DNA of 64,000 nucleotides from positions 186,001 to 250,000 of the forward strand of contig NZ_JACJOF010000038.1 in the NCBI RefSeq assembly GCF_014695395.1, given 5' to 3'. Shown in pieces: positions 1 through 64,000 of the stretch (position 1 is its first letter; the number at the start of each line of letters is the position of its first letter). Below the pieces are notes generated by a model. The model did no database searches. It saw only the letters and a program-made list of their open reading frames with translations, and was not told the DNA's origin. A program made the position numbers and the translations under genes. This DNA is from Nodosilinea sp. FACHB-131. GTDB lineage: Bacteria > Cyanobacteriota > Cyanobacteriia > Phormidesmidales > Phormidesmidaceae.

Positions 1-150
1 GAGAGCACCGCTAGTTTTAAAGTGGGCGAATTCTTTAGTCAGAGCAAAGATTTGTAGGCTTAGGCCTGTAGGCTGAGGGGCGATGCCGAACCCCAGAAAA
101 CATCTGTTATGGTAAGGCAATGCCGTAGTTGAGTTTTATACCAACCCCCT

Positions 151-1248
151 ATGGACCCTGCCCCTCCCCTGAGTGCTCGCCATGAGCAGGTGCTTCAGGC
201 CACCATTCGTCACTACATTGCCACAGCAGAGCCGGTTGGGTCACGGGCCTTAGCCCAGGAATATAACTTGCGGGTTAGCCCAGCTACGGTGCGCAACACC
301 ATGGGCTTGCTCGAGAAATATGGGCTGCTATATCAGCCCCATACCTCATCAGGGCGAGTGCCCTCTGATTTTGGCTATCGACTCTACGTAGACCGGCTGA
401 TGTCGCCGTCGGCCCGGGTGGGTCGCCGGGTGGATGCAGCATTGTCAGAAGAGTTGCGCTGGATGGGCCGTAGCCTGGAGTCGCTGTTGAAGGAGGCAAC
501 CCAGATTTTGGCTCAGATCAGTGGCTACCTGGCTCTGGTAACCGTGCCCCAAGCCAACACCGTACTCATTCGCCATATTCAGCTGGTGGTAGTAGATGGG
601 GGGCAGGTGCTGATGGTGGTGGTGCTCGACTCGTTGGCGACCCAGTCGGTAGTAGTGCAGTTGCCAGCAGTCTTGGGTTCGGCTACGTCGGGAGCGGCCA
701 GAGAACCCGGTCGGCGGGATCTAGAGATTTTGTCTAACTTTTTGACCCACCACCTGCGGGGGCGGCCCTTGGCCGATGTAACTACCCTCAATTGGGGCGA
801 TCTCGATGCTGAATTTGAGTATTACGGCGTGCTGTTGTGCCAGGCGCTGGGGGATTTGGCGCAGCGATCGCAGGCCGCCGAAACTCCTCAGCTGGTGATT
901 AGCGGCCTGGCTGAGGTGCTGCGCCAGCCCGAGTTTTCTGATGCTCAGCGCATTCAGTCGATTGTGCGTCTGCTGGAAGAAGACCAGTCGCAGCTGTGGC
1001 CGTTGTTTTTTGCCACCCCACCCGTGGCAACTCAGACGCTGAAGGGCGTAGACGTTAAAGTGTGGATTGGAGCTGAAAATCCTTTAGAGCCAATGCAGGG
1101 CTGTGCTTTGGTGGTGTCTAACTACACCCGCCACGATACTTCCATCGGCAGTGTGGGGGTGTTGGGGCCGACCCGGATGGTGTACGAAAATGCGGTAGCG
1201 GTGGTCAAGGCGGCGGCTGACTACCTCTCTACTGCCCTAAGCGAATAG
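151..1248 (+). CDS. hrcA: Heat-inducible transcription repressor HrcA
   Basis: A 365-residue protein that matches HrcA in length and layout. HrcA binds CIRCE inverted repeats upstream of groESL and dnaK-type chaperone operons and represses them until heat or unfolded protein sequesters the GroE needed for its activity. The N-terminal winged helix is clear (residues about 5-75, with SPATVRNTMGLLEKYGLL as the recognition helix region followed by the HTSSGRVPSDFGYRLYVD signature). The rest is the GAF-like dimerisation domain, ending in the typical SIGSVGVLGPTRMVYENAV region. The ATG at 151 gives the usual N-terminus. No CIRCE element is visible just upstream, so the gene is probably not autoregulated here; its chaperone targets lie outside the window. 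The DUF4126 gene follows 39 bases later on the same strand. Confidence 0.95.
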   Translation: MDPAPPLSARHEQVLQATIRHYIATAEPVGSRALAQEYNLRVSPATVRNTMGLLEKYGLLYQPHTSSGRVPSDFGYRLYVDRLMSPSARVGRRVDAALSEELRWMGRSLESLLKEATQILAQISGYLALVTVPQANTVLIRHIQLVVVDGGQVLMVVVLDSLATQSVVVQLPAVLGSATSGAAREPGRRDLEILSNFLTHHLRGRPLADVTTLNWGDLDAEFEYYGVLLCQALGDLAQRSQAAETPQLVISGLAEVLRQPEFSDAQRIQSIVRLLEEDQSQLWPLFFATPPVATQTLKGVDVKVWIGAENPLEPMQGCALVVSNYTRHDTSIGSVGVLGPTRMVYENAVAVVKAAADYLSTALSE

Positions 1249-1287
1249 GGTATCCCTGAGAGTAGCCCGAGCCAGGATGGGGAAACC

Positions 1288-1845
1288 GTGATCATTACAG
1301 AGCTACTGGCCATTTTGTCGATCGCGGCGGCAACGGGGCTGCGGCTGGCGCTGCCGCTGCTGCTGATTGGCCTGCTGTCTGGCTCTCAGCTCTGGTCTAA
1401 TGTGCCCCTGCTGTCACGATTGCCCCCGGCTTTGGTGTTGGGGGTACTGGTGAGCTGGTCAATGGCCGAGCTGATGCTTTCGAAGAGCAGTAACAGCCAG
1501 CGATTTTTTCAGGGTCTAGAGCTGATATTGAGCCCTGGTGTCGGCGCTCTTGCAGGGTTGGGGGTGGCTCGGACCTTTGGCCTGGAGGGCTGGCTCTACC
1601 CCCTGATTGGACTAATCAGCGCCCTGCTGGCCTTGGTGATTCAGCTGTTGCAGATGGGGCTGTTTTTTCGGCCTCGTCGCCCACCCCTGTGGAGCTTTTT
1701 TGTAGTTGACGGGCTGTGCATAGTGCTCGCCATACTGGCCTTTGATGCCCCTAAACAGGGAGGCATCATTGCGCTGCTACTGCTGTGGCTGGTGATTCGC
1801 ACCTCGTATCTGTGGCAGCGTTGGCCCCGGCGATCGCGGTCCTAA
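1288..1845 (+). CDS. DUF4126-like integral membrane protein
   Basis: A 185-residue, strongly hydrophobic protein with about five predicted membrane spans (near residues 2-30, 42-65, 80-98, 103-125 and 137-172) and a basic C-terminal tail. It starts with GTG at 1288. The composition and the N-terminal [16 protein letters not shown] pattern resemble the DUF4126 family, whose function is unknown. It lies 39 bases after hrcA on the same strand, so co-transcription is possible. Its last four bases overlap the 3' end of the convergent hemH. No catalytic motif is visible. Confidence 0.7.
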
Positions 1846-3005
1846 AGAATGCCCACAAAATGCAGCGGGCCACGGCCGCTAACCAGCTCTAGCAGCAGGG
1901 CTAAAAAGCCTACCATAGCCAGTCGCCCATTCCATACCTCGGCGACGGGGGTTAGACCCCATGCCGATCGCTCTTGGGGGTAAATTTTGACTTTTTTGTC
2001 GGGCTGCACTACGTCGGAGAAGAGCTGGCGTGGAGCTTCTAAAGCCTCAGTGACCATGTCGGCCATGTCGGCGATGAATCGAGGATGGGTGTTGAGGGCG
2101 GGCACGCGGTGAAATCCATGAATGCCGGCTTCTTCAGCGATTTCGCGGTACTCAATGTCGATCTCTTGCAGGGTCTCAATGTGCTCGGAGACAAAGCTGA
2201 TGGGGACTACCACTAAGTCTTTTACCCCTTGCTGGGCAAGCTGCTCGATCGCATCTTCGGTGTAGGGCTGGAGCCACTCGACGGGCCCAACCCGACTCTG
2301 GTAAGCCAGAGTGTGGGGGTTGGGGCGGTTGAGCGATCGCATGATCAGCTCGGTGCAGTGCTCGATCTCGCGCTGGTAGGGATCGCCGGCTTCTTCGACG
2401 TAGCTGACGGGCACCCCGTGGGCGCTAAAGAAAATGTGGGCTTGGTCAGGATTTTCAAGTTTGTCAAGCTCTTGGGCAATCAGGTCGGCCATGGCTTCGC
2501 TATAGCCGGGGCGCTCGTACCAGGAGGGAATAGCGGTGTAGACAATGCGCTGGAGAGCCGGGTCTTCGAGCCACAACCGCTCCAGCAGACGAAAGCTGGA
2601 GCCGCTGGTGCTGATTGAGAACTGAGGATATAGGGGCAGCACCACCAGCTTTTCAACCCCGTCGCGCTTGATTTGAGCCACAGCCTCTTCGGTGAAGGGG
2701 TACCAGTAGCGCATGCCGATGTAGATATTGGCCTCGGTGCCTTTGTCAGCCAGCACCTGCTTGAGGGCGTCGGCCTGTTCTTCGGTGATGCGGCGCAGGG
2801 GCGAGCCACCGCCAATCTGCTGGTAGTTGGCCTGCGACTGTTTGGCACGCGAGCTCGAAATCAACCACGCCAGGGGCCGCTGCAGCCAGGGGAAGGGCAA
2901 GCGAATAATTTCTGGATCGGCAAACAGGTTAAACAAAAAGGGGCGAACGTCGTCGGGCTGCTCTGGCCCCCCCAGATTTAGTAATAAGACCCCAACACGA
3001 CCCAT
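1842..3005 (-). CDS. hemH: Ferrochelatase with C-terminal CAB/HLIP helix
   Basis: A 387-residue ferrochelatase that inserts ferrous iron into protoporphyrin IX to make protoheme, acting on thylakoid or plasma membranes. The N-terminus [15 protein letters not shown] is the family signature. The catalytic histidine (about H196, in SAHGVP) and glutamate (about E274, in [10 protein letters not shown]) are both present. Beyond the catalytic domain, residues about 345-387 carry a linker and one transmembrane helix with the chlorophyll a/b-binding motif EVWNGRLAM, as in high-light-inducible proteins. This extension is known in cyanobacterial and plastid type II ferrochelatases and is linked to dimerisation and pigment binding. 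The gene converges on the DUF4126 gene with a four-base overlap. The divergent integrase gene starts 75 bases upstream. Confidence 0.97.
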
Positions 3006-3080
3006 GGCACTGTAGTGGCTCTAAAGTAAGTACTCATACCCCAATTATTCTACAAGCTGAATGAACGGTTTCCGACGTTG

Positions 3081-4256
3081 ATGGCTTCCCCCGCCGCTTT
3101 AGATGACGCGATCGCAGCGCTCAACAACCGCCTCAAAGCCGCCCGCCTGGGGCTCCAGGTCGAGCGTCGGGGCGATCGCCTCAGCCTGCGAGGCACCCTA
3201 CCCCCCCGCCCCGACAGCGGCAAAACTCGGCCTCACCAGCAGCGCATTCCCCTCAGGCTGCCCGCTACCCCAGCCGGGCTCAAGCAGATTGAGCGCGAGG
3301 CCAAAGTGATTGCTGCCCAGCTGATCGAGCGCCGATTTAGCTGGGCCAACTATTTGGCTCCAGGGGCAGAGGGCCAGCCGGAGACAATGCCCCTAGCTGA
3401 CCGAATCGCCCAGTTTGAGGCCCACCTGATGGCGCAACCCTGCGCTGATGTCGCCGCCATGGCCTCGCGCAAAACCACCTGGGACAAAGCCTACGCCCCC
3501 TATCTCAAAAAGCTGTTGATGCAGGCTGAGCAGCAGCCCCGCCAGCCGCTAGAGGCGACTATCATGGCCACCCTAAAGACCTTGTCGCCCCAATCCCGTA
3601 GCCGTCAGGTGGCCTGCACGGCCCTAAAAGCCTTTGCCGATTTTCAAGAGCTGGCCTTACCCGACGATTTCGAGAAGCTGGCTGGCACCTACGGCAACAG
3701 CAAGGCCCAGCGACGGCTCTTACCCTCCGATGAGGTCATTGTGGAATGGTGCGATCGCATCCCCAACCCCGCCTGGCGCTATGTATATGGGGTGATGGCC
3801 ACCTACGGCTTGCGCAATCACGAAGTCTTTTTCTGTGACTACCAAGACCTGCGCCAGGGCGATCCTGAGGGTCGGATTACGGTACTCGAAACGACCAAAA
3901 CGGGGCTTCACGACGTGTGGCCCTTCTATCCAGAGTGGATCGAGCGCTTTGACCTGCGTCAGGGCACCCTACCGCCCATCAACACCGAGCTGGCTCATAC
4001 CACCCTTCAGCGGATTGGTCAGCAGGTGGCGATTCAGTTTAAGCGCTACGGGGTACCGTTCTCACCCTACGACCTGCGCCACGCTTGGGCCGTACGCACC
4101 ATTCACTTTGGCCTGCCTGACACCGTGGCGGCCCGCATGATGGGGCACTCGGTGGCGATTCACAATCGCACCTACCACCGCTGGATCACCCACCGCGACC
4201 AGCGGGCGGCCGTGCAGGCGGCTCTGCAGCGTGGCACTTGGCAGACCCCTTTGTAG
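3081..4256 (+). CDS. Solo tyrosine-type site-specific integrase
   Basis: A 391-residue tyrosine recombinase family protein. In the C-terminal half, the catalytic set can be traced: R245 (YGLRNHE), K273 (ETTKTGLHDVW), R333 in PYDLRHAW, H356 (MMGHS) and the nucleophile Y365 (NRTYHRW). The first residue of the HxxR box is tyrosine (Y330), a tolerated variant in this family. The N-terminal 190 residues include a SAM-like core-binding region. An in-frame TTG lies directly before the ATG at 3081; ATG is preferred. No attachment-site repeats, excisionase or phage genes are nearby, and base and codon use look like the neighbours, so this is probably a resident chromosomal integrase of the type common in cyanobacteria (XisA-like group) and not a recent prophage. 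Confidence 0.85.
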   Translation: MASPAALDDAIAALNNRLKAARLGLQVERRGDRLSLRGTLPPRPDSGKTRPHQQRIPLRLPATPAGLKQIEREAKVIAAQLIERRFSWANYLAPGAEGQPETMPLADRIAQFEAHLMAQPCADVAAMASRKTTWDKAYAPYLKKLLMQAEQQPRQPLEATIMATLKTLSPQSRSRQVACTALKAFADFQELALPDDFEKLAGTYGNSKAQRRLLPSDEVIVEWCDRIPNPAWRYVYGVMATYGLRNHEVFFCDYQDLRQGDPEGRITVLETTKTGLHDVWPFYPEWIERFDLRQGTLPPINTELAHTTLQRIGQQVAIQFKRYGVPFSPYDLRHAWAVRTIHFGLPDTVAARMMGHSVAIHNRTYHRWITHRDQRAAVQAALQRGTWQTPL

Positions 4257-4551
4257 CGAAAGCGGTAGAGAAAATGAATCCTTAACGATATGCTAAGAAA
4301 CATTTAGCTCAGTTTGATTGGCTCTTGCCTTTGAACGCCCTTAGGCGAGTCACTAAGAGCCTAGAGGGGGTCGCAATAGTTATCAGAAAAAGAGTATTGC
4401 TCAACTTTGTTGCCTACGATAAACCCGCCCAATCTCCCGGTTTGTAGTAGTCCTATGGACAGATGTTAGTCGGCTTGGCCCTAGGCTTGGCCCAGTTTGG
4501 TTCCTACCTCTCAGCATCGGCAGCATCTACTGTTCTGACTGTGCCCAACCG

Positions 4552-6984
4552 ATGAAAATTCTGCTTGTTGAGGATGACCCCTCTACCCGAGAACTTCTGG
4601 TTTTTCACTTGGCTGCGGCGCGCTACACCATAGAACAGGCGGCTGACGGCATTATTGCTCAAGAGCTAGCGACCCTGTGGAACTACGACTTGATTTTGCT
4701 GGATGTCAACATTCCCCGGTTGAATGGCCTTAGCCTATGCCGTCACTTGCGGGGGCAGGGAGTGTCTACTCCGATCTTAATGCTTACAGCCCAGGCCGAC
4801 GATAAGGACGTGATTACTGGGCTTGACGCTGGGGCCGATGACTACGTAACTAAGCCCTTTGAGGTGTCACAGGTACTAGCCCGGATTCGCGCTCTGCTGC
4901 GGCGGGGCGAGCGGGCGACAACCATTCCGCCATTGGTGTGGGGGCAGCTGTGCCTTAACCCGACCCTGGCTCAAGTCACCTACAGCGGCCAAGTCGTGCC
5001 TCTAACGCCGAAGGAATACAGCCTACTTGAGCTGTTCCTGCGCCATCCCCAGCGGGTGTTTAGCCGCAGTGCTATTCTCGACCACCTATGGACCATCGAC
5101 GATTCGCCCACCGAAGGAGCGGTGACGAACCTGGTGAAGGATCTGCGCAACCGCCTCAAACGCAGCGGCGTGGTCGAGAACGTAATTCAGACGGTGTATG
5201 GGTTGGGCTATCGCCTCCGCGACTTGCCGCCTTTGGTTGAATTAGGGACAGCCACTAACGGTTTCCATAGACCTGACGGTGGTGCTCAGGTAGAGACTCA
5301 GGATCCGCTACTGGTTACTGCGCCCAAGGGCAAGAATTTGGAGGCGATCGCAGCTCGGTTTCAGGCGTCGATTCAGCAGCGGTTGGCGGTAGTAGAAGCG
5401 GCGGTGCGATCGCTTCAGGCCGGCAACTTGCCTCCCCAGCAGCGAACCGTTGCCCAGGATGAGGCCCATCGACTGGCCGGTGGGCTGGGCACCTTTGGCT
5501 ATGACGAAGGCTCGACCTACGCCCGTCAGATCGAGCAGTTGCTAAGCGATCGCCCCCTGCAAACGACGGCAGTCGATCAGCTCTCTCGCCACCTGCTCGA
5601 CCTCAAGCAGACCTTGGCTTTAACTCCTAAGCCGCTATCGACAGAGCTTGTCCAGGCGATCGCGCCGATTTCATGCCGCCTTGGGGTGGTGCTGGCGGTG
5701 GAGCCCGCGTTGCTCAACCGATTGCAGATCGACGCCGTCAGCCACGGTTGGCACCTCGAACGGGCCACTGACCTGAGCGAGCTTTTGCAGACCTTAGCCC
5801 AGGGCCGAGCGGCGGCGGTGGTGCTTAGCCTCGACCAGAGTGCCCCTTTAGCCGAAAAGTTGGCGCCCCTGCGGGAGGTCAAGCATCGGTTTCCGCAGCT
5901 GCCGGTGGTGGTCTTGACCTGCCACGACAGTTTAGAAGAACGGGTACAGGTGGCTCGTCTCCAGGGCGATCGCTACCTAGTGACACCAGCTACCCCCAAC
6001 CAAATTTTCGATACTTTAGCCCACCTCTTGCCAGAAACCCAAGCGCCTGAGGCTCAGGTGATGGTGGTCGACAACGACCCCATCACTCGGGGTGCCATTA
6101 CAGAACTGCTCACTCCCTGGGGTTTACGGGTCACTGGGCTAGGTAACCCCAGCCAGTTCTGGGAAATGCTGCGCCAGATGCAGCCCGATTTGCTGCTGCT
6201 GGCGCTCGAAATGCCCACGTTTAGCGGCATTGATCTGTGCCGAGTGGTGCGCCAAGACTCGCGGTTCGGCAACCTGCCCATTCTGATGGTAGCGGCTCAT
6301 CCTGACACTGTAACCGTGCGTCAGGTATTTGAAATGGGAGCCGACGACCTAATTGGTAAACCTATCGTGGGGCCAGAGTTGGTAACGCGGGTATTGAGTC
6401 GGATTGAGCGATCGCGACTGCGCCAGCAAATTGAGCAAATGCGCCATCGCCAGGCTCTCTATTGGACCCAGCAAGAAACCACCGACCCTCTCACCCAGGT
6501 GGCTAACGGCCTACACTTCGACGCCTTTTTGCAGCAGCAGTGGGAGCGCCACTGCCGAGACCAGGCTCCGATCTCGCTGATTTTGTGCAGCCCCGACAGC
6601 CTATGCACCTACTATCAAATCTACGGACAGCAGGCAGGCGATACTGCCCTGCGCCGTATTGCTCGCACCCTGCACCGCACCGTCAACCCCAACATTGACC
6701 TGGTGGCCCGCAGCGGCGACGATGAATTTGCCATTGTGCTGCCCAACACCAACCTGGATGGGGCGCTGCGGGTCGTCTCCCGCATTCAACAGGCCATTAC
6801 CGACCTCAAAATTCCTCAGCCCGCCTCTGAGCAGGGCGACTACATTACCTTAAGCTTAGGCATCGGCGGCACCACCCCCACCGGCAGCCTATCCAGCGAT
6901 CTGCTGCTGAAAACCGCCGACCAGGCCCTCAAAGATGCCAAAGGGCGCGGCGGCAACACCTTTTGCCTATATCCGATGTGCTGA
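4552..6984 (+). CDS. Multi-domain response regulator: REC-wHTH-Hpt-REC-REC-GGDEF
   Basis: An 810-residue signalling protein. Domains in order: receiver 1 (1-117, phosphoacceptor D51 in LLLDVNIP, K101 in TKPF); OmpR/PhoB-type winged helix (about 125-225, ending in VYGLGYRLR); Hpt domain (about 260-355, candidate H306 in DEAHRLAGGLGTFG); a receiver-like domain (about 376-494); another receiver (502-620); and a GGDEF domain (about 643-808). The second and third receivers lack the phosphorylatable aspartate: SLD at 426-428, and A551 in LLLLALEMP. The GGDEF signature reads GDDEF (722-726) and the upstream metal-binding DxD region is replaced by SPDS, so cyclase activity is doubtful. The gene ends 17 bases before the ATG of the sensor kinase, which points to one operon. 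An upstream 30-codon reading frame at 4463 overlaps its start codon. Confidence 0.9.
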   Translation: MKILLVEDDPSTRELLVFHLAAARYTIEQAADGIIAQELATLWNYDLILLDVNIPRLNGLSLCRHLRGQGVSTPILMLTAQADDKDVITGLDAGADDYVTKPFEVSQVLARIRALLRRGERATTIPPLVWGQLCLNPTLAQVTYSGQVVPLTPKEYSLLELFLRHPQRVFSRSAILDHLWTIDDSPTEGAVTNLVKDLRNRLKRSGVVENVIQTVYGLGYRLRDLPPLVELGTATNGFHRPDGGAQVETQDPLLVTAPKGKNLEAIAARFQASIQQRLAVVEAAVRSLQAGNLPPQQRTVAQDEAHRLAGGLGTFGYDEGSTYARQIEQLLSDRPLQTTAVDQLSRHLLDLKQTLALTPKPLSTELVQAIAPISCRLGVVLAVEPALLNRLQIDAVSHGWHLERATDLSELLQTLAQGRAAAVVLSLDQSAPLAEKLAPLREVKHRFPQLPVVVLTCHDSLEERVQVARLQGDRYLVTPATPNQIFDTLAHLLPETQAPEAQVMVVDNDPITRGAITELLTPWGLRVTGLGNPSQFWEMLRQMQPDLLLLALEMPTFSGIDLCRVVRQDSRFGNLPILMVAAHPDTVTVRQVFEMGADDLIGKPIVGPELVTRVLSRIERSRLRQQIEQMRHRQALYWTQQETTDPLTQVANGLHFDAFLQQQWERHCRDQAPISLILCSPDSLCTYYQIYGQQAGDTALRRIARTLHRTVNPNIDLVARSGDDEFAIVLPNTNLDGALRVVSRIQQAITDLKIPQPASEQGDYITLSLGIGGTTPTGSLSSDLLLKTADQALKDAKGRGGNTFCLYPMC

Positions 6985-7001
6985 GTAAACTCGACCTAGC
7001 C

Positions 7002-9824
7002 ATGAAGTTTTCTCTGCGCAATTTGCTCATCGTCCCGTTCTTGCTACAGGTGATTGGCATTACGGGGTTGGTGGGCTACTTGTCGTACCGCAGTGGGCAG
7101 CGGGCCGTGCAGGATATCGCTCGTCAGATGATGACGATCACGGGCCAACGGGCAAGGGAAAACCTCAACGCCTATCTACAAACGTCTCGCTTGGTGGCTC
7201 AGACCAATGCCTATCTGCTCGAAACCGGGGCGCTTAGCAGCACCGACCTAGCTACCCTAGAAAGTCACCTGGTAGAGCAGCTCCAGCTATTTCCGGAGCT
7301 GACGGGTATGGTCTTTGCTAACGAAGCCGGTGCGTTCCTCAATGTGGCTCGTCAGGCACCCCCAGGGTCGTTCTCAGTGCGGCAGCGCAATGTGACCGTG
7401 GTCGACAACCGGCTCTACCGCTACCAGCTGGATATCGCTGACCAATCTAAGACTCTGCTGCCGCCGATTCGACAAGGCTACGACCCCCACCACAACCCTC
7501 CCGACAACCCGTGGTATGCAGCAGCCCAGGCTAGTCCAGAGGGCCTATGGCGGCTGGTGGTGAGCCTAGAGCGAGGAGACGATCAGCCTCGACTGGTCAT
7601 GGTGCGGTTTGTCCCCTTTCAGACCCCCGAGGGAGACTTTGGTGGCGTCTTTAGCACCGGCATTTTGCTCACGCAGCTGGGGGAGTTTCTGCGGCACCTG
7701 ATCCCGAGCGGCGGGGGTCAGATTTTCTTAATCGAGCCCGACGGTCACCTGGTGGCGACCTCAACCGGGGAGCTGCCTTTTGATCAACAGCCGCGCTCTG
7801 ATTCAGCGCAGCACGTGGTGCTGCAGTCTCGCCGACTGGCGGTGGGGCAAAGTCGTAATCCACTCACCCGAACGGTAGCAGCCAGCCTAATTGCCGACTA
7901 TGGCAGCCTTGAGAATGTGCGATCGCCGCGCTTTTCTCACCTTCGGTTTGACCAAAAGCAGTATTTTGTGCAGACAACGCCGCTCCAGGGCGAACTGAAC
8001 TGGCTGCTGGTCACCGTGGTGCCGGCCTCTGAATTTATGGCCGACATCGATGCCAATACGTCCCGTACCGCCCTGCTGTGCGCCTTGGCCCTAATTGGGT
8101 CTATCAGCCTGGGCATTTGGACGGCGGAATACATCGCCAAGCCGATTCTGTCGCTCCAGCGGGCGACCCAAGCCTTAACTAACGGCCTGGCGATTGTGCC
8201 GCCCACCCAGCCCAGCACAATTCAGGAAGTTGAGGCTCTGCGCCAGGGGTTTGACCGCATGGTGGGCCAGCTGGTGTCGTCGTTTCACGCCCTTAGGGAC
8301 CGCGAGAATACACTAGCTACTTTTTTGAACGGGGTGCCAGTAGCCCTGAGCGTGCACGACCAGGCGGGGCAAATGCTGTTTCTCAATGCCAAGGGCAAAG
8401 AACTGTTGGTCAACGGCGTTACGACCACCGACTCTGGACAACTGTCGGAAACCTATCAGCTCTACCAGGCTGGGAGCGACAGGCTATACCCCACCGCCGA
8501 ACTACCTATGGTCCGGGGGCTGCGGGGCGAAACTGCCTATACTGACGACATTGAGGTAGACACTGGCGATCGCCGCATTCCCCTAGAGGTGCACACGATT
8601 CCGGTGTTCAACAGCCTGGGGCAGGTGCTCTACAGCATCAACACGTTTCAAGACATTACCGAACGGCGGCAGGTCGAGCGGTTTCGGGTTGACTACCAGC
8701 GCGAGCTGGAGCATCAGGTAGCTCAGCAAATGGCTTCTCTAGCGGCCAGTGAGGCCACTCAAAAGGCGCTAATCAACGCAATTCCTGACCTACTGATGCG
8801 CTTGGGTCGAGAGGGTCGCCCACTGGCCATCTATAATCCAGAGGCGGTGAACTGGCTGGGCGATCGCAGCCAGCTCTACGAGAAGAGCATGTATGAGAAC
8901 CTGCCCGGCCCCATTGCCCAGGAGCGTCAGCGCTGCGTTGAGCTGGCCCTGGAGACGGGCAGCATCCAGCGCCAGGAGTACGAGTTTGTCGTGGGGGGGG
9001 AGACGTTCTATGAAGAGGCGCGGATTATTCCGGTGACCCAGGACGAGGTGCTGGTGGTGGTGCGCGACATCAGCGATCGCTACCGGATCGATCGCCTCAA
9101 GGATGAGTTTATCTCTATCATCAGCCACGAGTTGCGCACGCCCCTAACGGCTATTCGGGGAGCCCTGGGCATTTTGGAGTCGGGGGTGCTGCACAACCGG
9201 CCCCAGAAAGCTCAGCAGATGCTGAGTATGGCCCTCAACAATACTGAACGACTAATTCGACTAGTCAACGACATTCTTGATCTGGAGCGCTTGACCTCGG
9301 GCCGCATTGAGCTCAATCTAGAACCCTGCCACCTGGATGAGCTAATGGCGCTGGCGGTTAACGGGGTAGAGGCGATCGCCCTGGAGGCCAACGTCACCAT
9401 TCAAGTCACGCCCGCCGCCGCTACGGTGCTGGCTGCCCCCGATGCGGTGGTGCAGACCCTCACCAACCTGCTGGGCAACGCGATTAAATTTTCTGAGGCG
9501 GGGAGCAAAATTTGGCTGACAGCAGCACTGGCTTCTAACGCTAAAGCGATCGCTGCCCCAGACACCGCCCCTGAAACTGAGCCGGCTTGGGCACGGGTTG
9601 CGGTCAAAGACCAGGGGCGAGGCATTCCAGCGGATCGTCTGGAGATGATTTTTGAGCGCTTTCAGCAGGTGGATGTGTCAGATTCGCGGCAGCGCGGCGG
9701 CACCGGGCTGGGGCTGGCCATCTGCAAACAGATTGTGGAGCAGCACGGTGGGGAAATCTGGGCAGAGAGCCAGGTCGGCTATGGCAGTACATTTTTCTTT
9801 ACGCTGCCCCTGAAGATATCATGA
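7002..9824 (+). CDS. Membrane sensor histidine kinase with Cache-HAMP-PAS-PAS
   Basis: A 940-residue sensor kinase using the ATG at 7002; a TTG at 6963 would start inside the preceding gene. It has an N-terminal membrane helix (about 8-28), a large periplasmic region resembling dCache (about 35-350), a second membrane helix (about 356-373) and HAMP (about 375-430). Two PAS domains follow (about 435-565 with the ITERRQVERF exit, and about 590-690), then HisKA with the phosphoacceptor H709 in ISHELRTPLTAIRG and an HATPase domain (N box NLLGNAIKF, G2 box GGTGLGLAICKQIVEQHGGEIW). It is expected to autophosphorylate and pass phosphate to the receivers encoded on either side. The downstream response regulator overlaps its stop by four bases (ATGA). 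The signal sensed is unknown. Confidence 0.95.
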   Translation: MKFSLRNLLIVPFLLQVIGITGLVGYLSYRSGQRAVQDIARQMMTITGQRARENLNAYLQTSRLVAQTNAYLLETGALSSTDLATLESHLVEQLQLFPELTGMVFANEAGAFLNVARQAPPGSFSVRQRNVTVVDNRLYRYQLDIADQSKTLLPPIRQGYDPHHNPPDNPWYAAAQASPEGLWRLVVSLERGDDQPRLVMVRFVPFQTPEGDFGGVFSTGILLTQLGEFLRHLIPSGGGQIFLIEPDGHLVATSTGELPFDQQPRSDSAQHVVLQSRRLAVGQSRNPLTRTVAASLIADYGSLENVRSPRFSHLRFDQKQYFVQTTPLQGELNWLLVTVVPASEFMADIDANTSRTALLCALALIGSISLGIWTAEYIAKPILSLQRATQALTNGLAIVPPTQPSTIQEVEALRQGFDRMVGQLVSSFHALRDRENTLATFLNGVPVALSVHDQAGQMLFLNAKGKELLVNGVTTTDSGQLSETYQLYQAGSDRLYPTAELPMVRGLRGETAYTDDIEVDTGDRRIPLEVHTIPVFNSLGQVLYSINTFQDITERRQVERFRVDYQRELEHQVAQQMASLAASEATQKALINAIPDLLMRLGREGRPLAIYNPEAVNWLGDRSQLYEKSMYENLPGPIAQERQRCVELALETGSIQRQEYEFVVGGETFYEEARIIPVTQDEVLVVVRDISDRYRIDRLKDEFISIISHELRTPLTAIRGALGILESGVLHNRPQKAQQMLSMALNNTERLIRLVNDILDLERLTSGRIELNLEPCHLDELMALAVNGVEAIALEANVTIQVTPAAATVLAAPDAVVQTLTNLLGNAIKFSEAGSKIWLTAALASNAKAIAAPDTAPETEPAWARVAVKDQGRGIPADRLEMIFERFQQVDVSDSRQRGGTGLGLAICKQIVEQHGGEIWAESQVGYGSTFFFTLPLKIS

Positions 9825-10198
9825 GCAAGCGGATTTTAGTCATCGACGACGAACTGGACATTCGCGAAGTAGTTTGCCTCTCGCTAGAGGAGTTCGGCGG
9901 CTGGCAAACCGACAGTGCCGGGTCAGGTCAGGAGGGTTTAGACAAAGCCTTAGCCGCCCCTTGGGACGCTATCTTGCTGGATATCTCGATGCCCGTCATG
10001 GATGGATTTGCGGTCTACGAACGGCTTCAGGTTGACCGTAGGACCCAGACCATACCGGTAATCTTGCTCACGGCTAAGGTGTTGACCAGCGATCGCGATC
10101 GCTTCTGTACCCTGGGTGTAGCTGGAGTGATTACTAAACCCTTTAATCCGGTGACGGTATGGCAACAGGTAGCCCAGATCTTAGACTGGGCCACCTAA
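9821..10198 (+). CDS. Single-domain response regulator (CheY-like)
   Basis: A 125-residue stand-alone receiver. It has the acidic pair (D9/D10, VIDDE), phosphoacceptor D54 (ILLDISMP), T/S switch region (LLTAK) and conserved lysine in TKPFNP. It has no output domain, so it probably acts through protein contacts or as a phosphate shuttle between the upstream kinase and another partner, such as the Hpt domain encoded two genes upstream. The ATGA overlap with the kinase gene indicates translational coupling and makes the two a cognate pair. Confidence 0.95.
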   Translation: MSKRILVIDDELDIREVVCLSLEEFGGWQTDSAGSGQEGLDKALAAPWDAILLDISMPVMDGFAVYERLQVDRRTQTIPVILLTAKVLTSDRDRFCTLGVAGVITKPFNPVTVWQQVAQILDWAT

Positions 10199-10276
10199 CC
10201 GTAGAGCTTAGAAGCAGAGCTACCGGGGACGACCAACAGTCGCCAGAAGGCAGCAGGCAAAACGACCGGCTTGCCC

Positions 10277-10762
10277 CTAGGCAGGGGTAATCATCAGCAC
10301 TAAGGCCTTTTTGTCGAGGGCCTGCACTTTGCCCGCATCGCCGATGTCCTTCACGATTCTGTCGAGCAGCTCTCCAGCGCGATCGCGGTGCTGGTGCTCA
10401 CGCCCTCGCAGGCGCACCAAAAACTTAACCGAGTCTCCCTTCGACAGCCACTCAACCGAGCGGCGAATCCGGAGCTGGTAGTCAGACTCACCCACGTTGG
10501 GGCGCAGCTTGACCTCTTTCAAAGACGGCTTAGAGCTTTGCTTCTGCCGCTTACTCTGCTGGTACTGAAGCTTGCCGTAGTCCAGAATTTTGGCCACAGG
10601 GGCATCTTTGCCGTTAGAGACCACCACCAGGTCAAGTCCTGCATCCTCGGCCAGCGTAAGCGCTTCGCGAGTTTCCATGAGACCCCGATTTTGGTTCTCC
10701 TGGTCGATTAAGAACACCTGAGGTGAGCGAATTTGCCGGTTTACCAGTTGCGTCTTAGAAAT
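10277..10762 (-). CDS. infC: Translation initiation factor IF-3, apparent AUU start
   Basis: IF-3 binds the 30S subunit, prevents premature 50S joining and checks start-codon choice. The C-terminal domain (LKEVKLRPNVGESDYQLRIR ... KGDSVKFLVRLRGREHQHRD) and N-terminal domain (LMETREALTLAEDAGLDLVVV) are both complete. The first conventional start, GTG at 10717, would cut off the conserved beginning of the N-terminal domain. The frame stays open upstream and encodes SKTQLVNRQIRSPQVFLID, typical IF-3 sequence, back to an ATT codon at 10760-10762. A GAGAGG Shine-Dalgarno sequence lies 8 bases before it (10771-10776), and an in-frame TGA lies just beyond. No ATG, GTG or TTG exists between that stop and 10717. 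AUU initiation is known for E. coli infC, where it underlies autoregulation by IF-3. The predicted protein is 161 residues. Confidence 0.93.
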   Translation of the reverse strand: MSKTQLVNRQIRSPQVFLIDQENQNRGLMETREALTLAEDAGLDLVVVSNGKDAPVAKILDYGKLQYQQSKRQKQSSKPSLKEVKLRPNVGESDYQLRIRRSVEWLSKGDSVKFLVRLRGREHQHRDRAGELLDRIVKDIGDAGKVQALDKKALVLMITPA

Positions 10763-11039
10763 AAGTCGTTCCTCTCAAAATTCGACAGTTGGCCGGTGCG
10801 ATGGCTAAGGGCAGAAGTGACCCTAGGGCTGCTTGGCCTAGCAACCATACACCTAATACACCTAGAAGGGTATTATCCATCATGTTATCCATAGAATAGC
10901 TTAGCTTTTAAGCCAGAGCGGTGTCGAAATATCCGGTCTTAACAAAACGGTAGATGCCTTATAAAGTCGGCCTTTGATCCCCCTATGTTGAAGGATCCCG
11001 CTATGCTGGGGCGTACAACAGAACTCGTAGGGGAAGCCC

Positions 11040-12164
11040 ATGGCCGCATATTTCGCCACCGTTGCCCGTGGGCTAGAGACCTTAGCCGCCGCCGAACTCG
11101 AAGATTTAGGTGCTCAGCAGGTTGAGCCGGGCTTTTGCGGGGTTGCCTTTGAGGGCGACCTGGCCCTGCTGTATCGGGTCAACCTTTGGTCGCGGCTGGT
11201 CTTTCGGGTGCTGGTCAAGCTGGGCGAATGCCCCTGCCGCGATGCCGAAGCCCTCTATCAGGGCATTCAGAGTATCGACTGGCGGCCTTACCTGACCCCT
11301 GACCGCACCTTCGCGGTCGATGCCACCGGCAAAAACCGCAGCCTCAACCACACCCATTTCACCGCCCTTCAGGTGAAAAATGCCGTGGTTGATCAGCAGC
11401 GGCAGCACTGGGGCGATCGCTCTACCATCGATCCCCAGCACCCCGAGGTGCGGCTCAATGTCCACATTCAAGACGACACCGCCACCGTCAGCCTCGACAG
11501 CTCGGGCAGCAGCCTGCACCGCCGCGGCTATCGCCCGGCGGTGGGGGCCGCCCCACTGAAAGAATCTCTGGCAGCAGCGCTGGTGAAGCTGACCGATTGG
11601 CCCGGAGACGTACCGCTGCTGGATCCTCTCTGTGGCTCGGGCACGCTGCCGCTGGAAGCCAGCATGGCGGCGCTCAATATCGCCCCAGGTATCTTCCGCG
11701 AGGAGTTTGGCTTTCAGACCTGGCCCGATTTTGACGGCGATCTGTGGGACACCCTGTGGCAGGAGGCGGAGTCAGCACGCAGGTCGCCTTTGGGGACGTG
11801 GGTGGGAGGGTGCGATCGCGATCCCGACATCATTCACCAAGCTCGTCTCAATGCCCAGCGCTGTGACCTGGCCGAGCAGATCAACTTTTGGGCCGCTGAC
11901 CTGGCTGACCTAGAGGCTCCCGCCGACAGCGGCTTTCTGCTGTGTAACCCGCCCTACGGTGAGCGTCTGGGTGCCGACGAAGATCTAGGAGCCTTCTATA
12001 AACTGCTGGGGAATGTGCTGAAGCAGCGCTTCAAAGGCTGGACGGCCTTTGTGCTCAGTGGCAACAAGGCATTGTCTCAACATATCGGTCTCAAGTCAGC
12101 TCAGCGGGTGGCCGTCTATAACGGGACGCTTCCCTGCCAGTGGCTCAAGTACGAACTGTATTAG
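11040..12164 (+). CDS. THUMP-domain rRNA guanine-N2 methyltransferase (RlmL/RlmN-term type)
   Basis: A 374-residue class I SAM-dependent RNA methyltransferase. The N-terminal region (about 1-155) is a ferredoxin-like plus THUMP RNA-binding module. The C-terminal UPF0020 methyltransferase domain has the SAM-binding motif LLDPLCGSGTLPLEA (about 198-212) and the catalytic NPPYGERL (about 304-311), as used for exocyclic guanine amines. E. coli RlmL makes m2G2445 of 23S rRNA with the same domain order but has an additional RlmK half, which is absent here, so this matches the shorter form seen in many bacteria. Exact nucleotide specificity is inferred. It is divergent from infC, sharing a 277-base intergenic region. 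Confidence 0.88.
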   Translation: MAAYFATVARGLETLAAAELEDLGAQQVEPGFCGVAFEGDLALLYRVNLWSRLVFRVLVKLGECPCRDAEALYQGIQSIDWRPYLTPDRTFAVDATGKNRSLNHTHFTALQVKNAVVDQQRQHWGDRSTIDPQHPEVRLNVHIQDDTATVSLDSSGSSLHRRGYRPAVGAAPLKESLAAALVKLTDWPGDVPLLDPLCGSGTLPLEASMAALNIAPGIFREEFGFQTWPDFDGDLWDTLWQEAESARRSPLGTWVGGCDRDPDIIHQARLNAQRCDLAEQINFWAADLADLEAPADSGFLLCNPPYGERLGADEDLGAFYKLLGNVLKQRFKGWTAFVLSGNKALSQHIGLKSAQRVAVYNGTLPCQWLKYELY

Positions 12165-12213
12165 GGTGATCTTAAGTTGGGAAGTCCTGGAAAACTTCTT
12201 TAGCAATTTAGAG

Positions 12214-12897
12214 CTAGCTTTCTATCACCGTTGCCTCAGCATCCTCTTTCTCCCAGGCCAATTCACCTAGGCTATGACCCAGCTTGTCGGCGATGCCTTC
12301 GATCCAGGCTTCGTCCTGGCGGGTGTAGCTGCGGGGGGCATTGGCTGCCAAGATTAGCGCGCCGCCTTGTCCCATGGGCTGGCAGATCACGCCTTGAGTG
12401 TTTTCGGGCAAATAATCAAATTCCACCCGGCCTGGGTAAATGCTGAGTTTTACCAAATACACGGCTTTGCCGGTCTCCAACACCCGCCTTAGAATGGGGC
12501 CGGGAGTAACTTCGGCTTTAGGGGCTAAGATTCCGCGCCGCAGCAGGGTTTTGCCCTGACGATAGACGACGACGGAGCGAGTAACGGTGTTGGTGAGCAG
12601 CAGGTGAGAAGCCCAGGCCAGTTCGGTTTTAGCGGCATCGGGCAGGGCATCATCTAGCTCCAACCCTTCTGCACCAATTAGCGTCACAGCCTCGGGCAGA
12701 GTAGGCTGCACGCGCTGCCACAGTAGGCCAGTCAAAATCAGTAGAGCGCTGAGAATGACACCCATCACATCCGATCGCGCCTGGGATTCAGTCAGGGCAG
12801 GGGTCAGTACTCGGTTGATCAACAACAGGGTGCCCCCCAGGCCTCCTGTTACCAGCGGCAGCAGCCGTAGCACCCGGTTTGGGTCATTTTGCGCCAT
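12214..12897 (-). CDS. Cofactor assembly of complex C subunit B (CCB-type) protein
   Basis: A 227-residue protein resembling the CCB2/CCB4 family, which in chloroplasts and cyanobacteria helps attach heme c(i) covalently to cytochrome b6. Two N-terminal membrane helices (about 12-30 and 42-62) are followed by a soluble domain (about 75-220) with GLELDDALPD, YLPENTQGVICQPMG and GALILAANAPRSYTRQDEAWIEGIADKLG segments, a fold that resembles a degenerate GAF domain. It is convergent with the methyltransferase gene. Family recognition is from memory of conserved segments, but the length and two-helix layout fit well. Confidence 0.8.
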   Translation of the reverse strand: MAQNDPNRVLRLLPLVTGGLGGTLLLINRVLTPALTESQARSDVMGVILSALLILTGLLWQRVQPTLPEAVTLIGAEGLELDDALPDAAKTELAWASHLLLTNTVTRSVVVYRQGKTLLRRGILAPKAEVTPGPILRRVLETGKAVYLVKLSIYPGRVEFDYLPENTQGVICQPMGQGGALILAANAPRSYTRQDEAWIEGIADKLGHSLGELAWEKEDAEATVIES

Positions 12898-13020
12898 TTA
12901 TTTAGACCTATGCCTCGATTTGCCTCTTCCTTGATTTTAATGGGGTTTGGGCTGCTAGCGGTGGACGGGAACAGCAGGGTGCAGGGAATTCAGTTCCCTA
13001 CACCCTGCTATCGTAATCGG

Positions 13021-13191
13021 TTAGCTATTACAGCCGCAGCCGGTGTGACCACAGCCCGAAGACCCCTCGGGGTGGCCGTCGGCGCAGGCATCACTGCAAA
13101 AATAGTGACCGTCTTTTTCTAGAGCCTGGCTGGTATCAACAATGCACAGGCACGAGTCGCAGGCGCATTTCATTTGGGTAACGGTAGTCAT
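13021..13191 (-). CDS. smtA: SmtA-type metallothionein
   Basis: A 56-residue cysteine- and histidine-rich protein beginning MTTVTQMKCACDSCLC, followed by the zinc-finger-like HYFCSDACADGHPEG segment and the GCGHTGCGC tail. It has nine cysteines (9, 11, 14, 16, 32, 36, 47, 52, 54) and three or four nearby histidines, the layout of the cyanobacterial metallothionein SmtA that binds four zinc ions in a cluster and buffers zinc or cadmium. It is too short for usual ORF cut-offs. It is divergent from the SmtB repressor gene, with two palindromic operators between them, so it is probably the main target of SmtB derepression by zinc. Confidence 0.95.
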   Translation of the reverse strand: MTTVTQMKCACDSCLCIVDTSQALEKDGHYFCSDACADGHPEGSSGCGHTGCGCNS

Positions 13192-13238
13192 GGCAAGGTT
13201 CCTCTTCGGCTAAGTGAACTAAACTGGTGCTCAAACAC

Positions 13239-13286
13239 TTGAACAACTGTTCATGAATTAACCATAACATATGAACAACTGTTCAT
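13239..13286. promoter_or_regulatory. Twin SmtB operator palindromes between smtA and smtB
   Basis: Two identical palindromes, TGAACAACTGTTCA, lie at 13240-13253 and 13272-13285, 32 bases apart (about three helical turns, so on the same DNA face). They match the 12-2-12 type inverted repeat consensus of SmtB/ArsR zinc sensors. They sit 49-95 bases upstream of smtA and 40-86 bases upstream of the smtB start, suited to repress both divergent genes until metal binds. Confidence 0.9.
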
Positions 13287-13325
13287 GGTTTAAGTGGTCA
13301 TTATGATCCGTTGTGATGTTGGAAT

Positions 13326-13730
13326 ATGCTTCTAGGCCCTGGCTATTCTTCAGAGACAACTGGTATGGCTGGCGATCGCCCCCCTCTTGATGACCCTTCC
13401 TGCCACCACGCTGGCCCGTCGCCTGTGGACGAGATTTTGAGTGTGGAAAAGGCTCAGCGGATGGCTGAGTTTTTTGGCGTGCTGGGCGATCCCAATCGCT
13501 GGCGCATTCTCTCAGCTCTGGCCCTGAGCGAAATGCGGGTGGGTGAGCTGGCCGCTGCTGTGGCCATGAGTGAGTCGGCGGTGTCGCATCAGCTGCGGAT
13601 TTTGCGCGCGACACGCCTGGTCAGCTACCGCAAGCAGGGGCGCAATGTGCTCTACTGCCTCAAAGATGACCACGTGTTTAACCTCTACCGCGAAGCGTCA
13701 GATCACCTGGATGAGCCGCCGGAGGAGTAG
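13326..13730 (+). CDS. smtB: SmtB-type zinc-responsive ArsR-family repressor
   Basis: A 134-residue winged-helix repressor; an internal ATG at 13365 would give 121 residues, close to known SmtB length. The DNA-recognition helix reads [14 protein letters not shown]. The alpha-5 zinc site is conserved: D114 and H116 on one chain, H127 and E130 from the partner, equivalent to D104/H106/H117/E120 of Synechococcus SmtB. The N-terminal C26-H27 could supply the alpha-3N ligands, but the alpha-3 cysteine is replaced by arginine (MRVGEL). Metal binding at alpha-5 should release the repressor from the twin operators and induce smtA and itself. Confidence 0.94.
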
Positions 13731-13811
13731 ATGGGTGGATGGGTAGGGGGTGGTTTGAAGCCTTCTTCAGTGAGACGGTAGACTGGAGTATTGCCGGGTT
13801 GTCGTATTGCC

Positions 13812-15134
13812 ATGACCGTTTCTCCCCTTGCCCAGAATGCTGCCACTCAGCCGCTGTTGGCGATCGCCCAGGCTACTCGCCAGGCGGCTCAAACCTTAGC
13901 TAGCCTATCTGCTGAGGCCAAGAACCAGGCAATCGAGGCGATAGCCGCCGCCCTGGAGGCCAACGCCGATCGCATCGTGGCAGCCAACCAGGCCGACTGC
14001 AAAGCCGCCCTGGCTGATAACTTGGCCAAACCGCTGTACGGGCGACTGAAGCTGGATAGGGTGAAGCTGGCAGGGGCGATCGCTGGGGTGCGCGACGTAG
14101 CTCGCCTGCCAGACCCGGTGGGCACTGTGCAAATTCACCGCGAGCTAGACGAGGGCTTAGTGCTCAAGCGGCTGGCGGTGCCCCTGGGGGTGCTGGGGGT
14201 GATCTTTGAGTCGCGCCCCGATGCGGTGATGCAGATTTCGGCCCTGGCGATTAAGTCGGGTAACGGGGTGATTCTTAAAGGGGGCAAAGAGGCGGTGCGA
14301 TCGTGCACAGCCTTGGTGGAAGCGATTAAGCAGGGGCTTGAGAATGCTGGGGTCGACCCAGCGGCGGTGCAGCTCTTGACTACCCGGGAAGAAACTCGCG
14401 CCCTGCTGGATTTGGAGGGCTACGTGGATTTGATTATTCCACGCGGTTCCAACGCGTTTGTGCGATTTGTGCAGGAGAACACGCGGATTCCGGTGCTGGG
14501 CCATGCCGATGGCATTTGCCATCTCTACATCGACAGCGAGGCAAATTTGGAGCAGGCGGTGGCGATCGCCGTCGATGCCAAAACTGCCTATCCCTCGGCC
14601 TGCAATGCGATCGAAACCCTGCTGATTCACCAAGACAGCGCCGCTCAAGGATTGCCGACGCTGGCGGCGGCGCTACGGACTGCCCAAGTGGAGCTGCGAG
14701 GCGATCGGCAGGTACAGCAGATTTTGCCCGATATAACCCTCGCCACGGAAGAAGACTGGGCGACGGAGTACAGCGATCTGATTTTGGCGATCAAAGTTGT
14801 GGCGTCGGTGGAGGAGGCGATCGCTCACATCAACACCTACGGTTCGCGCCATACCGAAGCCATTGTCACCCAGAACTCCGCCACTGCCGCCCACTTTATG
14901 GATCGCGTCGACGCTGCTGGGGTCTACCACAACTGTTCAACCCGCTTTGCCGACGGCTTTCGCTACGGCTTTGGAGCCGAAGTCGGCATCAGTACCCAAA
15001 AGATGCCCCCCCGCGGGCCAGTGGGGCTAGAGGGGCTAGTCACCTATAAGTATCAGCTGATCGGCGACGGTCACGTGTCTACCACCTACAGCGGTAGCGA
15101 CGCCAAACCCTTTACTCACCGAGATCTAGCCTAA
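13812..15134 (+). CDS. proA: Glutamate-5-semialdehyde dehydrogenase (gamma-glutamyl phosphate reductase)
   Basis: A 440-residue enzyme of proline biosynthesis that reduces gamma-glutamyl phosphate with NADPH to glutamate-5-semialdehyde. Family landmarks are [32 protein letters not shown], the [10 protein letters not shown] segment, and the catalytic cysteine region [12 protein letters not shown] (C at about residue 262). The C-terminus carries [22 protein letters not shown] and the RGPVGLEGL tail. The ATG at 13812 gives the family N-terminus; a TTG at 13791 would add seven residues. It stands alone, without proB beside it, as is usual in cyanobacteria. Confidence 0.97.
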
Positions 15135-15164
15135 TTGCTGCTTGATAGAGTCGGGGAATGCTCT

Positions 15165-15428
15165 CTACCGGCGACGGCGAGAGATCATGAGGCCACCGGC
15201 TGCGATCGCCAGCCCTCCCAGCGTCAAGGGTTCGGGCACGGGCTGGGCGGCGTAGAGAATGCCGATGGGGCGCTGTAGCTCAGGGCTAGCATCAGCTAGC
15301 AGCGATCGCTCCTTGGCCGGACCCTTATATTTGAGGATGGAGCCAATCTCAGAAGCGCTGTTAAACCCCATAGTAAACAGATTGCCACTGGGGGCAAAGG
15401 CTAGGCTACCAATGAAGCTGCTTGGCAA
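15165..15428 (-). pseudogene. C-terminal fragment of a PEP-CTERM protein
   Basis: The last 87 codons encode SFIGSLAFAPSGNLF, a beta-propeller-like blade fragment, then a PVPEP motif, a hydrophobic helix and an arginine tail. That is the PEP-CTERM sorting signal recognised by exosortase-type enzymes for export and surface attachment. A full protein of this class would need an N-terminal signal peptide and several more blades. Here the frame is open upstream for only about 15 codons before a TAG, with only a TTG as a possible start, and it then runs into the end of the next gene. It is best read as the 3' remnant of a longer exported protein, though a short functional product cannot be excluded. 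Confidence 0.6.
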
Positions 15429-15470
15429 AGCGTCACCTGCCGCCGCCCCTGAGCAATTTCTTTGAAGGGC

Positions 15471-15947
15471 CTAATTCCCTAACGCCTCGTCTAGCACCTG
15501 GCGCGCTGACTCTGCTTGGGCTCTGGCTTCTTTGAAACGCAGGTTGCTCTGGGCAAATGACTTCAAGACCTTAAAGCCGTCCTTCAATTCAGTCACCTGG
15601 TCGTCAGTCATCGGGTCATCGGTAAACAGCAGATCTACCAGGTCACGCACCTGGAGGGCTTCATCGCGAGACGACTGCACTTTTACCTTGAGCGTGGCCA
15701 ACTGGTTTAAAACCTGAATGGCCTCTATGACGGCGTCTTCTTGCTGCTGCACGGCTGCTGAGGAGGTAAGGGGCTGCACTTCTACAAGTTGCTCGACGCT
15801 AAAGCCATCGGCCAAAGCGGTGGGCAGTTCGCCGTCGTCAAGCATGGCCATGAGCTGATCCATCGCTTTGTCGCGGGCTTTGCGAGAATCTTTGCCCGAT
15901 ACTGTCAAGACGACATCTGGGCTTTGGGCCAGGGTATATTGAACCAT
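15471..15947 (-). CDS. Conserved cyanobacterial hypothetical protein, coiled-coil
   Basis: A 158-residue soluble protein with no signal peptide or membrane helix and no family I can name with confidence. Residues 1-60 form an alpha/beta region (MVQYTLAQSPDVVLTVSGKD). Residues about 65-155 are acidic and helical, with heptad-like leucine and alanine spacing, suggesting a coiled coil or four-helix bundle. It is followed by the PEP-CTERM fragment and preceded, 57 bases away on the same strand, by another hypothetical gene, so the two may be co-transcribed. Confidence 0.75.
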   Translation of the reverse strand: MVQYTLAQSPDVVLTVSGKDSRKARDKAMDQLMAMLDDGELPTALADGFSVEQLVEVQPLTSSAAVQQQEDAVIEAIQVLNQLATLKVKVQSSRDEALQVRDLVDLLFTDDPMTDDQVTELKDGFKVLKSFAQSNLRFKEARAQAESARQVLDEALGN

Positions 15948-16004
15948 TGGTGTAGATCGTGCGTACTAGGCTAGTATACGCTACCGGGTTCCCAAGCCAA
16001 GCAC

Positions 16005-16712
16005 TTATTCTCGCATGCCCCCCTGCACCACCGATCGCAGCCGCTCGTGCAGCTCTGACTCATCGCGCCGGGGTACAAAGGGCTGGATGATGTCGGCCTG
16101 GTGCCAGGGGGACGCAGCCTCCGCCGGCAGCGGGCGAAAATCGGGGATGTTGGGGCTGTTTGGTCCGGGCGCGATTGCCGGTTCGCCTGCAACCTCAGTG
16201 TCTAGTTCACCGTCGTCCAGTGAGCCAGTAGCTACCTCTGCTTCTGGAGTGGTTGCAGTTGAGTCAGGTGTCAAATTGGTGGGCGCTGGGGTATGTGACG
16301 CAGCGCTAGAGGATAGGGCTTCAGTTTCTAGCGAGGCATCTCCCTCTAGGTCTAAGCTAGCTGGAGCGATCGACGGTAGAGCCCGGCGAACGGATGAAGA
16401 CTCTGTGCCATCTCCATAGCCGGTAGGGCAGAGCAGCGACTGACCTAAAATAATGGATTCAAACTCGCGATTGAAATGGCGAATGGGCTGGCCCCGCCGC
16501 TGCCAGAGCTTGAGAATTTGGTCGATCGAAATAACTTTGTAGCGCCCCTGATAAAGGGCTTCGGTAATAGCGTGGCTCACCCAAACTGGGCCAAACTCCT
16601 CCAACCAACCGGCAATAACAGCTTTGGTGGGATAGTCCTCAGCCTCAAAGCTGTAGCTGGTGAGCAACTGGTAGATGGGCTCAACATCTGGAGTGTTGCT
16701 GAGGTAAGTCAT
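16005..16712 (-). CDS. Conserved cyanobacterial hypothetical protein
   Basis: A 235-residue protein. Residues about 10-90 form a compact helical domain (PIYQLLTSYSFEAEDYPTKA, then WVSHAITEALYQGRYKVISIDQILKLWQRRG, then FNREFESIIL). This part looks conserved and may be a nucleic-acid or protein-binding fold. The rest (about 100-235) is low-complexity, rich in Ser, Ala, Glu and Pro, with a short helical end (RRDESELHERLRSVVQGG). I do not recognise a named family, and no catalytic motif is seen. It lies 57 bases upstream of the 158-residue hypothetical gene on the same strand. Confidence 0.75.
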   Translation of the reverse strand: MTYLSNTPDVEPIYQLLTSYSFEAEDYPTKAVIAGWLEEFGPVWVSHAITEALYQGRYKVISIDQILKLWQRRGQPIRHFNREFESIILGQSLLCPTGYGDGTESSSVRRALPSIAPASLDLEGDASLETEALSSSAASHTPAPTNLTPDSTATTPEAEVATGSLDDGELDTEVAGEPAIAPGPNSPNIPDFRPLPAEAASPWHQADIIQPFVPRRDESELHERLRSVVQGGMRE

Positions 16713-16839
16713 AGTGGTTTGCCTACGCGTTAATCCCCGCTAAATGGGGCATTTTAGGTAGTCATTACCCTTCAGCTTAATCTTAAGCCTGCGTAAAGAC
16801 TACCATCGTAAGGTTTATTACTGTTCGTGGGAGGCAGGG

Positions 16840-19122
16840 CTACTGCACCACCACATCGCTAGGGGTATCTGGAGGCGCATCGAAGGGAGCGGTGCGCCCC
16901 ACCCAATCGAAGCCGCTAAGCCGAAATCCCAAGAAGCCGGTCTCTTGAGTGGGGCTATAGGTTACCAGCAGCCCATAGGCACGGCGGCGGTATTCAAAAA
17001 TTAGATTGCTATCAATGGTACGCCCGCTATCCACGTTAATCGAAGCCTGAAAACCGGCTAAAAAAGGACCATAGATCTGCTGAATAATGCCCCCAGACAG
17101 CACATTTCGATCGACCGTTCGATCAAAGAGAAAAGGAGATGTATCGCCACCGATAAGAGTGTGTCTAAAACCAATATTAAACTGGGTGTAGTCGAAGGTT
17201 TTGCGCTGCAGGTGGCCCAGCTGACCCGACAAAATAACTCTAGTTTCTAGCGACTCTTGGAAATCGCTGCTAGTGTAGTAGGTGGCTCCACTTCGTAGCC
17301 CTACCCCTAGTGCCAGGTTGGGCACCAGCGGTCGGGGGGAGTAGCGCAACCCTTCGGTGGCGGTAGCGGGTAGCGGTTGCCCCTGCCACAGCAAGAAGTT
17401 GCGGGTGAGGTCAGCGCTACCCTGAAACCGAAACAGGCTGGCTAAGCCTATGCCTTCCCCAGGGTCCAGAAGATCGGGCCGGTCGGTGTTGGCGGTAATG
17501 TACTGCCCCGACACCTGATAGGTGAGGTCAATGCCGCTGTTACCCAAGGCCACCACGGGAGACTCAAGCAGGGCACCGATGGTGTTTTGCACATCCTGAA
17601 ACCCAAGGGAGCCGTTGAAGAGGCGATCGCGGTAGCTGTACTCCAGGGTGAGGCGGTGGGTGCCAAGCAGTTGCTGGGCCCGGAAGCTGGCCCGCAGCCG
17701 CTCGCTGAAATTGGCTAAGTCAAACCCCGATAAACTTAAGGAGCCCAGCACTTGGGTGCGCGGCCCCAGAGAACCCTCAACCTGGGCCGCCAAACCAAAG
17801 TTGGCGGGGTCAGCAATGTTGTAGTTGGAGGCGCCCAACCACCGGGAGATGAAAAACTGAGGCGCGATCGTAATGTTTAGAGGCCCCGCCCTATTAATTG
17901 GCAACGGGGCTTCGATGAACAGGCCGCCGCGATCGCGGCCATCAATACCAATGCCTGTAGGCAGCGGATTTAGGGCTTCTGGAGGCAACTGCCCTCGGGT
18001 GAGCACAAAGCGATTTCTAAACAGTGGAATGGAGAGGCCTTGGTTAAACACCAGCCGGGGGTTCTCAAACACCAGCTCGTCCTCTACCTCGTTGAGAGGG
18101 GTGAGCCGCACACTATTGGCCCTAAACTCCAAGTCTGGGGGCGAGAAGGGATCGTTCGTCAGCCGAACTTGCTCGCCATACCAGCCGTCGGCATCAAAGG
18201 AAATTTGCTCGGCCTCAAACCGTACCCGCTCAATGGGGCGCTGCTCACCCCCCAATAGCACCTGGGGATCGCCCGTCGCCAGAGCAATCCCGCCCGGACT
18301 GGTAACCTGGGAAATGGACCTCTGATTTTGCAGCCGATAGTCGAGGGGAACGTTAGTCCCCTGCCCTAGACCAGCTGCATCGGTGGAGAAATCGTCTTCT
18401 AGGGCGGGCAGCTCTAGCTCACCCCGGCTCTCGGTAATCGTGCCTGCTCCCTGTAACAGGTTGTAAGTGGCCGTTGCGCCCTCAATAATTTGATTGTTGC
18501 GGTTAAAGAAAACGTTGCCTTCGGCTCGCAGATGGCGATTGACTAAGTTAGCCCAGAGGCGGTCGGCGGCTAGCTGCCCTGTGCCAAACTGCACTAGCAC
18601 ATCGCCTGTGGCGGTCACAATCTGGCGAACGGGCTCAAACTCCTGGCGATCGGCCCGCAGCAAAATAGAGCCCACCCCCTCAGCCGGTAATTCTGTCTCG
18701 ACTGGGGCATCTTCGACGGGGGTGTCGGGTAATTCAGGCTCAGGCGGTTCAGCTTCAGAATTTTCGGGTTGAGGGCTTTCAAGCTGAGGCTGAGGCGGTT
18801 CTGAATCGACCTCAACCGGTGCTTCGGGGCCTTCGATCGCTGGGTCAGCGGGTACTAGAGGTGCGCTATCGGTGGGCTCAGGCACCAAAGGCTCAGAGCC
18901 GTCATCGACTGCCAACAGCGGTGAGAGCAGGCTAACTCCGCTTAAAGACAGGGGGCTAGCTACGACACTATTGGTTGGGGCGATTGACCTAGGGTCAGGC
19001 TCCGCCAACGCTGCCATTGACCCCCCTGGCCCTAACTCGGAGGCCGCCACCGCTGAAACCAGCACGACTTCGGCTGATTCTGGGAGCGGGGGTACAGCGG
19101 GCAACATAGGCGGCAAAGGCAT
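16840..19122 (-). CDS. DUF3769 outer-membrane OstA/LptD-like protein
   Basis: A 760-residue protein of the cyanobacterial DUF3769 type. Residues about 1-150 are a proline-, glutamate- and serine-rich linker. Residues about 150-330 resemble the LptA/OstA beta-jellyroll repeats (VTATGDVLVQFGTGQLAADRLWANL, then LRAEGNVFFNRNNQIIEGATATYNL), which handle lipopolysaccharide. The C-terminal half is rich in alternating aromatic and polar strands (for example TLEYSYRDRLFNGSLGFQDV), consistent with a beta-barrel like LptD. It probably helps move lipopolysaccharide or another lipid to the outer leaflet. The frame begins at ATG 19122, just after an in-frame TGA, and no signal peptide is encoded in this frame. 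Confidence 0.82.
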   Translation of the reverse strand: MPLPPMLPAVPPLPESAEVVLVSAVAASELGPGGSMAALAEPDPRSIAPTNSVVASPLSLSGVSLLSPLLAVDDGSEPLVPEPTDSAPLVPADPAIEGPEAPVEVDSEPPQPQLESPQPENSEAEPPEPELPDTPVEDAPVETELPAEGVGSILLRADRQEFEPVRQIVTATGDVLVQFGTGQLAADRLWANLVNRHLRAEGNVFFNRNNQIIEGATATYNLLQGAGTITESRGELELPALEDDFSTDAAGLGQGTNVPLDYRLQNQRSISQVTSPGGIALATGDPQVLLGGEQRPIERVRFEAEQISFDADGWYGEQVRLTNDPFSPPDLEFRANSVRLTPLNEVEDELVFENPRLVFNQGLSIPLFRNRFVLTRGQLPPEALNPLPTGIGIDGRDRGGLFIEAPLPINRAGPLNITIAPQFFISRWLGASNYNIADPANFGLAAQVEGSLGPRTQVLGSLSLSGFDLANFSERLRASFRAQQLLGTHRLTLEYSYRDRLFNGSLGFQDVQNTIGALLESPVVALGNSGIDLTYQVSGQYITANTDRPDLLDPGEGIGLASLFRFQGSADLTRNFLLWQGQPLPATATEGLRYSPRPLVPNLALGVGLRSGATYYTSSDFQESLETRVILSGQLGHLQRKTFDYTQFNIGFRHTLIGGDTSPFLFDRTVDRNVLSGGIIQQIYGPFLAGFQASINVDSGRTIDSNLIFEYRRRAYGLLVTYSPTQETGFLGFRLSGFDWVGRTAPFDAPPDTPSDVVVQ

Positions 19123-19140
19123 GGGCTGGCATCACCAGAG

Positions 19141-19166
19141 CAAAAACAAAGCCCGGCAAGCGGGCT
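19141..19166 (-). terminator. Rho-independent terminator upstream of the DUF3769 gene
   Basis: On the minus strand, AGCCCG pairs with CGGGCT around a five-base loop, directly followed by TTTGTTTTT. It lies about 200 bases downstream of psbI and just before the DUF3769 start, so it should end psbI transcripts and insulate the next gene. Confidence 0.75.
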
Positions 19167-19296
19167 CAATCAGACCACTCTCACCAGGCTATTAACCTTG
19201 ATGTAGCAGCCCTAGGGCACAGACGGGCAACCCAGGGCAGGGCCGCCAATTCCCAGACTACTTTTGGCGGTGCAGGTTCCGCAGAGCAGGCTAGAT

Positions 19297-19330
19297 GGCA
19301 AGCCCCGGAGCAACGCCTGGGGCATTTGCC
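19297..19330 (-). other. Stable hairpin just downstream of psbI
   Basis: GGCAA/TTGCC and GCCCC/GGGGC arms form a ten-pair stem, interrupted by a two-base bulge, starting 36 bases beyond the psbI stop. There is no U-run, so it is more likely a 3' mRNA-stabilising or processing structure than a terminator. Confidence 0.5.
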
Positions 19331-19365
19331 ATTTAGTAGACATCAACCTGTCACCTAGGCCAAAC

Positions 19366-19482
19366 CTAGTCCATGTCTTGACGGCCAGGGTTGCGGGAGG
19401 GGTCGCCGCTCAAAAAGCCAAACACGAACAGGGACACAAAGAAGGCGACTACGAGGTAAACCACAATCTTAAGGGTAAGCAT
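19366..19482 (-). CDS. psbI: Photosystem II reaction centre protein PsbI
   Basis: A 38-residue single-helix protein beginning [12 protein letters not shown] and ending [18 protein letters not shown], an almost complete match to cyanobacterial PsbI. PsbI binds beside D1 and CP43 in the photosystem II core and supports early assembly of the reaction centre and its stability. The membrane helix spans about residues 4-24 and the charged tail faces the cytoplasm. The gene is monocistronic: the next genes on this strand are 148 bases upstream and beyond a terminator downstream. Confidence 0.97.
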
Positions 19483-19630
19483 GAGTTAAGTCTCCAAACC
19501 GGTAGCAGAGTAGGCCCAAGACCTGCCCCAAGCAGTAGCCAAATTCCGCTGACGGAAACGGCCCCGGTGCAGGACTAAGCTGGGTCTATCATATCGCCAA
19601 ACGTTCGCCTATCTGCCGGCCCTGACTAAT

Positions 19631-20884
19631 CTACCAGAGCGATCGCAGCCAGACCCACGCCATTCGCAGCCAGGTCTCGAGCACGTAGAGCAGCCAGTCT
19701 AAACCTCGCACCACGGCGACCAGAGGCGGATCGACGTAGTTGATTTGGGTGACTTTGACATCTAGGGCGCTTGGAGAATTGAGCTGATACTGGTCCGTTC
19801 CCGTGAGTGTAGTTGAGTTGGGTGAACGGTCGGCGGTGACAGTGTCGCTCCTCTGTTGGGTTACTAGATTGGGGGAATTAGATCCTCTGGGGGCTACAGA
19901 TACCGCGCTAGACATCGCTACCGTTAGCTCAGCGCCTTGTTCAACCGAGGTCGTCGCTGGCAGAGTTCTAACAACAGGCTGACCATTCAACTGAGGTGGA
20001 TATTGGCCAGCGATTGTTTTCGGCCCTGTTGACTCGGGGTTAGCTTGGGGCCTTTGGGGCACGATGGCACGACTAGTCGTGCGTCTGCCTAGGGCGAGCG
20101 GCCAAAGGCCAGGCTTTGCCAACGCCGTCGTCATCCCTTGCTGATTGGCTTCGCCAAATAGGTTGGTGGCCGCCGCCAGGGGGCTAGTTTGCAGCCACCG
20201 CAGCGCAGCGGGCAGCCACCGCAGGGGAGGCACCACCGCTGGATTGGTCTGGGGTAGAGGCAGCCCAGGCTGCTGAAGCTGAGAGTCAAGACTACGGCAG
20301 CGCTGTACCCGAGCATACTCCGCCAGCATGAGCACCAGGGCCTGCTCAAGCCGCTGCTGCTGATCCTCGGTCAGCCCGGCAAAAATCCCGTTGTCAATGG
20401 TCACTAGCACTAGCTGCCGAGTTTCTAAGTCTGAGGCAATACCGCGGATAGGTTGATTTAGCGGCACTAGATGCCACTGGCCGGGGGTTAGCACAGCGCC
20501 AGCTTTCGACTGCTTGAGCCATGGCCCATGAACATTGACCAACTGTAGCCCGCCAGGTCGAGCCATTTGACTGTGAACTACCGGCGGTTGAATGACTGAT
20601 AGCAGGGCGCGAATCGGCGTGTCTACTGCCACCAGTTCTGTTGGGAGTGCTCCAGTCAGTCTGGCCCAAACCGGTCGCCACGGACGGGCAGCTTGCAGCT
20701 GCCGAGAGCCTATTCTCAAGCCCTGCACCGCCGCATAGAGCGGGTAGGCGACCACTTGCAGTCCCCAAACCGCCGCCGTACGCCCCTGCCGCAACCACTG
20801 CCCGGCGCTGTGGGCTACCTGCCGATATCCAGCCACCAGGCGACCTACGGTTTGGCTTTGGAACGAGCGTGACGAAGTCGCCAT
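19631..20884 (-). CDS. Conserved cyanobacterial hypothetical protein, possible membrane association
   Basis: A 417-residue protein starting at ATG 20884; an earlier GTG/TTG-type start would run into the divergent mannosidase gene. Residues about 10-190 look globular (a basic helical N-terminus, then GPWLKQSKAGAVLTPGQWHLVPLNQPIRG and LVLVTIDNGIFAGLTEDQQQRLEQAL). Residues 200-380 are low-complexity and serine/proline-rich. The C-terminus ends in a tryptophan-rich amphipathic segment (GLDWLLYVLETWLRMAWVWLRSLW), which may sit on or in a membrane. I do not recognise a named family. It is divergent from the alpha-mannosidase with only 44 bases between starts, so they probably share a promoter region. 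Confidence 0.72.
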   Translation of the reverse strand: MATSSRSFQSQTVGRLVAGYRQVAHSAGQWLRQGRTAAVWGLQVVAYPLYAAVQGLRIGSRQLQAARPWRPVWARLTGALPTELVAVDTPIRALLSVIQPPVVHSQMARPGGLQLVNVHGPWLKQSKAGAVLTPGQWHLVPLNQPIRGIASDLETRQLVLVTIDNGIFAGLTEDQQQRLEQALVLMLAEYARVQRCRSLDSQLQQPGLPLPQTNPAVVPPLRWLPAALRWLQTSPLAAATNLFGEANQQGMTTALAKPGLWPLALGRRTTSRAIVPQRPQANPESTGPKTIAGQYPPQLNGQPVVRTLPATTSVEQGAELTVAMSSAVSVAPRGSNSPNLVTQQRSDTVTADRSPNSTTLTGTDQYQLNSPSALDVKVTQINYVDPPLVAVVRGLDWLLYVLETWLRMAWVWLRSLW

Positions 20885-20928
20885 AACTCTGCCTACACTG
20901 AGGAGACTGCCTTGATCATACCGGAGCC

Positions 20929-23900
20929 ATGCCCCCCGCCACCGTTCTCCCTGTCCTGCCGCCACAGATTCTGAACTCCCTCGATCGCCTCCGTCACCTG
21001 AGTCAACTGGACGTGCGGGGTACCTGGCGCCGCTGTCCCAATGCTGCGGGAAGTCCCGATGTGCCGTGGGGTAAAGCTTGGCAAACCTGGCCTTTGGCAA
21101 CGCTAAACGATCGCCGTCACATCGCTTGGCCTAAGGGTAAAGTTTCCCTGGGGCTGCACCAGCAATTTACCTGGCCTACCAACCTCAACGGCTATCCCCT
21201 TCAAGGGCTAACGGCACGGCTGGCGCTACGCTGGTGGGCTAACCAGGCCGATATCTTTGTCAATGGCGAGCTGATGCAGACGGGAGACATCTTCGACTGC
21301 TGGACGCGAATTGTGCTGACGGACTGCGTTGTGCCGGGAGAATCGGTAGATGTTTCGCTCAAGCTACTAAGTCCGGGCCACGACGAGGGGGCGCTGGTGC
21401 AGGCCGAACTCATGTTTGAAGCCTTAGAGGGGAACTGCCCCGAACCTGGCTTTGTAGCTGACGAACTGGCGGTCTTGGCTACTTATCTAGTTCAGTTTGA
21501 CCCCAACAAGCTCGACATTCTCACTCAGGCTCTTGAGGGAATTGATTGGGGTGGGGTAGGCGATCGCGATCGCCTCCACACCTCCCTTCTGCGCGTGCGC
21601 GAAGCCCTAAAGCCGTTTTCTCCCTGGCTCAAGCAGCGTACCCTCCACTGCCTGGGCCACGCCCACTTAGACTTAGCCTGGCTCTGGCCCGTGCCCGAAA
21701 CTTGGGAAGCGGCCGAGAATACGTTTCGCTCGGTGCTGGCCCTTCAGCAAGACTTTCCTGAGCTAACCTTTACCCATTCATCCCCAGCGCTGTTTGCCTG
21801 GCTAGAGCAGCACCGCCCTGAGCTATTCGCCACCATTCAGCAAGAAGTTAAAGCCGGACGATGGGCGATCGATGCCGGGCTGTGGGTTGAGCCTGACTTG
21901 AACTTGCCGGGAGGAGAGGCGATCGCCCGACAGATTCTCTACGGCCAGCGCTACTGTGCTGAGAAATTTGGGGATGTCAGTGCGATCGCCTGGTTGCCCG
22001 ACACCTTCGGCTTCTGCTGGCAACTGCCCCAACTGCTCACCCAGGGCGGCATTCGCTACTTCGCCACCCAAAAACTGCGCTGGAACGACACCAACCCCTT
22101 CCCCCACGACCTGTTTAACTGGCAGGGGCTCGACGGCACTGAGATTACGGGCGTCACCCTGCCCCCTATCGGCACCGACATTACCCCGGTTGATATGGCC
22201 CAATACGCCTGCCAGTGGGAAGCCAATACGGGATTCGTGGATGCCCTCTGGCTCCCCGGCGTTGGCGACCACGGCGGCGGCCCCACCCGCGACATGCTGC
22301 TCAAAGCCCAGCGCTGGGCCAGCTCCCCCTTCTTCCCCACCCTTACCTGGGGCCACGCCGTCCCCCTCTTGGATCAGCTCACCTCCCCGTCGCCTTCAAT
22401 TCAAAATTCAAAATTCAAAATTCAAAATTCTCCCACCCCATCTTCCGACTCCCCCACCCCCTCATTCCCCACCTGGAACGACGAACTCTACCTCGAACTC
22501 CACCGGGGCTGCTACACCACCCACGGCGACCAAAAGCAGTACAACCGCCGCTGTGAAGACATGCTGTTCCAGGCCGAGCTATTTGCCTCTATCGCTGCGA
22601 TCTACGGGCTTCAGCCCTATCCCAAAACCGAGTTAGAGACGGCTTGGAAGCATGTTCTCTTTAACCAGTTCCACGATATTTTGCCGGGATCGTCGATTCC
22701 TGAAGTGTTTGAGCAGGCGAACGAGGAATGGCGGGCGGCATTGGAGATAGGCGATCGCATTCTGCAAACCTCTCTTCAGGCTCTCGCTGAGCGCTGTCCC
22801 CTACCCTCGCCCCCGCATCCTGATGCTGTGCCCGTAGTGCTGTTTAACCCGCTGAATTGGGAGCGCAGTGAAGTGGTGGACATCGCTTTGTCTTCTACCC
22901 TGGCTCAAACTACTTGGCAAGCGCAGGATGCCGAGGGCCAAACGTTACCCACCCAGCTTGAACAGACTGACTCTCCCTCGCTGCTGGTTTACGTTCCCGC
23001 TATTCCTTCGGTGGGCTATCGCCTGATTTGGCTGATTCCTGCCGAGGCGGTCCCGCCTAGCTCCCCGCCCGCCGAGTGGGTTTTAGACAATGCCTATCTG
23101 CAAGCCACCATCGACCCCACCACTGGTGGTATCGCCAGCCTGATTCACAAAGCTACCGGCACCGAAACCTTCCACGGTTGCGGAAACCAGCTTCAGGCTT
23201 TTAAAGACGAGGGCCAGTATTGGGACGCGTGGAATATTGCCCCGAACTACCAAGACCATCCCCTAGATGCGTTTGTTCTCAAGAGCATTAGCTGGATTGA
23301 GTACGGCCCTGTGCGGCAGACCCTTCGGGTAGTTCGCTGCTTTAACCAGTCCACCATTATTCAAAACTACCGTTTAGAGTTGAATTCTCCCGTACTTGCG
23401 GTTCACATCGACGTCAATTGGCATGAAACCCAGGTAGTGCTGAAGGCGGCGTTTCCGCTGACAGTGTCGGCAGCTAAGGCGACCTATGAAATTCCCTTTG
23501 GAGCGATCGCCCGCTCCACCATACCCACTACTCCCCAAGAGCAAGCCAAGTGGGAAGTGCCCGCCCTGCGCTGGGCCGACCTCAGCGATGGGGAACGCGG
23601 TGTGAGCATTCTCACCGACTACAAGCACGGGTTCGATGCCACGCCTAACCAGCTGCGGCTGACGCTGCTCAAGGCTCCTATCTGGCCAGATCCGGGGTGC
23701 GATCGCGGCTTTCAGACCTTCAGCTACGCCATTTATCCTCACGCTCACGGCTGGCAGCAGGCCAAGACCGTGCAGGCCGCCCGCAACTTCAACTTGCCGA
23801 TTCAGCCCTGGGTGGTGTCATCCTCTACCCTGTCCGTGAACGCTCAGTCCTCCACGAGCTTCCTCGATTTAGGCGAAACCACTTTAGTGCTATCCGCCTT

Positions 23901-24111
23901 TAAACAAGCAGAAGGAGAGGCAAATTACTACATCCTGCGCGGCTATGAAAGTAATGGCCTAGAAACATCTCTAGAACTCCAGGGCTCTATCCCAATGGAG
24001 GTGATAGGGCGAGTAGATTTGCTAGAAGAACCCTATGAAGTAAAGGAATGGCATGAGGTGAATTCCTGGCAGATTGTCAGTCTGGCGGTGTCTATTAGCC
24101 CAGCCCGATAA
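20929..24111 (+). CDS. Alpha-mannosidase, glycoside hydrolase family 38
   Basis: A 1060-residue GH38 enzyme, a zinc-dependent retaining alpha-mannosidase cleaving terminal mannose. Catalytic-domain landmarks: the zinc ligands H246 and D248 (GHAHLDLAWLW), the nucleophile D358 (WLPDTFGF) and the zinc ligand H448 (GVGDHGGGPT). The helical middle domain (about 520-600, ELYLELHRGCYTTHGDQKQYNRR) and the C-terminal beta-sandwich domains (about 660-1055, GNQLQAFKDEGQYWDAWNI) are complete. There is no signal peptide, so it is probably cytosolic, acting in turnover of mannose-containing glycans or compatible solutes. Residues about 488-514 are an unusual insertion encoded by AT-rich TTCAAAA repeats followed by Pro/Ser-rich codons. 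Confidence 0.94.
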   Translation: MPPATVLPVLPPQILNSLDRLRHLSQLDVRGTWRRCPNAAGSPDVPWGKAWQTWPLATLNDRRHIAWPKGKVSLGLHQQFTWPTNLNGYPLQGLTARLALRWWANQADIFVNGELMQTGDIFDCWTRIVLTDCVVPGESVDVSLKLLSPGHDEGALVQAELMFEALEGNCPEPGFVADELAVLATYLVQFDPNKLDILTQALEGIDWGGVGDRDRLHTSLLRVREALKPFSPWLKQRTLHCLGHAHLDLAWLWPVPETWEAAENTFRSVLALQQDFPELTFTHSSPALFAWLEQHRPELFATIQQEVKAGRWAIDAGLWVEPDLNLPGGEAIARQILYGQRYCAEKFGDVSAIAWLPDTFGFCWQLPQLLTQGGIRYFATQKLRWNDTNPFPHDLFNWQGLDGTEITGVTLPPIGTDITPVDMAQYACQWEANTGFVDALWLPGVGDHGGGPTRDMLLKAQRWASSPFFPTLTWGHAVPLLDQLTSPSPSIQNSKFKIQNSPTPSSDSPTPSFPTWNDELYLELHRGCYTTHGDQKQYNRRCEDMLFQAELFASIAAIYGLQPYPKTELETAWKHVLFNQFHDILPGSSIPEVFEQANEEWRAALEIGDRILQTSLQALAERCPLPSPPHPDAVPVVLFNPLNWERSEVVDIALSSTLAQTTWQAQDAEGQTLPTQLEQTDSPSLLVYVPAIPSVGYRLIWLIPAEAVPPSSPPAEWVLDNAYLQATIDPTTGGIASLIHKATGTETFHGCGNQLQAFKDEGQYWDAWNIAPNYQDHPLDAFVLKSISWIEYGPVRQTLRVVRCFNQSTIIQNYRLELNSPVLAVHIDVNWHETQVVLKAAFPLTVSAAKATYEIPFGAIARSTIPTTPQEQAKWEVPALRWADLSDGERGVSILTDYKHGFDATPNQLRLTLLKAPIWPDPGCDRGFQTFSYAIYPHAHGWQQAKTVQAARNFNLPIQPWVVSSSTLSVNAQSSTSFLDLGETTLVLSAFKQAEGEANYYILRGYESNGLETSLELQGSIPMEVIGRVDLLEEPYEVKEWHEVNSWQIVSLAVSISPAR
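22400..22430 (+). repeat. TTCAAAA tandem repeat inside the mannosidase gene
   Basis: Four full copies and a partial copy of the 7-base unit TTCAAAA lie in frame inside the coding sequence, giving the peptide IQNSKFKIQNS. The same motif family occurs between genes elsewhere in the window (48745-48791, 60684-60766). Confidence 0.9.
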
Positions 24112-24142
24112 GATACCCAAACAAAGTTTTTGTCGCCTGCTG

Positions 24143-24436
24143 CTAACTATTGCCGGGAGCTATCCCAGTCACCAGAGCACTGATCGCTGGGGTAATGGCT
24201 TGCAAAACGGGCGATAAGATCACCACCGAGGCGGCTGCGATCACAATGGTTGTCGCCAGCCGCGTAACCTGGTCCGAGGCGTTTTGGTAGGTATCAAATT
24301 TGAAGTCAATTTTCTCAATATCTGCTTCTACCCTACCAATATCAGTTTCTACCCGGTCAAGGCGCTGGTTTATCTGCTTTAACTCTGACAAAACCTGTTG
24401 TTGAAAGCTGTCTGACGCTTCGCTTGACTGCATCAC
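24143..24436 (-). CDS. Small coiled-coil membrane protein
   Basis: A 97-residue protein of unknown function. Residues about 10-55 form a coiled coil with regular heptads (QINQRLDRVETDIGRVEADIEKID). Residues about 62-92 form one or two membrane segments (TTIVIAAASVVILSPVLQAI). The layout resembles small bacterial membrane-anchored coiled-coil proteins; there is no sequence family I can name. It converges on the mannosidase gene and may be co-transcribed with the glycosyltransferase gene 41 bases upstream. Confidence 0.65.
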   Translation of the reverse strand: MMQSSEASDSFQQQVLSELKQINQRLDRVETDIGRVEADIEKIDFKFDTYQNASDQVTRLATTIVIAAASVVILSPVLQAITPAISALVTGIAPGNS

Positions 24437-24476
24437 CTGATCCAGTTAGTTAGGTGTTTCCATCATACCCAACACC

Positions 24477-25418
24477 CTAGGGCACCAGGACGGTGCGGGG
24501 AATCAGGGCATCAACCCCAGGATTTAAGCGCAGTTTGCGAGCCTGAGCCAGCAGTTGCCACGCTTCAGGTGACAGTGCGCCGGGGGCCAATAGGGAAATT
24601 CCAGCAGCGACTTGGCGCTGACGCAGGGCGACTAAGCCCCAGTGCAGGTGCAGGTATTGGCCAATGGCGGCAAGGGTGGGGATGCGATCGCGGTAGCCCT
24701 CATTCACCCGGCCGTAGATGCGTTCTTTAATGGTCAGATTCAGTGCCATGCGGCGGCTGAGCGACATTTTTTGCTCGTAGCCTCCAGCCCAAAGGGTGCG
24801 GTAGGCCAAACACTCGTTAATAAACAGTGCGTCGCCAAAATCAGCCAGCTTTACCCAGGCATCGATGTCGTCGTAGTTGGTGGTCATGGTGGTATCCCAG
24901 CCGCCCGCCTGTAAGAAGGCATCGCGGCGGGTCGCTACCTGAGCTGGGGTGCCAAAGGGCACCTGGTCCATCAGCATGCCGTAGTGAATGGCGCTTTGGG
25001 GAATGTAGAAGACTTTGCCGGGGCCGGTGGCAGGGGTACGGCGAATTTCAGTACCGTGCTCGTCGACCTGGATGGCCTGGCAGGAGCAGAGCACGGCCTC
25101 AGGATGCTGGGCGATCGCCGCTGCCATCTTCTCAAGGCAGTCTGGTGCTAGGTAGTCGTCATCATCCAAAAACTTGACCCACTCACCGCTGGCGGCGGCT
25201 ACGCCATTGTTGACCGTAGCGGCATGGTTGAGGTTTTGGGCATTGCGGTGGTAAACGACCTGGTCGCCCAGACTGTGCACATACTCCTCAGTGCCGTCGG
25301 TGGAGGCATCGTCAGCGACAACGACTTCGCAGGGCACAGTTTGGTTGAGACCGCAGGCGATCGCTCGCTTCAGCAAGTCCAGGCGATTATAGGTAGTAAT
25401 TACCAAGCTAAATTTCAT
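24477..25418 (-). CDS. Glycosyltransferase family 2 protein
   Basis: A 313-residue GT-A fold enzyme that transfers a sugar from a nucleotide-sugar donor. It shows the family N-terminus (FSLVITTYNRLDLLKRAI), the substrate-binding VVADDASTDGTEEY, the metal-binding DDDDYL of the DXD type (WVKFLDDDDYLAPDCLEKM) and an NYDDIDAWVKLADFG region holding the catalytic-base candidate. There is no membrane helix, so it is cytosolic or peripheral. The acceptor and donor are unknown; a role in surface glycan or lipid glycosylation is inferred from the family. Confidence 0.88.
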   Translation of the reverse strand: MKFSLVITTYNRLDLLKRAIACGLNQTVPCEVVVADDASTDGTEEYVHSLGDQVVYHRNAQNLNHAATVNNGVAAASGEWVKFLDDDDYLAPDCLEKMAAAIAQHPEAVLCSCQAIQVDEHGTEIRRTPATGPGKVFYIPQSAIHYGMLMDQVPFGTPAQVATRRDAFLQAGGWDTTMTTNYDDIDAWVKLADFGDALFINECLAYRTLWAGGYEQKMSLSRRMALNLTIKERIYGRVNEGYRDRIPTLAAIGQYLHLHWGLVALRQRQVAAGISLLAPGALSPEAWQLLAQARKLRLNPGVDALIPRTVLVP

Positions 25419-25624
25419 GGCCGCCTCTCCAGGCCAGTAGGCCCAGCATTCCTAGTTAGGACATTGATTACGGCCTTAGCATGCCCTACCAGCAGAATAA
25501 ATGACCAAGCAGTCTAAGTCCTCGCGGAGGCTTCTGCACTGATAAAGAGATGGTCAACGTTACGTCAAATCAATCTATCAACGGCAGGCTTATCTACGCT
25601 GTTAACTGACCATCCTAGAAATAA

Positions 25625-25665
25625 CTTTCAATTTCTTCTCCCATTTTGGGAGAAGAAATTGAAGG
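25625..25665 (-). terminator. Long hairpin downstream of the hemerythrin gene
   Basis: Arms at 25627-25642 and 25648-25663 are perfectly complementary over 16 bases, and a further G-T and C-G pair extends the stem, around a five-base loop. It lies about 85 bases beyond the hemerythrin stop codon. There is no long U-run, so it may protect the mRNA 3' end as well as, or instead of, terminating. Confidence 0.5.
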
Positions 25666-25749
25666 ATGTAGCTTGCTTCCCATAGGGCGAGACAAGCTTA
25701 CGAAAGTTAGCTGCACAGAGTAGCGATGCTACATCGAGAAAAAGCGCTA

Positions 25750-26796
25750 TTACCTAGTAGCAGATGCCATTTCCCGCTGCAGCTTGCCCTTAGCAGCTTT
25801 AAAGTCAGTTGCCATTTGTTCCTTCTGACTCGTGCTGCAATTCTTATCAATAGCGGCAAACATTGTAGATTCTTCCTGGCGCATGTGATCGCCAACAACA
25901 TCCATTAACTGTTTAACTTTTGATTTGAACTCATCAGTCGAAGCAGGGTCAATAGCCTTGATCTCATCCAGCATGCGCCTCATTTCAACTTGCTCATCGT
26001 ACAGCTCTTGAGTATTCTCGTTACCGTAGAATGAGCGTACGTTCGGATAGACGACTTCTTCTTCCGCCTCAGCATGGGCTAGTAAATCTTTATAGAGCTG
26101 CCCAAAATACTCCTGGAGCTTTTGAGGGTCCTGAGTAAGGCCAATTTCGGTAAAGATAGTGTTTGCCTTGTTATGGTCCAGCCGAATCAGGGTCTGAATA
26201 TTCATATCCTGTTTGTTGGTATTTTGGGTCACCACACTACCAAATACCCCCGACAATGCGGCGATCGAGTCTTGCACCCGCGCCCAAAGTCCTTGATCGG
26301 CGTCTTGACCAGTCATCTCACGAACACCCACCTGTTCGAGCATCCCCTTAAGCTGTTCTTGGTGAGCACGCCCTTCAAAATTCACCGTATTTAAGGGTCC
26401 AATGGCTATTTCAATGTCTGCGCCTACCTTCTGGGCTGCCTTATGAATGATGATGCCGCTCATCGCTTGACCATGCTTCATCAATTCATGGTGCATGAGT
26501 TTTTGGTAAAAGGTAAACTCATCACCAGCCATCATCTGCTCAAACTGTGAAACAAACGTTCCAGTTGCAGGACTAGGCTCGGCTGGAACACCATATTGAA
26601 CAATCACAGTTTCAATAATGCCAAGGTTTTTCTGGTCGTCCTCCAAAAAGTTCTGAAGACGTTCGCGAATATCCTGGTATGGGCAAACCTCCATGAGCTT
26701 TTGATCATTCGAGATTATCAAATTTTGAAAAGCTTTCAAGTCTGCTAGTCTTTCACCAATTAACTGCCGTTTTGTATCGTCTAACGTTGTAACCAT
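25750..26796 (-). CDS. Hemerythrin HHE-domain protein
   Basis: A 348-residue all-helical protein; the ATG at 26796 is preferred over a TTG at 26820. Residues about 1-160 form a DUF892/ferritin-like helical bundle, with HHELMKHGQAM and the AHQEQLKGMLEQ region. Residues about 185-330 form an HHE hemerythrin-like domain with candidate iron ligands in LIRLDHNKANTIF, LLAHAEAEEEVVYP and VVGDHMRQEESTMF. Such domains bind a di-iron centre and handle oxygen, NO or peroxide. The gene has lower GC and longer A/T runs than its neighbours and sits beside a gene-free region, which suggests acquisition by transfer. Confidence 0.82.
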   Translation of the reverse strand: MVTTLDDTKRQLIGERLADLKAFQNLIISNDQKLMEVCPYQDIRERLQNFLEDDQKNLGIIETVIVQYGVPAEPSPATGTFVSQFEQMMAGDEFTFYQKLMHHELMKHGQAMSGIIIHKAAQKVGADIEIAIGPLNTVNFEGRAHQEQLKGMLEQVGVREMTGQDADQGLWARVQDSIAALSGVFGSVVTQNTNKQDMNIQTLIRLDHNKANTIFTEIGLTQDPQKLQEYFGQLYKDLLAHAEAEEEVVYPNVRSFYGNENTQELYDEQVEMRRMLDEIKAIDPASTDEFKSKVKQLMDVVGDHMRQEESTMFAAIDKNCSTSQKEQMATDFKAAKGKLQREMASATR

Positions 26797-27748
26797 GATT
26801 GATTTTTCTCTACGAAACAACTGGATTCAAGCTTAGTTGTCAGGTTTGGTAAAACCTAGGTGCCCCCGCAGAATCTACAGCAGTCCAAATAGTTGCTGAA
26901 CTTAGTATAGGCATCTTGCCTTACAGGTAAGACGCCTATGCTAAGAAGTTTTTCGGACCAGTAAAGTGCTATAAAATCATGGAGATATACCTGCTATCTC
27001 GATCGAAGGCGTTGAACAGCTAAATCAACTATCGGCTAACAGAAAATACGCCTGTTGGCCAATGTCAAAAAGGCACTCGGGAAAACTTATAAAGTCATCC
27101 TATGCCATGATTTTGTAGAGCGAGAAAGCTTGAACAACTTACCTATAAACTTTAAATAGATACATCTTGATCGTCTACCTAACCTGGGTCATAGGTTTTG
27201 GCATTGCTGCGTAGGAGTAGGTATCCCTAACGAGTTAATTACAAAGGAAAAGATTCAGATTTTTTGGTGATTAGAGCGTTAGTCAGCGAAATCCAGCACA
27301 GCTAGCCGATATCTTGGGTTTCTCGGCTGGAGATGCTGCGCAAACGCTCTGGTTTACTCAGCTTGCGAGCATTTCTATTTTTTATTTGGATATAGCGCTA
27401 GAGCAGTTCGGCTGCTTCAACTGCAAAGGTTTTAGTTTTGGTACGTGTGACTAAAACCAGCCCTCAAACACGCTGAAAGAAGCATTGCAGAGATTTTGCG
27501 GAAATTTGAGGTTATCCGCTGGCTCCAGCAGCCTCAGGATGCTTCCCAACCTCCTACCAGCAGAAGATTTATTGAATTGGCACTCACCTTCCTATAAGCA
27601 GGCTGCGTTAATACCGCAAAGCCAGGCTCCTTTGGGGGCCTTTTGCTTTGAGCCCAGGCCTAACAGCAAAAGCTCCAAACCCATCATCGCTAGGGCCAAA
27701 CACACCTTGCCGATACTCTAGATCTAGCTAGCCCTTGCGCTCTGTAGA
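26797..27748. other. Gene-free, AT-richer region of about 950 bases
   Basis: Between the hemerythrin and lepA genes I see no convincing coding frame on either strand. A 78-codon frame at 27485-27721 has no recognisable protein character. The region is noticeably richer in A and T than the surroundings and may hold the promoter of the hemerythrin gene near 26800-26900. A terminator-like hairpin sits at 27625-27650. Scattered short protein-like stretches with stops suggest decayed sequence, but I cannot assign a parent gene. Confidence 0.6.
27625..27650 (+). terminator. Orphan terminator-like hairpin
   Basis: GGCTCC pairs with GGGGCC (one G-T pair) around TTTG, followed by TTTTGCTTT on the plus strand. 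No plus-strand gene precedes it, so it may end an unannotated small RNA or be left over from a lost gene. Confidence 0.4.
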
Positions 27749-29554
27749 TTACGACAGCTTCAGCACTGCCATGAAGGCTTCTTGGGGCACATCAACGGTA
27801 CCAACAGCCTTCATGCGCTTTTTACCCTTAGCCTGCTTTTGCAGCAGCTTTTTCTTCCGCGAGATATCGCCGCCATAACACTTGGCCAGTACGTCTTTGC
27901 GCAGGGCCGGAATACTCTCGCTGGCCACCACTCGGCTACCGATCGCCGCCTGAATGGGAATCTTGAACTGGTGGCGCGGAATTAGTTCTTTGAGCTTTTC
28001 GACCAGGGCTTTGCCCACGTAGTAGGCCTTGTCGCGGTGGACGATGGACGCCAGCGAATCGACCGGGTCGCCATTGATCAAAATGTCGAGCCGCGACAGG
28101 TGGTTTTCGCGGTAGCCAATCAGGTGGTACTCCATGCTGGCATAGCCCTTGCTGCGCGACTTCATCTGGTCAAAAAAGTCGGTGACCACCTCGGCCAGAG
28201 GCAATTCATAGATCAAGGTGGTGCGACCCTGGGCAAGGTATCTCATGTCTTTGAATTCGCCGCGCCGATTCTGGCACAGCTCCATCAAGGCCCCCACGTA
28301 TTCTTCGGGGGTGATCATATCGAGCTGCACGTAGGGCTCTTCAATTTTTTCGCGGGCCTGGGGGTCGGGTAGGGTGCTGGGGTTGTCGATCTCAAGCACC
28401 TCGCCTTGGATGGTGGTGACCCGGTAGATTACCGAAGGCGCGGTGGTGATCAGATCGAGGTTGTACTCGCGCTCCAGGCGCTCCTGCACAATTTCCATGT
28501 GCAGCAGGCCCAAGAAGCCACAGCGGAAGCCAAACCCCATAGCGCTAGAGGTTTCGGGCTCGTATTGCAGAGCGGCGTCGCTGAGGCGCAACTTTTCGAG
28601 GGCTTCGCGCAGTTCCTCAAACTGGTCAGAGACGGTGGGGAACAGGCCGCAGAAGACCATGGGCTTGGCTTCGGCATAGCCGGGCAAGGCTTCTTTCGCG
28701 GGATTCTGCACCAGGGTGATGGTATCGCCGACCCGAGCATCTTCCACGGCTTTGATGGAGGCGGCGAAGTATCCCACTTCCCCGGCGTGAAGTTCATCCA
28801 CCTCGATTTGAGTGGGAGCCAGCACGCCCAGTTCGTCAACTTCATACTCTTTGCCTGAGGCCATCAGCCGCACCTTGTCTTTGCGGCGCAGGGTGCCATC
28901 CATGACGCGGAAGTAGACGATCACGCCCCGGTAGCTGTCGTAGTAGCTATCGAAAATCAGCGCTCGCAGGGGTTGATCTACCGTGTCCGCTGGGGGCGGT
29001 ACTAGGTAAACAATCGATTCTAAAATTTCGTCAATGCCGATTCCTTGTTTGGCAGAGGCGAGAATGGCACCGCTGCAATCGAGGCCGATGATGTCTTCAA
29101 TTTCTTGCCGGATGCGCTCGGGTTCGGCACCGGGCAGGTCAATTTTGTTGAGAACGGGGATGATTTCGAGGTTGTTCTCTAGGGCCAGGTAGACATTGGC
29201 CAGGGTTTGGGCCTCGACCCCCTGGGAGGCATCGACCACCAGCAGCGCCCCTTCGCAGGCGATTAAAGAACGCGACACCTCGTAGGAAAAATCGACGTGC
29301 CCTGGGGTATCGATCAGGTTGAGGACGTAGTCTTTGCCGTCTCTGGCCTTGTAGTTCATGCGGGCGGCCTGGAGCTTGATGGTGATGCCCCGCTCCCGCT
29401 CCAGATCCATGTTGTCGAGGAACTGGGCCTTCATTTCGCGATCGCTGACGGTGCCGGTGCGTTGGAGCAACCGGTCGGCCAGGGTCGATTTGCCGTGGTC
29501 AATGTGGGCAATAATCGAGAAATTGCGAATCTGAGAGACGGGAACCTCTGTCAT
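27749..29554 (-). CDS. lepA: Elongation factor 4 (LepA), ribosomal back-translocase
   Basis: A 601-residue translational GTPase, the usual length. G motifs: [15 protein letters not shown] (G1), RGITIK (G2), DTPGHVDF (G3) and NKIDLP (G4). Domain II, the EF-G-like domains III and V and the LepA-specific C-terminal domain ([17 protein letters not shown], which reaches the peptidyl transferase centre) are all present. LepA remodels stalled or misfolded ribosomes and affects initiation and biogenesis, especially under ionic or cold stress. The ATG at 29554 gives [21 protein letters not shown], the standard N-terminus. Confidence 0.98.
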
Positions 29555-29791
29555 ACAAGGCTTACCAGCGGCAGTAGTTTACAGACTTTAATATTGTAAT
29601 CCCTCGTTTGGCGAATGCTCGGCGGCGAGAGGGGGAGTGGATGGGTGGATGGGTATGTAAGTAAGTGGGTGGGGAAGATGGAGGATGAGGGAGATAGGGG
29701 GTTAGACTTGTTATGTCAAGGTCTTCAGACCTAATTCTGTGGGCGGTGTGGGCGTTAACGCTAAACCCACCTATGCCAGGGCTTAGACTGA

Positions 29792-30073
29792 ATGGTAGAT
29801 TCTAAATCCACCCCATACCCGGCAGTTATGCCACTCACTATGCAACACTCTGCCTCTCCTTCTGGCGAGCGATCGGCGGAAAAAGTCGACCTCTCAGTGC
29901 AAATCGACAAGGATCTGCTCGATCAGGTTACCCACCTTTCCCCTGACCCCAGCAAGGTGATCGATGTCGCCCTGCGCCAGTGGCTCAGGGGCGATCGCCG
30001 CTACGAAGACGATCTGGTGCGCCACCTGCCTCGCAACCCGACGGTGCCACCAAAAGGTGAGTGGAACGATTAG
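29792..30073 (+). CDS. CcdA-like ribbon-helix-helix antitoxin, orphan
   Basis: A 93-residue protein; later ATG codons at 29828 and 29840 are also plausible starts. The core (about 30-70, VDLSVQIDKDLLDQV, then SKVIDVALRQWL) matches the ribbon-helix-helix layout of CcdA/CopG antitoxins that bind DNA as dimers and neutralise a CcdB-type toxin through the C-terminal tail. No toxin gene follows; the next gene is a histidine kinase in another functional class. It may be a solitary antitoxin or a small regulator. Confidence 0.65.
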   Translation: MVDSKSTPYPAVMPLTMQHSASPSGERSAEKVDLSVQIDKDLLDQVTHLSPDPSKVIDVALRQWLRGDRRYEDDLVRHLPRNPTVPPKGEWND

Positions 30074-30189
30074 GGAGAACTAGGGGTTCAAGGTGTAGGG
30101 TTCGAGGGTTTAGCGGACCCTGTACCTAACACCCTATCCCTTTCTAATTCCATCCCGACTAGAGCCATCGGTGCAATCGGTTAGTTACC

Positions 30190-32028
30190 ATGGGAGCGTT
30201 CCGGCCTCTTATCCCTATGCGATCGCAACCTTCTTTCCCGACCATGGCGGCGGCCGGCCCAGCGGATGCTATCTCCGCCTGGATTATGGTGCTCAGCCCG
30301 ACGGCAGTGGTGGAGTCAGTTCAAACCGTAGGGGCCAAAGCCCTACCGGAGGCGCTAACGGCTAACTGGGTGGGGCGATCGCTGGCTGAGATCGTTTCCT
30401 TTGCTGCTCCCCACACCCTGAGTCAGGCGCTCGAAAGCTTAGCCACCCGCCAGGAACCGGTGCAGCTGCCGGGGCGCTGCCCGTTGGGGTCCCACAGCAT
30501 TGATGTGCAGTGGGTGCTTCAACCCCTAATCGGCCTAGACGGCCAGCTGTTTCGCATTGCCGCCACAGGCTATCTAGCTGACCGGCACGGGTTAGCCAAC
30601 ACTCCCTGGCTGCGGGCCGTAGAGGCTCCCGCTCTGACCCAGGAGACCTTGCCTGAAGCCTGCGCTCAGCTGCAAACCTACTCGCCCCGCCTCACTCAAA
30701 TCACCCGCAATGTTCGCTGGACATTGGATCTAGAAATTATTCGTCAGCAGACGGTGGAGGGGCTGGGCGACCTGTTTGGCGTGAGTCGCTGCCTGGTGTG
30801 CAGTTGCGAGGCTGCCCCGAATATGGCACCTGAGTCGGCCATCGTAGCGGCTGAGTATGTGCGATCGGGCGATCTGCCCAGTTGGCAAGGGCAGGTGTGG
30901 TCGCTGGCCAAAACGCCCGTCCTCAGCGCGGCCGCTCAATCCTCGGTGGCGGTGGTGCCACCGCGACAGCCCGCTGACCCATCAATCGTAGCGGTGGCTA
31001 CTCGCTACCAAAACGCCATCAACGGCTTTATTGTCCTCCACGATCGCCCCGATCGTCCCTGGTCAGACACCGAGCTACATTTGCTCACTGACCTGGCCGA
31101 TCAGGTGGGCACGGCGATCGCCCACGCTACCCTATTTGGCGAAAGCCATGCCCTCGCAATCAAACTCCAGCAGGCCAACGCCAGCCTGCTGGAAAAGCAG
31201 CTTGAGTTTCAGGAGGCCCGCCGCCAGGCTGAAGAAGCCCGCCAGCAGGCTGAAGAAGCTTCGCGCCTGAAAAGCGAATTTTTAGCCAACACCTCCCACG
31301 AGCTGCGCACCCCGCTCAATGGCATGATCGGCTTTCTCAAGCTAGTGCTCGACGGCATGGCCGACGACCCCGCCGAGCAGGAAGAATTTATTGAAGAGGC
31401 GCACAAGTCAGCCATTCACCTCTTGCAGCTGATCAACGATGTGCTCGACATTGCCAAAATTGAAGCGGGCAAAATGCAGATCGAAATGGGGCCAATTAAC
31501 CTCAAAGAGCTGCTGGCCGATCTGGAAAACTTTATGCGCCACCAGGCCGACGAAAAGCACCTGGCCTTCGAGATTTTGCTGCCCGCCACCCGCGACGATA
31601 TTACCGTCAACGGCAACTACCAGCGCCTGCTTCAGGTACTCATCAACCTGGTGGGCAATGCTATTAAATTCACCCACGAGGGCGGAGTCACCATCAGCGC
31701 CGAGGTGAAGCCCCAAAAGGTGGAATATCAGGGCAAAACCTGGCCCGGTCTGGTTAAGATCAGCGTGGCCGACACGGGCATTGGTGTGTCGCTTGAAAAG
31801 CAGGATCGGCTGTTTCAAAGCTTTAGCCAAGTGGATGGCGATCGCACCCGTCAGTATGGCGGCACTGGATTAGGGTTAGCGATTTCTCAGCGTCTGGTGG
31901 AGGCTATGGGCGGCGTGGTGCAGTTTATTAGCATGGGCGAAGGACTGGGTTCCACAGTGACCTTTACGGCATTGCTGTATCAAAAGCCGGTGGTGATCGA
32001 CAAAGAGCCGGTGTATCCGGCGAAGTAA
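30190..32028 (+). CDS. GAF-domain sensor histidine kinase (cytoplasmic)
   Basis: A 612-residue kinase without membrane helices. Residues about 20-150 resemble a degenerate PAS-like sensor. Residues about 175-320 form a GAF domain (LEIIRQQTVEGLGDLFGVSRC, ending in LLTDLADQVGTAIAHATLF). A coiled-coil linker (about 325-360, with the repeated RRQAEEARQQAEEASR) precedes HisKA with H370 in NTSHELRTPLNGMIGF. The HATPase domain contains NLVGNAIKFT and GGTGLGLAISQRLVEAMGG. No response regulator is adjacent, so the partner is unknown. An alternative downstream start at ATG 30220 is possible. Confidence 0.92.
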   Translation: MGAFRPLIPMRSQPSFPTMAAAGPADAISAWIMVLSPTAVVESVQTVGAKALPEALTANWVGRSLAEIVSFAAPHTLSQALESLATRQEPVQLPGRCPLGSHSIDVQWVLQPLIGLDGQLFRIAATGYLADRHGLANTPWLRAVEAPALTQETLPEACAQLQTYSPRLTQITRNVRWTLDLEIIRQQTVEGLGDLFGVSRCLVCSCEAAPNMAPESAIVAAEYVRSGDLPSWQGQVWSLAKTPVLSAAAQSSVAVVPPRQPADPSIVAVATRYQNAINGFIVLHDRPDRPWSDTELHLLTDLADQVGTAIAHATLFGESHALAIKLQQANASLLEKQLEFQEARRQAEEARQQAEEASRLKSEFLANTSHELRTPLNGMIGFLKLVLDGMADDPAEQEEFIEEAHKSAIHLLQLINDVLDIAKIEAGKMQIEMGPINLKELLADLENFMRHQADEKHLAFEILLPATRDDITVNGNYQRLLQVLINLVGNAIKFTHEGGVTISAEVKPQKVEYQGKTWPGLVKISVADTGIGVSLEKQDRLFQSFSQVDGDRTRQYGGTGLGLAISQRLVEAMGGVVQFISMGEGLGSTVTFTALLYQKPVVIDKEPVYPAK

Positions 32029-32077
32029 GCTGTATGGTGAATTTACAAAAGGATAGCCAGCGGATGACTCGCAGGTT

Positions 32078-32323
32078 TCACAGGGATTTCACAGGTACCT
32101 GGAGATATTGATCGGGTGTTTCGGTGTTGTTGCGAATAGCAAAAAACTGACACTCGATATTCTTCAGAACTTCAGCGCTGTAATAGACGGTGCCACAGTC
32201 ACTGCAAATCTCCACTGGAGTATTGGGGACAATCAAGTATTGCCCTTGATGACTGTACAGATAAGTAATTCGGCGTTCTTCGTAGTCAGCACTGCCGCAG
32301 GCGTTGCATGTAACATCTCGCAT
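32078..32323 (-). CDS. YgiT/MqsA-type zinc-finger antitoxin
   Basis: An 81-residue protein with two CxxC pairs, CNACG near residue 6 and CSDCG near residue 39, which bind zinc, separated by a beta-rich segment (ERRITYLYSHQGQYLIVPN). The C-terminal half is a short helix-rich tail without a full helix-turn-helix. This matches the short YgiT-type antitoxin-like proteins that are paired with DUF4258 toxins. The DUF4258 gene directly upstream, 3 bases away on the same strand, is broken, so the antitoxin may be a survivor with no toxin to control. Confidence 0.82.
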   Translation of the reverse strand: MRDVTCNACGSADYEERRITYLYSHQGQYLIVPNTPVEICSDCGTVYYSAEVLKNIECQFFAIRNNTETPDQYLQVPVKSL

Positions 32324-32326
32324 CGA

Positions 32327-32625
32327 TTAAGCCCTTGTTTTTGGATCAGTAAATTTGGGCGGCCCGGGTATGTAGATGGTGATGATAGCAACTCGCTTCC
32401 CTCGCCAGCCGCAGACAATGTGAATGGGCAGATTGCTGAAATAGCCAAGAATTGATCAACTTTCGCCACGACCTGTATCTGGATATTGCTCTAGAACCTC
32501 TCCATTTAATAAAGCTTCTTCTACCTGCATCAAGGTCAAATCGTCGGCTTTGCGCTCAATGTCTGCATGGGAGTGTAGACATATTTCTCAGCGCGAATTT
32601 TCTCTTGAATGCTCTCAATATCCAT
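32327..32625 (-). pseudogene. DUF4258 toxin gene broken by a frameshift and a stop
   Basis: Reading from ATG 32625 gives MDIESIQEKIRAEKYVYTP, then a one-base loss in a G/C run near 32568-32571 throws the frame off. Restoring one base continues as HADIERKADDLTLMQVEEALL, then LNGEVLEQYPDTGRGES, followed by a TGA at 32456-32458. Past the stop the frame resumes as ILGYFSNLPIHIVCGWRGK and ends PGPPKFTDPKTRA with TAA at 32327. This is a recognisable DUF4258 domain, a RelE-like RNase toxin fold normally encoded just before a YgiT-type antitoxin. Two independent lesions argue against a sequencing error alone. Confidence 0.8.
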
Positions 32626-32746
32626 CTTGCCACCCCACCATCCGTCTACCCATCCACTACTCTGCTAAATTCCAGACTCCAAACGTATTCTTCGCAAACC
32701 TTGCATGTGGACATAAACAGCTTGCGCTCGGCAGCCCGGTTTCTAC

Positions 32747-33589
32747 CTAGCCTAGGTATGCGGGTCGGGCCGATTGCGACCGGGTTAATTGGCTATGGAG
32801 GGCATCCCAGTTCTCCGTTTCGATTAGGGCTTTCATCTGCTCCAGCTGATGCTGATATTGAGCCAAGGCGTCCAGCAGTGCCGTGCGGTTGTGGCGGGCC
32901 ATTAAAGTGCCAAGGTCAGGGACTCCGCCGCCCACCCGGCTGGTGTCTTGAAAGCCCGAGCTGGCGAGGGTTTGAGCGAGCGTGAGAATAGCGGGGTCAG
33001 CTTCCCCCTGGCAGGCGAGAATCAGGCTGCTGCTGATCATCACTGGCAGGTGGGAAATCCAGGCGACGGCGCGATCGTGCTGGTCGGGGTGGCACTGGCA
33101 AAGGTTAGCGCCGAGGCTGGCGGCGATCGCCCGCACCCGCTCCAACGCCTCTGGATTCGTTGCCACAGTTGGGGTGAGCACGTAGGGGCGACCCTGAAAC
33201 AACCCTGCCTCAGCGACCGCTAACCCCGCCTCGGCCTTGCCTGCCATGGGGTGCCCGCCCACAAAGCCCGGCCACAGAGCCTCCATGCTGGGGACAAGCT
33301 CCCCCTTCACTGACGCTACATCGGTGACTACCGCTCCCTCAGATAGATAGGGGGCGATCGCCGCTGCCGTAGCGACGACAGCATCAATTGGGGTGCAGAT
33401 AAACACTACATCTGCCCTCGACACCAGCGCCAACTCGGTGCTGGCCTCAGTCACGGCTCCCATCGCCAGAGCCTCCTCGGCGGTGGTGGCGCGACGAGCA
33501 ATGCCCATGACGGGATGACCGTACCGGGTCAAATCGAGCCCCAGCGATCCGCCAATTAGGCCCAAACCAATGATGGCAATGCGTTCCAT
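32747..33589 (-). CDS. tyrA: Arogenate/prephenate dehydrogenase
   Basis: A 280-residue enzyme of tyrosine biosynthesis that oxidatively decarboxylates arogenate (the usual cyanobacterial substrate) or prephenate with NADP or NAD. The Rossmann motif IIGLGLIGGSLGLDL starts at residue 6. Active-site elements include FICTPIDAV, TDVASVKG and the GGHPMAGKAEAG loop with its catalytic-histidine region. Helical dimerisation segments (HDRAVAWISHLPVMISSSL) follow, and there is no fused chorismate mutase or ACT domain, typical of cyanobacterial TyrA. The ATG at 33589 gives the expected N-terminus. The divergent DinG-like gene starts about 180 bases away. Confidence 0.94.
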   Translation of the reverse strand: MERIAIIGLGLIGGSLGLDLTRYGHPVMGIARRATTAEEALAMGAVTEASTELALVSRADVVFICTPIDAVVATAAAIAPYLSEGAVVTDVASVKGELVPSMEALWPGFVGGHPMAGKAEAGLAVAEAGLFQGRPYVLTPTVATNPEALERVRAIAASLGANLCQCHPDQHDRAVAWISHLPVMISSSLILACQGEADPAILTLAQTLASSGFQDTSRVGGGVPDLGTLMARHNRTALLDALAQYQHQLEQMKALIETENWDALHSQLTRSQSARPAYLG

Positions 33590-33767
33590 AGCCTTAACCC
33601 CTTACCCACGGCAAACCTTATCAGCATATCGGTGGGGGGATACCTAGAGACCCCAACCAGTCATCTATGCGACAATGAACCCCTGTGGCTTGAGTGGGCA
33701 ACTCTCCGCCTTCTCTAGTCGTCAACCGTTTCAATTGATTCTTTCGTGGCGCTGCGGCGTTTCCCCT

Positions 33768-35300
33768 GTGATTGAGGCCCAAGTACACCAACAACTGCGA
33801 GCGCTGCTGCGGGAATGGGGAGAGCCGAGCTGGCCCCACCACCTGACGCTGGCGCGCTTAGTGGCGCGGGCGCTGCGGCTGGGGCGCAGTGCGTTGATGC
33901 AGGTGGGCGGCCTATCGGGTTATCAGGGCGAGTATCGCCTCAGCTATCTGATTGCGCTGATGATGTGGCCTGGCCCGGCGGTGGTGGTGGCCCCGGACTC
34001 CACAGCCCAGCGGGTGCTGATGGTTGATATTCCTCGGTTGCAAGAAAAGCTGCGGCTGCGGAAGCCGGTTCAGATGGGCGATCGCTGGCCTGGCGACGGT
34101 TTTGACGGGCTGCTAATCACCACGCCCGAGGCCTGGCTGAGCGATCGCCTAGAAGGGGGCCACCAGTTCCCTGACGGCATTCCCACGCTAATTGACGATG
34201 CCGACAACCTCGAACTGTGGCTGCACCAGCAGCTCACCGTTGACCTCGGCACCCTCGACTGGACCCACCTGGCACTGGCCTATCCCGACCACCAGAGCCT
34301 CATTCAAGACGCTCACGTGGCGCTCACCCACGCGGCCTTTCAGCGCCCGGCCAACCCCTACCACCGCTACCTGCTCGAAGAAGGCGATAGCCAGCAGCTC
34401 CAGCGCCTGCACCAGGTGCTGACCGCCAGCCGCGCCACGGTGCCCCAACCCGAGGGGCCAATGCCGCCTCAGTGGGCAAAGTTTTGGCAGCGGTTTAACC
34501 CACCTGACCATCTACTCTGGTTTTCGGTCGATCGCGATCGTGGTCAAATGGCGCTGCACTGCGCTCCGGTAGAACTCGCCACTGCGATGACCTCGGTGTG
34601 GCTCCGCCAGCCGGTAGTGCTGATTGGGGCCGCCCTTGACCCCGACGAAGCAGCCGAAAACTTTCGCCAGCGCCTGGGGCTGGGCGATCTCACCTGCCTT
34701 CAGTTCACCCCCAATCGGCAAAACGACGCGATTCAGCTCTACCTGCCTACCCATCTGCCTCTACCTAACACTCCCCAGTTTCAGGGGGTGCTGCACCAAG
34801 AAATTCGCCGTCTGCTGAATGTCGCTCGTCCCCAAATCTCTGGCCCCACGGTAATTTTGCTGGATGATTTGCCCTTGAAGGGTCAGCTGGGGGCAAAGCT
34901 AGCTGGAGAGTTTGGCTCGCGGGTGCAGGTGGAGAATGCCGCCATCGACGCCAACGGCATTCTCGTCAGCGGCTGGGCATTTTGGCGGCAGCACCAGGCG
35001 CTGTTACCGCCCCCAGCGCTGCTAATTATTGCGACCCTGCCCCTACCTTCCCTAGAAAATCCAATGGTGGCGGGGCGCGTGGCCTATCACAAGCGGCGGC
35101 GGCAGGACTGGTTTCGGCTGTACCTCTTCCCCACGGCGGTGACGGAGTTGCAGCGGGCCGTCGCTCCCTCACGGCTGCATGGAGGCACCGTGGCCCTGCT
35201 CGACACCCGCGTTCACTATCGCAGCTACGGGGCGCAGATCTTAGAAGCGCTGAGCCCAGCGGCCTGCACGCGATCGCTGCCCACCCACTGGGGTCCTTAG
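33768..35300 (+). CDS. DinG/helicase-superfamily-like protein lacking Walker A
   Basis: The GTG at 33768 gives MIEAQVHQQLRALLREWG, the start seen in cyanobacterial relatives; an ATG at 33675 would add 31 unconserved-looking residues. The 510-residue product has the layout of a DinG-like superfamily 2 helicase: an N-terminal RecA-like domain (PGPAVVVAPDSTAQRVLM and FDGLLITTPEAWLSDRL) and a C-terminal half with GGTVALLDTRVHYRSYGAQILEAL. The Walker A position reads GGLSGYQGEYRLSYL with no GKS/T, and the Walker B/DEAH position reads LIDDADN. It is therefore unlikely to be an active ATPase and may have become a binding or scaffold protein. Confidence 0.75.
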   Translation: MIEAQVHQQLRALLREWGEPSWPHHLTLARLVARALRLGRSALMQVGGLSGYQGEYRLSYLIALMMWPGPAVVVAPDSTAQRVLMVDIPRLQEKLRLRKPVQMGDRWPGDGFDGLLITTPEAWLSDRLEGGHQFPDGIPTLIDDADNLELWLHQQLTVDLGTLDWTHLALAYPDHQSLIQDAHVALTHAAFQRPANPYHRYLLEEGDSQQLQRLHQVLTASRATVPQPEGPMPPQWAKFWQRFNPPDHLLWFSVDRDRGQMALHCAPVELATAMTSVWLRQPVVLIGAALDPDEAAENFRQRLGLGDLTCLQFTPNRQNDAIQLYLPTHLPLPNTPQFQGVLHQEIRRLLNVARPQISGPTVILLDDLPLKGQLGAKLAGEFGSRVQVENAAIDANGILVSGWAFWRQHQALLPPPALLIIATLPLPSLENPMVAGRVAYHKRRRQDWFRLYLFPTAVTELQRAVAPSRLHGGTVALLDTRVHYRSYGAQILEALSPAACTRSLPTHWGP

Positions 35301-35372
35301 GGCAAAAGCGGTGGACATGATCCAAACACTCTGGGTCACCAGCCCTAAACCATATTTCTTGGGTGTTGCGCC

Positions 35373-35915
35373 ATGCACCAAGCTCCTGCCCAACTCATTA
35401 CAGAGCGACTGATTTTACGGCGTCCATCCCTGGCCGATGCGGCGGCTGTTTATGAGTACGGTCGTGATCCCGAAGTGACCCGCTATATGGATTGGACAAG
35501 GCACACCAGCATTCAGGATGCTATTGAGGCGCTGGAAAGCTTTGCTGCTCAGTGGGAATCTGGCAGTGAATTCTGTTGGGCAATCACTACCAAGGCTGAA
35601 AACACCGTGATTGGGACGATCGCGTGCCGCATAGAAAGCCCTAGGGCAGATTTTGGTTATGTTCTAAACCGCCGCTATTGGGGCCAAGGGTTGGCGACAG
35701 AAGCCGTCAGGGCTGTGCTGTCATGGGTGATGAGCCTGCCCGAGATCGATCGCATCTGGGCAACGTGCGACACAGAGAATCTTGCATCAGCGCGAGTTTT
35801 GGAAAAGGCAGGTCTGTGGCGTGAGGGCATATTGCCTTGCTATATTGTTCGCCCTAACCTTTCTCCCATACCACGAGACACATTTATCTTCGCCAAAGTC
35901 CGAGAGCCGGTATGA
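35373..35915 (+). CDS. GNAT-family N-acetyltransferase (RimJ/RimL type)
   Basis: A 180-residue acetyltransferase of the GNAT fold, acetyl-CoA to an amine. It shows the RimJ/RimL opening (LITERLILRRPSLADAAAVYEYGRDPEVTRYM), the acetyl-CoA-binding loop RRYWGQGLATEAVRAVL near residues 112-128, and the CDTENLASARVLEKAGL region that ends the domain. Related enzymes acetylate ribosomal protein N-termini or small amines; the substrate here is unknown. It is single, on the plus strand, with a short gap to the DUF2839 gene. Confidence 0.9.
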   Translation: MHQAPAQLITERLILRRPSLADAAAVYEYGRDPEVTRYMDWTRHTSIQDAIEALESFAAQWESGSEFCWAITTKAENTVIGTIACRIESPRADFGYVLNRRYWGQGLATEAVRAVLSWVMSLPEIDRIWATCDTENLASARVLEKAGLWREGILPCYIVRPNLSPIPRDTFIFAKVREPV

Positions 35916-36014
35916 CAATCTCGCTATCAGCTAAGGCCCGTCGTAAATTGAGGGCCCGAATGACATCAAATCATTTAATCTGATGATGAGTAGAGCATGT
36001 AGCGGCGTGGACCC

Positions 36015-36230
36015 ATGGGCGAATCAAAACGACGCAAAGAGCAGCTGGGCGAAAAGTACGGTCAGTCAAAGCCAATTTTACCCTGGCTGCCAATTACCAA
36101 AGATCAGTCGCAGCAGTTCATGAAGTGGACTGCCCGAGGTACCTGGGGTGCCATTGTGCTGATCATCGCTTTTTGGATTACGCTGCGGTTTATTGGCCCC
36201 AGCTTGGGCTGGTGGACGCTGGCGGACTAG
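36015..36230 (+). CDS. DUF2839 small membrane protein
   Basis: A 71-residue cyanobacterial protein. The basic N-terminus starts MGESKRRKEQLGEKYGQ, followed by a linker and one transmembrane helix (about 45-63, AIVLIIAFWITLRFIG) and a short WWTLAD end. The sequence fits the DUF2839 family, conserved in cyanobacteria and of unknown function. The ATG at 36015 is the only sensible start. Confidence 0.88.
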   Translation: MGESKRRKEQLGEKYGQSKPILPWLPITKDQSQQFMKWTARGTWGAIVLIIAFWITLRFIGPSLGWWTLAD

Positions 36231-36433
36231 GGCGAGCCAAATAGCGTTTTGGTTTTGGCTTCGTCTAGCTGTCCATGTCCTACAATGACTTGGCCAGTGC
36301 TGCATTTCAAGATTTGAAGACAAAACCGAGACAAATCTCCCGCCAGCGCTAAGAAATCGTAACTGATGCTTCCCGTCTTCCTTTGATTCTGGGTAGAGTG
36401 GGGGAAGGTGGTTGCGTGGGAGCTTACGGGTAT

Positions 36434-38650
36434 ATGCTGAGTCAACAACAGCAGTCTGGCCCCCAGCGGGGAGAACCCCTGACAGAAGGGGTTGCTAAGG
36501 ATTTCAGTCTAATTATTGATGAGGCCGACTCAGCCCTGGGGCTATCTGAGGTGATGGTGCCAGTACCCCAGAGCCGCAACCAGTCTTGGCGACTGCTGCT
36601 GATTACTCTGCTGAGCTGTTTTGCAGCCAGTGGCGCGGCGCTAGGAGCATTATTCTGGCTGATCAATCTGCCCCCCACCGCCAACTGCGACAACCCAGCC
36701 TCGGTAACGACCGATCGCGCCCAGCTATTTTGTGCCCAAGTCGCGGCTGAGTCGGGCGCACTGCCCGATGTGCTGACTGCCCTCGATTTAGCGGGCAGCT
36801 GGACGACTGGACACCCGCTCTACTATGAAGTGCAGCCTCTGATTGAGCAGTGGTCGTGGGTGGTGCTCAAGGCCGCTGAGCAGGAGCTGCGCAGCAACGG
36901 CAGCATGGAGCAGGCCCAGTCGCTGGTGAGCCACATTCCGGCTGAGAGCCCGGTATTTGCCACCGCCCAAGAGACCATGCAAACCTGGCAGGGCGAGTGG
37001 GAGCAGGGCGAAGCCATTATGGCCACGGCCCAAACTGCGCTGAAGCAAAAAGATTGGGCCACGGCCTCGCAGCAGGTGTTGGCCCTGGCCGAACTGAACA
37101 ATTCTCACTGGCGGGTCGGGCAGGTACAGGCCCTGTCGCGCCAGATTCGCCTAGAGCGTCGGGCTCAGGAGCTGTTGGCTGAGGCGGTAGCCACTGCTGT
37201 CCCCGGCGGCAGCGATCGCCTCGAAGCCGCCCTGCGCACCGCTACCCAGATCAATGAGAGCACCTACGCTCGCCAGCAGGTGCAGCCCTACCTCGATCGC
37301 TGGAGTGACCTGCTGCTCAAGCTGGGGCAGGACAAGTGGTACGCCTCGGAACTCGACGCGGCGATCGCCCTGGGTCGCAGCGCTGCCCTCAACCCCAGCC
37401 GTGCCAAAGTTGCCCAAGAGCTGATCTGGATTAGCCAAGCCCGCCAACTGGCCCAGAAAAGCCTGACGACCTGGCGCACCTCCCCTGACCAACTGGTGAC
37501 GCTCTACCAGGCCATGCTGCTGGCCAACCGCCTGCCCGCTGAGAGCCCTTACTATCCCCAGGCCCAGTCGAGCGTGATGAGCTGGCGCAACCACATGGGC
37601 GAGCTGGCCCGCCTACAAACCGCCCAAGTAATTGGGCAGGTGCGCACCAAAGAGACACTAAAATCGGCTATTGGCCAGGCCGCCCAGGTACCGGTAGGGC
37701 ATCCCCGTCGCGTGCAGGCCCAAACGATGGTGGCCCACTGGCGGCAGGAGATTGAGCGACTAGAAGATCGCCCCCTGCTAGTCAAAGCCCACGAGCTGGC
37801 CAGCGCCAAAACCTTCGACAGCCTGCGGGAGGCGATTCAGGCGGCCAGCGGCATCCCTCTACACCGAGCACTGCGCGGCGAGGCCCAAAGCTGGGTCTAT
37901 ATTTGGACCAGTGAACTCCAGGTGATGGAAGATCGCCCCTTGCTCAGCCGGGCGCGATCGCTAGCCCAGCGCGGCCAGCTGTCCCAAGCCATTGTCGAAG
38001 CCAGCGCCGTTAAGCCTGGTCGCGCCCTCTACGATGAAGCCAGTGCCGCGATCGCCGGCTGGCAGGGAGAGATTGCGGCTGCCGAACGGGCTCGCCTGCG
38101 TGCCCTGGAGCGGGCTGCTGCCCGTCGGGCCGAGGTGATACCTGAGGAGACTGCGGCCCCGGTGGAGACTCCCGCTGCATCCCTTGAGAACGCGACGACT
38201 GCGCCCCTGGAAGAGGGTATACCAATGGCCCCCGCGCCAGTTAACTCCAACCTGGGCTGGCCGCCGTCTCCCCTGCCCGATCGCATTGATACCGTCCCTG
38301 GCGCAGCGGCTCCAGCTGAGGCAGAAGTTGCTGAGCCGCGATCGCCTCAGCCTCCCAGTGCTCCTGCGGTAGAACCCACCCCGGTGGATCTCGCTCCAGC
38401 TCCCCTACCAGCGGCGATTCCACCCCAGCCGCTGATGGCGCCGTCGGTTCCGGCCCCTCAGCCGCTCGAACTGGTGCCCAATCCGGCGGCTGCCCCCGCT
38501 GGAGAACCCCAGGCGGCGCAGCCTGTGGCTCCAGTCATATCCGCCCAGCCCCAGCCCGAATACCTGGCTCGTGCGCCGCTGGGGTTACCCCATGCCGCCA
38601 GCCCGCATACCGAAGTGTTGTTCTCGGGCGCGCTCTACGCCGGACATTGA
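36434..38650 (+). CDS. Large membrane-anchored protein with W-containing helical repeats
   Basis: A 738-residue protein starting at ATG 36434; an upstream frame from 36383 adds 17 unlikely residues. The cytoplasmic N-terminus (about 1-50) precedes one membrane helix (about 56-77, RLLLITLLSCFAASGAALGA). The outer region (about 85-560) is built of about six helical repeats, each ending in a W-rich helix (for example AQTMVAHWRQEIERLEDRPLL, SWVYIWTSEL, AIAGWQGEI), with an EDRPLL motif recurring near 460 and 510. The C-terminal 180 residues are proline- and alanine-rich, low-complexity. It resembles TPR-like scaffolds conserved in cyanobacteria, with no known function. Confidence 0.78.
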   Translation: MLSQQQQSGPQRGEPLTEGVAKDFSLIIDEADSALGLSEVMVPVPQSRNQSWRLLLITLLSCFAASGAALGALFWLINLPPTANCDNPASVTTDRAQLFCAQVAAESGALPDVLTALDLAGSWTTGHPLYYEVQPLIEQWSWVVLKAAEQELRSNGSMEQAQSLVSHIPAESPVFATAQETMQTWQGEWEQGEAIMATAQTALKQKDWATASQQVLALAELNNSHWRVGQVQALSRQIRLERRAQELLAEAVATAVPGGSDRLEAALRTATQINESTYARQQVQPYLDRWSDLLLKLGQDKWYASELDAAIALGRSAALNPSRAKVAQELIWISQARQLAQKSLTTWRTSPDQLVTLYQAMLLANRLPAESPYYPQAQSSVMSWRNHMGELARLQTAQVIGQVRTKETLKSAIGQAAQVPVGHPRRVQAQTMVAHWRQEIERLEDRPLLVKAHELASAKTFDSLREAIQAASGIPLHRALRGEAQSWVYIWTSELQVMEDRPLLSRARSLAQRGQLSQAIVEASAVKPGRALYDEASAAIAGWQGEIAAAERARLRALERAAARRAEVIPEETAAPVETPAASLENATTAPLEEGIPMAPAPVNSNLGWPPSPLPDRIDTVPGAAAPAEAEVAEPRSPQPPSAPAVEPTPVDLAPAPLPAAIPPQPLMAPSVPAPQPLELVPNPAAAPAGEPQAAQPVAPVISAQPQPEYLARAPLGLPHAASPHTEVLFSGALYAGH

Positions 38651-38675
38651 CCTAGCCCAACGCTGATTAACGTCC

Positions 38676-39971
38676 CTACTGCCGCTGATTGGCCTCACCA
38701 GTGTTGCTGCGCAGCAACATCTCTTGGTGGCGAATAGTGTTGTTGGCGATCTCCCACGGAAAGGTAAACGACTCAAACGACTCGCTAGTGATGCGATCGA
38801 CATCTAAATCGGTTACTACCCGTCTGAGAATGTCAAACAGGGTTTCCCGCAGAGCCGCCAGTTCCTCCAGCGATTGAGCCCGATCGATTTCATCGATCAG
38901 CGCCAAAATTTCTAGGTTGTAGGTGTCGGCTCGATTCTTTTGCTTGCCCAACAGCCACGATCGCAGCTGCCACAGGCTCGAAATACCCAGCACACCCACC
39001 GACAGCAGCAGCCCAATAGGTTCGGCATACTCCACCAAGAACTCAGGCTCGCCCTGGCTATAAAAGGCTTCGGCTCCAGGGTGCAGCGGCAGGCCTAAAT
39101 CCCCCGAGGTGTCCAGGCGAATTCTGGCGGCGCGGGGATATAGCGCCACTAGCTCGTTGCGGTTTTGGTGCAGGGTCTGGGTGAGGGCATTTACCACCTT
39201 CGGGGGCAGACTCTCGTGGGCCACCAGCAGCGCATTTACCGCCACCGCCGGCAGGTCGGCGGCGGGCACGGGCCGCCCGCCGTTATAGGTTCCCTTAGGA
39301 ATTACCTGAGCTTCGAGGTAGGGCAGCGACAGCTGGAGGGCATCGCCCTGATCGATCGGAATCAAGCGAATAGTACCAGTTTGCAGCAGCTCCCCCACGG
39401 CGGGATTGCCTAGGGTAATGACCCGAAACAGGGCGTCCGCCTTTCCCGCAGCCAGGGCGGCGTGGGCTTGATCGGCAGGCATAGGCAGAACCGTCATGGT
39501 GTCTGCGCTCAGGCCGTAGTGCTGCACTAGCGGCCAGAATAGGGCATAGGAGCCGCTGCCCTCGGGCATGAGGGCCACCCGCTTGCCCCGCAGGTCAGCC
39601 ACGCCGTTGATATTGGTATTGGTGCGAGCCAGCAGATGAAACATCTCAGGAAACAGCAGGGCCACCGCCCGCACTGGGGGCTGTACCGGTGTATCGCTCT
39701 GCACTAGGGCCAACTGGGCCGCCTTGGTCTGGAGCAAATCCATATTTTGTAGAGAGCCGTCGGTTTCTATCACCTCAATGGCAATGGTGGGATGGTTGCG
39801 AGCCACCACCTCGGCAAAGGCCTGGCTAAAGGCGTAATATTCACCCGTGCTGCCACCCGAAGCCAGCACCAGTCGGTAGGTGCGGGTGTGCTCGCGCACC
39901 AAAAAAAAGGCTGAGGCCACAACCCCCACCAGACTCAGCACCACCACCGGCAAGACAACCTTTCCCTGCAT
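38676..39971 (-). CDS. TAXI-family periplasmic-binding-type protein, membrane anchored
   Basis: A 431-residue protein using the ATG at 39971. An alternative start at 40073 would add a tail that reaches into the PBP2 upstream region. The N-terminal membrane helix (about 4-22, VVLPVVVLSLVGVVASAFF) is followed by a TAXI solute-binding domain (about 30-300, LVLASGGSTGEYYAFSQAFAEVV, ALVQSDTPVQ, GKRVALMPEGSGSYALFWPL). A second membrane helix (about 325-345) leads into a cytoplasmic helical tail (about 350-431). TAXI proteins normally feed a TRAP transporter, but no TRAP permease is nearby, so it could be a sensor or an unusual binding protein. It converges on the large helical-repeat gene. Confidence 0.8.
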   Translation of the reverse strand: MQGKVVLPVVVLSLVGVVASAFFLVREHTRTYRLVLASGGSTGEYYAFSQAFAEVVARNHPTIAIEVIETDGSLQNMDLLQTKAAQLALVQSDTPVQPPVRAVALLFPEMFHLLARTNTNINGVADLRGKRVALMPEGSGSYALFWPLVQHYGLSADTMTVLPMPADQAHAALAAGKADALFRVITLGNPAVGELLQTGTIRLIPIDQGDALQLSLPYLEAQVIPKGTYNGGRPVPAADLPAVAVNALLVAHESLPPKVVNALTQTLHQNRNELVALYPRAARIRLDTSGDLGLPLHPGAEAFYSQGEPEFLVEYAEPIGLLLSVGVLGISSLWQLRSWLLGKQKNRADTYNLEILALIDEIDRAQSLEELAALRETLFDILRRVVTDLDVDRITSESFESFTFPWEIANNTIRHQEMLLRSNTGEANQRQ

Positions 39972-40106
39972 AGATCTCCTGGGCCGATATAAAATGGTGA
40001 CTGGCTGATTTTGCCGTGGGGTGCTGTCCAAGTCCAGCTCAGGATTGGTAGGCTTTCCACCGCAAAACTCCATCTCTGGAATTGGATTGGGTTTACATTT
40101 ACACCT

Positions 40107-41906
40107 ATGGCTCTACTCCAAAATTTACCCTACGTACCCGATACTGTGCGCGGTCGCACTGTCGGGCGCAGCTTTCAGGCCGTGTTCCTGATGGTGCTGG
40201 TGTCGGTGCTGCTGGTGGGGGCCTTTGGGCTGCGGCTATTTCAGCTCCAGGTGGTGGAGGGCGATCGCAACCGTCAGCTAGCTGACACCAACCGCATTCG
40301 CCTGGTGCCCAAGCGCCCGGCTCGCGGCACCATCTTTGACCGCAACGGCAAAATTCTTGCCGGCAGCCGCCTGTCGCATACGGTGTCAATTTGGCCGATC
40401 GCACTACCCCGCGATAAGTGGCCGATGGTAATTAACCGCCTGTCCAAGGTGCTCAATGTGCCCCCTGACGAGATTCAAAGGCGCCTAGAGCAGGCGGGCT
40501 ACGAGTCGATTGAATCGATTACCATTGCCCGCGGCATTAGCCCCGCCCAGGCCACGGCCCTGGCTGAATACACCAACGAGCTGCCTGGGGTGCGTCTGGA
40601 GGCCGAGGCGGTGCGCAACTATCCCAACGGTGACCTCGCCGCCCACGTCATTGGCTACACGGGCGAACTCACCGACGAGCAGCTCAAGGCCCGCCGCGAG
40701 CAGGGCTATCGTCTGGGGGATGTGGTGGGACAGATGGGGGCCGAGGCGGCCTTTGAGAGCACGCTGCACGGCACCTGGGGTGGCCAGCAGGTGGAAGTGG
40801 ATAGCGCTGGACGAATTATCAGCATTTTGGGCGATAAGCCCGCTGTTGCCGGAAAAGACATTCAGCTCACTATCGATATTGAGCTGCAGCGGGCGGCGGA
40901 GGCAGCTCTGGGCACCCGTGAGGGGGCGATCGTCGCCATCGACCCGCGCAGTGGCGCTGTGCTGGCCATGGCCAGTTGGCCCACCTACGACCCCAATATT
41001 TTCACCACCCGCATTACTGAGGCCCAGTGGCAGCAGCTTCAGGGAGCTGACCACCCCTTTCTCAACCGATCGCTGCAAGCGTTTCCACCGGCCAGTACCT
41101 TTAAGATTGTCACCACGGCGGCGGCCCTAGAGTCGGGTAAATACGATCCAGGCACGGTGCTGCCCACCTATCCCTACATCCAGGTAGGAGGCATTCAGTT
41201 TGGCGATTGGAACCGAGCGGGCTTCGGCCCCCTAGGTTTCCCCGGAGCGATGGCCTGGAGTAGCGACACCTTCTTTTATCAGGTAGCTATGCGCTTGGGT
41301 GGCCCCACTCTGATTGAGATGACCCGCCGCTTTGGCTTTGGCCGCAAAACCGGCATTGAGCTGGGGGCCGAAGAAAGCCCTGGCTTGGTGCCCGACGACG
41401 CCTGGAAGCAAAAAACCCTCGACACCCCCTGGGTGATTGGCGATGCCATCAACATGTCGATTGGCCAGGGGTTTATGCAGGCAACCCCCCTCCAGGTGGC
41501 AAACATGTTTGCGGTGCCCGCCAACAATGGCTACCGGGTCACCCCCCACCTACTCAAAGACAACGAAGAGCACCGCAACTGGAAAGAGTCTCTAGAGCTA
41601 AGCGATGTGACGATTGACGTCTTACACCAGGGGCTGCGACGGGTAATTACAGGCGGCACGGGCCAGAGCCTCAACGTGCCCCACCTACCTCCCCTTTCGG
41701 GTAAAAGTGGCACCGCTGAAGCGCCGCCTGGCCTTTCCCACGCCTGGTTTGGAGCCTATGCCCCCATGGAAAACCCCGAGGTGGTGGTGGTGGCTTTTGC
41801 CGAACACTCGGGCGGCGGCGGTGGTAAGGTGGCGGCCCCCATGGTGTTGCAGGTGTTAGAGGCTTACTTCAAGGCCAATCAAAATTCAACAGCGGCAGCG
41901 CCCTAG
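40107..41906 (+). CDS. mrdA: Penicillin-binding protein 2, peptidoglycan transpeptidase
   Basis: A 599-residue class B PBP; the ATG at 40107 gives the standard membrane-anchored N-terminus, and an earlier start at 40011 is unlikely. Landmarks are the membrane helix (about 25-45), the N-terminal PBP dimerisation domain (RGTIFDRNGKILA), the SxxK active-site serine S330 with K333 (PASTFKI), the SSD motif and KSGT (533-536). PBP2 cross-links lateral-wall peptidoglycan and works with RodA in elongation. Its last four bases overlap the convergent ArsR-type gene. Confidence 0.95.
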   Translation: MALLQNLPYVPDTVRGRTVGRSFQAVFLMVLVSVLLVGAFGLRLFQLQVVEGDRNRQLADTNRIRLVPKRPARGTIFDRNGKILAGSRLSHTVSIWPIALPRDKWPMVINRLSKVLNVPPDEIQRRLEQAGYESIESITIARGISPAQATALAEYTNELPGVRLEAEAVRNYPNGDLAAHVIGYTGELTDEQLKARREQGYRLGDVVGQMGAEAAFESTLHGTWGGQQVEVDSAGRIISILGDKPAVAGKDIQLTIDIELQRAAEAALGTREGAIVAIDPRSGAVLAMASWPTYDPNIFTTRITEAQWQQLQGADHPFLNRSLQAFPPASTFKIVTTAAALESGKYDPGTVLPTYPYIQVGGIQFGDWNRAGFGPLGFPGAMAWSSDTFFYQVAMRLGGPTLIEMTRRFGFGRKTGIELGAEESPGLVPDDAWKQKTLDTPWVIGDAINMSIGQGFMQATPLQVANMFAVPANNGYRVTPHLLKDNEEHRNWKESLELSDVTIDVLHQGLRRVITGGTGQSLNVPHLPPLSGKSGTAEAPPGLSHAWFGAYAPMENPEVVVVAFAEHSGGGGGKVAAPMVLQVLEAYFKANQNSTAAAP

Positions 41907-42256
41907 CTGCGGCTAGCGAGGCTAAAGTTGCGAAAGTGCTGGGCCTGGGCCTCAATGCGGCAGGCGAGGCGATCGCACACCAATCCGCATAGGTCAAAGA
42001 TGAGCTCGTCGGCGACGCTGTAGTAGGCGGAGGTGCCTTCGGTGCGGCGGCTGAGAATGCCCGCCTGGAGCATCACCTTAAGGTGCTTGGAGACGTTAGC
42101 CTGGCTGGTTTGGGTGGCCTCGACCAGCTCCTGCACGCATTTTTCACCCTCGCGCAGGAAGTTAAGAATTCGTAGCCGCATGGGCTCACTGAGTACGCTG
42201 AAATACTCTGCTACCTGCTGCACAACTTCAGCTGAAACCGGTTCTACAGAGTCCAT
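41903..42256 (-). CDS. Cysteine-containing ArsR/SmtB-family regulator
   Basis: A 117-residue winged-helix repressor. The recognition helix is in TSQANVSKHLKVMLQAGIL (residues about 50-68). It has four cysteines: C40 in the alpha-3 region (EKCVQEL) and C90, C94 and C99 in the C-terminal helix (DLCGLVCDRLACR). The SmtB alpha-5 zinc site is absent. Cys at alpha-3 plus C-terminal Cys suggests a thiol, persulfide or soft-metal (Cd/Pb/As) sensor such as the SqrR/BigR or CmtR subclasses, but I cannot choose between them. The genes around (PBP2 and dxr) do not reveal the target, so it may act elsewhere or autoregulate. Confidence 0.88.
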   Translation of the reverse strand: MDSVEPVSAEVVQQVAEYFSVLSEPMRLRILNFLREGEKCVQELVEATQTSQANVSKHLKVMLQAGILSRRTEGTSAYYSVADELIFDLCGLVCDRLACRIEAQAQHFRNFSLASRS

Positions 42257-42487
42257 TGGGTTTAGGGGGTAGGATCGGGTGTGCGCAAACGATTCCCAGT
42301 AATTTTAACAACTATTGTATTTTTACAGTTATCCATAGCGATACAGTCATCAAATCTTGTCAATTGCTTAGCCATGATCCCCGAGGGGTTTAACCGAAGT
42401 TTAGGAAACGAGATTTCGCTAAGACCTTGGGTCATGGCCCCCGCCGTGGGATTCTTAAAGAAGCGTTCACCCACCTTGAGGATTGCT

Positions 42488-43681
42488 GTGAAAGCCATCA
42501 CCCTGCTTGGATCAACTGGGTCTATCGGTACCCAGACCCTCGACATTTTGGAGCACCACCCCGACCAGTTCCGCCTAGTGGGTATTGCCGCAGGGAACAA
42601 TGTGGAGCTGCTAGCCCAACAGGTGCGCCAGTTTAAGCCTGAGATCGTCGCCATCTGCAATCCCGACAAACTGGGTGAACTGCGCGACGCCCTAGCCGGT
42701 CTCGACCCGATGCCCCAGCTGCTCGCGGGCGACGACGGGATTGTGGAAGTGGCCCGCTACGGCGACGCTGAGGCCGTAGTGACAGGCATTGTTGGCTGCG
42801 CTGGTCTGCTGCCGACCCTGGCGGCGATCGAGGCGGGTAAAGACATTGCCTTAGCCAACAAAGAGACCCTGATTGCCGGTGGCCCCGCCGTGCTGCCCCT
42901 GGTCGAAAAGCACGGCGTCAAGCTGCTGCCCGCCGACTCCGAGCACTCTGCCATTTTCCAGTGCCTTCAAGGGGTACCCAAAGACGGGCTGCGGCGGATT
43001 TTACTTACGGCTTCTGGCGGTGCCTTCCGCGACTGGCCGGTGGAGAAGCTGGCCCAGGTAACGGTGGCCGATGCCCTCAAGCACCCCAACTGGTCGATGG
43101 GTCGCAAGATTACCGTGGATTCTGCCACTCTGATGAACAAGGGGCTAGAGGTGATCGAGGCCCACTATCTATTTGGTCTGGACTACGATCGCATCGACAT
43201 CGTCATCCATCCCCAAAGCATTATTCACTCGCTAATTGAGTTGCAAGATACGTCGGTGCTGGCTCAGCTGGGCTGGCCCGATATGCGTTTGCCGCTGCTC
43301 TATGCCCTCTCCTGGCCCGATCGCATCTACACCGACTGGGAACCGCTTGACTTGGTCAAAGCGGGCGACCTCACCTTCCGCGAGCCCGACCACGCCAAAT
43401 ATCCCTGCATGGATCTGGCCTACGCCGCTGGGCGGGCAGGCGGGACGATGACCGCTGTGCTCAACGCCGCCAACGAGCAGGCGGTGGCACTATTCTTAGA
43501 CGAAAAGATTCATTTCTTAGAGATTCCCAAAGTGATTGAAGGGGTGTGCGATCGCCACCGCTCCCACAACGTTACTCAGCCGGTGCTGGCCGATATTCTC
43601 GCTGCCGACCAGTGGGCTAGAGCCGAGGCTACCAGCGTTAGCGAGTCGTTGACCTCAGCCACTGTCGTTTCAATGGGATAG
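42488..43681 (+). CDS. dxr: 1-deoxy-D-xylulose 5-phosphate reductoisomerase
   Basis: A 397-residue enzyme of the MEP isoprenoid pathway that converts DXP to MEP with NADPH and a divalent metal. The GTG at 42488 gives the family start ([21 protein letters not shown], with the NADPH-binding motif). An ATG at 42281 would add 69 residues that look unconserved. Landmarks are NKETLIAGG, the metal- and substrate-binding [41 protein letters not shown] and a C-terminal helical domain with [13 protein letters not shown]. It supplies precursors for carotenoids, phytol and quinone side chains. Confidence 0.97.
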
Positions 43682-43691
43682 GAGGGTACCC

Positions 43692-43883
43692 GTGGAGCTG
43701 CTGATTGTGCTGGGGGCGATCGTGATTGCGATCGTGGTGTTTGGCTGGGTGTTTAAGCTGATCAAAAACACCATTCAAACGGTGCTGTTGGTGACCTTTT
43801 TGCTGCTGGCGCTCTACTTCATCTTTGGCATCGGCCCCGATGCCGTTTGGGATCAGATTCAAACCTGGCTAGAGGGCACGTAG
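43692..43883 (+). CDS. Small two-helix hypothetical membrane protein
   Basis: A 63-residue protein with GTG start at 43692, 10 bases after dxr, so probably co-transcribed with it. Two hydrophobic stretches (about 2-20 and 28-48, with FKLIKNTIQTVLLVTFLLLALYF) are separated by a short basic linker, and the tail is amphipathic. No family is recognised and no function can be assigned. The compact spacing to dxr and the regular membrane topology support a real gene. Confidence 0.6.
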   Translation: MELLIVLGAIVIAIVVFGWVFKLIKNTIQTVLLVTFLLLALYFIFGIGPDAVWDQIQTWLEGT

Positions 43884-43946
43884 GGTTTGAGAGGCCGTGT
43901 CACCGCTGGGATGCTTACCAAGTAACAGCTATAGTTATTTGCCCGG

Positions 43947-44210
43947 TTACGGCTCCTCGTAAATATCGCGTCGATGACCCACTTTAATTACTCGGATAAC
44001 GAGGGCCATCTCCTCAATGCTGTAGATAATCCGATAATCACCTAACCTTACGCGATACTGATTTTGCCGTCCCTTGAGCTTCTTGCAGCCCAGCGGTCTA
44101 GGCTCTTGAGCTAGCCGCTCGAGCAGCACAACTAAGTCTTTTTGAACGGCCAAGGGAAGCTTTTTTAGCTGTCGCTGGGCAGCGGGCTGGATCAGAATCT
44201 CGTAGCTCAT
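43947..44210 (-). CDS. RelE/ParE-family toxin
   Basis: An 87-residue protein with the RelE/ParE fold signature: SYEILIQPAAQRQLKKLP at the N-terminus, PLGCKKLKGRQNQYRVRLGDYRIIYSI in the core and VIKVGHRRDIYE at the C-terminus. RelE types cleave mRNA on the ribosome and ParE types poison gyrase; the GDYRIIY and GHRRDIY motifs are typical of RelE-like enzymes. It follows its antitoxin gene with an ATGA overlap, as is normal for this class. Confidence 0.9.
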   Translation of the reverse strand: MSYEILIQPAAQRQLKKLPLAVQKDLVVLLERLAQEPRPLGCKKLKGRQNQYRVRLGDYRIIYSIEEMALVIRVIKVGHRRDIYEEP

Positions 44211-44443
44211 CCAAGACCAAGCTCTTGTTTAAAGCTCTCCAGCGAAACGCTTCCCGGCTCTTGCAGCGCCATGTCTGCGTCAAAACCATCAATTTCATCT
44301 TCAATGGTTTCTAGCGCTTGCGCTAGGTCAGCACTGTACTTAAATTGCAAATACTGCAAGAAATGGTAGAGCTCGTCTAGGGCGGTTCTTGGCAGGGGCG
44401 AGATCTCTAAATTGACAATTTCAGTGAGCGGCAAGGTAGTCAT
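44207..44443 (-). CDS. Cognate antitoxin of the RelE-like toxin
   Basis: A 78-residue acidic protein overlapping the toxin start by four bases. Residues about 1-45 are helical and could form the dimer or DNA-binding part (LPRTALDELYHFLQYLQFKYSADL). Residues 50-78 are an acidic tail that likely wraps the toxin (LETIEDEIDGFDADM, then SVSLESFKQELGLG). The sequence does not clearly match one named antitoxin family, but the genetic position makes the role clear. Confidence 0.75.
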   Translation of the reverse strand: MTTLPLTEIVNLEISPLPRTALDELYHFLQYLQFKYSADLAQALETIEDEIDGFDADMALQEPGSVSLESFKQELGLG

Positions 44444-44556
44444 AGCTGGCCCAAAGGAAGAGTGAGTGAATCTTGTCCTATCCTAGCGATTGCCCCTAGG
44501 TAGCGATCACGGGACGATCAAGCCATCTCTTGCTTAGGACCCTTGAATATGGGCGA

Positions 44557-45411
44557 TTAAGCAAACACTACGGTGCGGTTGCCGTAGACAAGGGTGCGGT
44601 TTTGCAGGTGCAGCCGCACGGCGCGGGCGAGCACAATGCGCTCCACATCTTTGCCTTTGCGAATTAGCTCCTTCACGTCGTCGCGGTGGCTGATGCGCAC
44701 TACATCTTGCTCAATAATCGGGCCTTCATCGAGGTCGGAGGTGACGTAGTGAGCGGTGGCCCCAATGATCTTCACCCCCCGCTGAAAGGCGCGCTGGTAG
44801 GGGTTTGCTCCCATAAAGGCGGGCAAAAACGAGTGGTGAATGTTGATAACGCGATCGTACTGGACCAGGAAATCTGAGCTGAGCACCTGCATATATTTGG
44901 CTAGCACCACCAGATCAATGTTGTATGCCTTGAGGAGTTCTAGCTGCCGCTGTTCTTGCTCAGCCTTGGTGTCTTTGGTCATCGGCAGGTGCTCGAAGGC
45001 GATACCAAACTGGTCAGCGATGGGTTTAAGGTGGGGGTGATTGCTGATGATCAGCGGAATTTCGGCCTTGAACTCGCCTGCTTTGTGCCGCCAAAGCAGG
45101 TCGAGCAGGCAGTGGTCTTGATGGCTGACCCAGATCGACAGGCGAGGCACGGCGTCAGAAAAGTGGAGCTGCCAGGTGGCCCCGAGGGGGTGGGCGATCG
45201 CCGCAAAGGCCGGCCCAATAATTTCTCTGGGCAGGTTGAACCCCTCTAGCTCCCACTCTAGGCGCGACAAAAAAAGCCCAGCCTCTGGATCGCGGTGCTG
45301 GTCGGCATGGAGAATGTTGCCGCCGTTGGCGTAGATAAAGTTGGCAATCTTGGCCACCAAACCCTTTTGGTCTGGGCAAGAGAACAGCAAAATAGCGGTG
45401 GGAGAAGCCAT
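44557..45411 (-). CDS. purU: Formyltetrahydrofolate deformylase
   Basis: A 284-residue enzyme that hydrolyses 10-formyltetrahydrofolate to formate and tetrahydrofolate, balancing one-carbon pools and supplying formate. The N-terminal ACT domain (about 5-85, ILLFSCPDQKGLVAKIANF) and the formyltransferase-like domain (about 90-284) are complete. The formyl-handling signature is NIHHSFLPAFMGANPYQRAF and GATAHYVTSDLDEGPIIEQD, containing the active-site His and Asp. Length and motifs match the family. It is expressed alone. Confidence 0.96.
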   Translation of the reverse strand: MASPTAILLFSCPDQKGLVAKIANFIYANGGNILHADQHRDPEAGLFLSRLEWELEGFNLPREIIGPAFAAIAHPLGATWQLHFSDAVPRLSIWVSHQDHCLLDLLWRHKAGEFKAEIPLIISNHPHLKPIADQFGIAFEHLPMTKDTKAEQEQRQLELLKAYNIDLVVLAKYMQVLSSDFLVQYDRVINIHHSFLPAFMGANPYQRAFQRGVKIIGATAHYVTSDLDEGPIIEQDVVRISHRDDVKELIRKGKDVERIVLARAVRLHLQNRTLVYGNRTVVFA

Positions 45412-45508
45412 TGAGGAGTGGATGAGTGGGCGGGTGGATGGTAGTTGGGTTATAGAAGCCCAAGGTCAGTTGGTGGTCTCGCTTTGGAGAGTTTGTGGGG
45501 CAGGCGTA

Positions 45509-45525
45509 GGTGGGCACTGCCCACC
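45509..45525. repeat. Short GC-rich hairpin upstream of purU
   Basis: GGTGGGC and GCCCACC arms, seven pairs around a three-base loop, lie about 100 bases upstream of purU. No U-run follows on either strand. It has the look of a short dispersed palindrome; only this copy was noticed. Confidence 0.5.
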
Positions 45526-45604
45526 AACCTTAAATCAATGCGATTCAGCGCTCATCGACCGCGCGAAAGCAACGGTGGGCTTAGCCTAGCACCCGCAACG
45601 GCAC

Positions 45605-46369
45605 TCAATTGGTAGCCCCAGGAGCAGGGCTGCCAGTTGGCGCAGGTGCAGGCTGAGCCTCGTTTGCCGAAGGCTCTACAGTGGGTGTCGGATTAGGTGT
45701 TGGGGTAGGCGCCGGAGTTGGTGCCGGGGCTGGAGGGGCTGCCGCTGGTGTGCTGCTCTCTGGGGTTGAATTGGCCCCCGGATTTGCTGAGGCTGGGGTT
45801 TCTACCGGCATCTTCCACTCCGCTAGGGGGCGATTGATGCCGTTGGCCACGTCGCGGGTGACGACGAAGACTGAGTATTCTGACTCCCCAGCTGGGGGCC
45901 AGGGCTCGGGATCCACTACAGCATAGTTGGCGCTGCCGCTGAAGTCAGGGCCACCCAAAATTAGCTCGTGCTCGGTGCCGTCTTTGAGGGTAACGGTGAC
46001 GATGCCTAGGGGGGCGTTGAATCCAAAGTCGGTAGCCTGGTCGGCTCGCATGGTGACGGTTTGTAGGGGCGAGTCGGTATTGAGACGGCTGAGAAGGAAG
46101 GCGATCGCCCCTGGTTCAGCCGGGGCAGTTTGAGGTTTGGTCATTTGCCAGGTTTCACCGTCGCCCTGCGTAAAGACCAGGGTTTCATTGCCGCGATCGA
46201 CGGTGAGGGTGGCAACGTCGGTTTCTTCAAAGGTGAAGATGGGCGCTGTCGGTTCGGTTTCGGTGGCTGATTCGGGAGACTGCGATCGCTGCGACTCAGC
46301 AATCAGCACCCCGGCCCCCAGCAAAAAGGCCACCCCTACCAGCATTACCGTACTGCGCTTAAGCTTCAT
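45605..46369 (-). CDS. DUF4340 domain protein
   Basis: A 254-residue protein with an N-terminal membrane anchor or uncleaved signal (about 5-25, STVMLVGVAFLLGAGVLIA). The DUF4340 domain (about 45-170) has the typical EETDVATLTVDRGNETLVF start, followed by WQMTKPQTAPAEPGAIAFLLSRLNT and GFNAPLGIVTVTLKDG. The tail (about 180-254) is low-complexity, rich in Pro, Ala and Thr. It is probably exposed to the periplasm. DUF4340 proteins often accompany gliding-motility-type ABC components, but no such genes are adjacent, so the function remains unknown. Confidence 0.85.
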   Translation of the reverse strand: MKLKRSTVMLVGVAFLLGAGVLIAESQRSQSPESATETEPTAPIFTFEETDVATLTVDRGNETLVFTQGDGETWQMTKPQTAPAEPGAIAFLLSRLNTDSPLQTVTMRADQATDFGFNAPLGIVTVTLKDGTEHELILGGPDFSGSANYAVVDPEPWPPAGESEYSVFVVTRDVANGINRPLAEWKMPVETPASANPGANSTPESSTPAAAPPAPAPTPAPTPTPNPTPTVEPSANEAQPAPAPTGSPAPGATN

Positions 46370-46386
46370 ACCCGCTTACCAAAACT

Positions 46387-46436
46387 CCCAAGTCGTAGGA
46401 TAGATCCTGCTGTGCTGATCCATCCTACGACCTGGG
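46387..46436 (-). terminator. Strong inverted repeat downstream of the vapBC-like module
   Basis: Arms GTCGTAGGAT (46392-46401) and ATCCTACGAC (46422-46431) pair perfectly. Outer CCCA/TGGG and inner GATC/GATC pairs extend the stem. On the minus strand it is followed by AGTTTTGG. It lies 13 bases after the PIN-domain gene stop, so it probably terminates that transcript before the DUF4340 gene. Confidence 0.6.
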
Positions 46437-46448
46437 GTGCTGATTGTA

Positions 46449-46958
46449 TTAGGGTTTAACTAATTCAAATTCAGTGAGTAGCCAATCCCTTAAAACTTGA
46501 GTCTCAGGAACCTTCCCATCAATATCCTGAGGACGCACAGTGGGGATTCCCAGAATACCCGCAAAATCACTTGGATTTAGCGTCAAGATCTGGCTAATAT
46601 CCGCAACTGCCATCACAGCTGCAAGGCGAGCATCGTGAGTTCGTTTACCCTTAATTTCATTCTCGGTTACAAGAGTAAGCCAAGTCCATAGAATTTGCGG
46701 CCCTTCTTCTACCAGGGGAAATCGAACAGTCAGTTGATCAATCACTTGGCGCGTTTGCTCGATTGACCAACCCAAGCCATTTACCTCAGTAGGACGAGTG
46801 GCAACAACCCAAAGCTCAATCAGAACTTGTGCCGTTAAACAACACTCATACCCCTGCATAAGCAAGGTGGCGACGGCCTCTGTCACTAGCCCATGTTGTT
46901 CGTCAGACGGGTTTCTGAACCGTAGAACAATGTTGGTGTCTAGCAGATATTTGACCAT
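46449..46958 (-). CDS. PIN-domain ribonuclease toxin (VapC-like)
   Basis: A 169-residue PIN-domain protein. The acidic metal site can be followed: D7 (LLDTNIV), E48 in AQVLIELWVVATRP, and later acidic residues in KGKRTHDARLAAVM (D about 107) and LTLNPSDF. PIN toxins are magnesium-dependent RNases that cut tRNA or rRNA. The start ATG overlaps the upstream small gene's TGA (TGATG), the usual coupling in vapBC operons. Confidence 0.88.
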   Translation of the reverse strand: MVKYLLDTNIVLRFRNPSDEQHGLVTEAVATLLMQGYECCLTAQVLIELWVVATRPTEVNGLGWSIEQTRQVIDQLTVRFPLVEEGPQILWTWLTLVTENEIKGKRTHDARLAAVMAVADISQILTLNPSDFAGILGIPTVRPQDIDGKVPETQVLRDWLLTEFELVKP

Positions 46959-47200
46959 CAGTCGTAAATGGTGCTGCGGTCAAACGCTTCATCTGAAAGA
47001 CTCGGGCCTGTTTGAGGTAGCTGCGAGACCCAGGTACGAAAGTTCTGAGCACGCTCCAAAGCAGTCGCATGCTGCCAGAACAGATTGTCCTGAGATGGCG
47101 GTTCAGTTTGAGACTTGAACGAGTTGACAAGCTCAGCAATTTTCTTCAGTTGACTTTCGCTGAGTTTATCAATCTCTTGTTTGAGAGTTTCACGCAGCAT
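46958..47200 (-). CDS. Antitoxin partner of the PIN-domain toxin
   Basis: An 80-residue protein directly upstream of, and overlapping by one base, the PIN toxin. Residues 1-35 are helical (LKQEIDKLSESQLKKIAELVNS). The middle and C-terminal part (SLSDEAFDRSTIYD) resembles antitoxin tails that occlude PIN active sites. It does not look like the classical AbrB- or RHH-type VapB; similar short proteins are paired with PIN genes in cyanobacteria. Position is the main argument. Confidence 0.72.
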   Translation of the reverse strand: MLRETLKQEIDKLSESQLKKIAELVNSFKSQTEPPSQDNLFWQHATALERAQNFRTWVSQLPQTGPSLSDEAFDRSTIYD

Positions 47201-47289
47201 GGCTTTTGTCCCTAACCAAGACCATCTATCTACCTACTATGTTGCTCGTATCGGATGCCCTACAACAAGCTAAGCACATCCGATACGAG

Positions 47290-48708
47290 CTAGGCTGCGG
47301 CGAGAGCGGGGGTGGGAGCTGTTGAGGCAGAGAGCTGGGCGAGGATGCCGTTGACGTTGGTTTTGGCGTCGCCAAACAGCATCAGCGTGTTGTCGTTGAA
47401 GAAGAGCGGATTCTCGACTCCGGCGTAACCCGACGACATGCCGCGCTTGAGCACTACTACGGTATCGGCTTCCCAGACTTCCATCACGGGCATGCCGGCG
47501 ATCGGGCTGGTGGGGTCATTTTTGGCGCTGGGGTTGACGGTGTCGTTGGCACCAACCACCAGCACCACATCAGTGTGGGACAGGTCGTCGTTGATTTCGT
47601 CCATCTCCAGCACGATGTCGTAGGGCACGTTGGCCTCGGCCAGCAGCACGTTCATGTGGCCAGGCATGCGGCCCGCCACGGGGTGGATACCGAACCGCAC
47701 CTGTTTGCCCTGAGCGCGGAGCAGGCGGGTGATCTCCGCTACGGGGTGCTGGGCTTGGGCCACGGCCATGCCGTAGCCGGGGACGATGACCACGCTCTGG
47801 GCATTAGCCAGCAGTTCGACGACTTCGCCGGTGGTGGTGCTAGTGGCACTGCCCTCCAGGGCAGCCGCCTTGCCGGAGCTAGCGGTTTCTCCAAAGCCCC
47901 CCAGCAGCACGTTGACGAAGGAGCGGTTCATGCCTTTGCACATGATGTAGCTGAGAATGGCTCCACTGCTGCCCACCAGTGCCCCGGTAATAATCAGCAG
48001 GTCGTTGTTGAGCATAAAACCCGCTGCTGCCGAAGCCAGCCCCGAGTAGCTGTTGAGCAGCGAAATCACCACCGCCATGTCGGCTCCGCCGATCGCCATC
48101 ACAATCACGATGCCAAAGATGCCTGCGATCGCCGTCATCGCCGCTAAAATCCACATTCCTGGGCTGCCGGTAGCGGTGAGAAAGGGTGCGACGAGGACTG
48201 CGATCGCCCCCAGCATTCCCAGCGTGAATACGTGGCGCGCGGGCAGCAGCACCGCCCGGCTGGGCACCCAGCCCCGCAGCTTGGCCACCGCAATCATTGA
48301 CCCAGTAAAGGTGACGATGCCAATGAACACGCCAATATAGATTTCCACCCGGTGAACAGTGATATCCGTGCCCGTGAGCGCTGCACTAGGCTGGAGGTAT
48401 TCGGCAAAGCCGACTAGAACAGCGGCCAAGCCCACAAAGCTGTTGAGCAGCGCCACCATTTCGGGCATATCGGTCATTGCCACGCGGGCAGCGGCCAGCA
48501 CACCCACCAGCACACCGAGGCCGATGGAGCCAATCTGGACGGGGTAGCCCTGGCAGATCAGCGCCGTGGCCCCAAAGGCGATCGCCATGCCGAGAATGCC
48601 CAGCAGGTTGCCCCGCTTAGCGGTTTCTGGCTGCGACAGCCCCGCCAGACTGAGGATGAAGAGGGCGCTGGCGACGATGTAAGCGGTGGTTACGAGGTTG
48701 TTTTCCAT
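47290..48708 (-). CDS. pntB: NAD(P) transhydrogenase subunit beta
   Basis: A 472-residue subunit of the proton-translocating transhydrogenase, which uses the proton gradient to make NADPH from NADH. ATG 48708 gives [19 protein letters not shown]; a TTG at 48735 would extend it needlessly. The first about 265 residues form eight or nine membrane helices (dII). The rest is the NADP-binding domain dIII with [39 protein letters not shown] and [12 protein letters not shown]. It is encoded after pntA on the same strand with an 88-base gap that holds a perfect inverted repeat. Confidence 0.96.
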
Positions 48709-48744
48709 AGGGTAGGGGAATGGGGAGGAGGGCAAATTTTGAAC

Positions 48745-48791
48745 TTTGAATTTTGCATTTTGAATTCAAAGTTCAAAATGCAAAATTCAAA
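48745..48791. repeat. Perfect AT-rich inverted repeat in the pntA-pntB gap
   Basis: A 20-base arm at 48745-48764 (built of TTTGAA and TTTTGC units) is exactly repeated in inverse orientation at 48772-48791, with a 7-base spacer. It fills most of the gap between the two subunit genes and belongs to the same TTCAAAA family seen at 22400 and 60684. Confidence 0.9.
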
Positions 48792-48796
48792 AAGAA

Positions 48797-50410
48797 TTAC
48801 TTATGAAACATGTTCAGCATGCGCTGCGACACCATAAAGCCCCCGGCGATGTTGACGGTGCCAAGGAAGAGGGCGATCGCTCCCAATATCGTCATTGGTG
48901 AGGCGATGTTATTAGAAATTTGCAGCATGCCGCCGATGATGATGATGCCGCTGATGGCGTTGGTGACGCTCATTAGGGGAGTGTGTAGGCTGGGCGACAC
49001 GTCCCAAATCACCTTCCAACCGAGGAAGCTGGCGAGGACAAAGACCGTCAGGTGGGTCATAAATGAGGCGGGAGCCCAGAGGCCGATAGCCACACAGGCC
49101 AGGCCAATTAGCACGGGCCAGAGCAACTGACTAAACCAGGGCTTAGCAGCGGGAATTTCCTCAGCGGTGGGGGAGGTAGGGGAGGTGGGGGAGACGCTGG
49201 GAGCGGGAGCTTCTACCTTGGGAGGGGGCCAGGTCACTTGGCCGTTGTGAATCACGGTAGTGGCGCGAATCACCTGGTCTTCCATGTTGACGGTGAAATT
49301 TTCGGCTCCGCCCAGGTCGCTGAGCAGGTGCACCAGGTTGTTGCCGTAGAGCTGGCTGGCCTGGGAGGCCATGCGGCTGGGTAGATCGGTCAGGCCGATG
49401 ATGGTGACGCCGTTGTGCGAAATCACCTGGCCGGGCTCGGTGACTTCGCAGTTGCCCCCCTGTTCAGCGGCCAGATCGACTACTACCGAGCCGGGCTTCA
49501 TGCTCTCGACCATCTCTTGGGTAATCAGCAGCGGCGCTGGTTTACCGGGGATCAGTGCCGTGGTGATGATGATGTCAACATCCTTGGCCTGCTGAGCAAA
49601 GAGAGCCATTTCAGCGGCGATAAAGGCCGGACTCATCACCTTGGCGTAGCCGCCTTCGCCGCTGCCGTCTTCTTCAAAGTGCAGCTCTAGAAATTCTGCG
49701 CCCAGGCTCTGTACCTGCTCTTTGACCACCAGGCGGGTGTCAAAGGCTTTGACGATCGCCCCCAAACTCTTGGCCGCCCCGATCGCCGCCAGCCCGGCCA
49801 CGCCAACCCCAATCACCATCACCTTAGCGGGGGGCATTTTGCCAGCGGCGGTAATCTGGCCGGTGAAGCAGCGACCAAAGTGGCTGGCGGCCTCGATCAC
49901 CGCTCGATAGCCGCCGATGTTGGCCATCGAGCTCAGGGCATCTAGCTTTTGGGCGCGGGAAATGCGGGGGACAGAATCCATCGCTAGGACAGTGCCGCCC
50001 TGGTGGGCCAGCTGCTCTAGCAGCTCGGGGTTCTGGGCAGGCCAGATAAAGCTGACCAGGGTTTGCTCAGGCTTGAGCAGGGTGGCCTCGTGGCGATCGA
50101 GCGTGGGATGGTGCTGGGGCGATCGCACCTTCAGCACGACATCGGCGGCTTCCCACAGGCTGATGGCATCGGCCACCACCGTGCAGCCAGCGGCTTCGTA
50201 GGCACTGTCAGTAAAGCTGGCCCCGGCTCCGGCCTGGGTTTCAACCAAGACCTCAAAGCCTAGCTTTTGCAGTTTTTTGGCGGTGTCGGGGGTAGCGGCG
50301 ACCCGCTGTTCGCCCGCAAACACCTCCTTCGGAATGCCTACCTTAAGCCCTAGAGGGGCGGCATCTAGGGGAGCGGCTACAGAATTGTCTTTGGGTGCTG
50401 CAATGGTCAT
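48797..50410 (-). CDS. pntA: NAD(P) transhydrogenase subunit alpha (fused dI-dIIa)
   Basis: A 537-residue subunit combining the NAD-binding domain dI (about 20-395) with the short membrane part dIIa (about 435-537, with three or four helices). dI motifs are GIPKEVFAGEQRVAATPDT, KVMVIGVGVAGLAAIGAAKSLGA (Rossmann) and VVDLAAEQGGNCEVTEPG. Many cyanobacteria split this subunit into pntAA and pntAB; here the two parts are joined by a Pro/Ser/Thr linker (about 400-425), the E. coli-like fused form. The start ATG 50410 gives MTIAAPKDN. A possible terminator lies about 65 bases upstream. Confidence 0.95.
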   Translation of the reverse strand: MTIAAPKDNSVAAPLDAAPLGLKVGIPKEVFAGEQRVAATPDTAKKLQKLGFEVLVETQAGAGASFTDSAYEAAGCTVVADAISLWEAADVVLKVRSPQHHPTLDRHEATLLKPEQTLVSFIWPAQNPELLEQLAHQGGTVLAMDSVPRISRAQKLDALSSMANIGGYRAVIEAASHFGRCFTGQITAAGKMPPAKVMVIGVGVAGLAAIGAAKSLGAIVKAFDTRLVVKEQVQSLGAEFLELHFEEDGSGEGGYAKVMSPAFIAAEMALFAQQAKDVDIIITTALIPGKPAPLLITQEMVESMKPGSVVVDLAAEQGGNCEVTEPGQVISHNGVTIIGLTDLPSRMASQASQLYGNNLVHLLSDLGGAENFTVNMEDQVIRATTVIHNGQVTWPPPKVEAPAPSVSPTSPTSPTAEEIPAAKPWFSQLLWPVLIGLACVAIGLWAPASFMTHLTVFVLASFLGWKVIWDVSPSLHTPLMSVTNAISGIIIIGGMLQISNNIASPMTILGAIALFLGTVNIAGGFMVSQRMLNMFHK

Positions 50411-51011
50411 AGGGAGTTACGAGGGGAATGGCCTTAAACAACAAAAACGCAGGCAGTAAACGAGAGAATGACGATAAAAAAAGATCCCAACCCTAGCGCT
50501 AGTGAAACGGGATCAGAGGCAGTCAAATTTTGCGTCAGGCTCAGAGAGCGCGAGGCGATGAAGTTGTTCCTCGGAGGGGCGATCGCACAGTCGATGCAAA
50601 CAGGCTCTAGGTAGTAGCAAAGGGGCGGTTCCGTGACATAACCCCCGGCTTCAAAGGAATTACAAGGAGCGTCAATTAGTCTAAATGGCCTGGTTTTACC
50701 TATATTTTCTACAAAATTGCCCCATCCTGCCGACTACTACAATCTCCCCTACTGACCTGGATGGTCTAGATATTCAGATTGTTTTTTGATTTCAACAAAA
50801 TGAAACACTTTAGGGCAGGGCATCTGAACTAATTAGAGCAGAGTAGCTGGCAGAACACTCTGGCCCATTGTCTGGCATGGTAAAAGTACCGCCCGCCCTT
50901 AGGGTTAAAACTTCAAAAATATTTTATGTCTGACAATGTTATGGGAGCTGGTTGTCAGCAATAGAAAACAACGTCTTTTTTTGTTACAAAACTGGTCGTT
51001 CCAAGCCAATT
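50411..51011. other. Long pntA leader region with terminator-like element
   Basis: About 600 bases separate the HAD gene from pntA, both on the minus strand. The region nearest pntA contains a terminator-like hairpin (50476-50514) and a minus-strand frame of about 100 codons without a standard start, ending with TAA at about 50430. It encodes Cys- and Pro-rich sequence followed by a hydrophobic helix (LGSFFIVILSFTACVFVV). The more distant part is AT-rich with no recognisable gene and probably holds the promoter. Confidence 0.5.
50476..50514 (-). terminator. Candidate terminator or attenuator before pntA
   Basis: On the minus strand, GATCCC and GGGATC enclose a 20-base loop that contains the palindrome CTAGCGCTAG, followed directly by seven T residues. 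It ends 66 bases before the pntA start. It could stop an upstream transcript or attenuate pntAB. Confidence 0.45.
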
Positions 51012-51779
51012 CTAAAAATTCTGCACTAAGGCTTCTACGAGTTCTAAAAACCCGGCCACTTCGGTGGCTTGGGTGACGTAGGTGGGGTGATAAGTAAGCC
51101 GAGGCCAGTAGTCGACCACATTGGCCACCCCCACCGACTGGGGAAACAGGGCTGGGTTAAACATGCTCTCGTCGTTGGGACTGTCGCCCACGGTCAAGAC
51201 CTCAGCGGCGGCGATCGGTGCAAAGTAGCGCTCAAGCACCCGCTGCAAGCCCGCCGCCTTAGACTGGCCCAGCGTAAATAGGTGGCACTGCACGGTGCTG
51301 TAGGTAAACCCCCAGGCCAGCGATTGGCACAGTTGCGCCATCTCATCTAGATCGGCCTGGGTCAGGCCCTCAATGTCAAACGTCCAGTCGGTGAGGCGAA
51401 AGCGATTGTCGTCTGACTCGCGCAGCTTGGGCCACCGCCATTGCAGTTGGGCAAAGGCCTGTTGCAGCAGCTGGCGGTGGGCGACCAGGTTGGGAATGTC
51501 AACCAGTGGCTCTGGCGGACCGTTTTGGGGAAAGTAGATGCCACCGTTTTCGGCCATGGCCCCCACTACGGGCAGATAGTGGGCTAGGCCATTCACCCAT
51601 CCCGCCGATCGCCCGGTGACAATCATCACCGGCAGGCCCAACCCCTGGAGCTGCTCCAGCCCTTGCAGCAGGGCAGGGGTAAATTTGCCCTGGCGGGTGA
51701 GGGTGCCATCCATGTCGGTGGCTAGGAGCTGGGGCCGGGGTGAAAACCCGTGGCTGGGTAATGGTTGAACTTCGCCCAT
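51012..51779 (-). CDS. HAD-family phosphatase (Cof/sucrose-phosphatase-like)
   Basis: A 255-residue HAD phosphatase with the C2B cap. Motif I is D22 and D24 in ATDMDGTLT, motif II VTGRS, motif III lysine near QSKAAGL, and motif IV GDSPNDESMF. The C2B cap spans about residues 85-190 (WRWPKLRESDDNRFRLTDW). Relatives hydrolyse sugar phosphates such as sucrose-6-phosphate or mannosyl-3-phosphoglycerate; the substrate here is not clear. It is divergent from the M15A-type gene with 45 bases between starts. Confidence 0.88.
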   Translation of the reverse strand: MGEVQPLPSHGFSPRPQLLATDMDGTLTRQGKFTPALLQGLEQLQGLGLPVMIVTGRSAGWVNGLAHYLPVVGAMAENGGIYFPQNGPPEPLVDIPNLVAHRQLLQQAFAQLQWRWPKLRESDDNRFRLTDWTFDIEGLTQADLDEMAQLCQSLAWGFTYSTVQCHLFTLGQSKAAGLQRVLERYFAPIAAAEVLTVGDSPNDESMFNPALFPQSVGVANVVDYWPRLTYHPTYVTQATEVAGFLELVEALVQNF

Positions 51780-51824
51780 CGAGTTTACACTTTGTGGTTA
51801 CTGTGAATAGGTCATTGTGGCTTA

Positions 51825-53495
51825 ATGCACGCTATGAGCACGTTAGCACCCGATCAACGCAACTATTACTATCTACTGGAAGGGGGGCGCGCGGGGGTGC
51901 ACAAGCCTATTTTGGCGGCCCTCTATGCCGTGCATAATCAGCCCCAGCTCACCGACGGCGAAACGGGCCTGGGCATTGCCCCGGTAAACCAGGTGGATAT
52001 GGGCGAGGTCGACACCTTTGCGGCCCAGGTGCAGTATGCGGCTAACACCCTGCGCAGCCTCACCAATGGTCTTGTTGAGCAGGGCTGGAGCGGGGCCGAC
52101 ATTTGGGATGCCAGCGTGGGGCGCTACAGCGATCGCTTTCTGCAGGCGGTAGCCAATGGCTTTACACCGACGGAGGGCGATCGCGATGCCGCCCAGCTCG
52201 AACCCAGTGATGCCGCCGCCCTGCTTCAGGCTTACCTCGACGACATTGGCACCGACTACAGCGGGGCGCAGCTGCCCCAGAATGTGAGCCAGCTCGACCC
52301 GGCCCTGCTGGCCTTTGCCGAGCGGGTGCCGCCCAACTATGGCCGGCTCGACTTTCAGCGTCAGGCCATGGTCGAGGCGGTGCGGCTGTGGCGACAGCTC
52401 AACACGGCGGCAGCGGTGTATGAGGTTTTGAGCGTCCCAGTGGTTGACCAGGTGCCTGACGAAGCGGCTTTGGACAATGCGCTGGTGGCCTTTATGCAGT
52501 CGGTGGCTCGCTACTACGCGGGCTACCCCAACCAGCGTGAGGCGCTGATTCGCCTGGTGCAGCTGTGGCGGGCGATGGATGGGCGGGAAGAGGCGATCGC
52601 CTGGCTGCTCACCAACGACCCCTTTGCCCATGAAACAAACCTGGAAACCCTTGACTCGGCGCTGCTCGCCTTTGTGCAAAAAATACCCAATCTCTACCAC
52701 GGTCAGGGCGACCTGCGCTTTGCGCTAACCGAGGGCTACCGCCGCTGGTTTGGCCTCGACTCGCGCACCACCGCCATTCAGCATCTGGGGGTCAACCCCG
52801 ACGACCTGGCGCAAAACACCGACAACCCAGCGGCCCTAGTCATAACCGCCCGCACCCTCGATCGCGCCCTGCTCGACTTTGCAGCCAATATTCCCACTAC
52901 CTATACCCCCACCGAAGACCAGCGGGAGGCGTTGATTCGCCTGGTGCAGCTGTGGCGGCGGCTGGAGGGGCGCATCCCCGCAATTCAGTCGCTATTTGAA
53001 GATCTGCGTCGATTGGAGCGCGCGGCCCCTTCGTCACCCGAGGCCATGCCCGCGCCGGTGCCTGCACCCCTGCCGCCGCGCCCCGCTCAGTGGACCCCCA
53101 ACAATATTCAGCTGGACGCTAGCATTGTGCCCAACGGCAACTTTACCTGGGCAGAAGCTACCCGTGGCGGTGCCCGCATGCCTCCTAATCAGGCCACGGT
53201 GGATGCCATTGTGCGCATTGCCGCCTTGGCCCAGCATGCCCGCGATCGCGTCGGTCGGCCCTTCCTAATTACTAGCTGGTACCGCCCCCCTGAGCTCGAC
53301 AGTCGGCTAGGCGGGGCCTCTGAGAGTCGCCACGTGGTGGGCGATGCTATCGACTTTTACTGCATGGGGCTCACGGGCAATCAGGTTTACTGGGCGCTGG
53401 ATCCCTGGTGGCCGGGTGGACTGGGCCGCTACAGTCGGTTCCCGGCGCTGGTGCATTTAGATGCGCGCGGGTCTAAGGCGCGGTGGACGCGTTAG
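51825..53495 (+). CDS. M15A peptidase-like protein with four internal repeats
   Basis: A 556-residue protein (a second ATG at 51834 is also possible). Residues 1-115 form an unassigned N-terminal domain (YYYLLEGGRAGVHKPILAAL, then VDMGEVDTFAAQVQYAANTL). Residues 158-390 hold four related units of about 45 residues, at 158-202, 217-262, 277-322 and 346-390, sharing aLLaFa..iP..Y....dQReAlirlvqLWR.l..r..Ai..L. After a proline-rich linker (400-420), residues 427-553 form a peptidase M15A/YcbK-like domain with zinc-ligand candidates H503 and D510 (SRHVVGDAIDF) and H544 (LVHLD). Such domains trim peptidoglycan peptides. No signal peptide is visible, so its location is unclear. Confidence 0.85.
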   Translation: MHAMSTLAPDQRNYYYLLEGGRAGVHKPILAALYAVHNQPQLTDGETGLGIAPVNQVDMGEVDTFAAQVQYAANTLRSLTNGLVEQGWSGADIWDASVGRYSDRFLQAVANGFTPTEGDRDAAQLEPSDAAALLQAYLDDIGTDYSGAQLPQNVSQLDPALLAFAERVPPNYGRLDFQRQAMVEAVRLWRQLNTAAAVYEVLSVPVVDQVPDEAALDNALVAFMQSVARYYAGYPNQREALIRLVQLWRAMDGREEAIAWLLTNDPFAHETNLETLDSALLAFVQKIPNLYHGQGDLRFALTEGYRRWFGLDSRTTAIQHLGVNPDDLAQNTDNPAALVITARTLDRALLDFAANIPTTYTPTEDQREALIRLVQLWRRLEGRIPAIQSLFEDLRRLERAAPSSPEAMPAPVPAPLPPRPAQWTPNNIQLDASIVPNGNFTWAEATRGGARMPPNQATVDAIVRIAALAQHARDRVGRPFLITSWYRPPELDSRLGGASESRHVVGDAIDFYCMGLTGNQVYWALDPWWPGGLGRYSRFPALVHLDARGSKARWTR

Positions 53496-53599
53496 GGGAG
53501 TGGGGGAGTGATGGGTGAGGGGGTGGGCGAGTAGGAGAGTGAGTGAGGGCCAGCAGTCTGTCGCTGCCTTTGACACATTATTTGAGATCCACCAAGTCA

Positions 53600-54517
53600 A
53601 TGGCAGAAAGTGATTCTATTTCAGGGGCGGAGCTGTGGGCTTGGCGCGAAAAGGCGTTAGCAGATGTTCAGGCAGCGGGAGTTGACGCCGACGAAGTCGA
53701 TTGGTTGCTGATGGCGGTGGCGGAGGTAGATCGGCTGTCGCTAAGGCTGGGTACGGTGCAGCAGCGAGGGACAATTCCCCTTTGCTGTTCTCTGGCCGAG
53801 TTGGAGTGTCGCTGGCAGCAGCGGCTCACCGATCGCACTCCTGTGCAATACCTGGTGGGCGAAACTCCCTGGCGCGATCTGATGCTGACCGTGTCTCCGG
53901 CGGTGCTGATTCCCCGTCCTGAGACCGAGCTGATTATCGATCTGGCTGAGGCGGCGATCGCCCGCAGCCCGATCGGAGATCAGCTGTCTCAGGGCATTTG
54001 GGTCGATATGGGCACCGGCAGTGGCGCGATCGCCCTGGGTCTTGCCCAAGCCTTTCCGTCGGCTCAGATTTTGGCGGTGGATTTTAGCGGTGAAGCGCTG
54101 GCGATCGCTCAGGAGAATGCGGCTAGGGCGGGGTTGAGCCACCGCATCACCTTCTACCAAGGCTCCTGGTTTGAACCGCTGGATACCTACCGTGAGCAGC
54201 TCAGCGCTGTGGTGTCGAACCCGCCCTACATTCCCTCGGCACTGCTGCCGACGCTGCAACCCGAGGTGATCAACCACGAACCCGCTAGTGCCTTGGATGG
54301 CGGCGACGATGGTCTGGACGATCTCCGCCTGCTCGCTGCCCAGGCTTCTAAATTCCTCGTGCCGGGCGGGCTCTGGCTAGTGGAAATGATGGCGGGCCAG
54401 GGAGATGCAGTCCGAGAACTGCTGGAAGCGCAGGGATGCTATTGCGATATTCAAACTTGTTTAGATTTGGCGGGGCGCGATCGCTTTGTGCAGGCGATCT
54501 ACGCTCCCGAACTCTAG
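53600..54517 (+). CDS. prmC: Release factor glutamine methyltransferase
   Basis: A 305-residue SAM-dependent enzyme that methylates the GGQ glutamine of peptide release factors RF1 and RF2, speeding up termination. The N-terminal helical domain (about 8-90) leads to the methyltransferase domain with IPRPETELIIDL, VDMGTGSGAIALGLA (SAM site) and the catalytic VSNPPYIPSA. The ATG at 53600 gives the normal length; an ATG-like earlier start at 53543 reads through non-conserved sequence. It overlaps the convergent exported hypothetical gene by four bases. Confidence 0.95.
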   Translation: MAESDSISGAELWAWREKALADVQAAGVDADEVDWLLMAVAEVDRLSLRLGTVQQRGTIPLCCSLAELECRWQQRLTDRTPVQYLVGETPWRDLMLTVSPAVLIPRPETELIIDLAEAAIARSPIGDQLSQGIWVDMGTGSGAIALGLAQAFPSAQILAVDFSGEALAIAQENAARAGLSHRITFYQGSWFEPLDTYREQLSAVVSNPPYIPSALLPTLQPEVINHEPASALDGGDDGLDDLRLLAAQASKFLVPGGLWLVEMMAGQGDAVRELLEAQGCYCDIQTCLDLAGRDRFVQAIYAPEL

Positions 54518-55890
54518 CGATCGCGCAGGTTGCGCTGGAACTCCCAGAACCGCTGCCACCAATCAGCAGGCTCATCCTTGGGGCCGTCGTGCTCGGTGGG
54601 GCGATCGCTGGGGCCATCTACCACCAGGCTGCCCACGTAGTCGGCCTCGGCGTAGACGCGATCGATCTGCTCGCGAATTTCCGCCATGTCGGCTTCCGAC
54701 ACTACGCCGTTGCTGGTGGCTTTGTAAAACTGCACCGTGACCCGAATTGGGTAGTCGGGGTCGCGCTCAATAGCCAGGTTGTCAATTTCAGTGAATGGCC
54801 CTTCCACCGCACCGTGGCCGATAACGGCGGCCTCCACATCGCTAGGGCCACGGGATTCCATCAAGGGAGCGGCGGCCATGGGGGCTGCCGGAGCCATGGT
54901 GTCAAACGATGACTGCTGCCGCATGGGCGCCCGCTGTTTGAGGGGCACCTGAATCAGCAAAACCATATTCAGCCCCTCGGTGTCGTCCTCAGCAACTTCT
55001 CCAGGTCGCCCAGGATTCTCCACCGCCTGAAAATCGCTGAGACGCTGGCCGGTAAAGCTGGCCCGTTCGCCATTTTTGTTGAAGAAGAGGCGCTGGCCCC
55101 AGGTTTGCCCAGCCTCAAAACCGTCGCGCTGGTTGTCGATCACGGTGACGCTGGTGCCTTCGCGGGTAGCGAGAATGGTCAGCACCGCCGGGTCGCCGGG
55201 GCGAGACTGATAGTTAAACAGCACCGGGTTAAACGTGGCCGAACCCTCCTGGGGAATTGGCAAAAAGCAGGCCTGGGCGCTGACCAGCACATGGCTATCG
55301 CGCCGGGGGGCCAGGAGCGATCGCCCGCGCCCGCTCCAAGAATCTGGGGTGCTGAGGTAGCTACGCAGATCGCCCAGCACCTCGCTTAAAGCCACCCGGC
55401 GCAGGTCTTCACCTTTCTCGTTGCCCACCTGGAGAAAAAAGCTCTCTAGGGGAATGTCGGCGCTGATGTCTTCAAAGTTGGGATGGCGAATCACCGGCAT
55501 CAGGTGCAGCTGGTGCTGCCGACTCACTGGATCCTGCTGCTGCACCTGAATGGTCATATCGCTGATGTTGGGGCCAACGGAGGAGCCGTAGAAGCGCCCC
55601 GTGTCCTCCCAGGTGACGTTGAGCACGTTGAGGTTGAGCGATTCTGCCAGCTGGCGGGCGATGGGGTCGTGCACCATGGCCTGGGTGCGCTCGATCACCT
55701 GCCGGTAGCGGTCAAAGGCCTGGCGCTGCACGATTGGTGGCATAGGAGAGCTTTCTGTCGGGTTGGCGTTGGCATTAGCGTTGGGGTTGGGCGCAATCGG
55801 GTCCCAAGCCTGGATTGGGGCCGCGAGGGCTAGGGGCAGGGTTCCTGCCGCAATTGCGCCCAGTAACCAAACATTCCAGTGGTGTTCCAT
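54514..55890 (-). CDS. Exported conserved hypothetical protein
   Basis: A 458-residue protein with a signal peptide (about 1-28, WLLGAIAAGTLPLALAAPIQA with an AxA-type cleavage site). An Asn/Ala-rich spacer (residues about 35-45) follows. The middle (about 55-300) is a beta-rich domain (VLNVTWEDTGRFYGSSVGPNISDM, then LHLMPVIRHPNFEDI and ESFFLQVGNEKGEDLRRVALSEVL). A C-terminal region (about 355-458) includes AVIGHGAVEGPFTEIDNLAIERDPDYPIRVTVQFYKATSNG. I recognise no named family. It is likely periplasmic or outer-membrane associated, and converges on prmC. Confidence 0.75.
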   Translation of the reverse strand: MEHHWNVWLLGAIAAGTLPLALAAPIQAWDPIAPNPNANANANPTESSPMPPIVQRQAFDRYRQVIERTQAMVHDPIARQLAESLNLNVLNVTWEDTGRFYGSSVGPNISDMTIQVQQQDPVSRQHQLHLMPVIRHPNFEDISADIPLESFFLQVGNEKGEDLRRVALSEVLGDLRSYLSTPDSWSGRGRSLLAPRRDSHVLVSAQACFLPIPQEGSATFNPVLFNYQSRPGDPAVLTILATREGTSVTVIDNQRDGFEAGQTWGQRLFFNKNGERASFTGQRLSDFQAVENPGRPGEVAEDDTEGLNMVLLIQVPLKQRAPMRQQSSFDTMAPAAPMAAAPLMESRGPSDVEAAVIGHGAVEGPFTEIDNLAIERDPDYPIRVTVQFYKATSNGVVSEADMAEIREQIDRVYAEADYVGSLVVDGPSDRPTEHDGPKDEPADWWQRFWEFQRNLRDR

Positions 55891-55986
55891 CCTCAGGCCC
55901 TCGCAAAGCTATGCCCCTAACCTACGCGATGGGGTTGACCAGCTCAGGATGGTTACAAAAACTGAAACTGCATCTGCGGTCAAGTT

Positions 55987-56637
55987 TTATACTGCATCTA
56001 CCTGAACCAGCAGCCCATTGGGGCCAACGCTGATTTGAAGGGCGGCTAGGGCAGGGGCGATCGCATCGGCCAACCCCAAATCCTCGGCTCGATTGGTTGT
56101 TGTCACCGCGATTACCGTTGCTCCGGCAGCTTTGGCCGCCTCAACCCCAGCGGGAGCGTCTTCAATCACCAGGCAGTCGGCCGGAGCAACGCCCAGGCGC
56201 TCAGCCGCCAGCAGATAGGGGTCGGGTGCTGGCTTGCCGCGCTGCACATCGTCGGCGGTCACCATCACCGAGGGGTCTGGCAGTCTTAAGTACGGGAAGC
56301 GCAGGGAGACCGTGCGACGGGTGCCGCTAGTGGCCACTCCCCAGCGATCGCGCGGCAGCTGAGCCAGCAGCTCCTTCACTCCGGCGTAGAGGATCAATCC
56401 CTCGGTGTCGTCAGCCTCGGCGGTTTCTTTGAGGTGAGCCTCCTGGGCAACATCCACGTGAGGCGCAACCTGGCGAATGGTTTCTGCCGTGGGGCGACCG
56501 TGGTGAATGCGGGCGATCGCATCGTAGTCAACCCCGTGGCGATCGGCCCAGGCCCGCCAGTGGCGCTCTGCTACCGGGTCTGAGTCGATTAGCACCCCGT
56601 CGACATCAAAGATGATCGCTTGGCAGAGAAAGTCCAT
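55987..56637 (-). CDS. HAD-family hydrolase, phosphoglycolate/beta-phosphoglucomutase type
   Basis: A 216-residue HAD enzyme with the C1 helical cap. The nucleophile pair is D11 and D13 (IIFDVDGVLIDSD), the cap spans about 18-85 (AERHWRAWADRHGVDYDAI), motif II is ATSGT, motif III includes KPAPDPYLLAAERLGV, and motif IV is VIEDAPAGVEAAKAAGA. The order fits sugar-phosphate phosphatases or phosphoglucomutases of this superfamily. The specific substrate cannot be told from the sequence. Confidence 0.9.
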   Translation of the reverse strand: MDFLCQAIIFDVDGVLIDSDPVAERHWRAWADRHGVDYDAIARIHHGRPTAETIRQVAPHVDVAQEAHLKETAEADDTEGLILYAGVKELLAQLPRDRWGVATSGTRRTVSLRFPYLRLPDPSVMVTADDVQRGKPAPDPYLLAAERLGVAPADCLVIEDAPAGVEAAKAAGATVIAVTTTNRAEDLGLADAIAPALAALQISVGPNGLLVQVDAV

Positions 56638-56744
56638 AGTGCGGGTGCATAAACGCTACAAGCCATTGTAGGTTCCCCAGGTTAAGCCCTGGGTCGTTGG
56701 GTGAATGCGTCTTGGCATAAGCCAAACTGCGACAACAAACATCA

Positions 56745-56788
56745 ATTCCCCCCGCACTTTCTTCAATGAAGAAGAGTACGAGGGGAAT
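56745..56788. repeat. Long imperfect hairpin between the rhodanese-like and HAD genes
   Basis: Arms starting ATTCCCC at 56745 and ending GGGGAAT at 56788 pair over about 20 bases (with G-T pairs and one bulge) around a short loop. It could be a terminator or processing hairpin for the rhodanese-like transcript, although no U-run follows. The remaining bases of this 320-base gap show no gene. Confidence 0.5.
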
Positions 56789-56958
56789 CAATTAACCATG
56801 GCTATTGGCTGATCAAGCCTTGTTCTAAACTAGATCCGATTTGAACATTCCTGAACTGTGATCTTGGGCTGTGAGGGCGATCGCCGCAGCCTCAATCCAG
56901 AGCACCTTTTTAGCTTCTTGAGTCAGGTTTTTACTGTTCAATGGGTTGCTAAAAGCGT

Positions 56959-57516
56959 CTAATCCTTAAGCGGCGATGAAAAAGCGTAAACGCCTTCGGT
57001 AGGGCCACCAACGGCTTTCCATGATTCCAGCCCGCCCTGTACCACGGCCACCTTGGCATAGCCTGCCTGACGGAGTTGGCCAGCAGCATCGTCAGCACTG
57101 TCGCCGTAGACGTAAATATCGCGCTTATGCTCTAGGGCATTCTCAGCATTATCTAGAACGTGGTCGATGGGCATGGGCACAGCGCCAGTAATCCGCTCAT
57201 TGTTGAATTCTTCTCGGCTGCGCACGTCAATGATCGTTAGCGCCGGTTCGCCCCATTGCAGGCGCTTGAGTAGTTCTTCGGCAGATGCCTGGTTCACCGA
57301 CATGGCGGGAGGCTTGGGCAAAGGCTTAGTCACTACGTCTTTGGCCGCTTGAACCTGGTCAGGAACCTGGTGAGATGCGTCATCGGCTTTTTGAGCCAAT
57401 TCTTCAGTCCGCTCAGGAATTTGGTCGACAGCGTTTCCTGCTTGCCCAGTCAAATTTTGAGTCTGGTCAGCAGTTTGGTTAACAGCGTTATCGACTTGCT
57501 CAGAAAAATTAGTCAT
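56959..57516 (-). CDS. Rhodanese-fold protein without the catalytic cysteine
   Basis: A 185-residue protein. Residues about 1-65 are a Gln/Asn/Ala-rich amphipathic segment with 11- to 14-residue spacing (VNQTADQTQNLTGQAGNAV), like LEA-type or apolipoprotein-like coils. Residues about 72-180 are a rhodanese fold with LTIIDVRSREEFNNERITGAVPMP and VVQGGLESWKAVGGP. The active-site loop reads YVYGDS (135-140), so the cysteine that carries sulfur is missing. The protein probably binds partners rather than transferring sulfur, and the N-terminus may contact membranes during stress. Confidence 0.82.
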   Translation of the reverse strand: MTNFSEQVDNAVNQTADQTQNLTGQAGNAVDQIPERTEELAQKADDASHQVPDQVQAAKDVVTKPLPKPPAMSVNQASAEELLKRLQWGEPALTIIDVRSREEFNNERITGAVPMPIDHVLDNAENALEHKRDIYVYGDSADDAAGQLRQAGYAKVAVVQGGLESWKAVGGPTEGVYAFSSPLKD

Positions 57517-58476
57517 AGATTACCTCTATCAGCATCAATGGCTTCAACTTACTAGCTAGGCATCACAATCTCATCCATCACCGGACATAATCCAGAAAAT
57601 GGCGCTAACTGTCAGCAGGAATATATTCTTTCCTAAGGAAAAATTAATTCGAGGCTAAATTACGGTTGAAATTTTTTGCTCTCATTCGTTGTTAGGCTAG
57701 CCGTTATCTACATTCTGGCTACATGGTAAATTCAGAAATTCTTGTGAAGCAGCTTTATGACGTTTACAGAATTTTTAAGACTATCGGAGTAGAAGAGTTG
57801 TTGCGATATCTCACCTAGGAGAGAGATTTAAGAAGCCAAAGGGTAATAGTTTTTTAGATACGAAGAGGCTGCATTTCTAAGAACAACAGATAGTACTTGG
57901 TAGTCCACTGCCCATCTATGAATTAGCAGCTAGCCCTTACCAGTCCTGTGTCCGTTACTGACTATGTCATTGTTTTAGTGACGCGTTAGTGCGATCGCCC
58001 TCGCTCAAGGTAGGTATCTAAGAGGCTATTCACCTCCCTAAACGCCATGTGTCCACCTGTATGGCTGGCATGCCCCCCTTTTTAAGGCTCCGTCTTCCGG
58101 CACTGAGTATGCGACTGGAACTTGCTGCTTTATGACTTACAGGTACTGCCCTCGACGGTTATCGAGGTAGGTGTGCTTGGTGCGCCAACCGCCAAATGGA
58201 AACCGAAGCCGTCCTCTTTGAGACGTCTCACACGCCGCCAGAGTTTTCAGTAGTGCTAGTCATAGCTGAGCTAAGGTCTGCAAACGACAGCATCGCTCAT
58301 CAATGACATCGAAAGCTTGCTTATCTTTGCGAACCATTGCGAAGAATAAACTTTGGTGAATTCAGCGCACCCTTTTCCGGGCGTTCATCAAGTTTGCTGA
58401 CCGGCCTGGGCTTAATATGGCTTTTAAATCACAATTTCCGTCGTTCCAGTTCCCTACGTATCGTGGTTGTGCTCCT
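57517..58476. other. Gene-poor AT-rich region with a structured block
   Basis: No convincing coding frame occurs in this 950-base stretch. The left part is AT-rich. The right part (about 58140-58250) is unlike its surroundings: a perfect hairpin CCTCGA/TCGAGG at 58150-58167, a pairing segment at 58168-58185 (GGTGTGC with GTGCGCC), the sequence ACCGAAGCCGTC, and a palindrome GAGACGTCTC at 58220-58229. This could be a structured RNA or a mobile-element end remnant. Confidence 0.5.
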
Positions 58477-59499
58477 ATGGTGACAGACTTCTCGGTATCG
58501 ACCAGCCTGAAAGTTGGCCGGCTAGAAAAAGTTGGTGCTCCAAACAAGGCCGAAGTGCTTTCACTGTCGGAGGTTTGGGCAAAGAAGTACGTTAAAGACC
58601 TGCATCGTCAGGATCAGGTGCTACTGAGCTTAGATGAGTCGCAATCTAGACTAGATGTCGCTGCAAAACTCGTCGATATTCTGCGCTCTGTTAGCGCCCG
58701 GGCCTGGAACAAAACGGAAACACTGCTATCGCGCGAAGTCCGTCGGCACCAAATCAGCCCTAGCCTGATTGACCCCTGGACCGTTTCTAAGGACGTACAT
58801 CAGGTCTATGAAGAAGCTCTGGCGGCCTACGCCAAGGGGGTGACACCCCAGCGGTTTTCGGTTGTGGCCTCAAAGCGGTTGGGCACTATTCGCCAAGCCC
58901 ATACGGCGATCGACCCAAGGGTAATTGGGTTTGTCAGCATGCAGTTTCACTACTGCGGTCAGATGCTTTCGGCAGAAGCCCCCAAGGCAGAGCAAGCGGC
59001 CCTGCAAGACTACTTTAAAGTGGTTGACGATCTGTTGTATATGCCGCTGCACCGGGCCTACGCTGCTGCGGCCAACTATGACTACCACCACCCGCGTCTA
59101 GAGACGGTGCGGCTAGCACTGCCGGCCACCAGCCGCATCGCTAAGAGCGTTGTGAATCAAGTGATTGCGCTGTGCCCTGACTATGCGAGCTATACCGGGC
59201 CTCTCAGTGCGGACGCAGTACGCACCTCCAGCATTCGCGATGTGGAGATGTTTCAAATTTATCTCTGGACCTGCATGCTAGAGAACAACATCTCGGCGAT
59301 TGCCCAAGAGTTGTTCCCGCTCTGCGTCATGCTGTACCCCAGGCTAAAGGTGAACTGGGGCTTGGTGCGGCTGATGATCAACCTGCTCGACCAAGAGCTT
59401 TCGGCCTGCGTGGGGTCGATCAATGTCAAGTACTACGAACCCCACTACACCGCCATGCTCAAGATGTTTTCGCCCTCAACTTTCCCGGAGCCTATCTAA
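58477..59499 (+). CDS. Conserved cyanobacterial hypothetical protein
   Basis: A 340-residue soluble protein using the ATG at 58477; an ATG at 58417 would add 20 residues. It is mainly alpha-helical, with no membrane helix or signal peptide. It starts MVTDFSVSTSLKVGRLEK. It contains several helical segments such as AYAAAANYDYHHPRLETVRLALP and RDVEMFQIYLWTCMLENNISAIAQELFPLCVMLYPRLKV. No named family or catalytic motif is recognised. Base use is like the neighbouring genes. Codon choice and a clean end before an untranslated region support that it is real. Confidence 0.78.
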   Translation: MVTDFSVSTSLKVGRLEKVGAPNKAEVLSLSEVWAKKYVKDLHRQDQVLLSLDESQSRLDVAAKLVDILRSVSARAWNKTETLLSREVRRHQISPSLIDPWTVSKDVHQVYEEALAAYAKGVTPQRFSVVASKRLGTIRQAHTAIDPRVIGFVSMQFHYCGQMLSAEAPKAEQAALQDYFKVVDDLLYMPLHRAYAAAANYDYHHPRLETVRLALPATSRIAKSVVNQVIALCPDYASYTGPLSADAVRTSSIRDVEMFQIYLWTCMLENNISAIAQELFPLCVMLYPRLKVNWGLVRLMINLLDQELSACVGSINVKYYEPHYTAMLKMFSPSTFPEPI

Positions 59500-59667
59500 A
59501 AGAACGAAGACAGAAAAATGAAGAGTGAAGAAGTGCTCACTGGGCTCTAACCCCGGCACTTTGAACTGTTCTGATCTAGATTTCACCTGCTATGGCGATA
59601 ACTCTGTAGGAGCAGATACCTATCCGCTCGTACAGGGTTTATCTCAGCCTTCAGCAATGCCCACAGA

Positions 59668-60657
59668 TCACTCGCACTGCAAGACCTCTTGGTAATCCTC
59701 GGCTTTGAGCTTGCGCTCCATTAGGGCGGCGACGGCTTCTGCGGCTGAGATGTCGCCCTTGAGCAGCAAATACACCTGCTGAGAAATTGGTGCTGAAAGC
59801 TGCTCCCGCTGGGCAATATCGTGGAGCACATAGGCGGTGTTGACGCCCTCGGCGGTGCTGCCCAATTCCTCTAAAATTTGCTCTAAAGATTTTCCCTGGG
59901 CAAGGCCGTAGCCTACCCGGTAATTGCGGCTGAGGGCGCTGGTGCAGGTGGCCAGCATGTCTCCCAAGCCGGAGAGACCCAAAAAGGTTTCGGGCTGCCC
60001 GCCCAGGTGGGTGCCAATGCGCATGACTTCCGGCAGAGCGCGGGTGATCAGAGCCGATCGCGCGTTAGAGCCCAGGTTGAGCCCTTCGCAGACACCGACG
60101 GCGATCGCAATTACATTCTTGAGCGTGCCGCCCAGCTCGGCCCCGAGGGGATCGGTGCTGGTGTAGGTGCGAAAGTGGTCGGAGGCAAATACGTGCTGCA
60201 CGGCCTCGGCGGCGGTTTCGTTGGCGCAGGCAATTACCGTGGCAGCGGGTAGCCCGGCTTCAATTTCCTTAGAGAGATTGGGGCCAGAGAGCACGGCTAC
60301 AGCATGGTTGGGAAAGGCCTGCTGAAAAATCACCGATGGCGTCAGGGTTGTTTCTGGGTCAAAGCCTTTGGTAGCCGTCATCAGCACCGTGGTTTCAGGA
60401 ATCTCCAATGCTTTGAGCTGAGTGGCCAGGTCTAGCACTCCTTTCATAGAGATAGCCGACAAAATCACCTCCGCCCCAGCGACGGCATTCTGCAGAGACA
60501 CGCTGCCCGATCGCGACCACAGGCGCACGGCGTGGTGGTTGGCGGCAGCAATGTGGGCCAGAGCATTGCCCCAGGCTCCAGATCCGAGAATGGCGAGGGT
60601 AACCGGGCGGTTTTTGTAGGTCGAGATGATTTGTTGGGAGGTTGGGGCGACGAGCAT
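59668..60657 (-). CDS. gpsA: Glycerol-3-phosphate dehydrogenase [NAD(P)+]
   Basis: A 329-residue enzyme reducing dihydroxyacetone phosphate to sn-glycerol-3-phosphate for phospholipid and glycolipid synthesis. The Rossmann motif LGSGAWGNALAHIAA is near residue 25. Other marks are the MTATKGFDPET region, VLSGPNLSKEIEAG, the catalytic lysine region TLKNVIAIAVGVCEG and LSGLGDMLATCTS, with a helical C-terminal domain. It lies downstream of the glpD-type gene on the same strand, separated by a 114-base gap with an AT-rich inverted repeat. Confidence 0.96.
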   Translation of the reverse strand: MLVAPTSQQIISTYKNRPVTLAILGSGAWGNALAHIAAANHHAVRLWSRSGSVSLQNAVAGAEVILSAISMKGVLDLATQLKALEIPETTVLMTATKGFDPETTLTPSVIFQQAFPNHAVAVLSGPNLSKEIEAGLPAATVIACANETAAEAVQHVFASDHFRTYTSTDPLGAELGGTLKNVIAIAVGVCEGLNLGSNARSALITRALPEVMRIGTHLGGQPETFLGLSGLGDMLATCTSALSRNYRVGYGLAQGKSLEQILEELGSTAEGVNTAYVLHDIAQREQLSAPISQQVYLLLKGDISAAEAVAALMERKLKAEDYQEVLQCE

Positions 60658-60683
60658 GGGGAGTGGCGACTGGAGGGGAAAGG

Positions 60684-60766
60684 AAGTTTTGAATTTTGAG
60701 TGTTTAGTTTTGAGTTTTTGTCCTACGACATTAATTCAAAACTTAAAATTCACAACTCAAAACTTT
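60684..60766. repeat. AT-rich imperfect inverted repeat between gpsA and the glpD-type gene
   Basis: The segments beginning AAGTTTTGAATTTTGAG (60685) and ending AACTCAAAACTT (60766) are near-complements around a short non-repeated centre. They are made of the same TTTTGA/TTCAAAA units found at 22400 and 48745. Confidence 0.75.
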
Positions 60767-60771
60767 TTTGA

Positions 60772-62445
60772 TTACGCGGTCTGCAACGATGCCCTTTTCT
60801 CACCCAGCGCATAGTCGGGGATGCAGTTGGCGGCCATGAACTGGTGGTAGGTGCGGATGTTGCGATCGCACATGTCCTCACTCCATCCACAATACTCCTG
60901 TAGCACCTGGGCTACCACGGGTAGAGCCTCGAATCCATAGTTGTGGTGTATGGCCACGGTGGTGCGGCGGCGCAGAATATCCATGAAGGTGTGAGCCATC
61001 TCGGCCTGCACCGCAAACACAATCTGGGCCTGAATGTCTGGGGCGTAGTCGACAATGGGCTGGGCCAGGGCCGGGTGGCGATCGACTAGAGCTAGCAGGT
61101 CGCCCAAGCGAGCGCCATAGATGCCGAGGAGGTGATCGAAGCTGGTGGGGCCGATGCGGTGGTGGTAGCGATCGCGCCACTCGCCCACCCTGGGGTCATC
61201 GAGCAGCATGGCTCCGGGTAGGGGGCGATCGTGGGTTGGGCAGGCGGGCACCACCTCGCCTCGCTGGCGAAAGACGGCACTTACCAACTCTTCGCCCACT
61301 TGGCGGTGGGTGGTGAGCTTGCCACCAATCAGCGAAATCAGGTTCTTGGCCCCCTCTCGACTGTGGTCGTGCAGAATGTGGGCGCGGGTAATGCTGCCGG
61401 TCTTTTTGCCCTCGGCATAGGGCAAGGGCCGCACCCCGGCGTAGGTGAAGCGCACATCTTCCCGAGTTAGATGGGCGGCGGGCAGCACGGCGTTAGTTTC
61501 CTTCAGCAGGTAGTCGATTTCGGCATCGTCGGCCTTGACCGTTTCGAGGGAGCCTGCGTAGTGTTCGTCGGTGGTGCCAATCAGGTACTGGCCCAGCCAG
61601 GGCAAAATGAAAAAGGGCCGCCCGTCAGACTTGGCCTCTACATACAGGGCTGAGTCGGGCGCGCCGGGGAAGGCATCGACAATTATGTGGCTGCCCTTGG
61701 TGCCGCCGATCTTACGATTTTGGCTGACTGGCGACTGGCTGAGCCCACAGACCTCGTCAACCCAGGGGCCAGAGGTATTGACTATCACCGTGCGATCGTG
61801 GGTCGTCACCTCAAAGGTGTTGTCGCTGAGCAGATCGCGGCAGGTCAACCCAACGATCCGCTGCTCGCTGAGCTGAATATCTTCGACCTGGGCATAGTTG
61901 AGCACTGCGGCTCCGGCCTGCTCAGCATCGAGAATATTTTCTAAACACAGGCGCTCGGCATGTTCGGCCTGGCTGTCGTAATACTGAGCCGCCCCCGCTA
62001 GCCCATCGGCGTCAATGGCGCGAAATAGCTGTTGGGTGCTGCTACGCGACAGCATGCGGTGGTTGGGTAGCGACTTGTCGTAGCTGAGCAGGTCGTAGAG
62101 CACCATGCCTGCCTGAACTATGCGGTAGCTGCGCGAGCCGCTGCGATAAATAGGAATCGTCAGCGACAACGGTTTGACCAGGTGAGGGGCATTGCGCAGC
62201 AGCACCTCGCGCTCGTGGAGCGACTCGCGCACCAGGTTGAACTCAAAGTATTCTAAATATCGCAGCCCGCCGTGAATAAGGCGGCTCGACCAGCTAGTGG
62301 TGCCGCCACCAAAGTCGCCTTTCTCAAGCAGGATGGTACGTAAGCCGCGCAGGGCAGCATCTCGCGTCGTGGCGGCACCGTTGATGCCACCGCCAATCAT
62401 GATCAAGTCGAAGGGTTGGCCGGTAAGGGTTTGCAGGTCGCGCAT
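60772..62445 (-). CDS. glpD: FAD-dependent glycerol-3-phosphate dehydrogenase/oxidase
   Basis: A 557-residue flavoprotein that oxidises sn-glycerol-3-phosphate to dihydroxyacetone phosphate, normally on the inner membrane feeding electrons to quinone. The FAD-binding GxGxxG region (MIGGGINGAATTRDAALRG) is at residues about 16-34, followed by LLEKGDFGGGTTSWSSRLIHGGLRYLEYFEF. GTKGSHIIVDAFPG, LIGTTDEHYAG and the C-terminal DAO_C domain (about 410-535) complete it. The substrate direction is opposite to GpsA, so the adjacent pair may cycle glycerol-3-phosphate and redox equivalents. Confidence 0.93.
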   Translation of the reverse strand: MRDLQTLTGQPFDLIMIGGGINGAATTRDAALRGLRTILLEKGDFGGGTTSWSSRLIHGGLRYLEYFEFNLVRESLHEREVLLRNAPHLVKPLSLTIPIYRSGSRSYRIVQAGMVLYDLLSYDKSLPNHRMLSRSSTQQLFRAIDADGLAGAAQYYDSQAEHAERLCLENILDAEQAGAAVLNYAQVEDIQLSEQRIVGLTCRDLLSDNTFEVTTHDRTVIVNTSGPWVDEVCGLSQSPVSQNRKIGGTKGSHIIVDAFPGAPDSALYVEAKSDGRPFFILPWLGQYLIGTTDEHYAGSLETVKADDAEIDYLLKETNAVLPAAHLTREDVRFTYAGVRPLPYAEGKKTGSITRAHILHDHSREGAKNLISLIGGKLTTHRQVGEELVSAVFRQRGEVVPACPTHDRPLPGAMLLDDPRVGEWRDRYHHRIGPTSFDHLLGIYGARLGDLLALVDRHPALAQPIVDYAPDIQAQIVFAVQAEMAHTFMDILRRRTTVAIHHNYGFEALPVVAQVLQEYCGWSEDMCDRNIRTYHQFMAANCIPDYALGEKRASLQTA

Positions 62446-62905
62446 GAATTCTGAGGCGTCGGGGTTTGCGATCGCGTATGTAATGTTCTTCTAGCTTGAA
62501 CTTTTGGCGGTGAAGTGGTGGAGAAAAGATTGCTGTGTAGGCTAAACGGCTACTCAAGCTGGCTGTCTACATATGTGGCCAGTCTAAGTATCTAGCTAAT
62601 CCGCCAGCAACTGCCCAGGGGCATAAGCCTACGCCTAAGGAAAGGTGCAGGGTGAGATCCTATTATCTTTATGAGTATTGCCGGGTACCTGAAGGCGGTA
62701 GTTAATAAAGCAGCAGCAGATTGCGAGTCAAAGCGATCGGTCAATTGATTTCTTCAAACCCTTGATGGCAAGGAACTTGCGGGACTCTAGCCTGGCCACA
62801 ATTTAGGCAGATGGAGAGCGAAGGTTCGATTTTTCGTCAAGCGGGAAGATACGCAGGAGAGAAGGGGCTTGGTAGGCTAGATCTATTGCCCCTAGCGTTT
62901 CACCC
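62446..62905. other. Divergent intergenic region, no gene seen
   Basis: This 460-base stretch separates the minus-strand glpD-type gene from the plus-strand copper-type ATPase. I find no convincing reading frame, tRNA or clear operator palindrome. It presumably carries both promoters. Confidence 0.55.
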
Positions 62906-64000
62906 ATGCAAGTTCTTTCTCCCCAAACCGCTGCTTCAGAAACGAGTTTAGAGCCATCTAGCCGTCAGACTGTGGTGCTCAACGTCAGCGGCATGAAGTG
63001 CGCTGGGTGTGTGCGCGCCGTAGAAAATCGTCTTGCCCAGTTGGATGGGGTGCGATCGGCCACGGTGAACCTGGTGACCGAGGTGGCGGTAGTCGAAACC
63101 GAGGCTGGCGTGGTGAGCGCCGATCAGCTGGCAGACCAAGTGACTCAGGCGGGCTTTGTGGCAACGCCCAGAGCCACCGATGGCGACGGCGACGACCTGA
63201 CGGCCTGGGTAGACGCCAAGCGAGCCGAGCAGCAGCAGCAGGGGCAGCGGTTGGGGGTGGCGATCGCCCTGCTCATCCTTTCCACCATTGGCCACCTCAA
63301 TCACTTCGGCTGGCTGACGATTCCCATTCTTAGCGATCTGTGGTTTCACGCCATTTTGGCGACGGTGACGCTGGCGTTTCCGGCGCGAGAAATTCTGGTA
63401 GATGGTTGGGCCGGTATGCGGCGGCTGGCTCCCAATATGAATACTCTAGTGGCCCTGGGCAGCGGCAGCGCCTACCTGGCTAGCGTGGTGGCGCTGATTT
63501 TCCCCGGCTTGGGTTGGGAGTGCTTTTTTGAAGAGCCAGTGATGCTGCTGGCGTTTATTTTGCTGGGCCGCACCTTGGAGCAGCGAGCTAGATATCGGGC
63601 GGCGGATGCGCTGCGATCGCTGGTTGAACTCCAGCCCGCCGTGGCCCGGCTGATCTCTAACCCCGCCACCGCTGGGGCTGCCCAAACAGGCGTTGAGGTG
63701 CCCGCCCGCTGTGTGCAGGTGGGCGAGTGGGTGCAGGTGCTGCCCGGCGAAAAGATCTCCGCCGACGGCACGGTGGTCTCGGGCCAAACCACTGTGGATG
63801 AGTCGATGCTAACCGGTGAGTCAATGCCGGTGCTGAAGCAGCCCGGTGATGGGGTGACGGCGGGCACGGTGAACCAGAGCGGCGCGATCGCTCTGCAAGT
63901 GACCGGCACCGGCCAAGACACCGTGCTGGCCCAAATGATTCGCTTGGTGGAAACGGCCCAGAGCCGCAAGGCCCCGATCCAGCGGCTGGCCGACCTGATC
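62906..64000 (+). CDS. ctaA: Copper-type P1B ATPase, 5' part (CtaA-like)
   Basis: The first 365 codons of a heavy-metal-translocating P-type ATPase; the gene runs past the window end. The N-terminal metal-binding domain (about 22-92) has the CxxC motif in GMKCAGC (C32 and C35), followed by an acidic linker and membrane helices (about 115-220). The [34 protein letters not shown] segment is followed by the actuator-domain signature DESMLTGES (TGES at 303-306). Cyanobacterial CtaA imports copper across the plasma membrane for plastocyanin and cytochrome oxidase, while PacS acts in thylakoids. This protein looks more like CtaA, but metal and membrane cannot be fixed without the transmembrane CPC motif outside the window. 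Confidence 0.85.

Follow-up and report, generated by a model that had tools for sequence, protein, structure and literature searches.

A leaderless cyanobacterial protein family combining an M15 peptidase domain with four helical repeats

Gene, domains and repeats

Here, we describe a gene of Nodosilinea sp. FACHB-131, located in a window of 64,000 nucleotides (the whole stretch of DNA analysed, contig NZ_JACJOF010000038.1, positions 186,001 to 250,000), whose 556-aa product joins an N-terminal domain, four repeats and a C-terminal M15 zinc-peptidase domain. The M15 domain belongs to an already known kind of enzyme and the protein is not a new kind of system; what is new is the architecture, unusual in that a family-restricted N-terminal domain is joined to a helical repeat that always occurs four times, without an export signal, and in that the catalytic site has been lost repeatedly while selection continued. 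In the literature library searched, no paper describes this protein family. Positions below are those of the window:

51012..51779, minus strand: HAD-family phosphatase gene (F1), divergent, its start 45 bp from the family gene; a conserved neighbour
51825..53495, plus strand: whole gene, 556 aa; full-length relatives in GTDB contigs
51834..52274, plus strand: N-terminal domain, residues 4-150, acidic (pI 4.1), of no known family
52290..52433, plus strand: repeat 1, residues 156-203
52467..52610, plus strand: repeat 2, residues 215-262
52647..52790, plus strand: repeat 3, residues 275-322
52854..52997, plus strand: repeat 4, residues 344-391
53019..53096, plus strand: proline-rich linker, residues 399-424
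53097..53492, plus strand: M15 zinc-peptidase domain, residues 425-556, basic (pI 9.9)
53331..53333, plus strand: codon of His503, first zinc ligand
53352..53354, plus strand: codon of Asp510, second zinc ligand
53454..53456, plus strand: codon of His544, presumed third zinc ligand
53543..54517, plus strand: downstream methyltransferase gene, a position it has only in the closest relatives

Conservation of the start among relatives suggests that M4 (51834) rather than M1 is the true start; the closest named loci, in Leptolyngbya sp. FACHB-60 and Nodosilinea sp. WJT8-NPBG4, are 94% identical. A preliminary description of this DNA, made from the letters alone, had reported no export signal, and the protein indeed has none: its most hydrophobic 19-residue stretch has a Kyte-Doolittle mean of 1.06, and a stop codon 6 codons before M1 excludes a signal sequence from another start. 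No membrane-like segment is present in 27 family members (no 19-residue mean above 1.51), compared with 2.18 for a real membrane helix of a neighbouring gene family. By the same measure, the three other M15_3 proteins of the genome (L002, L003 and L004, on contigs 15, 20 and 23) are also without a signal-like segment, so the export question is wider than one protein. Their M15 domains are 40-49% identical to the one described here, but other repeats precede them, SH3-like by eye and with no Pfam match. Three proteins of family f9 (L019, L020 and L021) carry the N-terminal domain and the four helical repeats and also, ahead of the M15 domain, about three repeats of the SH3-like kind; they are a fusion of both architectures.

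The four repeats and the M15A-type domain first read from the sequence are borne out by shuffling, by a repeat profile and by Pfam. The repeats are units of about 48 residues, in register and with the spacing of 59, 60 and 69 residues originally given, and any two share 33-50% identity (16-24 of 48 positions; z 11.9 to 21.7 against 1000 shuffles each). A profile of 48 positions, built from 12 family members, finds exactly four places in the genome, all in this gene (E 1e-22 to 6e-20), with no further match below E 0.09. Across cyanobacteria it yields 48 matches in 12 genomes, always four per protein and in family proteins only, the lone exception outside the family being a marginal match full of stops. 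Profile searches with the repeat, proposed as a check, did not link it reliably to any known domain of Pfam, PHROGs or the PDB sequences, and the repeat region of this protein has no Pfam match above cut-off. Pfam TPR_TmcB scores 14.2 bits here against a cut-off of 27; it matches 17 of 18 family members at E<=1 (best 3.9e-6), and unrelated helical families too. Scores with TPR-type and other helical Pfam models are consistent with a helical repeat and settle no membership.

Structure prediction, the other computational check proposed, was run in AlphaFold2 on repeats 3-4, with repeats 1-2 added to the alignment, and gave an all-helical pair (pLDDT 89, pTM 0.82), with confidence in just two of the five models; no fold matched it clearly. 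Foldseek found no match for this model at E <= 0.001 among PDB and viral models (best in PDB, E 2.4), and a VIA structural comparison gave a best Z of 6.6, to mycothiol S-transferase, in the usual range for unrelated helical models. The repeat is thus predicted to be helical with no assigned relative, a claim that covers the repeat and not novelty of fold. Since the modelled pair is all-helical, the repeats could equally be a scaffold rather than wall-binding modules, one of the comparisons drawn in the preliminary description. A full-length AlphaFold2 model, from an alignment of 15 close relatives, has a pLDDT of 34.

The N-terminal domain, originally listed as unassigned, likewise has no reliable match in Pfam, PHROGs or PDB sequences, and its profile matches only proteins of the four-repeat M15 family in the sampled cyanobacteria. 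That it is a fifth repeat was rejected (probability 1%), and its likeness by eye to a degenerate lysozyme-like (SLT) fold finds no support in hhalign (probability below 1% against 16 cyanobacterial SLT domains). Negative results for the N-terminal domain and repeats hold for the collections searched, with other phyla covered by libraries only.

The M15 domain and repeated loss of its zinc site

Residues 455-546 match Pfam Peptidase_M15_3 (PF08291; E 5e-11) with 43.1 bits against a curated cut-off of 23.2, in line with the M15A-type assignment made at the outset; the score with MepK (NF053624), 21.8 bits, is below its equivalog cut-off of 185. The zinc triad, H-x6-D ... H, is intact as H503, D510 and H544, the last of which we take to be the third ligand from family knowledge and conservation. 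The nearest solved structure is PDB 1lbu (profile match E 8e-6), the zinc D-Ala-D-Ala carboxypeptidase of Streptomyces albus G, which has a like C-terminal domain and shares the triad; here, by contrast, the N-terminal part is a different domain followed by four helical repeats, there is no signal peptide, and some relatives are without the triad.

The M15 domain also matches the phage endolysin family phrog_894 (E 8e-16), and 208 phage records contain relatives of it. Phage M15 endolysins (phrog_894, phrog_28234) share this domain and need no signal peptide, but are without the N-terminal domain and helical repeats. Phage endolysins act only once the membrane is open. These matches would suit a domesticated or resident phage lysis gene; yet only the M15 part matches, residues 1-398 having no counterpart in phage or plasmid collections or in IMG/VR scans, and the gene recurs at the same chromosomal site, exists as one copy and, within the order, tracks the relationships of the species, leaving such an origin very improbable. 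A phage or mobile origin of the N-terminal part itself was rejected on the same searches.

The full zinc triad is kept in 55 of 63 collected sequences, and three others are cut short. The remainder belong to four genomes where two of the ligands, or all of them, have been lost: G215 (Q,L,Q) and G444 (H,V,Q), which share a genus, together with G396 (H,T,Y) and G011 (H,L,Y); the triad is intact in G395, of the same genus as G396. A quick tree of residues 4-398, from which the M15 domain was left out (SH-aLRT support only; G011 a long branch), needs three separate losses, all forced by well-supported branches. In at least three separate events the triad disappeared from proteins that are otherwise full length. 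Two loci, L112 and L113 (in G395 and G432), keep the triad and lack the GGAS motif just before it, and are possible intermediates toward zinc-less forms.

In the zinc-less pair G215/G444, the M15 domain and the repeats both have a dN/dS of 0.12 and the N-terminal domain has one of 0.09, ratios that are rough because synonymous differences (0.65-0.70) are near saturation. Zinc-intact pairs are under purifying selection, with the triad and its surroundings strongly constrained. Because the dead domain is still constrained, the ratios point to a role beyond catalysis in the zinc-less lineages, and, because relatives have repeatedly lost the zinc site, peptidase activity as the whole point of the protein is weakened.

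An intracellular binding role is therefore a serious reading and the main rival to that of a wall peptidase. The protein would never be exported but would act as a binding or scaffold protein, its M15 fold serving as a pocket in which a muropeptide, a D-amino-acid peptide or the tail of a protein is bound, with catalysis secondary. Such a role agrees with the lack of an export signal in any member, with the independent triad losses (at least three) and a dead-domain dN/dS as low as that of the rest of the protein, and with the fixed, invariant block of four helical repeats, which resembles protein-binding scaffolds. It is rendered rather unlikely by the strong constraint on the full triad and its surroundings in most members; moreover, M15 domains otherwise act on peptidoglycan, and no intracellular ligand is indicated. 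A fuller version, which we also consider unlikely, would make the protein an intracellular binder or sensor, for example of wall peptides, in which a peptidase fold was placed on a new four-repeat scaffold and a new N-terminal domain and an ancestral or secondary catalysis was discarded at least three times.

Distribution and genomic setting

The full protein is present in 52 of 63 genomes of the order that includes Nodosilinea sp. FACHB-131. Its gene is single-copy there, save where fragmented contigs or a frame break have split it, and the match between its relationships and those of the species indicates that it is kept vertically. Phylum-wide, residues 1-398 were found in 17 of 386 sampled genomes, from a dozen families, and in no genome of the heavily sampled family f7.

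The HAD-family phosphatase gene F1 lies divergent from the family gene in 15 of 23 family loci examined, and a conserved membrane-anchored protein, F2, is encoded after it in 9 of the 23. Where the family gene sits between them (G008, G027, G062 and G170), F1 and F2 are 1.8-2.0 kb apart; in 17 genomes without the family gene, they are directly back to back, separated by 144-264 bp. Since the two stand together where the M15 gene is absent, they are not its dedicated partners, and a functional partnership with either is weakened. That the gene occupies, or has vacated, one defined place favours either ancient vertical inheritance followed by clean losses or a single early insertion. In Nodosilinea sp. 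FACHB-131 F2 is elsewhere, and the family gene is followed instead by the methyltransferase gene, which we take to be PrmC-like.

F2 itself (L038-L050; for example, a 266-aa protein in L040) is a membrane-anchored cyanobacterial protein without a Pfam match, present in 49 of 194 sampled genomes and often encoded back to back with the HAD phosphatase gene. Elsewhere in the window, at 46449-47200 (minus strand), a gene for a PIN-domain protein (46449-46958; Pfam PIN E 4e-7) directly follows an 80-aa ORF (46958-47200); the two lie between genes that neighbour each other directly in the close relatives L022, L023, L024 and L030, and look like a recently gained toxin-antitoxin pair.

Genomes carrying the family have sheath genes of contractile injection systems somewhat more often (7 of 17, against 65 of 369 others; Fisher P 0.02, uncorrected for relatedness), and the family-restricted N-terminal domain begins directly at the first residue, as might a part that targets a wall enzyme to a dedicated non-Sec export machine of this kind. 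Ten of the 17 carriers, though, have no detectable sheath gene, which makes the protein an unlikely cargo of a contractile injection system, and no injection-system gene stands next to the family gene in the window or belongs to the gene families that are conserved near its relatives. A paper on Anabaena names two DUF4157 putative effectors and mentions no peptidases (PMC8894136). We accordingly consider dedicated non-Sec export improbable.

A putative leaderless wall peptidase

Tentatively, and at somewhat less than even confidence, we read the protein as a leaderless cyanobacterial wall peptidase that stays in the cytoplasm until the wall becomes accessible. It would be a soluble cytoplasmic protein of about 61 kDa. 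In most lineages the C-terminal M15 domain would bind and cut, and in the others bind, a stem peptide or cross-link of peptidoglycan at His503/Asp510/His544. The acidic N-terminal domain and the four helical repeats may act as a scaffold, either to hold a ligand or partner or to cover the basic catalytic domain; with the repeat block at pI 5.0, the opposite charges of the two halves would fit an N-terminal half covering the catalytic half inside the cell. The wall would be reached only when the inner membrane is breached, by lysis, sacrificial cell death or phage burst, or by a non-Sec route.

We favour this wall-peptidase reading because the M15_3 match is above its cut-off and the triad is intact in most of the collected sequences, because the nearest structure is 1lbu and the nearest phage families are endolysins, because no member compared has a signal or membrane segment while active pairs are under purifying selection, and because, besides the basic M15 domain and acidic N-terminal half, there is a precedent in the pneumococcal autolysin LytA (PMC12029793). 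LytA, a wall hydrolase with a repeat block and no signal peptide, is located in the cytoplasm or attached to the membrane while cells grow, and attaches to neighbouring cells when lysis takes place (PMC12029793). The likeness is in logic only, hydrolysis here being putative: LytA is an amidase, not an M15 enzyme, its choline-binding repeats are beta-hairpins and lie at the other end, and the protein described here has no Pfam match to choline-binding repeats or to an amidase domain. Lysis-linked removal of the wall does exist in cyanobacteria, since stressed Anabaena cells become ghosts without peptidoglycan, in a paper that is not about the four-repeat M15 family (PMC8894136).

Against the same reading stand the losses of the zinc site, at least three, in lineages that retain the protein and selection on the dead domain. 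An enzyme used only at lysis would also be hard to keep as a single-copy gene across almost all genomes of an order if lysis did not belong to the normal course of life, and no holin or lysis partner is among the conserved neighbours of the family gene.

The family adds a domain and a repeat, both without a known family and both strictly tied to one protein, to the little-studied set of cyanobacterial wall-remodelling proteins. It poses the question of why a whole order keeps a leaderless wall peptidase, and why the zinc site is dispensable while the rest is selected; the naturally zinc-less members offer controls, already at hand, with which binding can be told apart from cutting.
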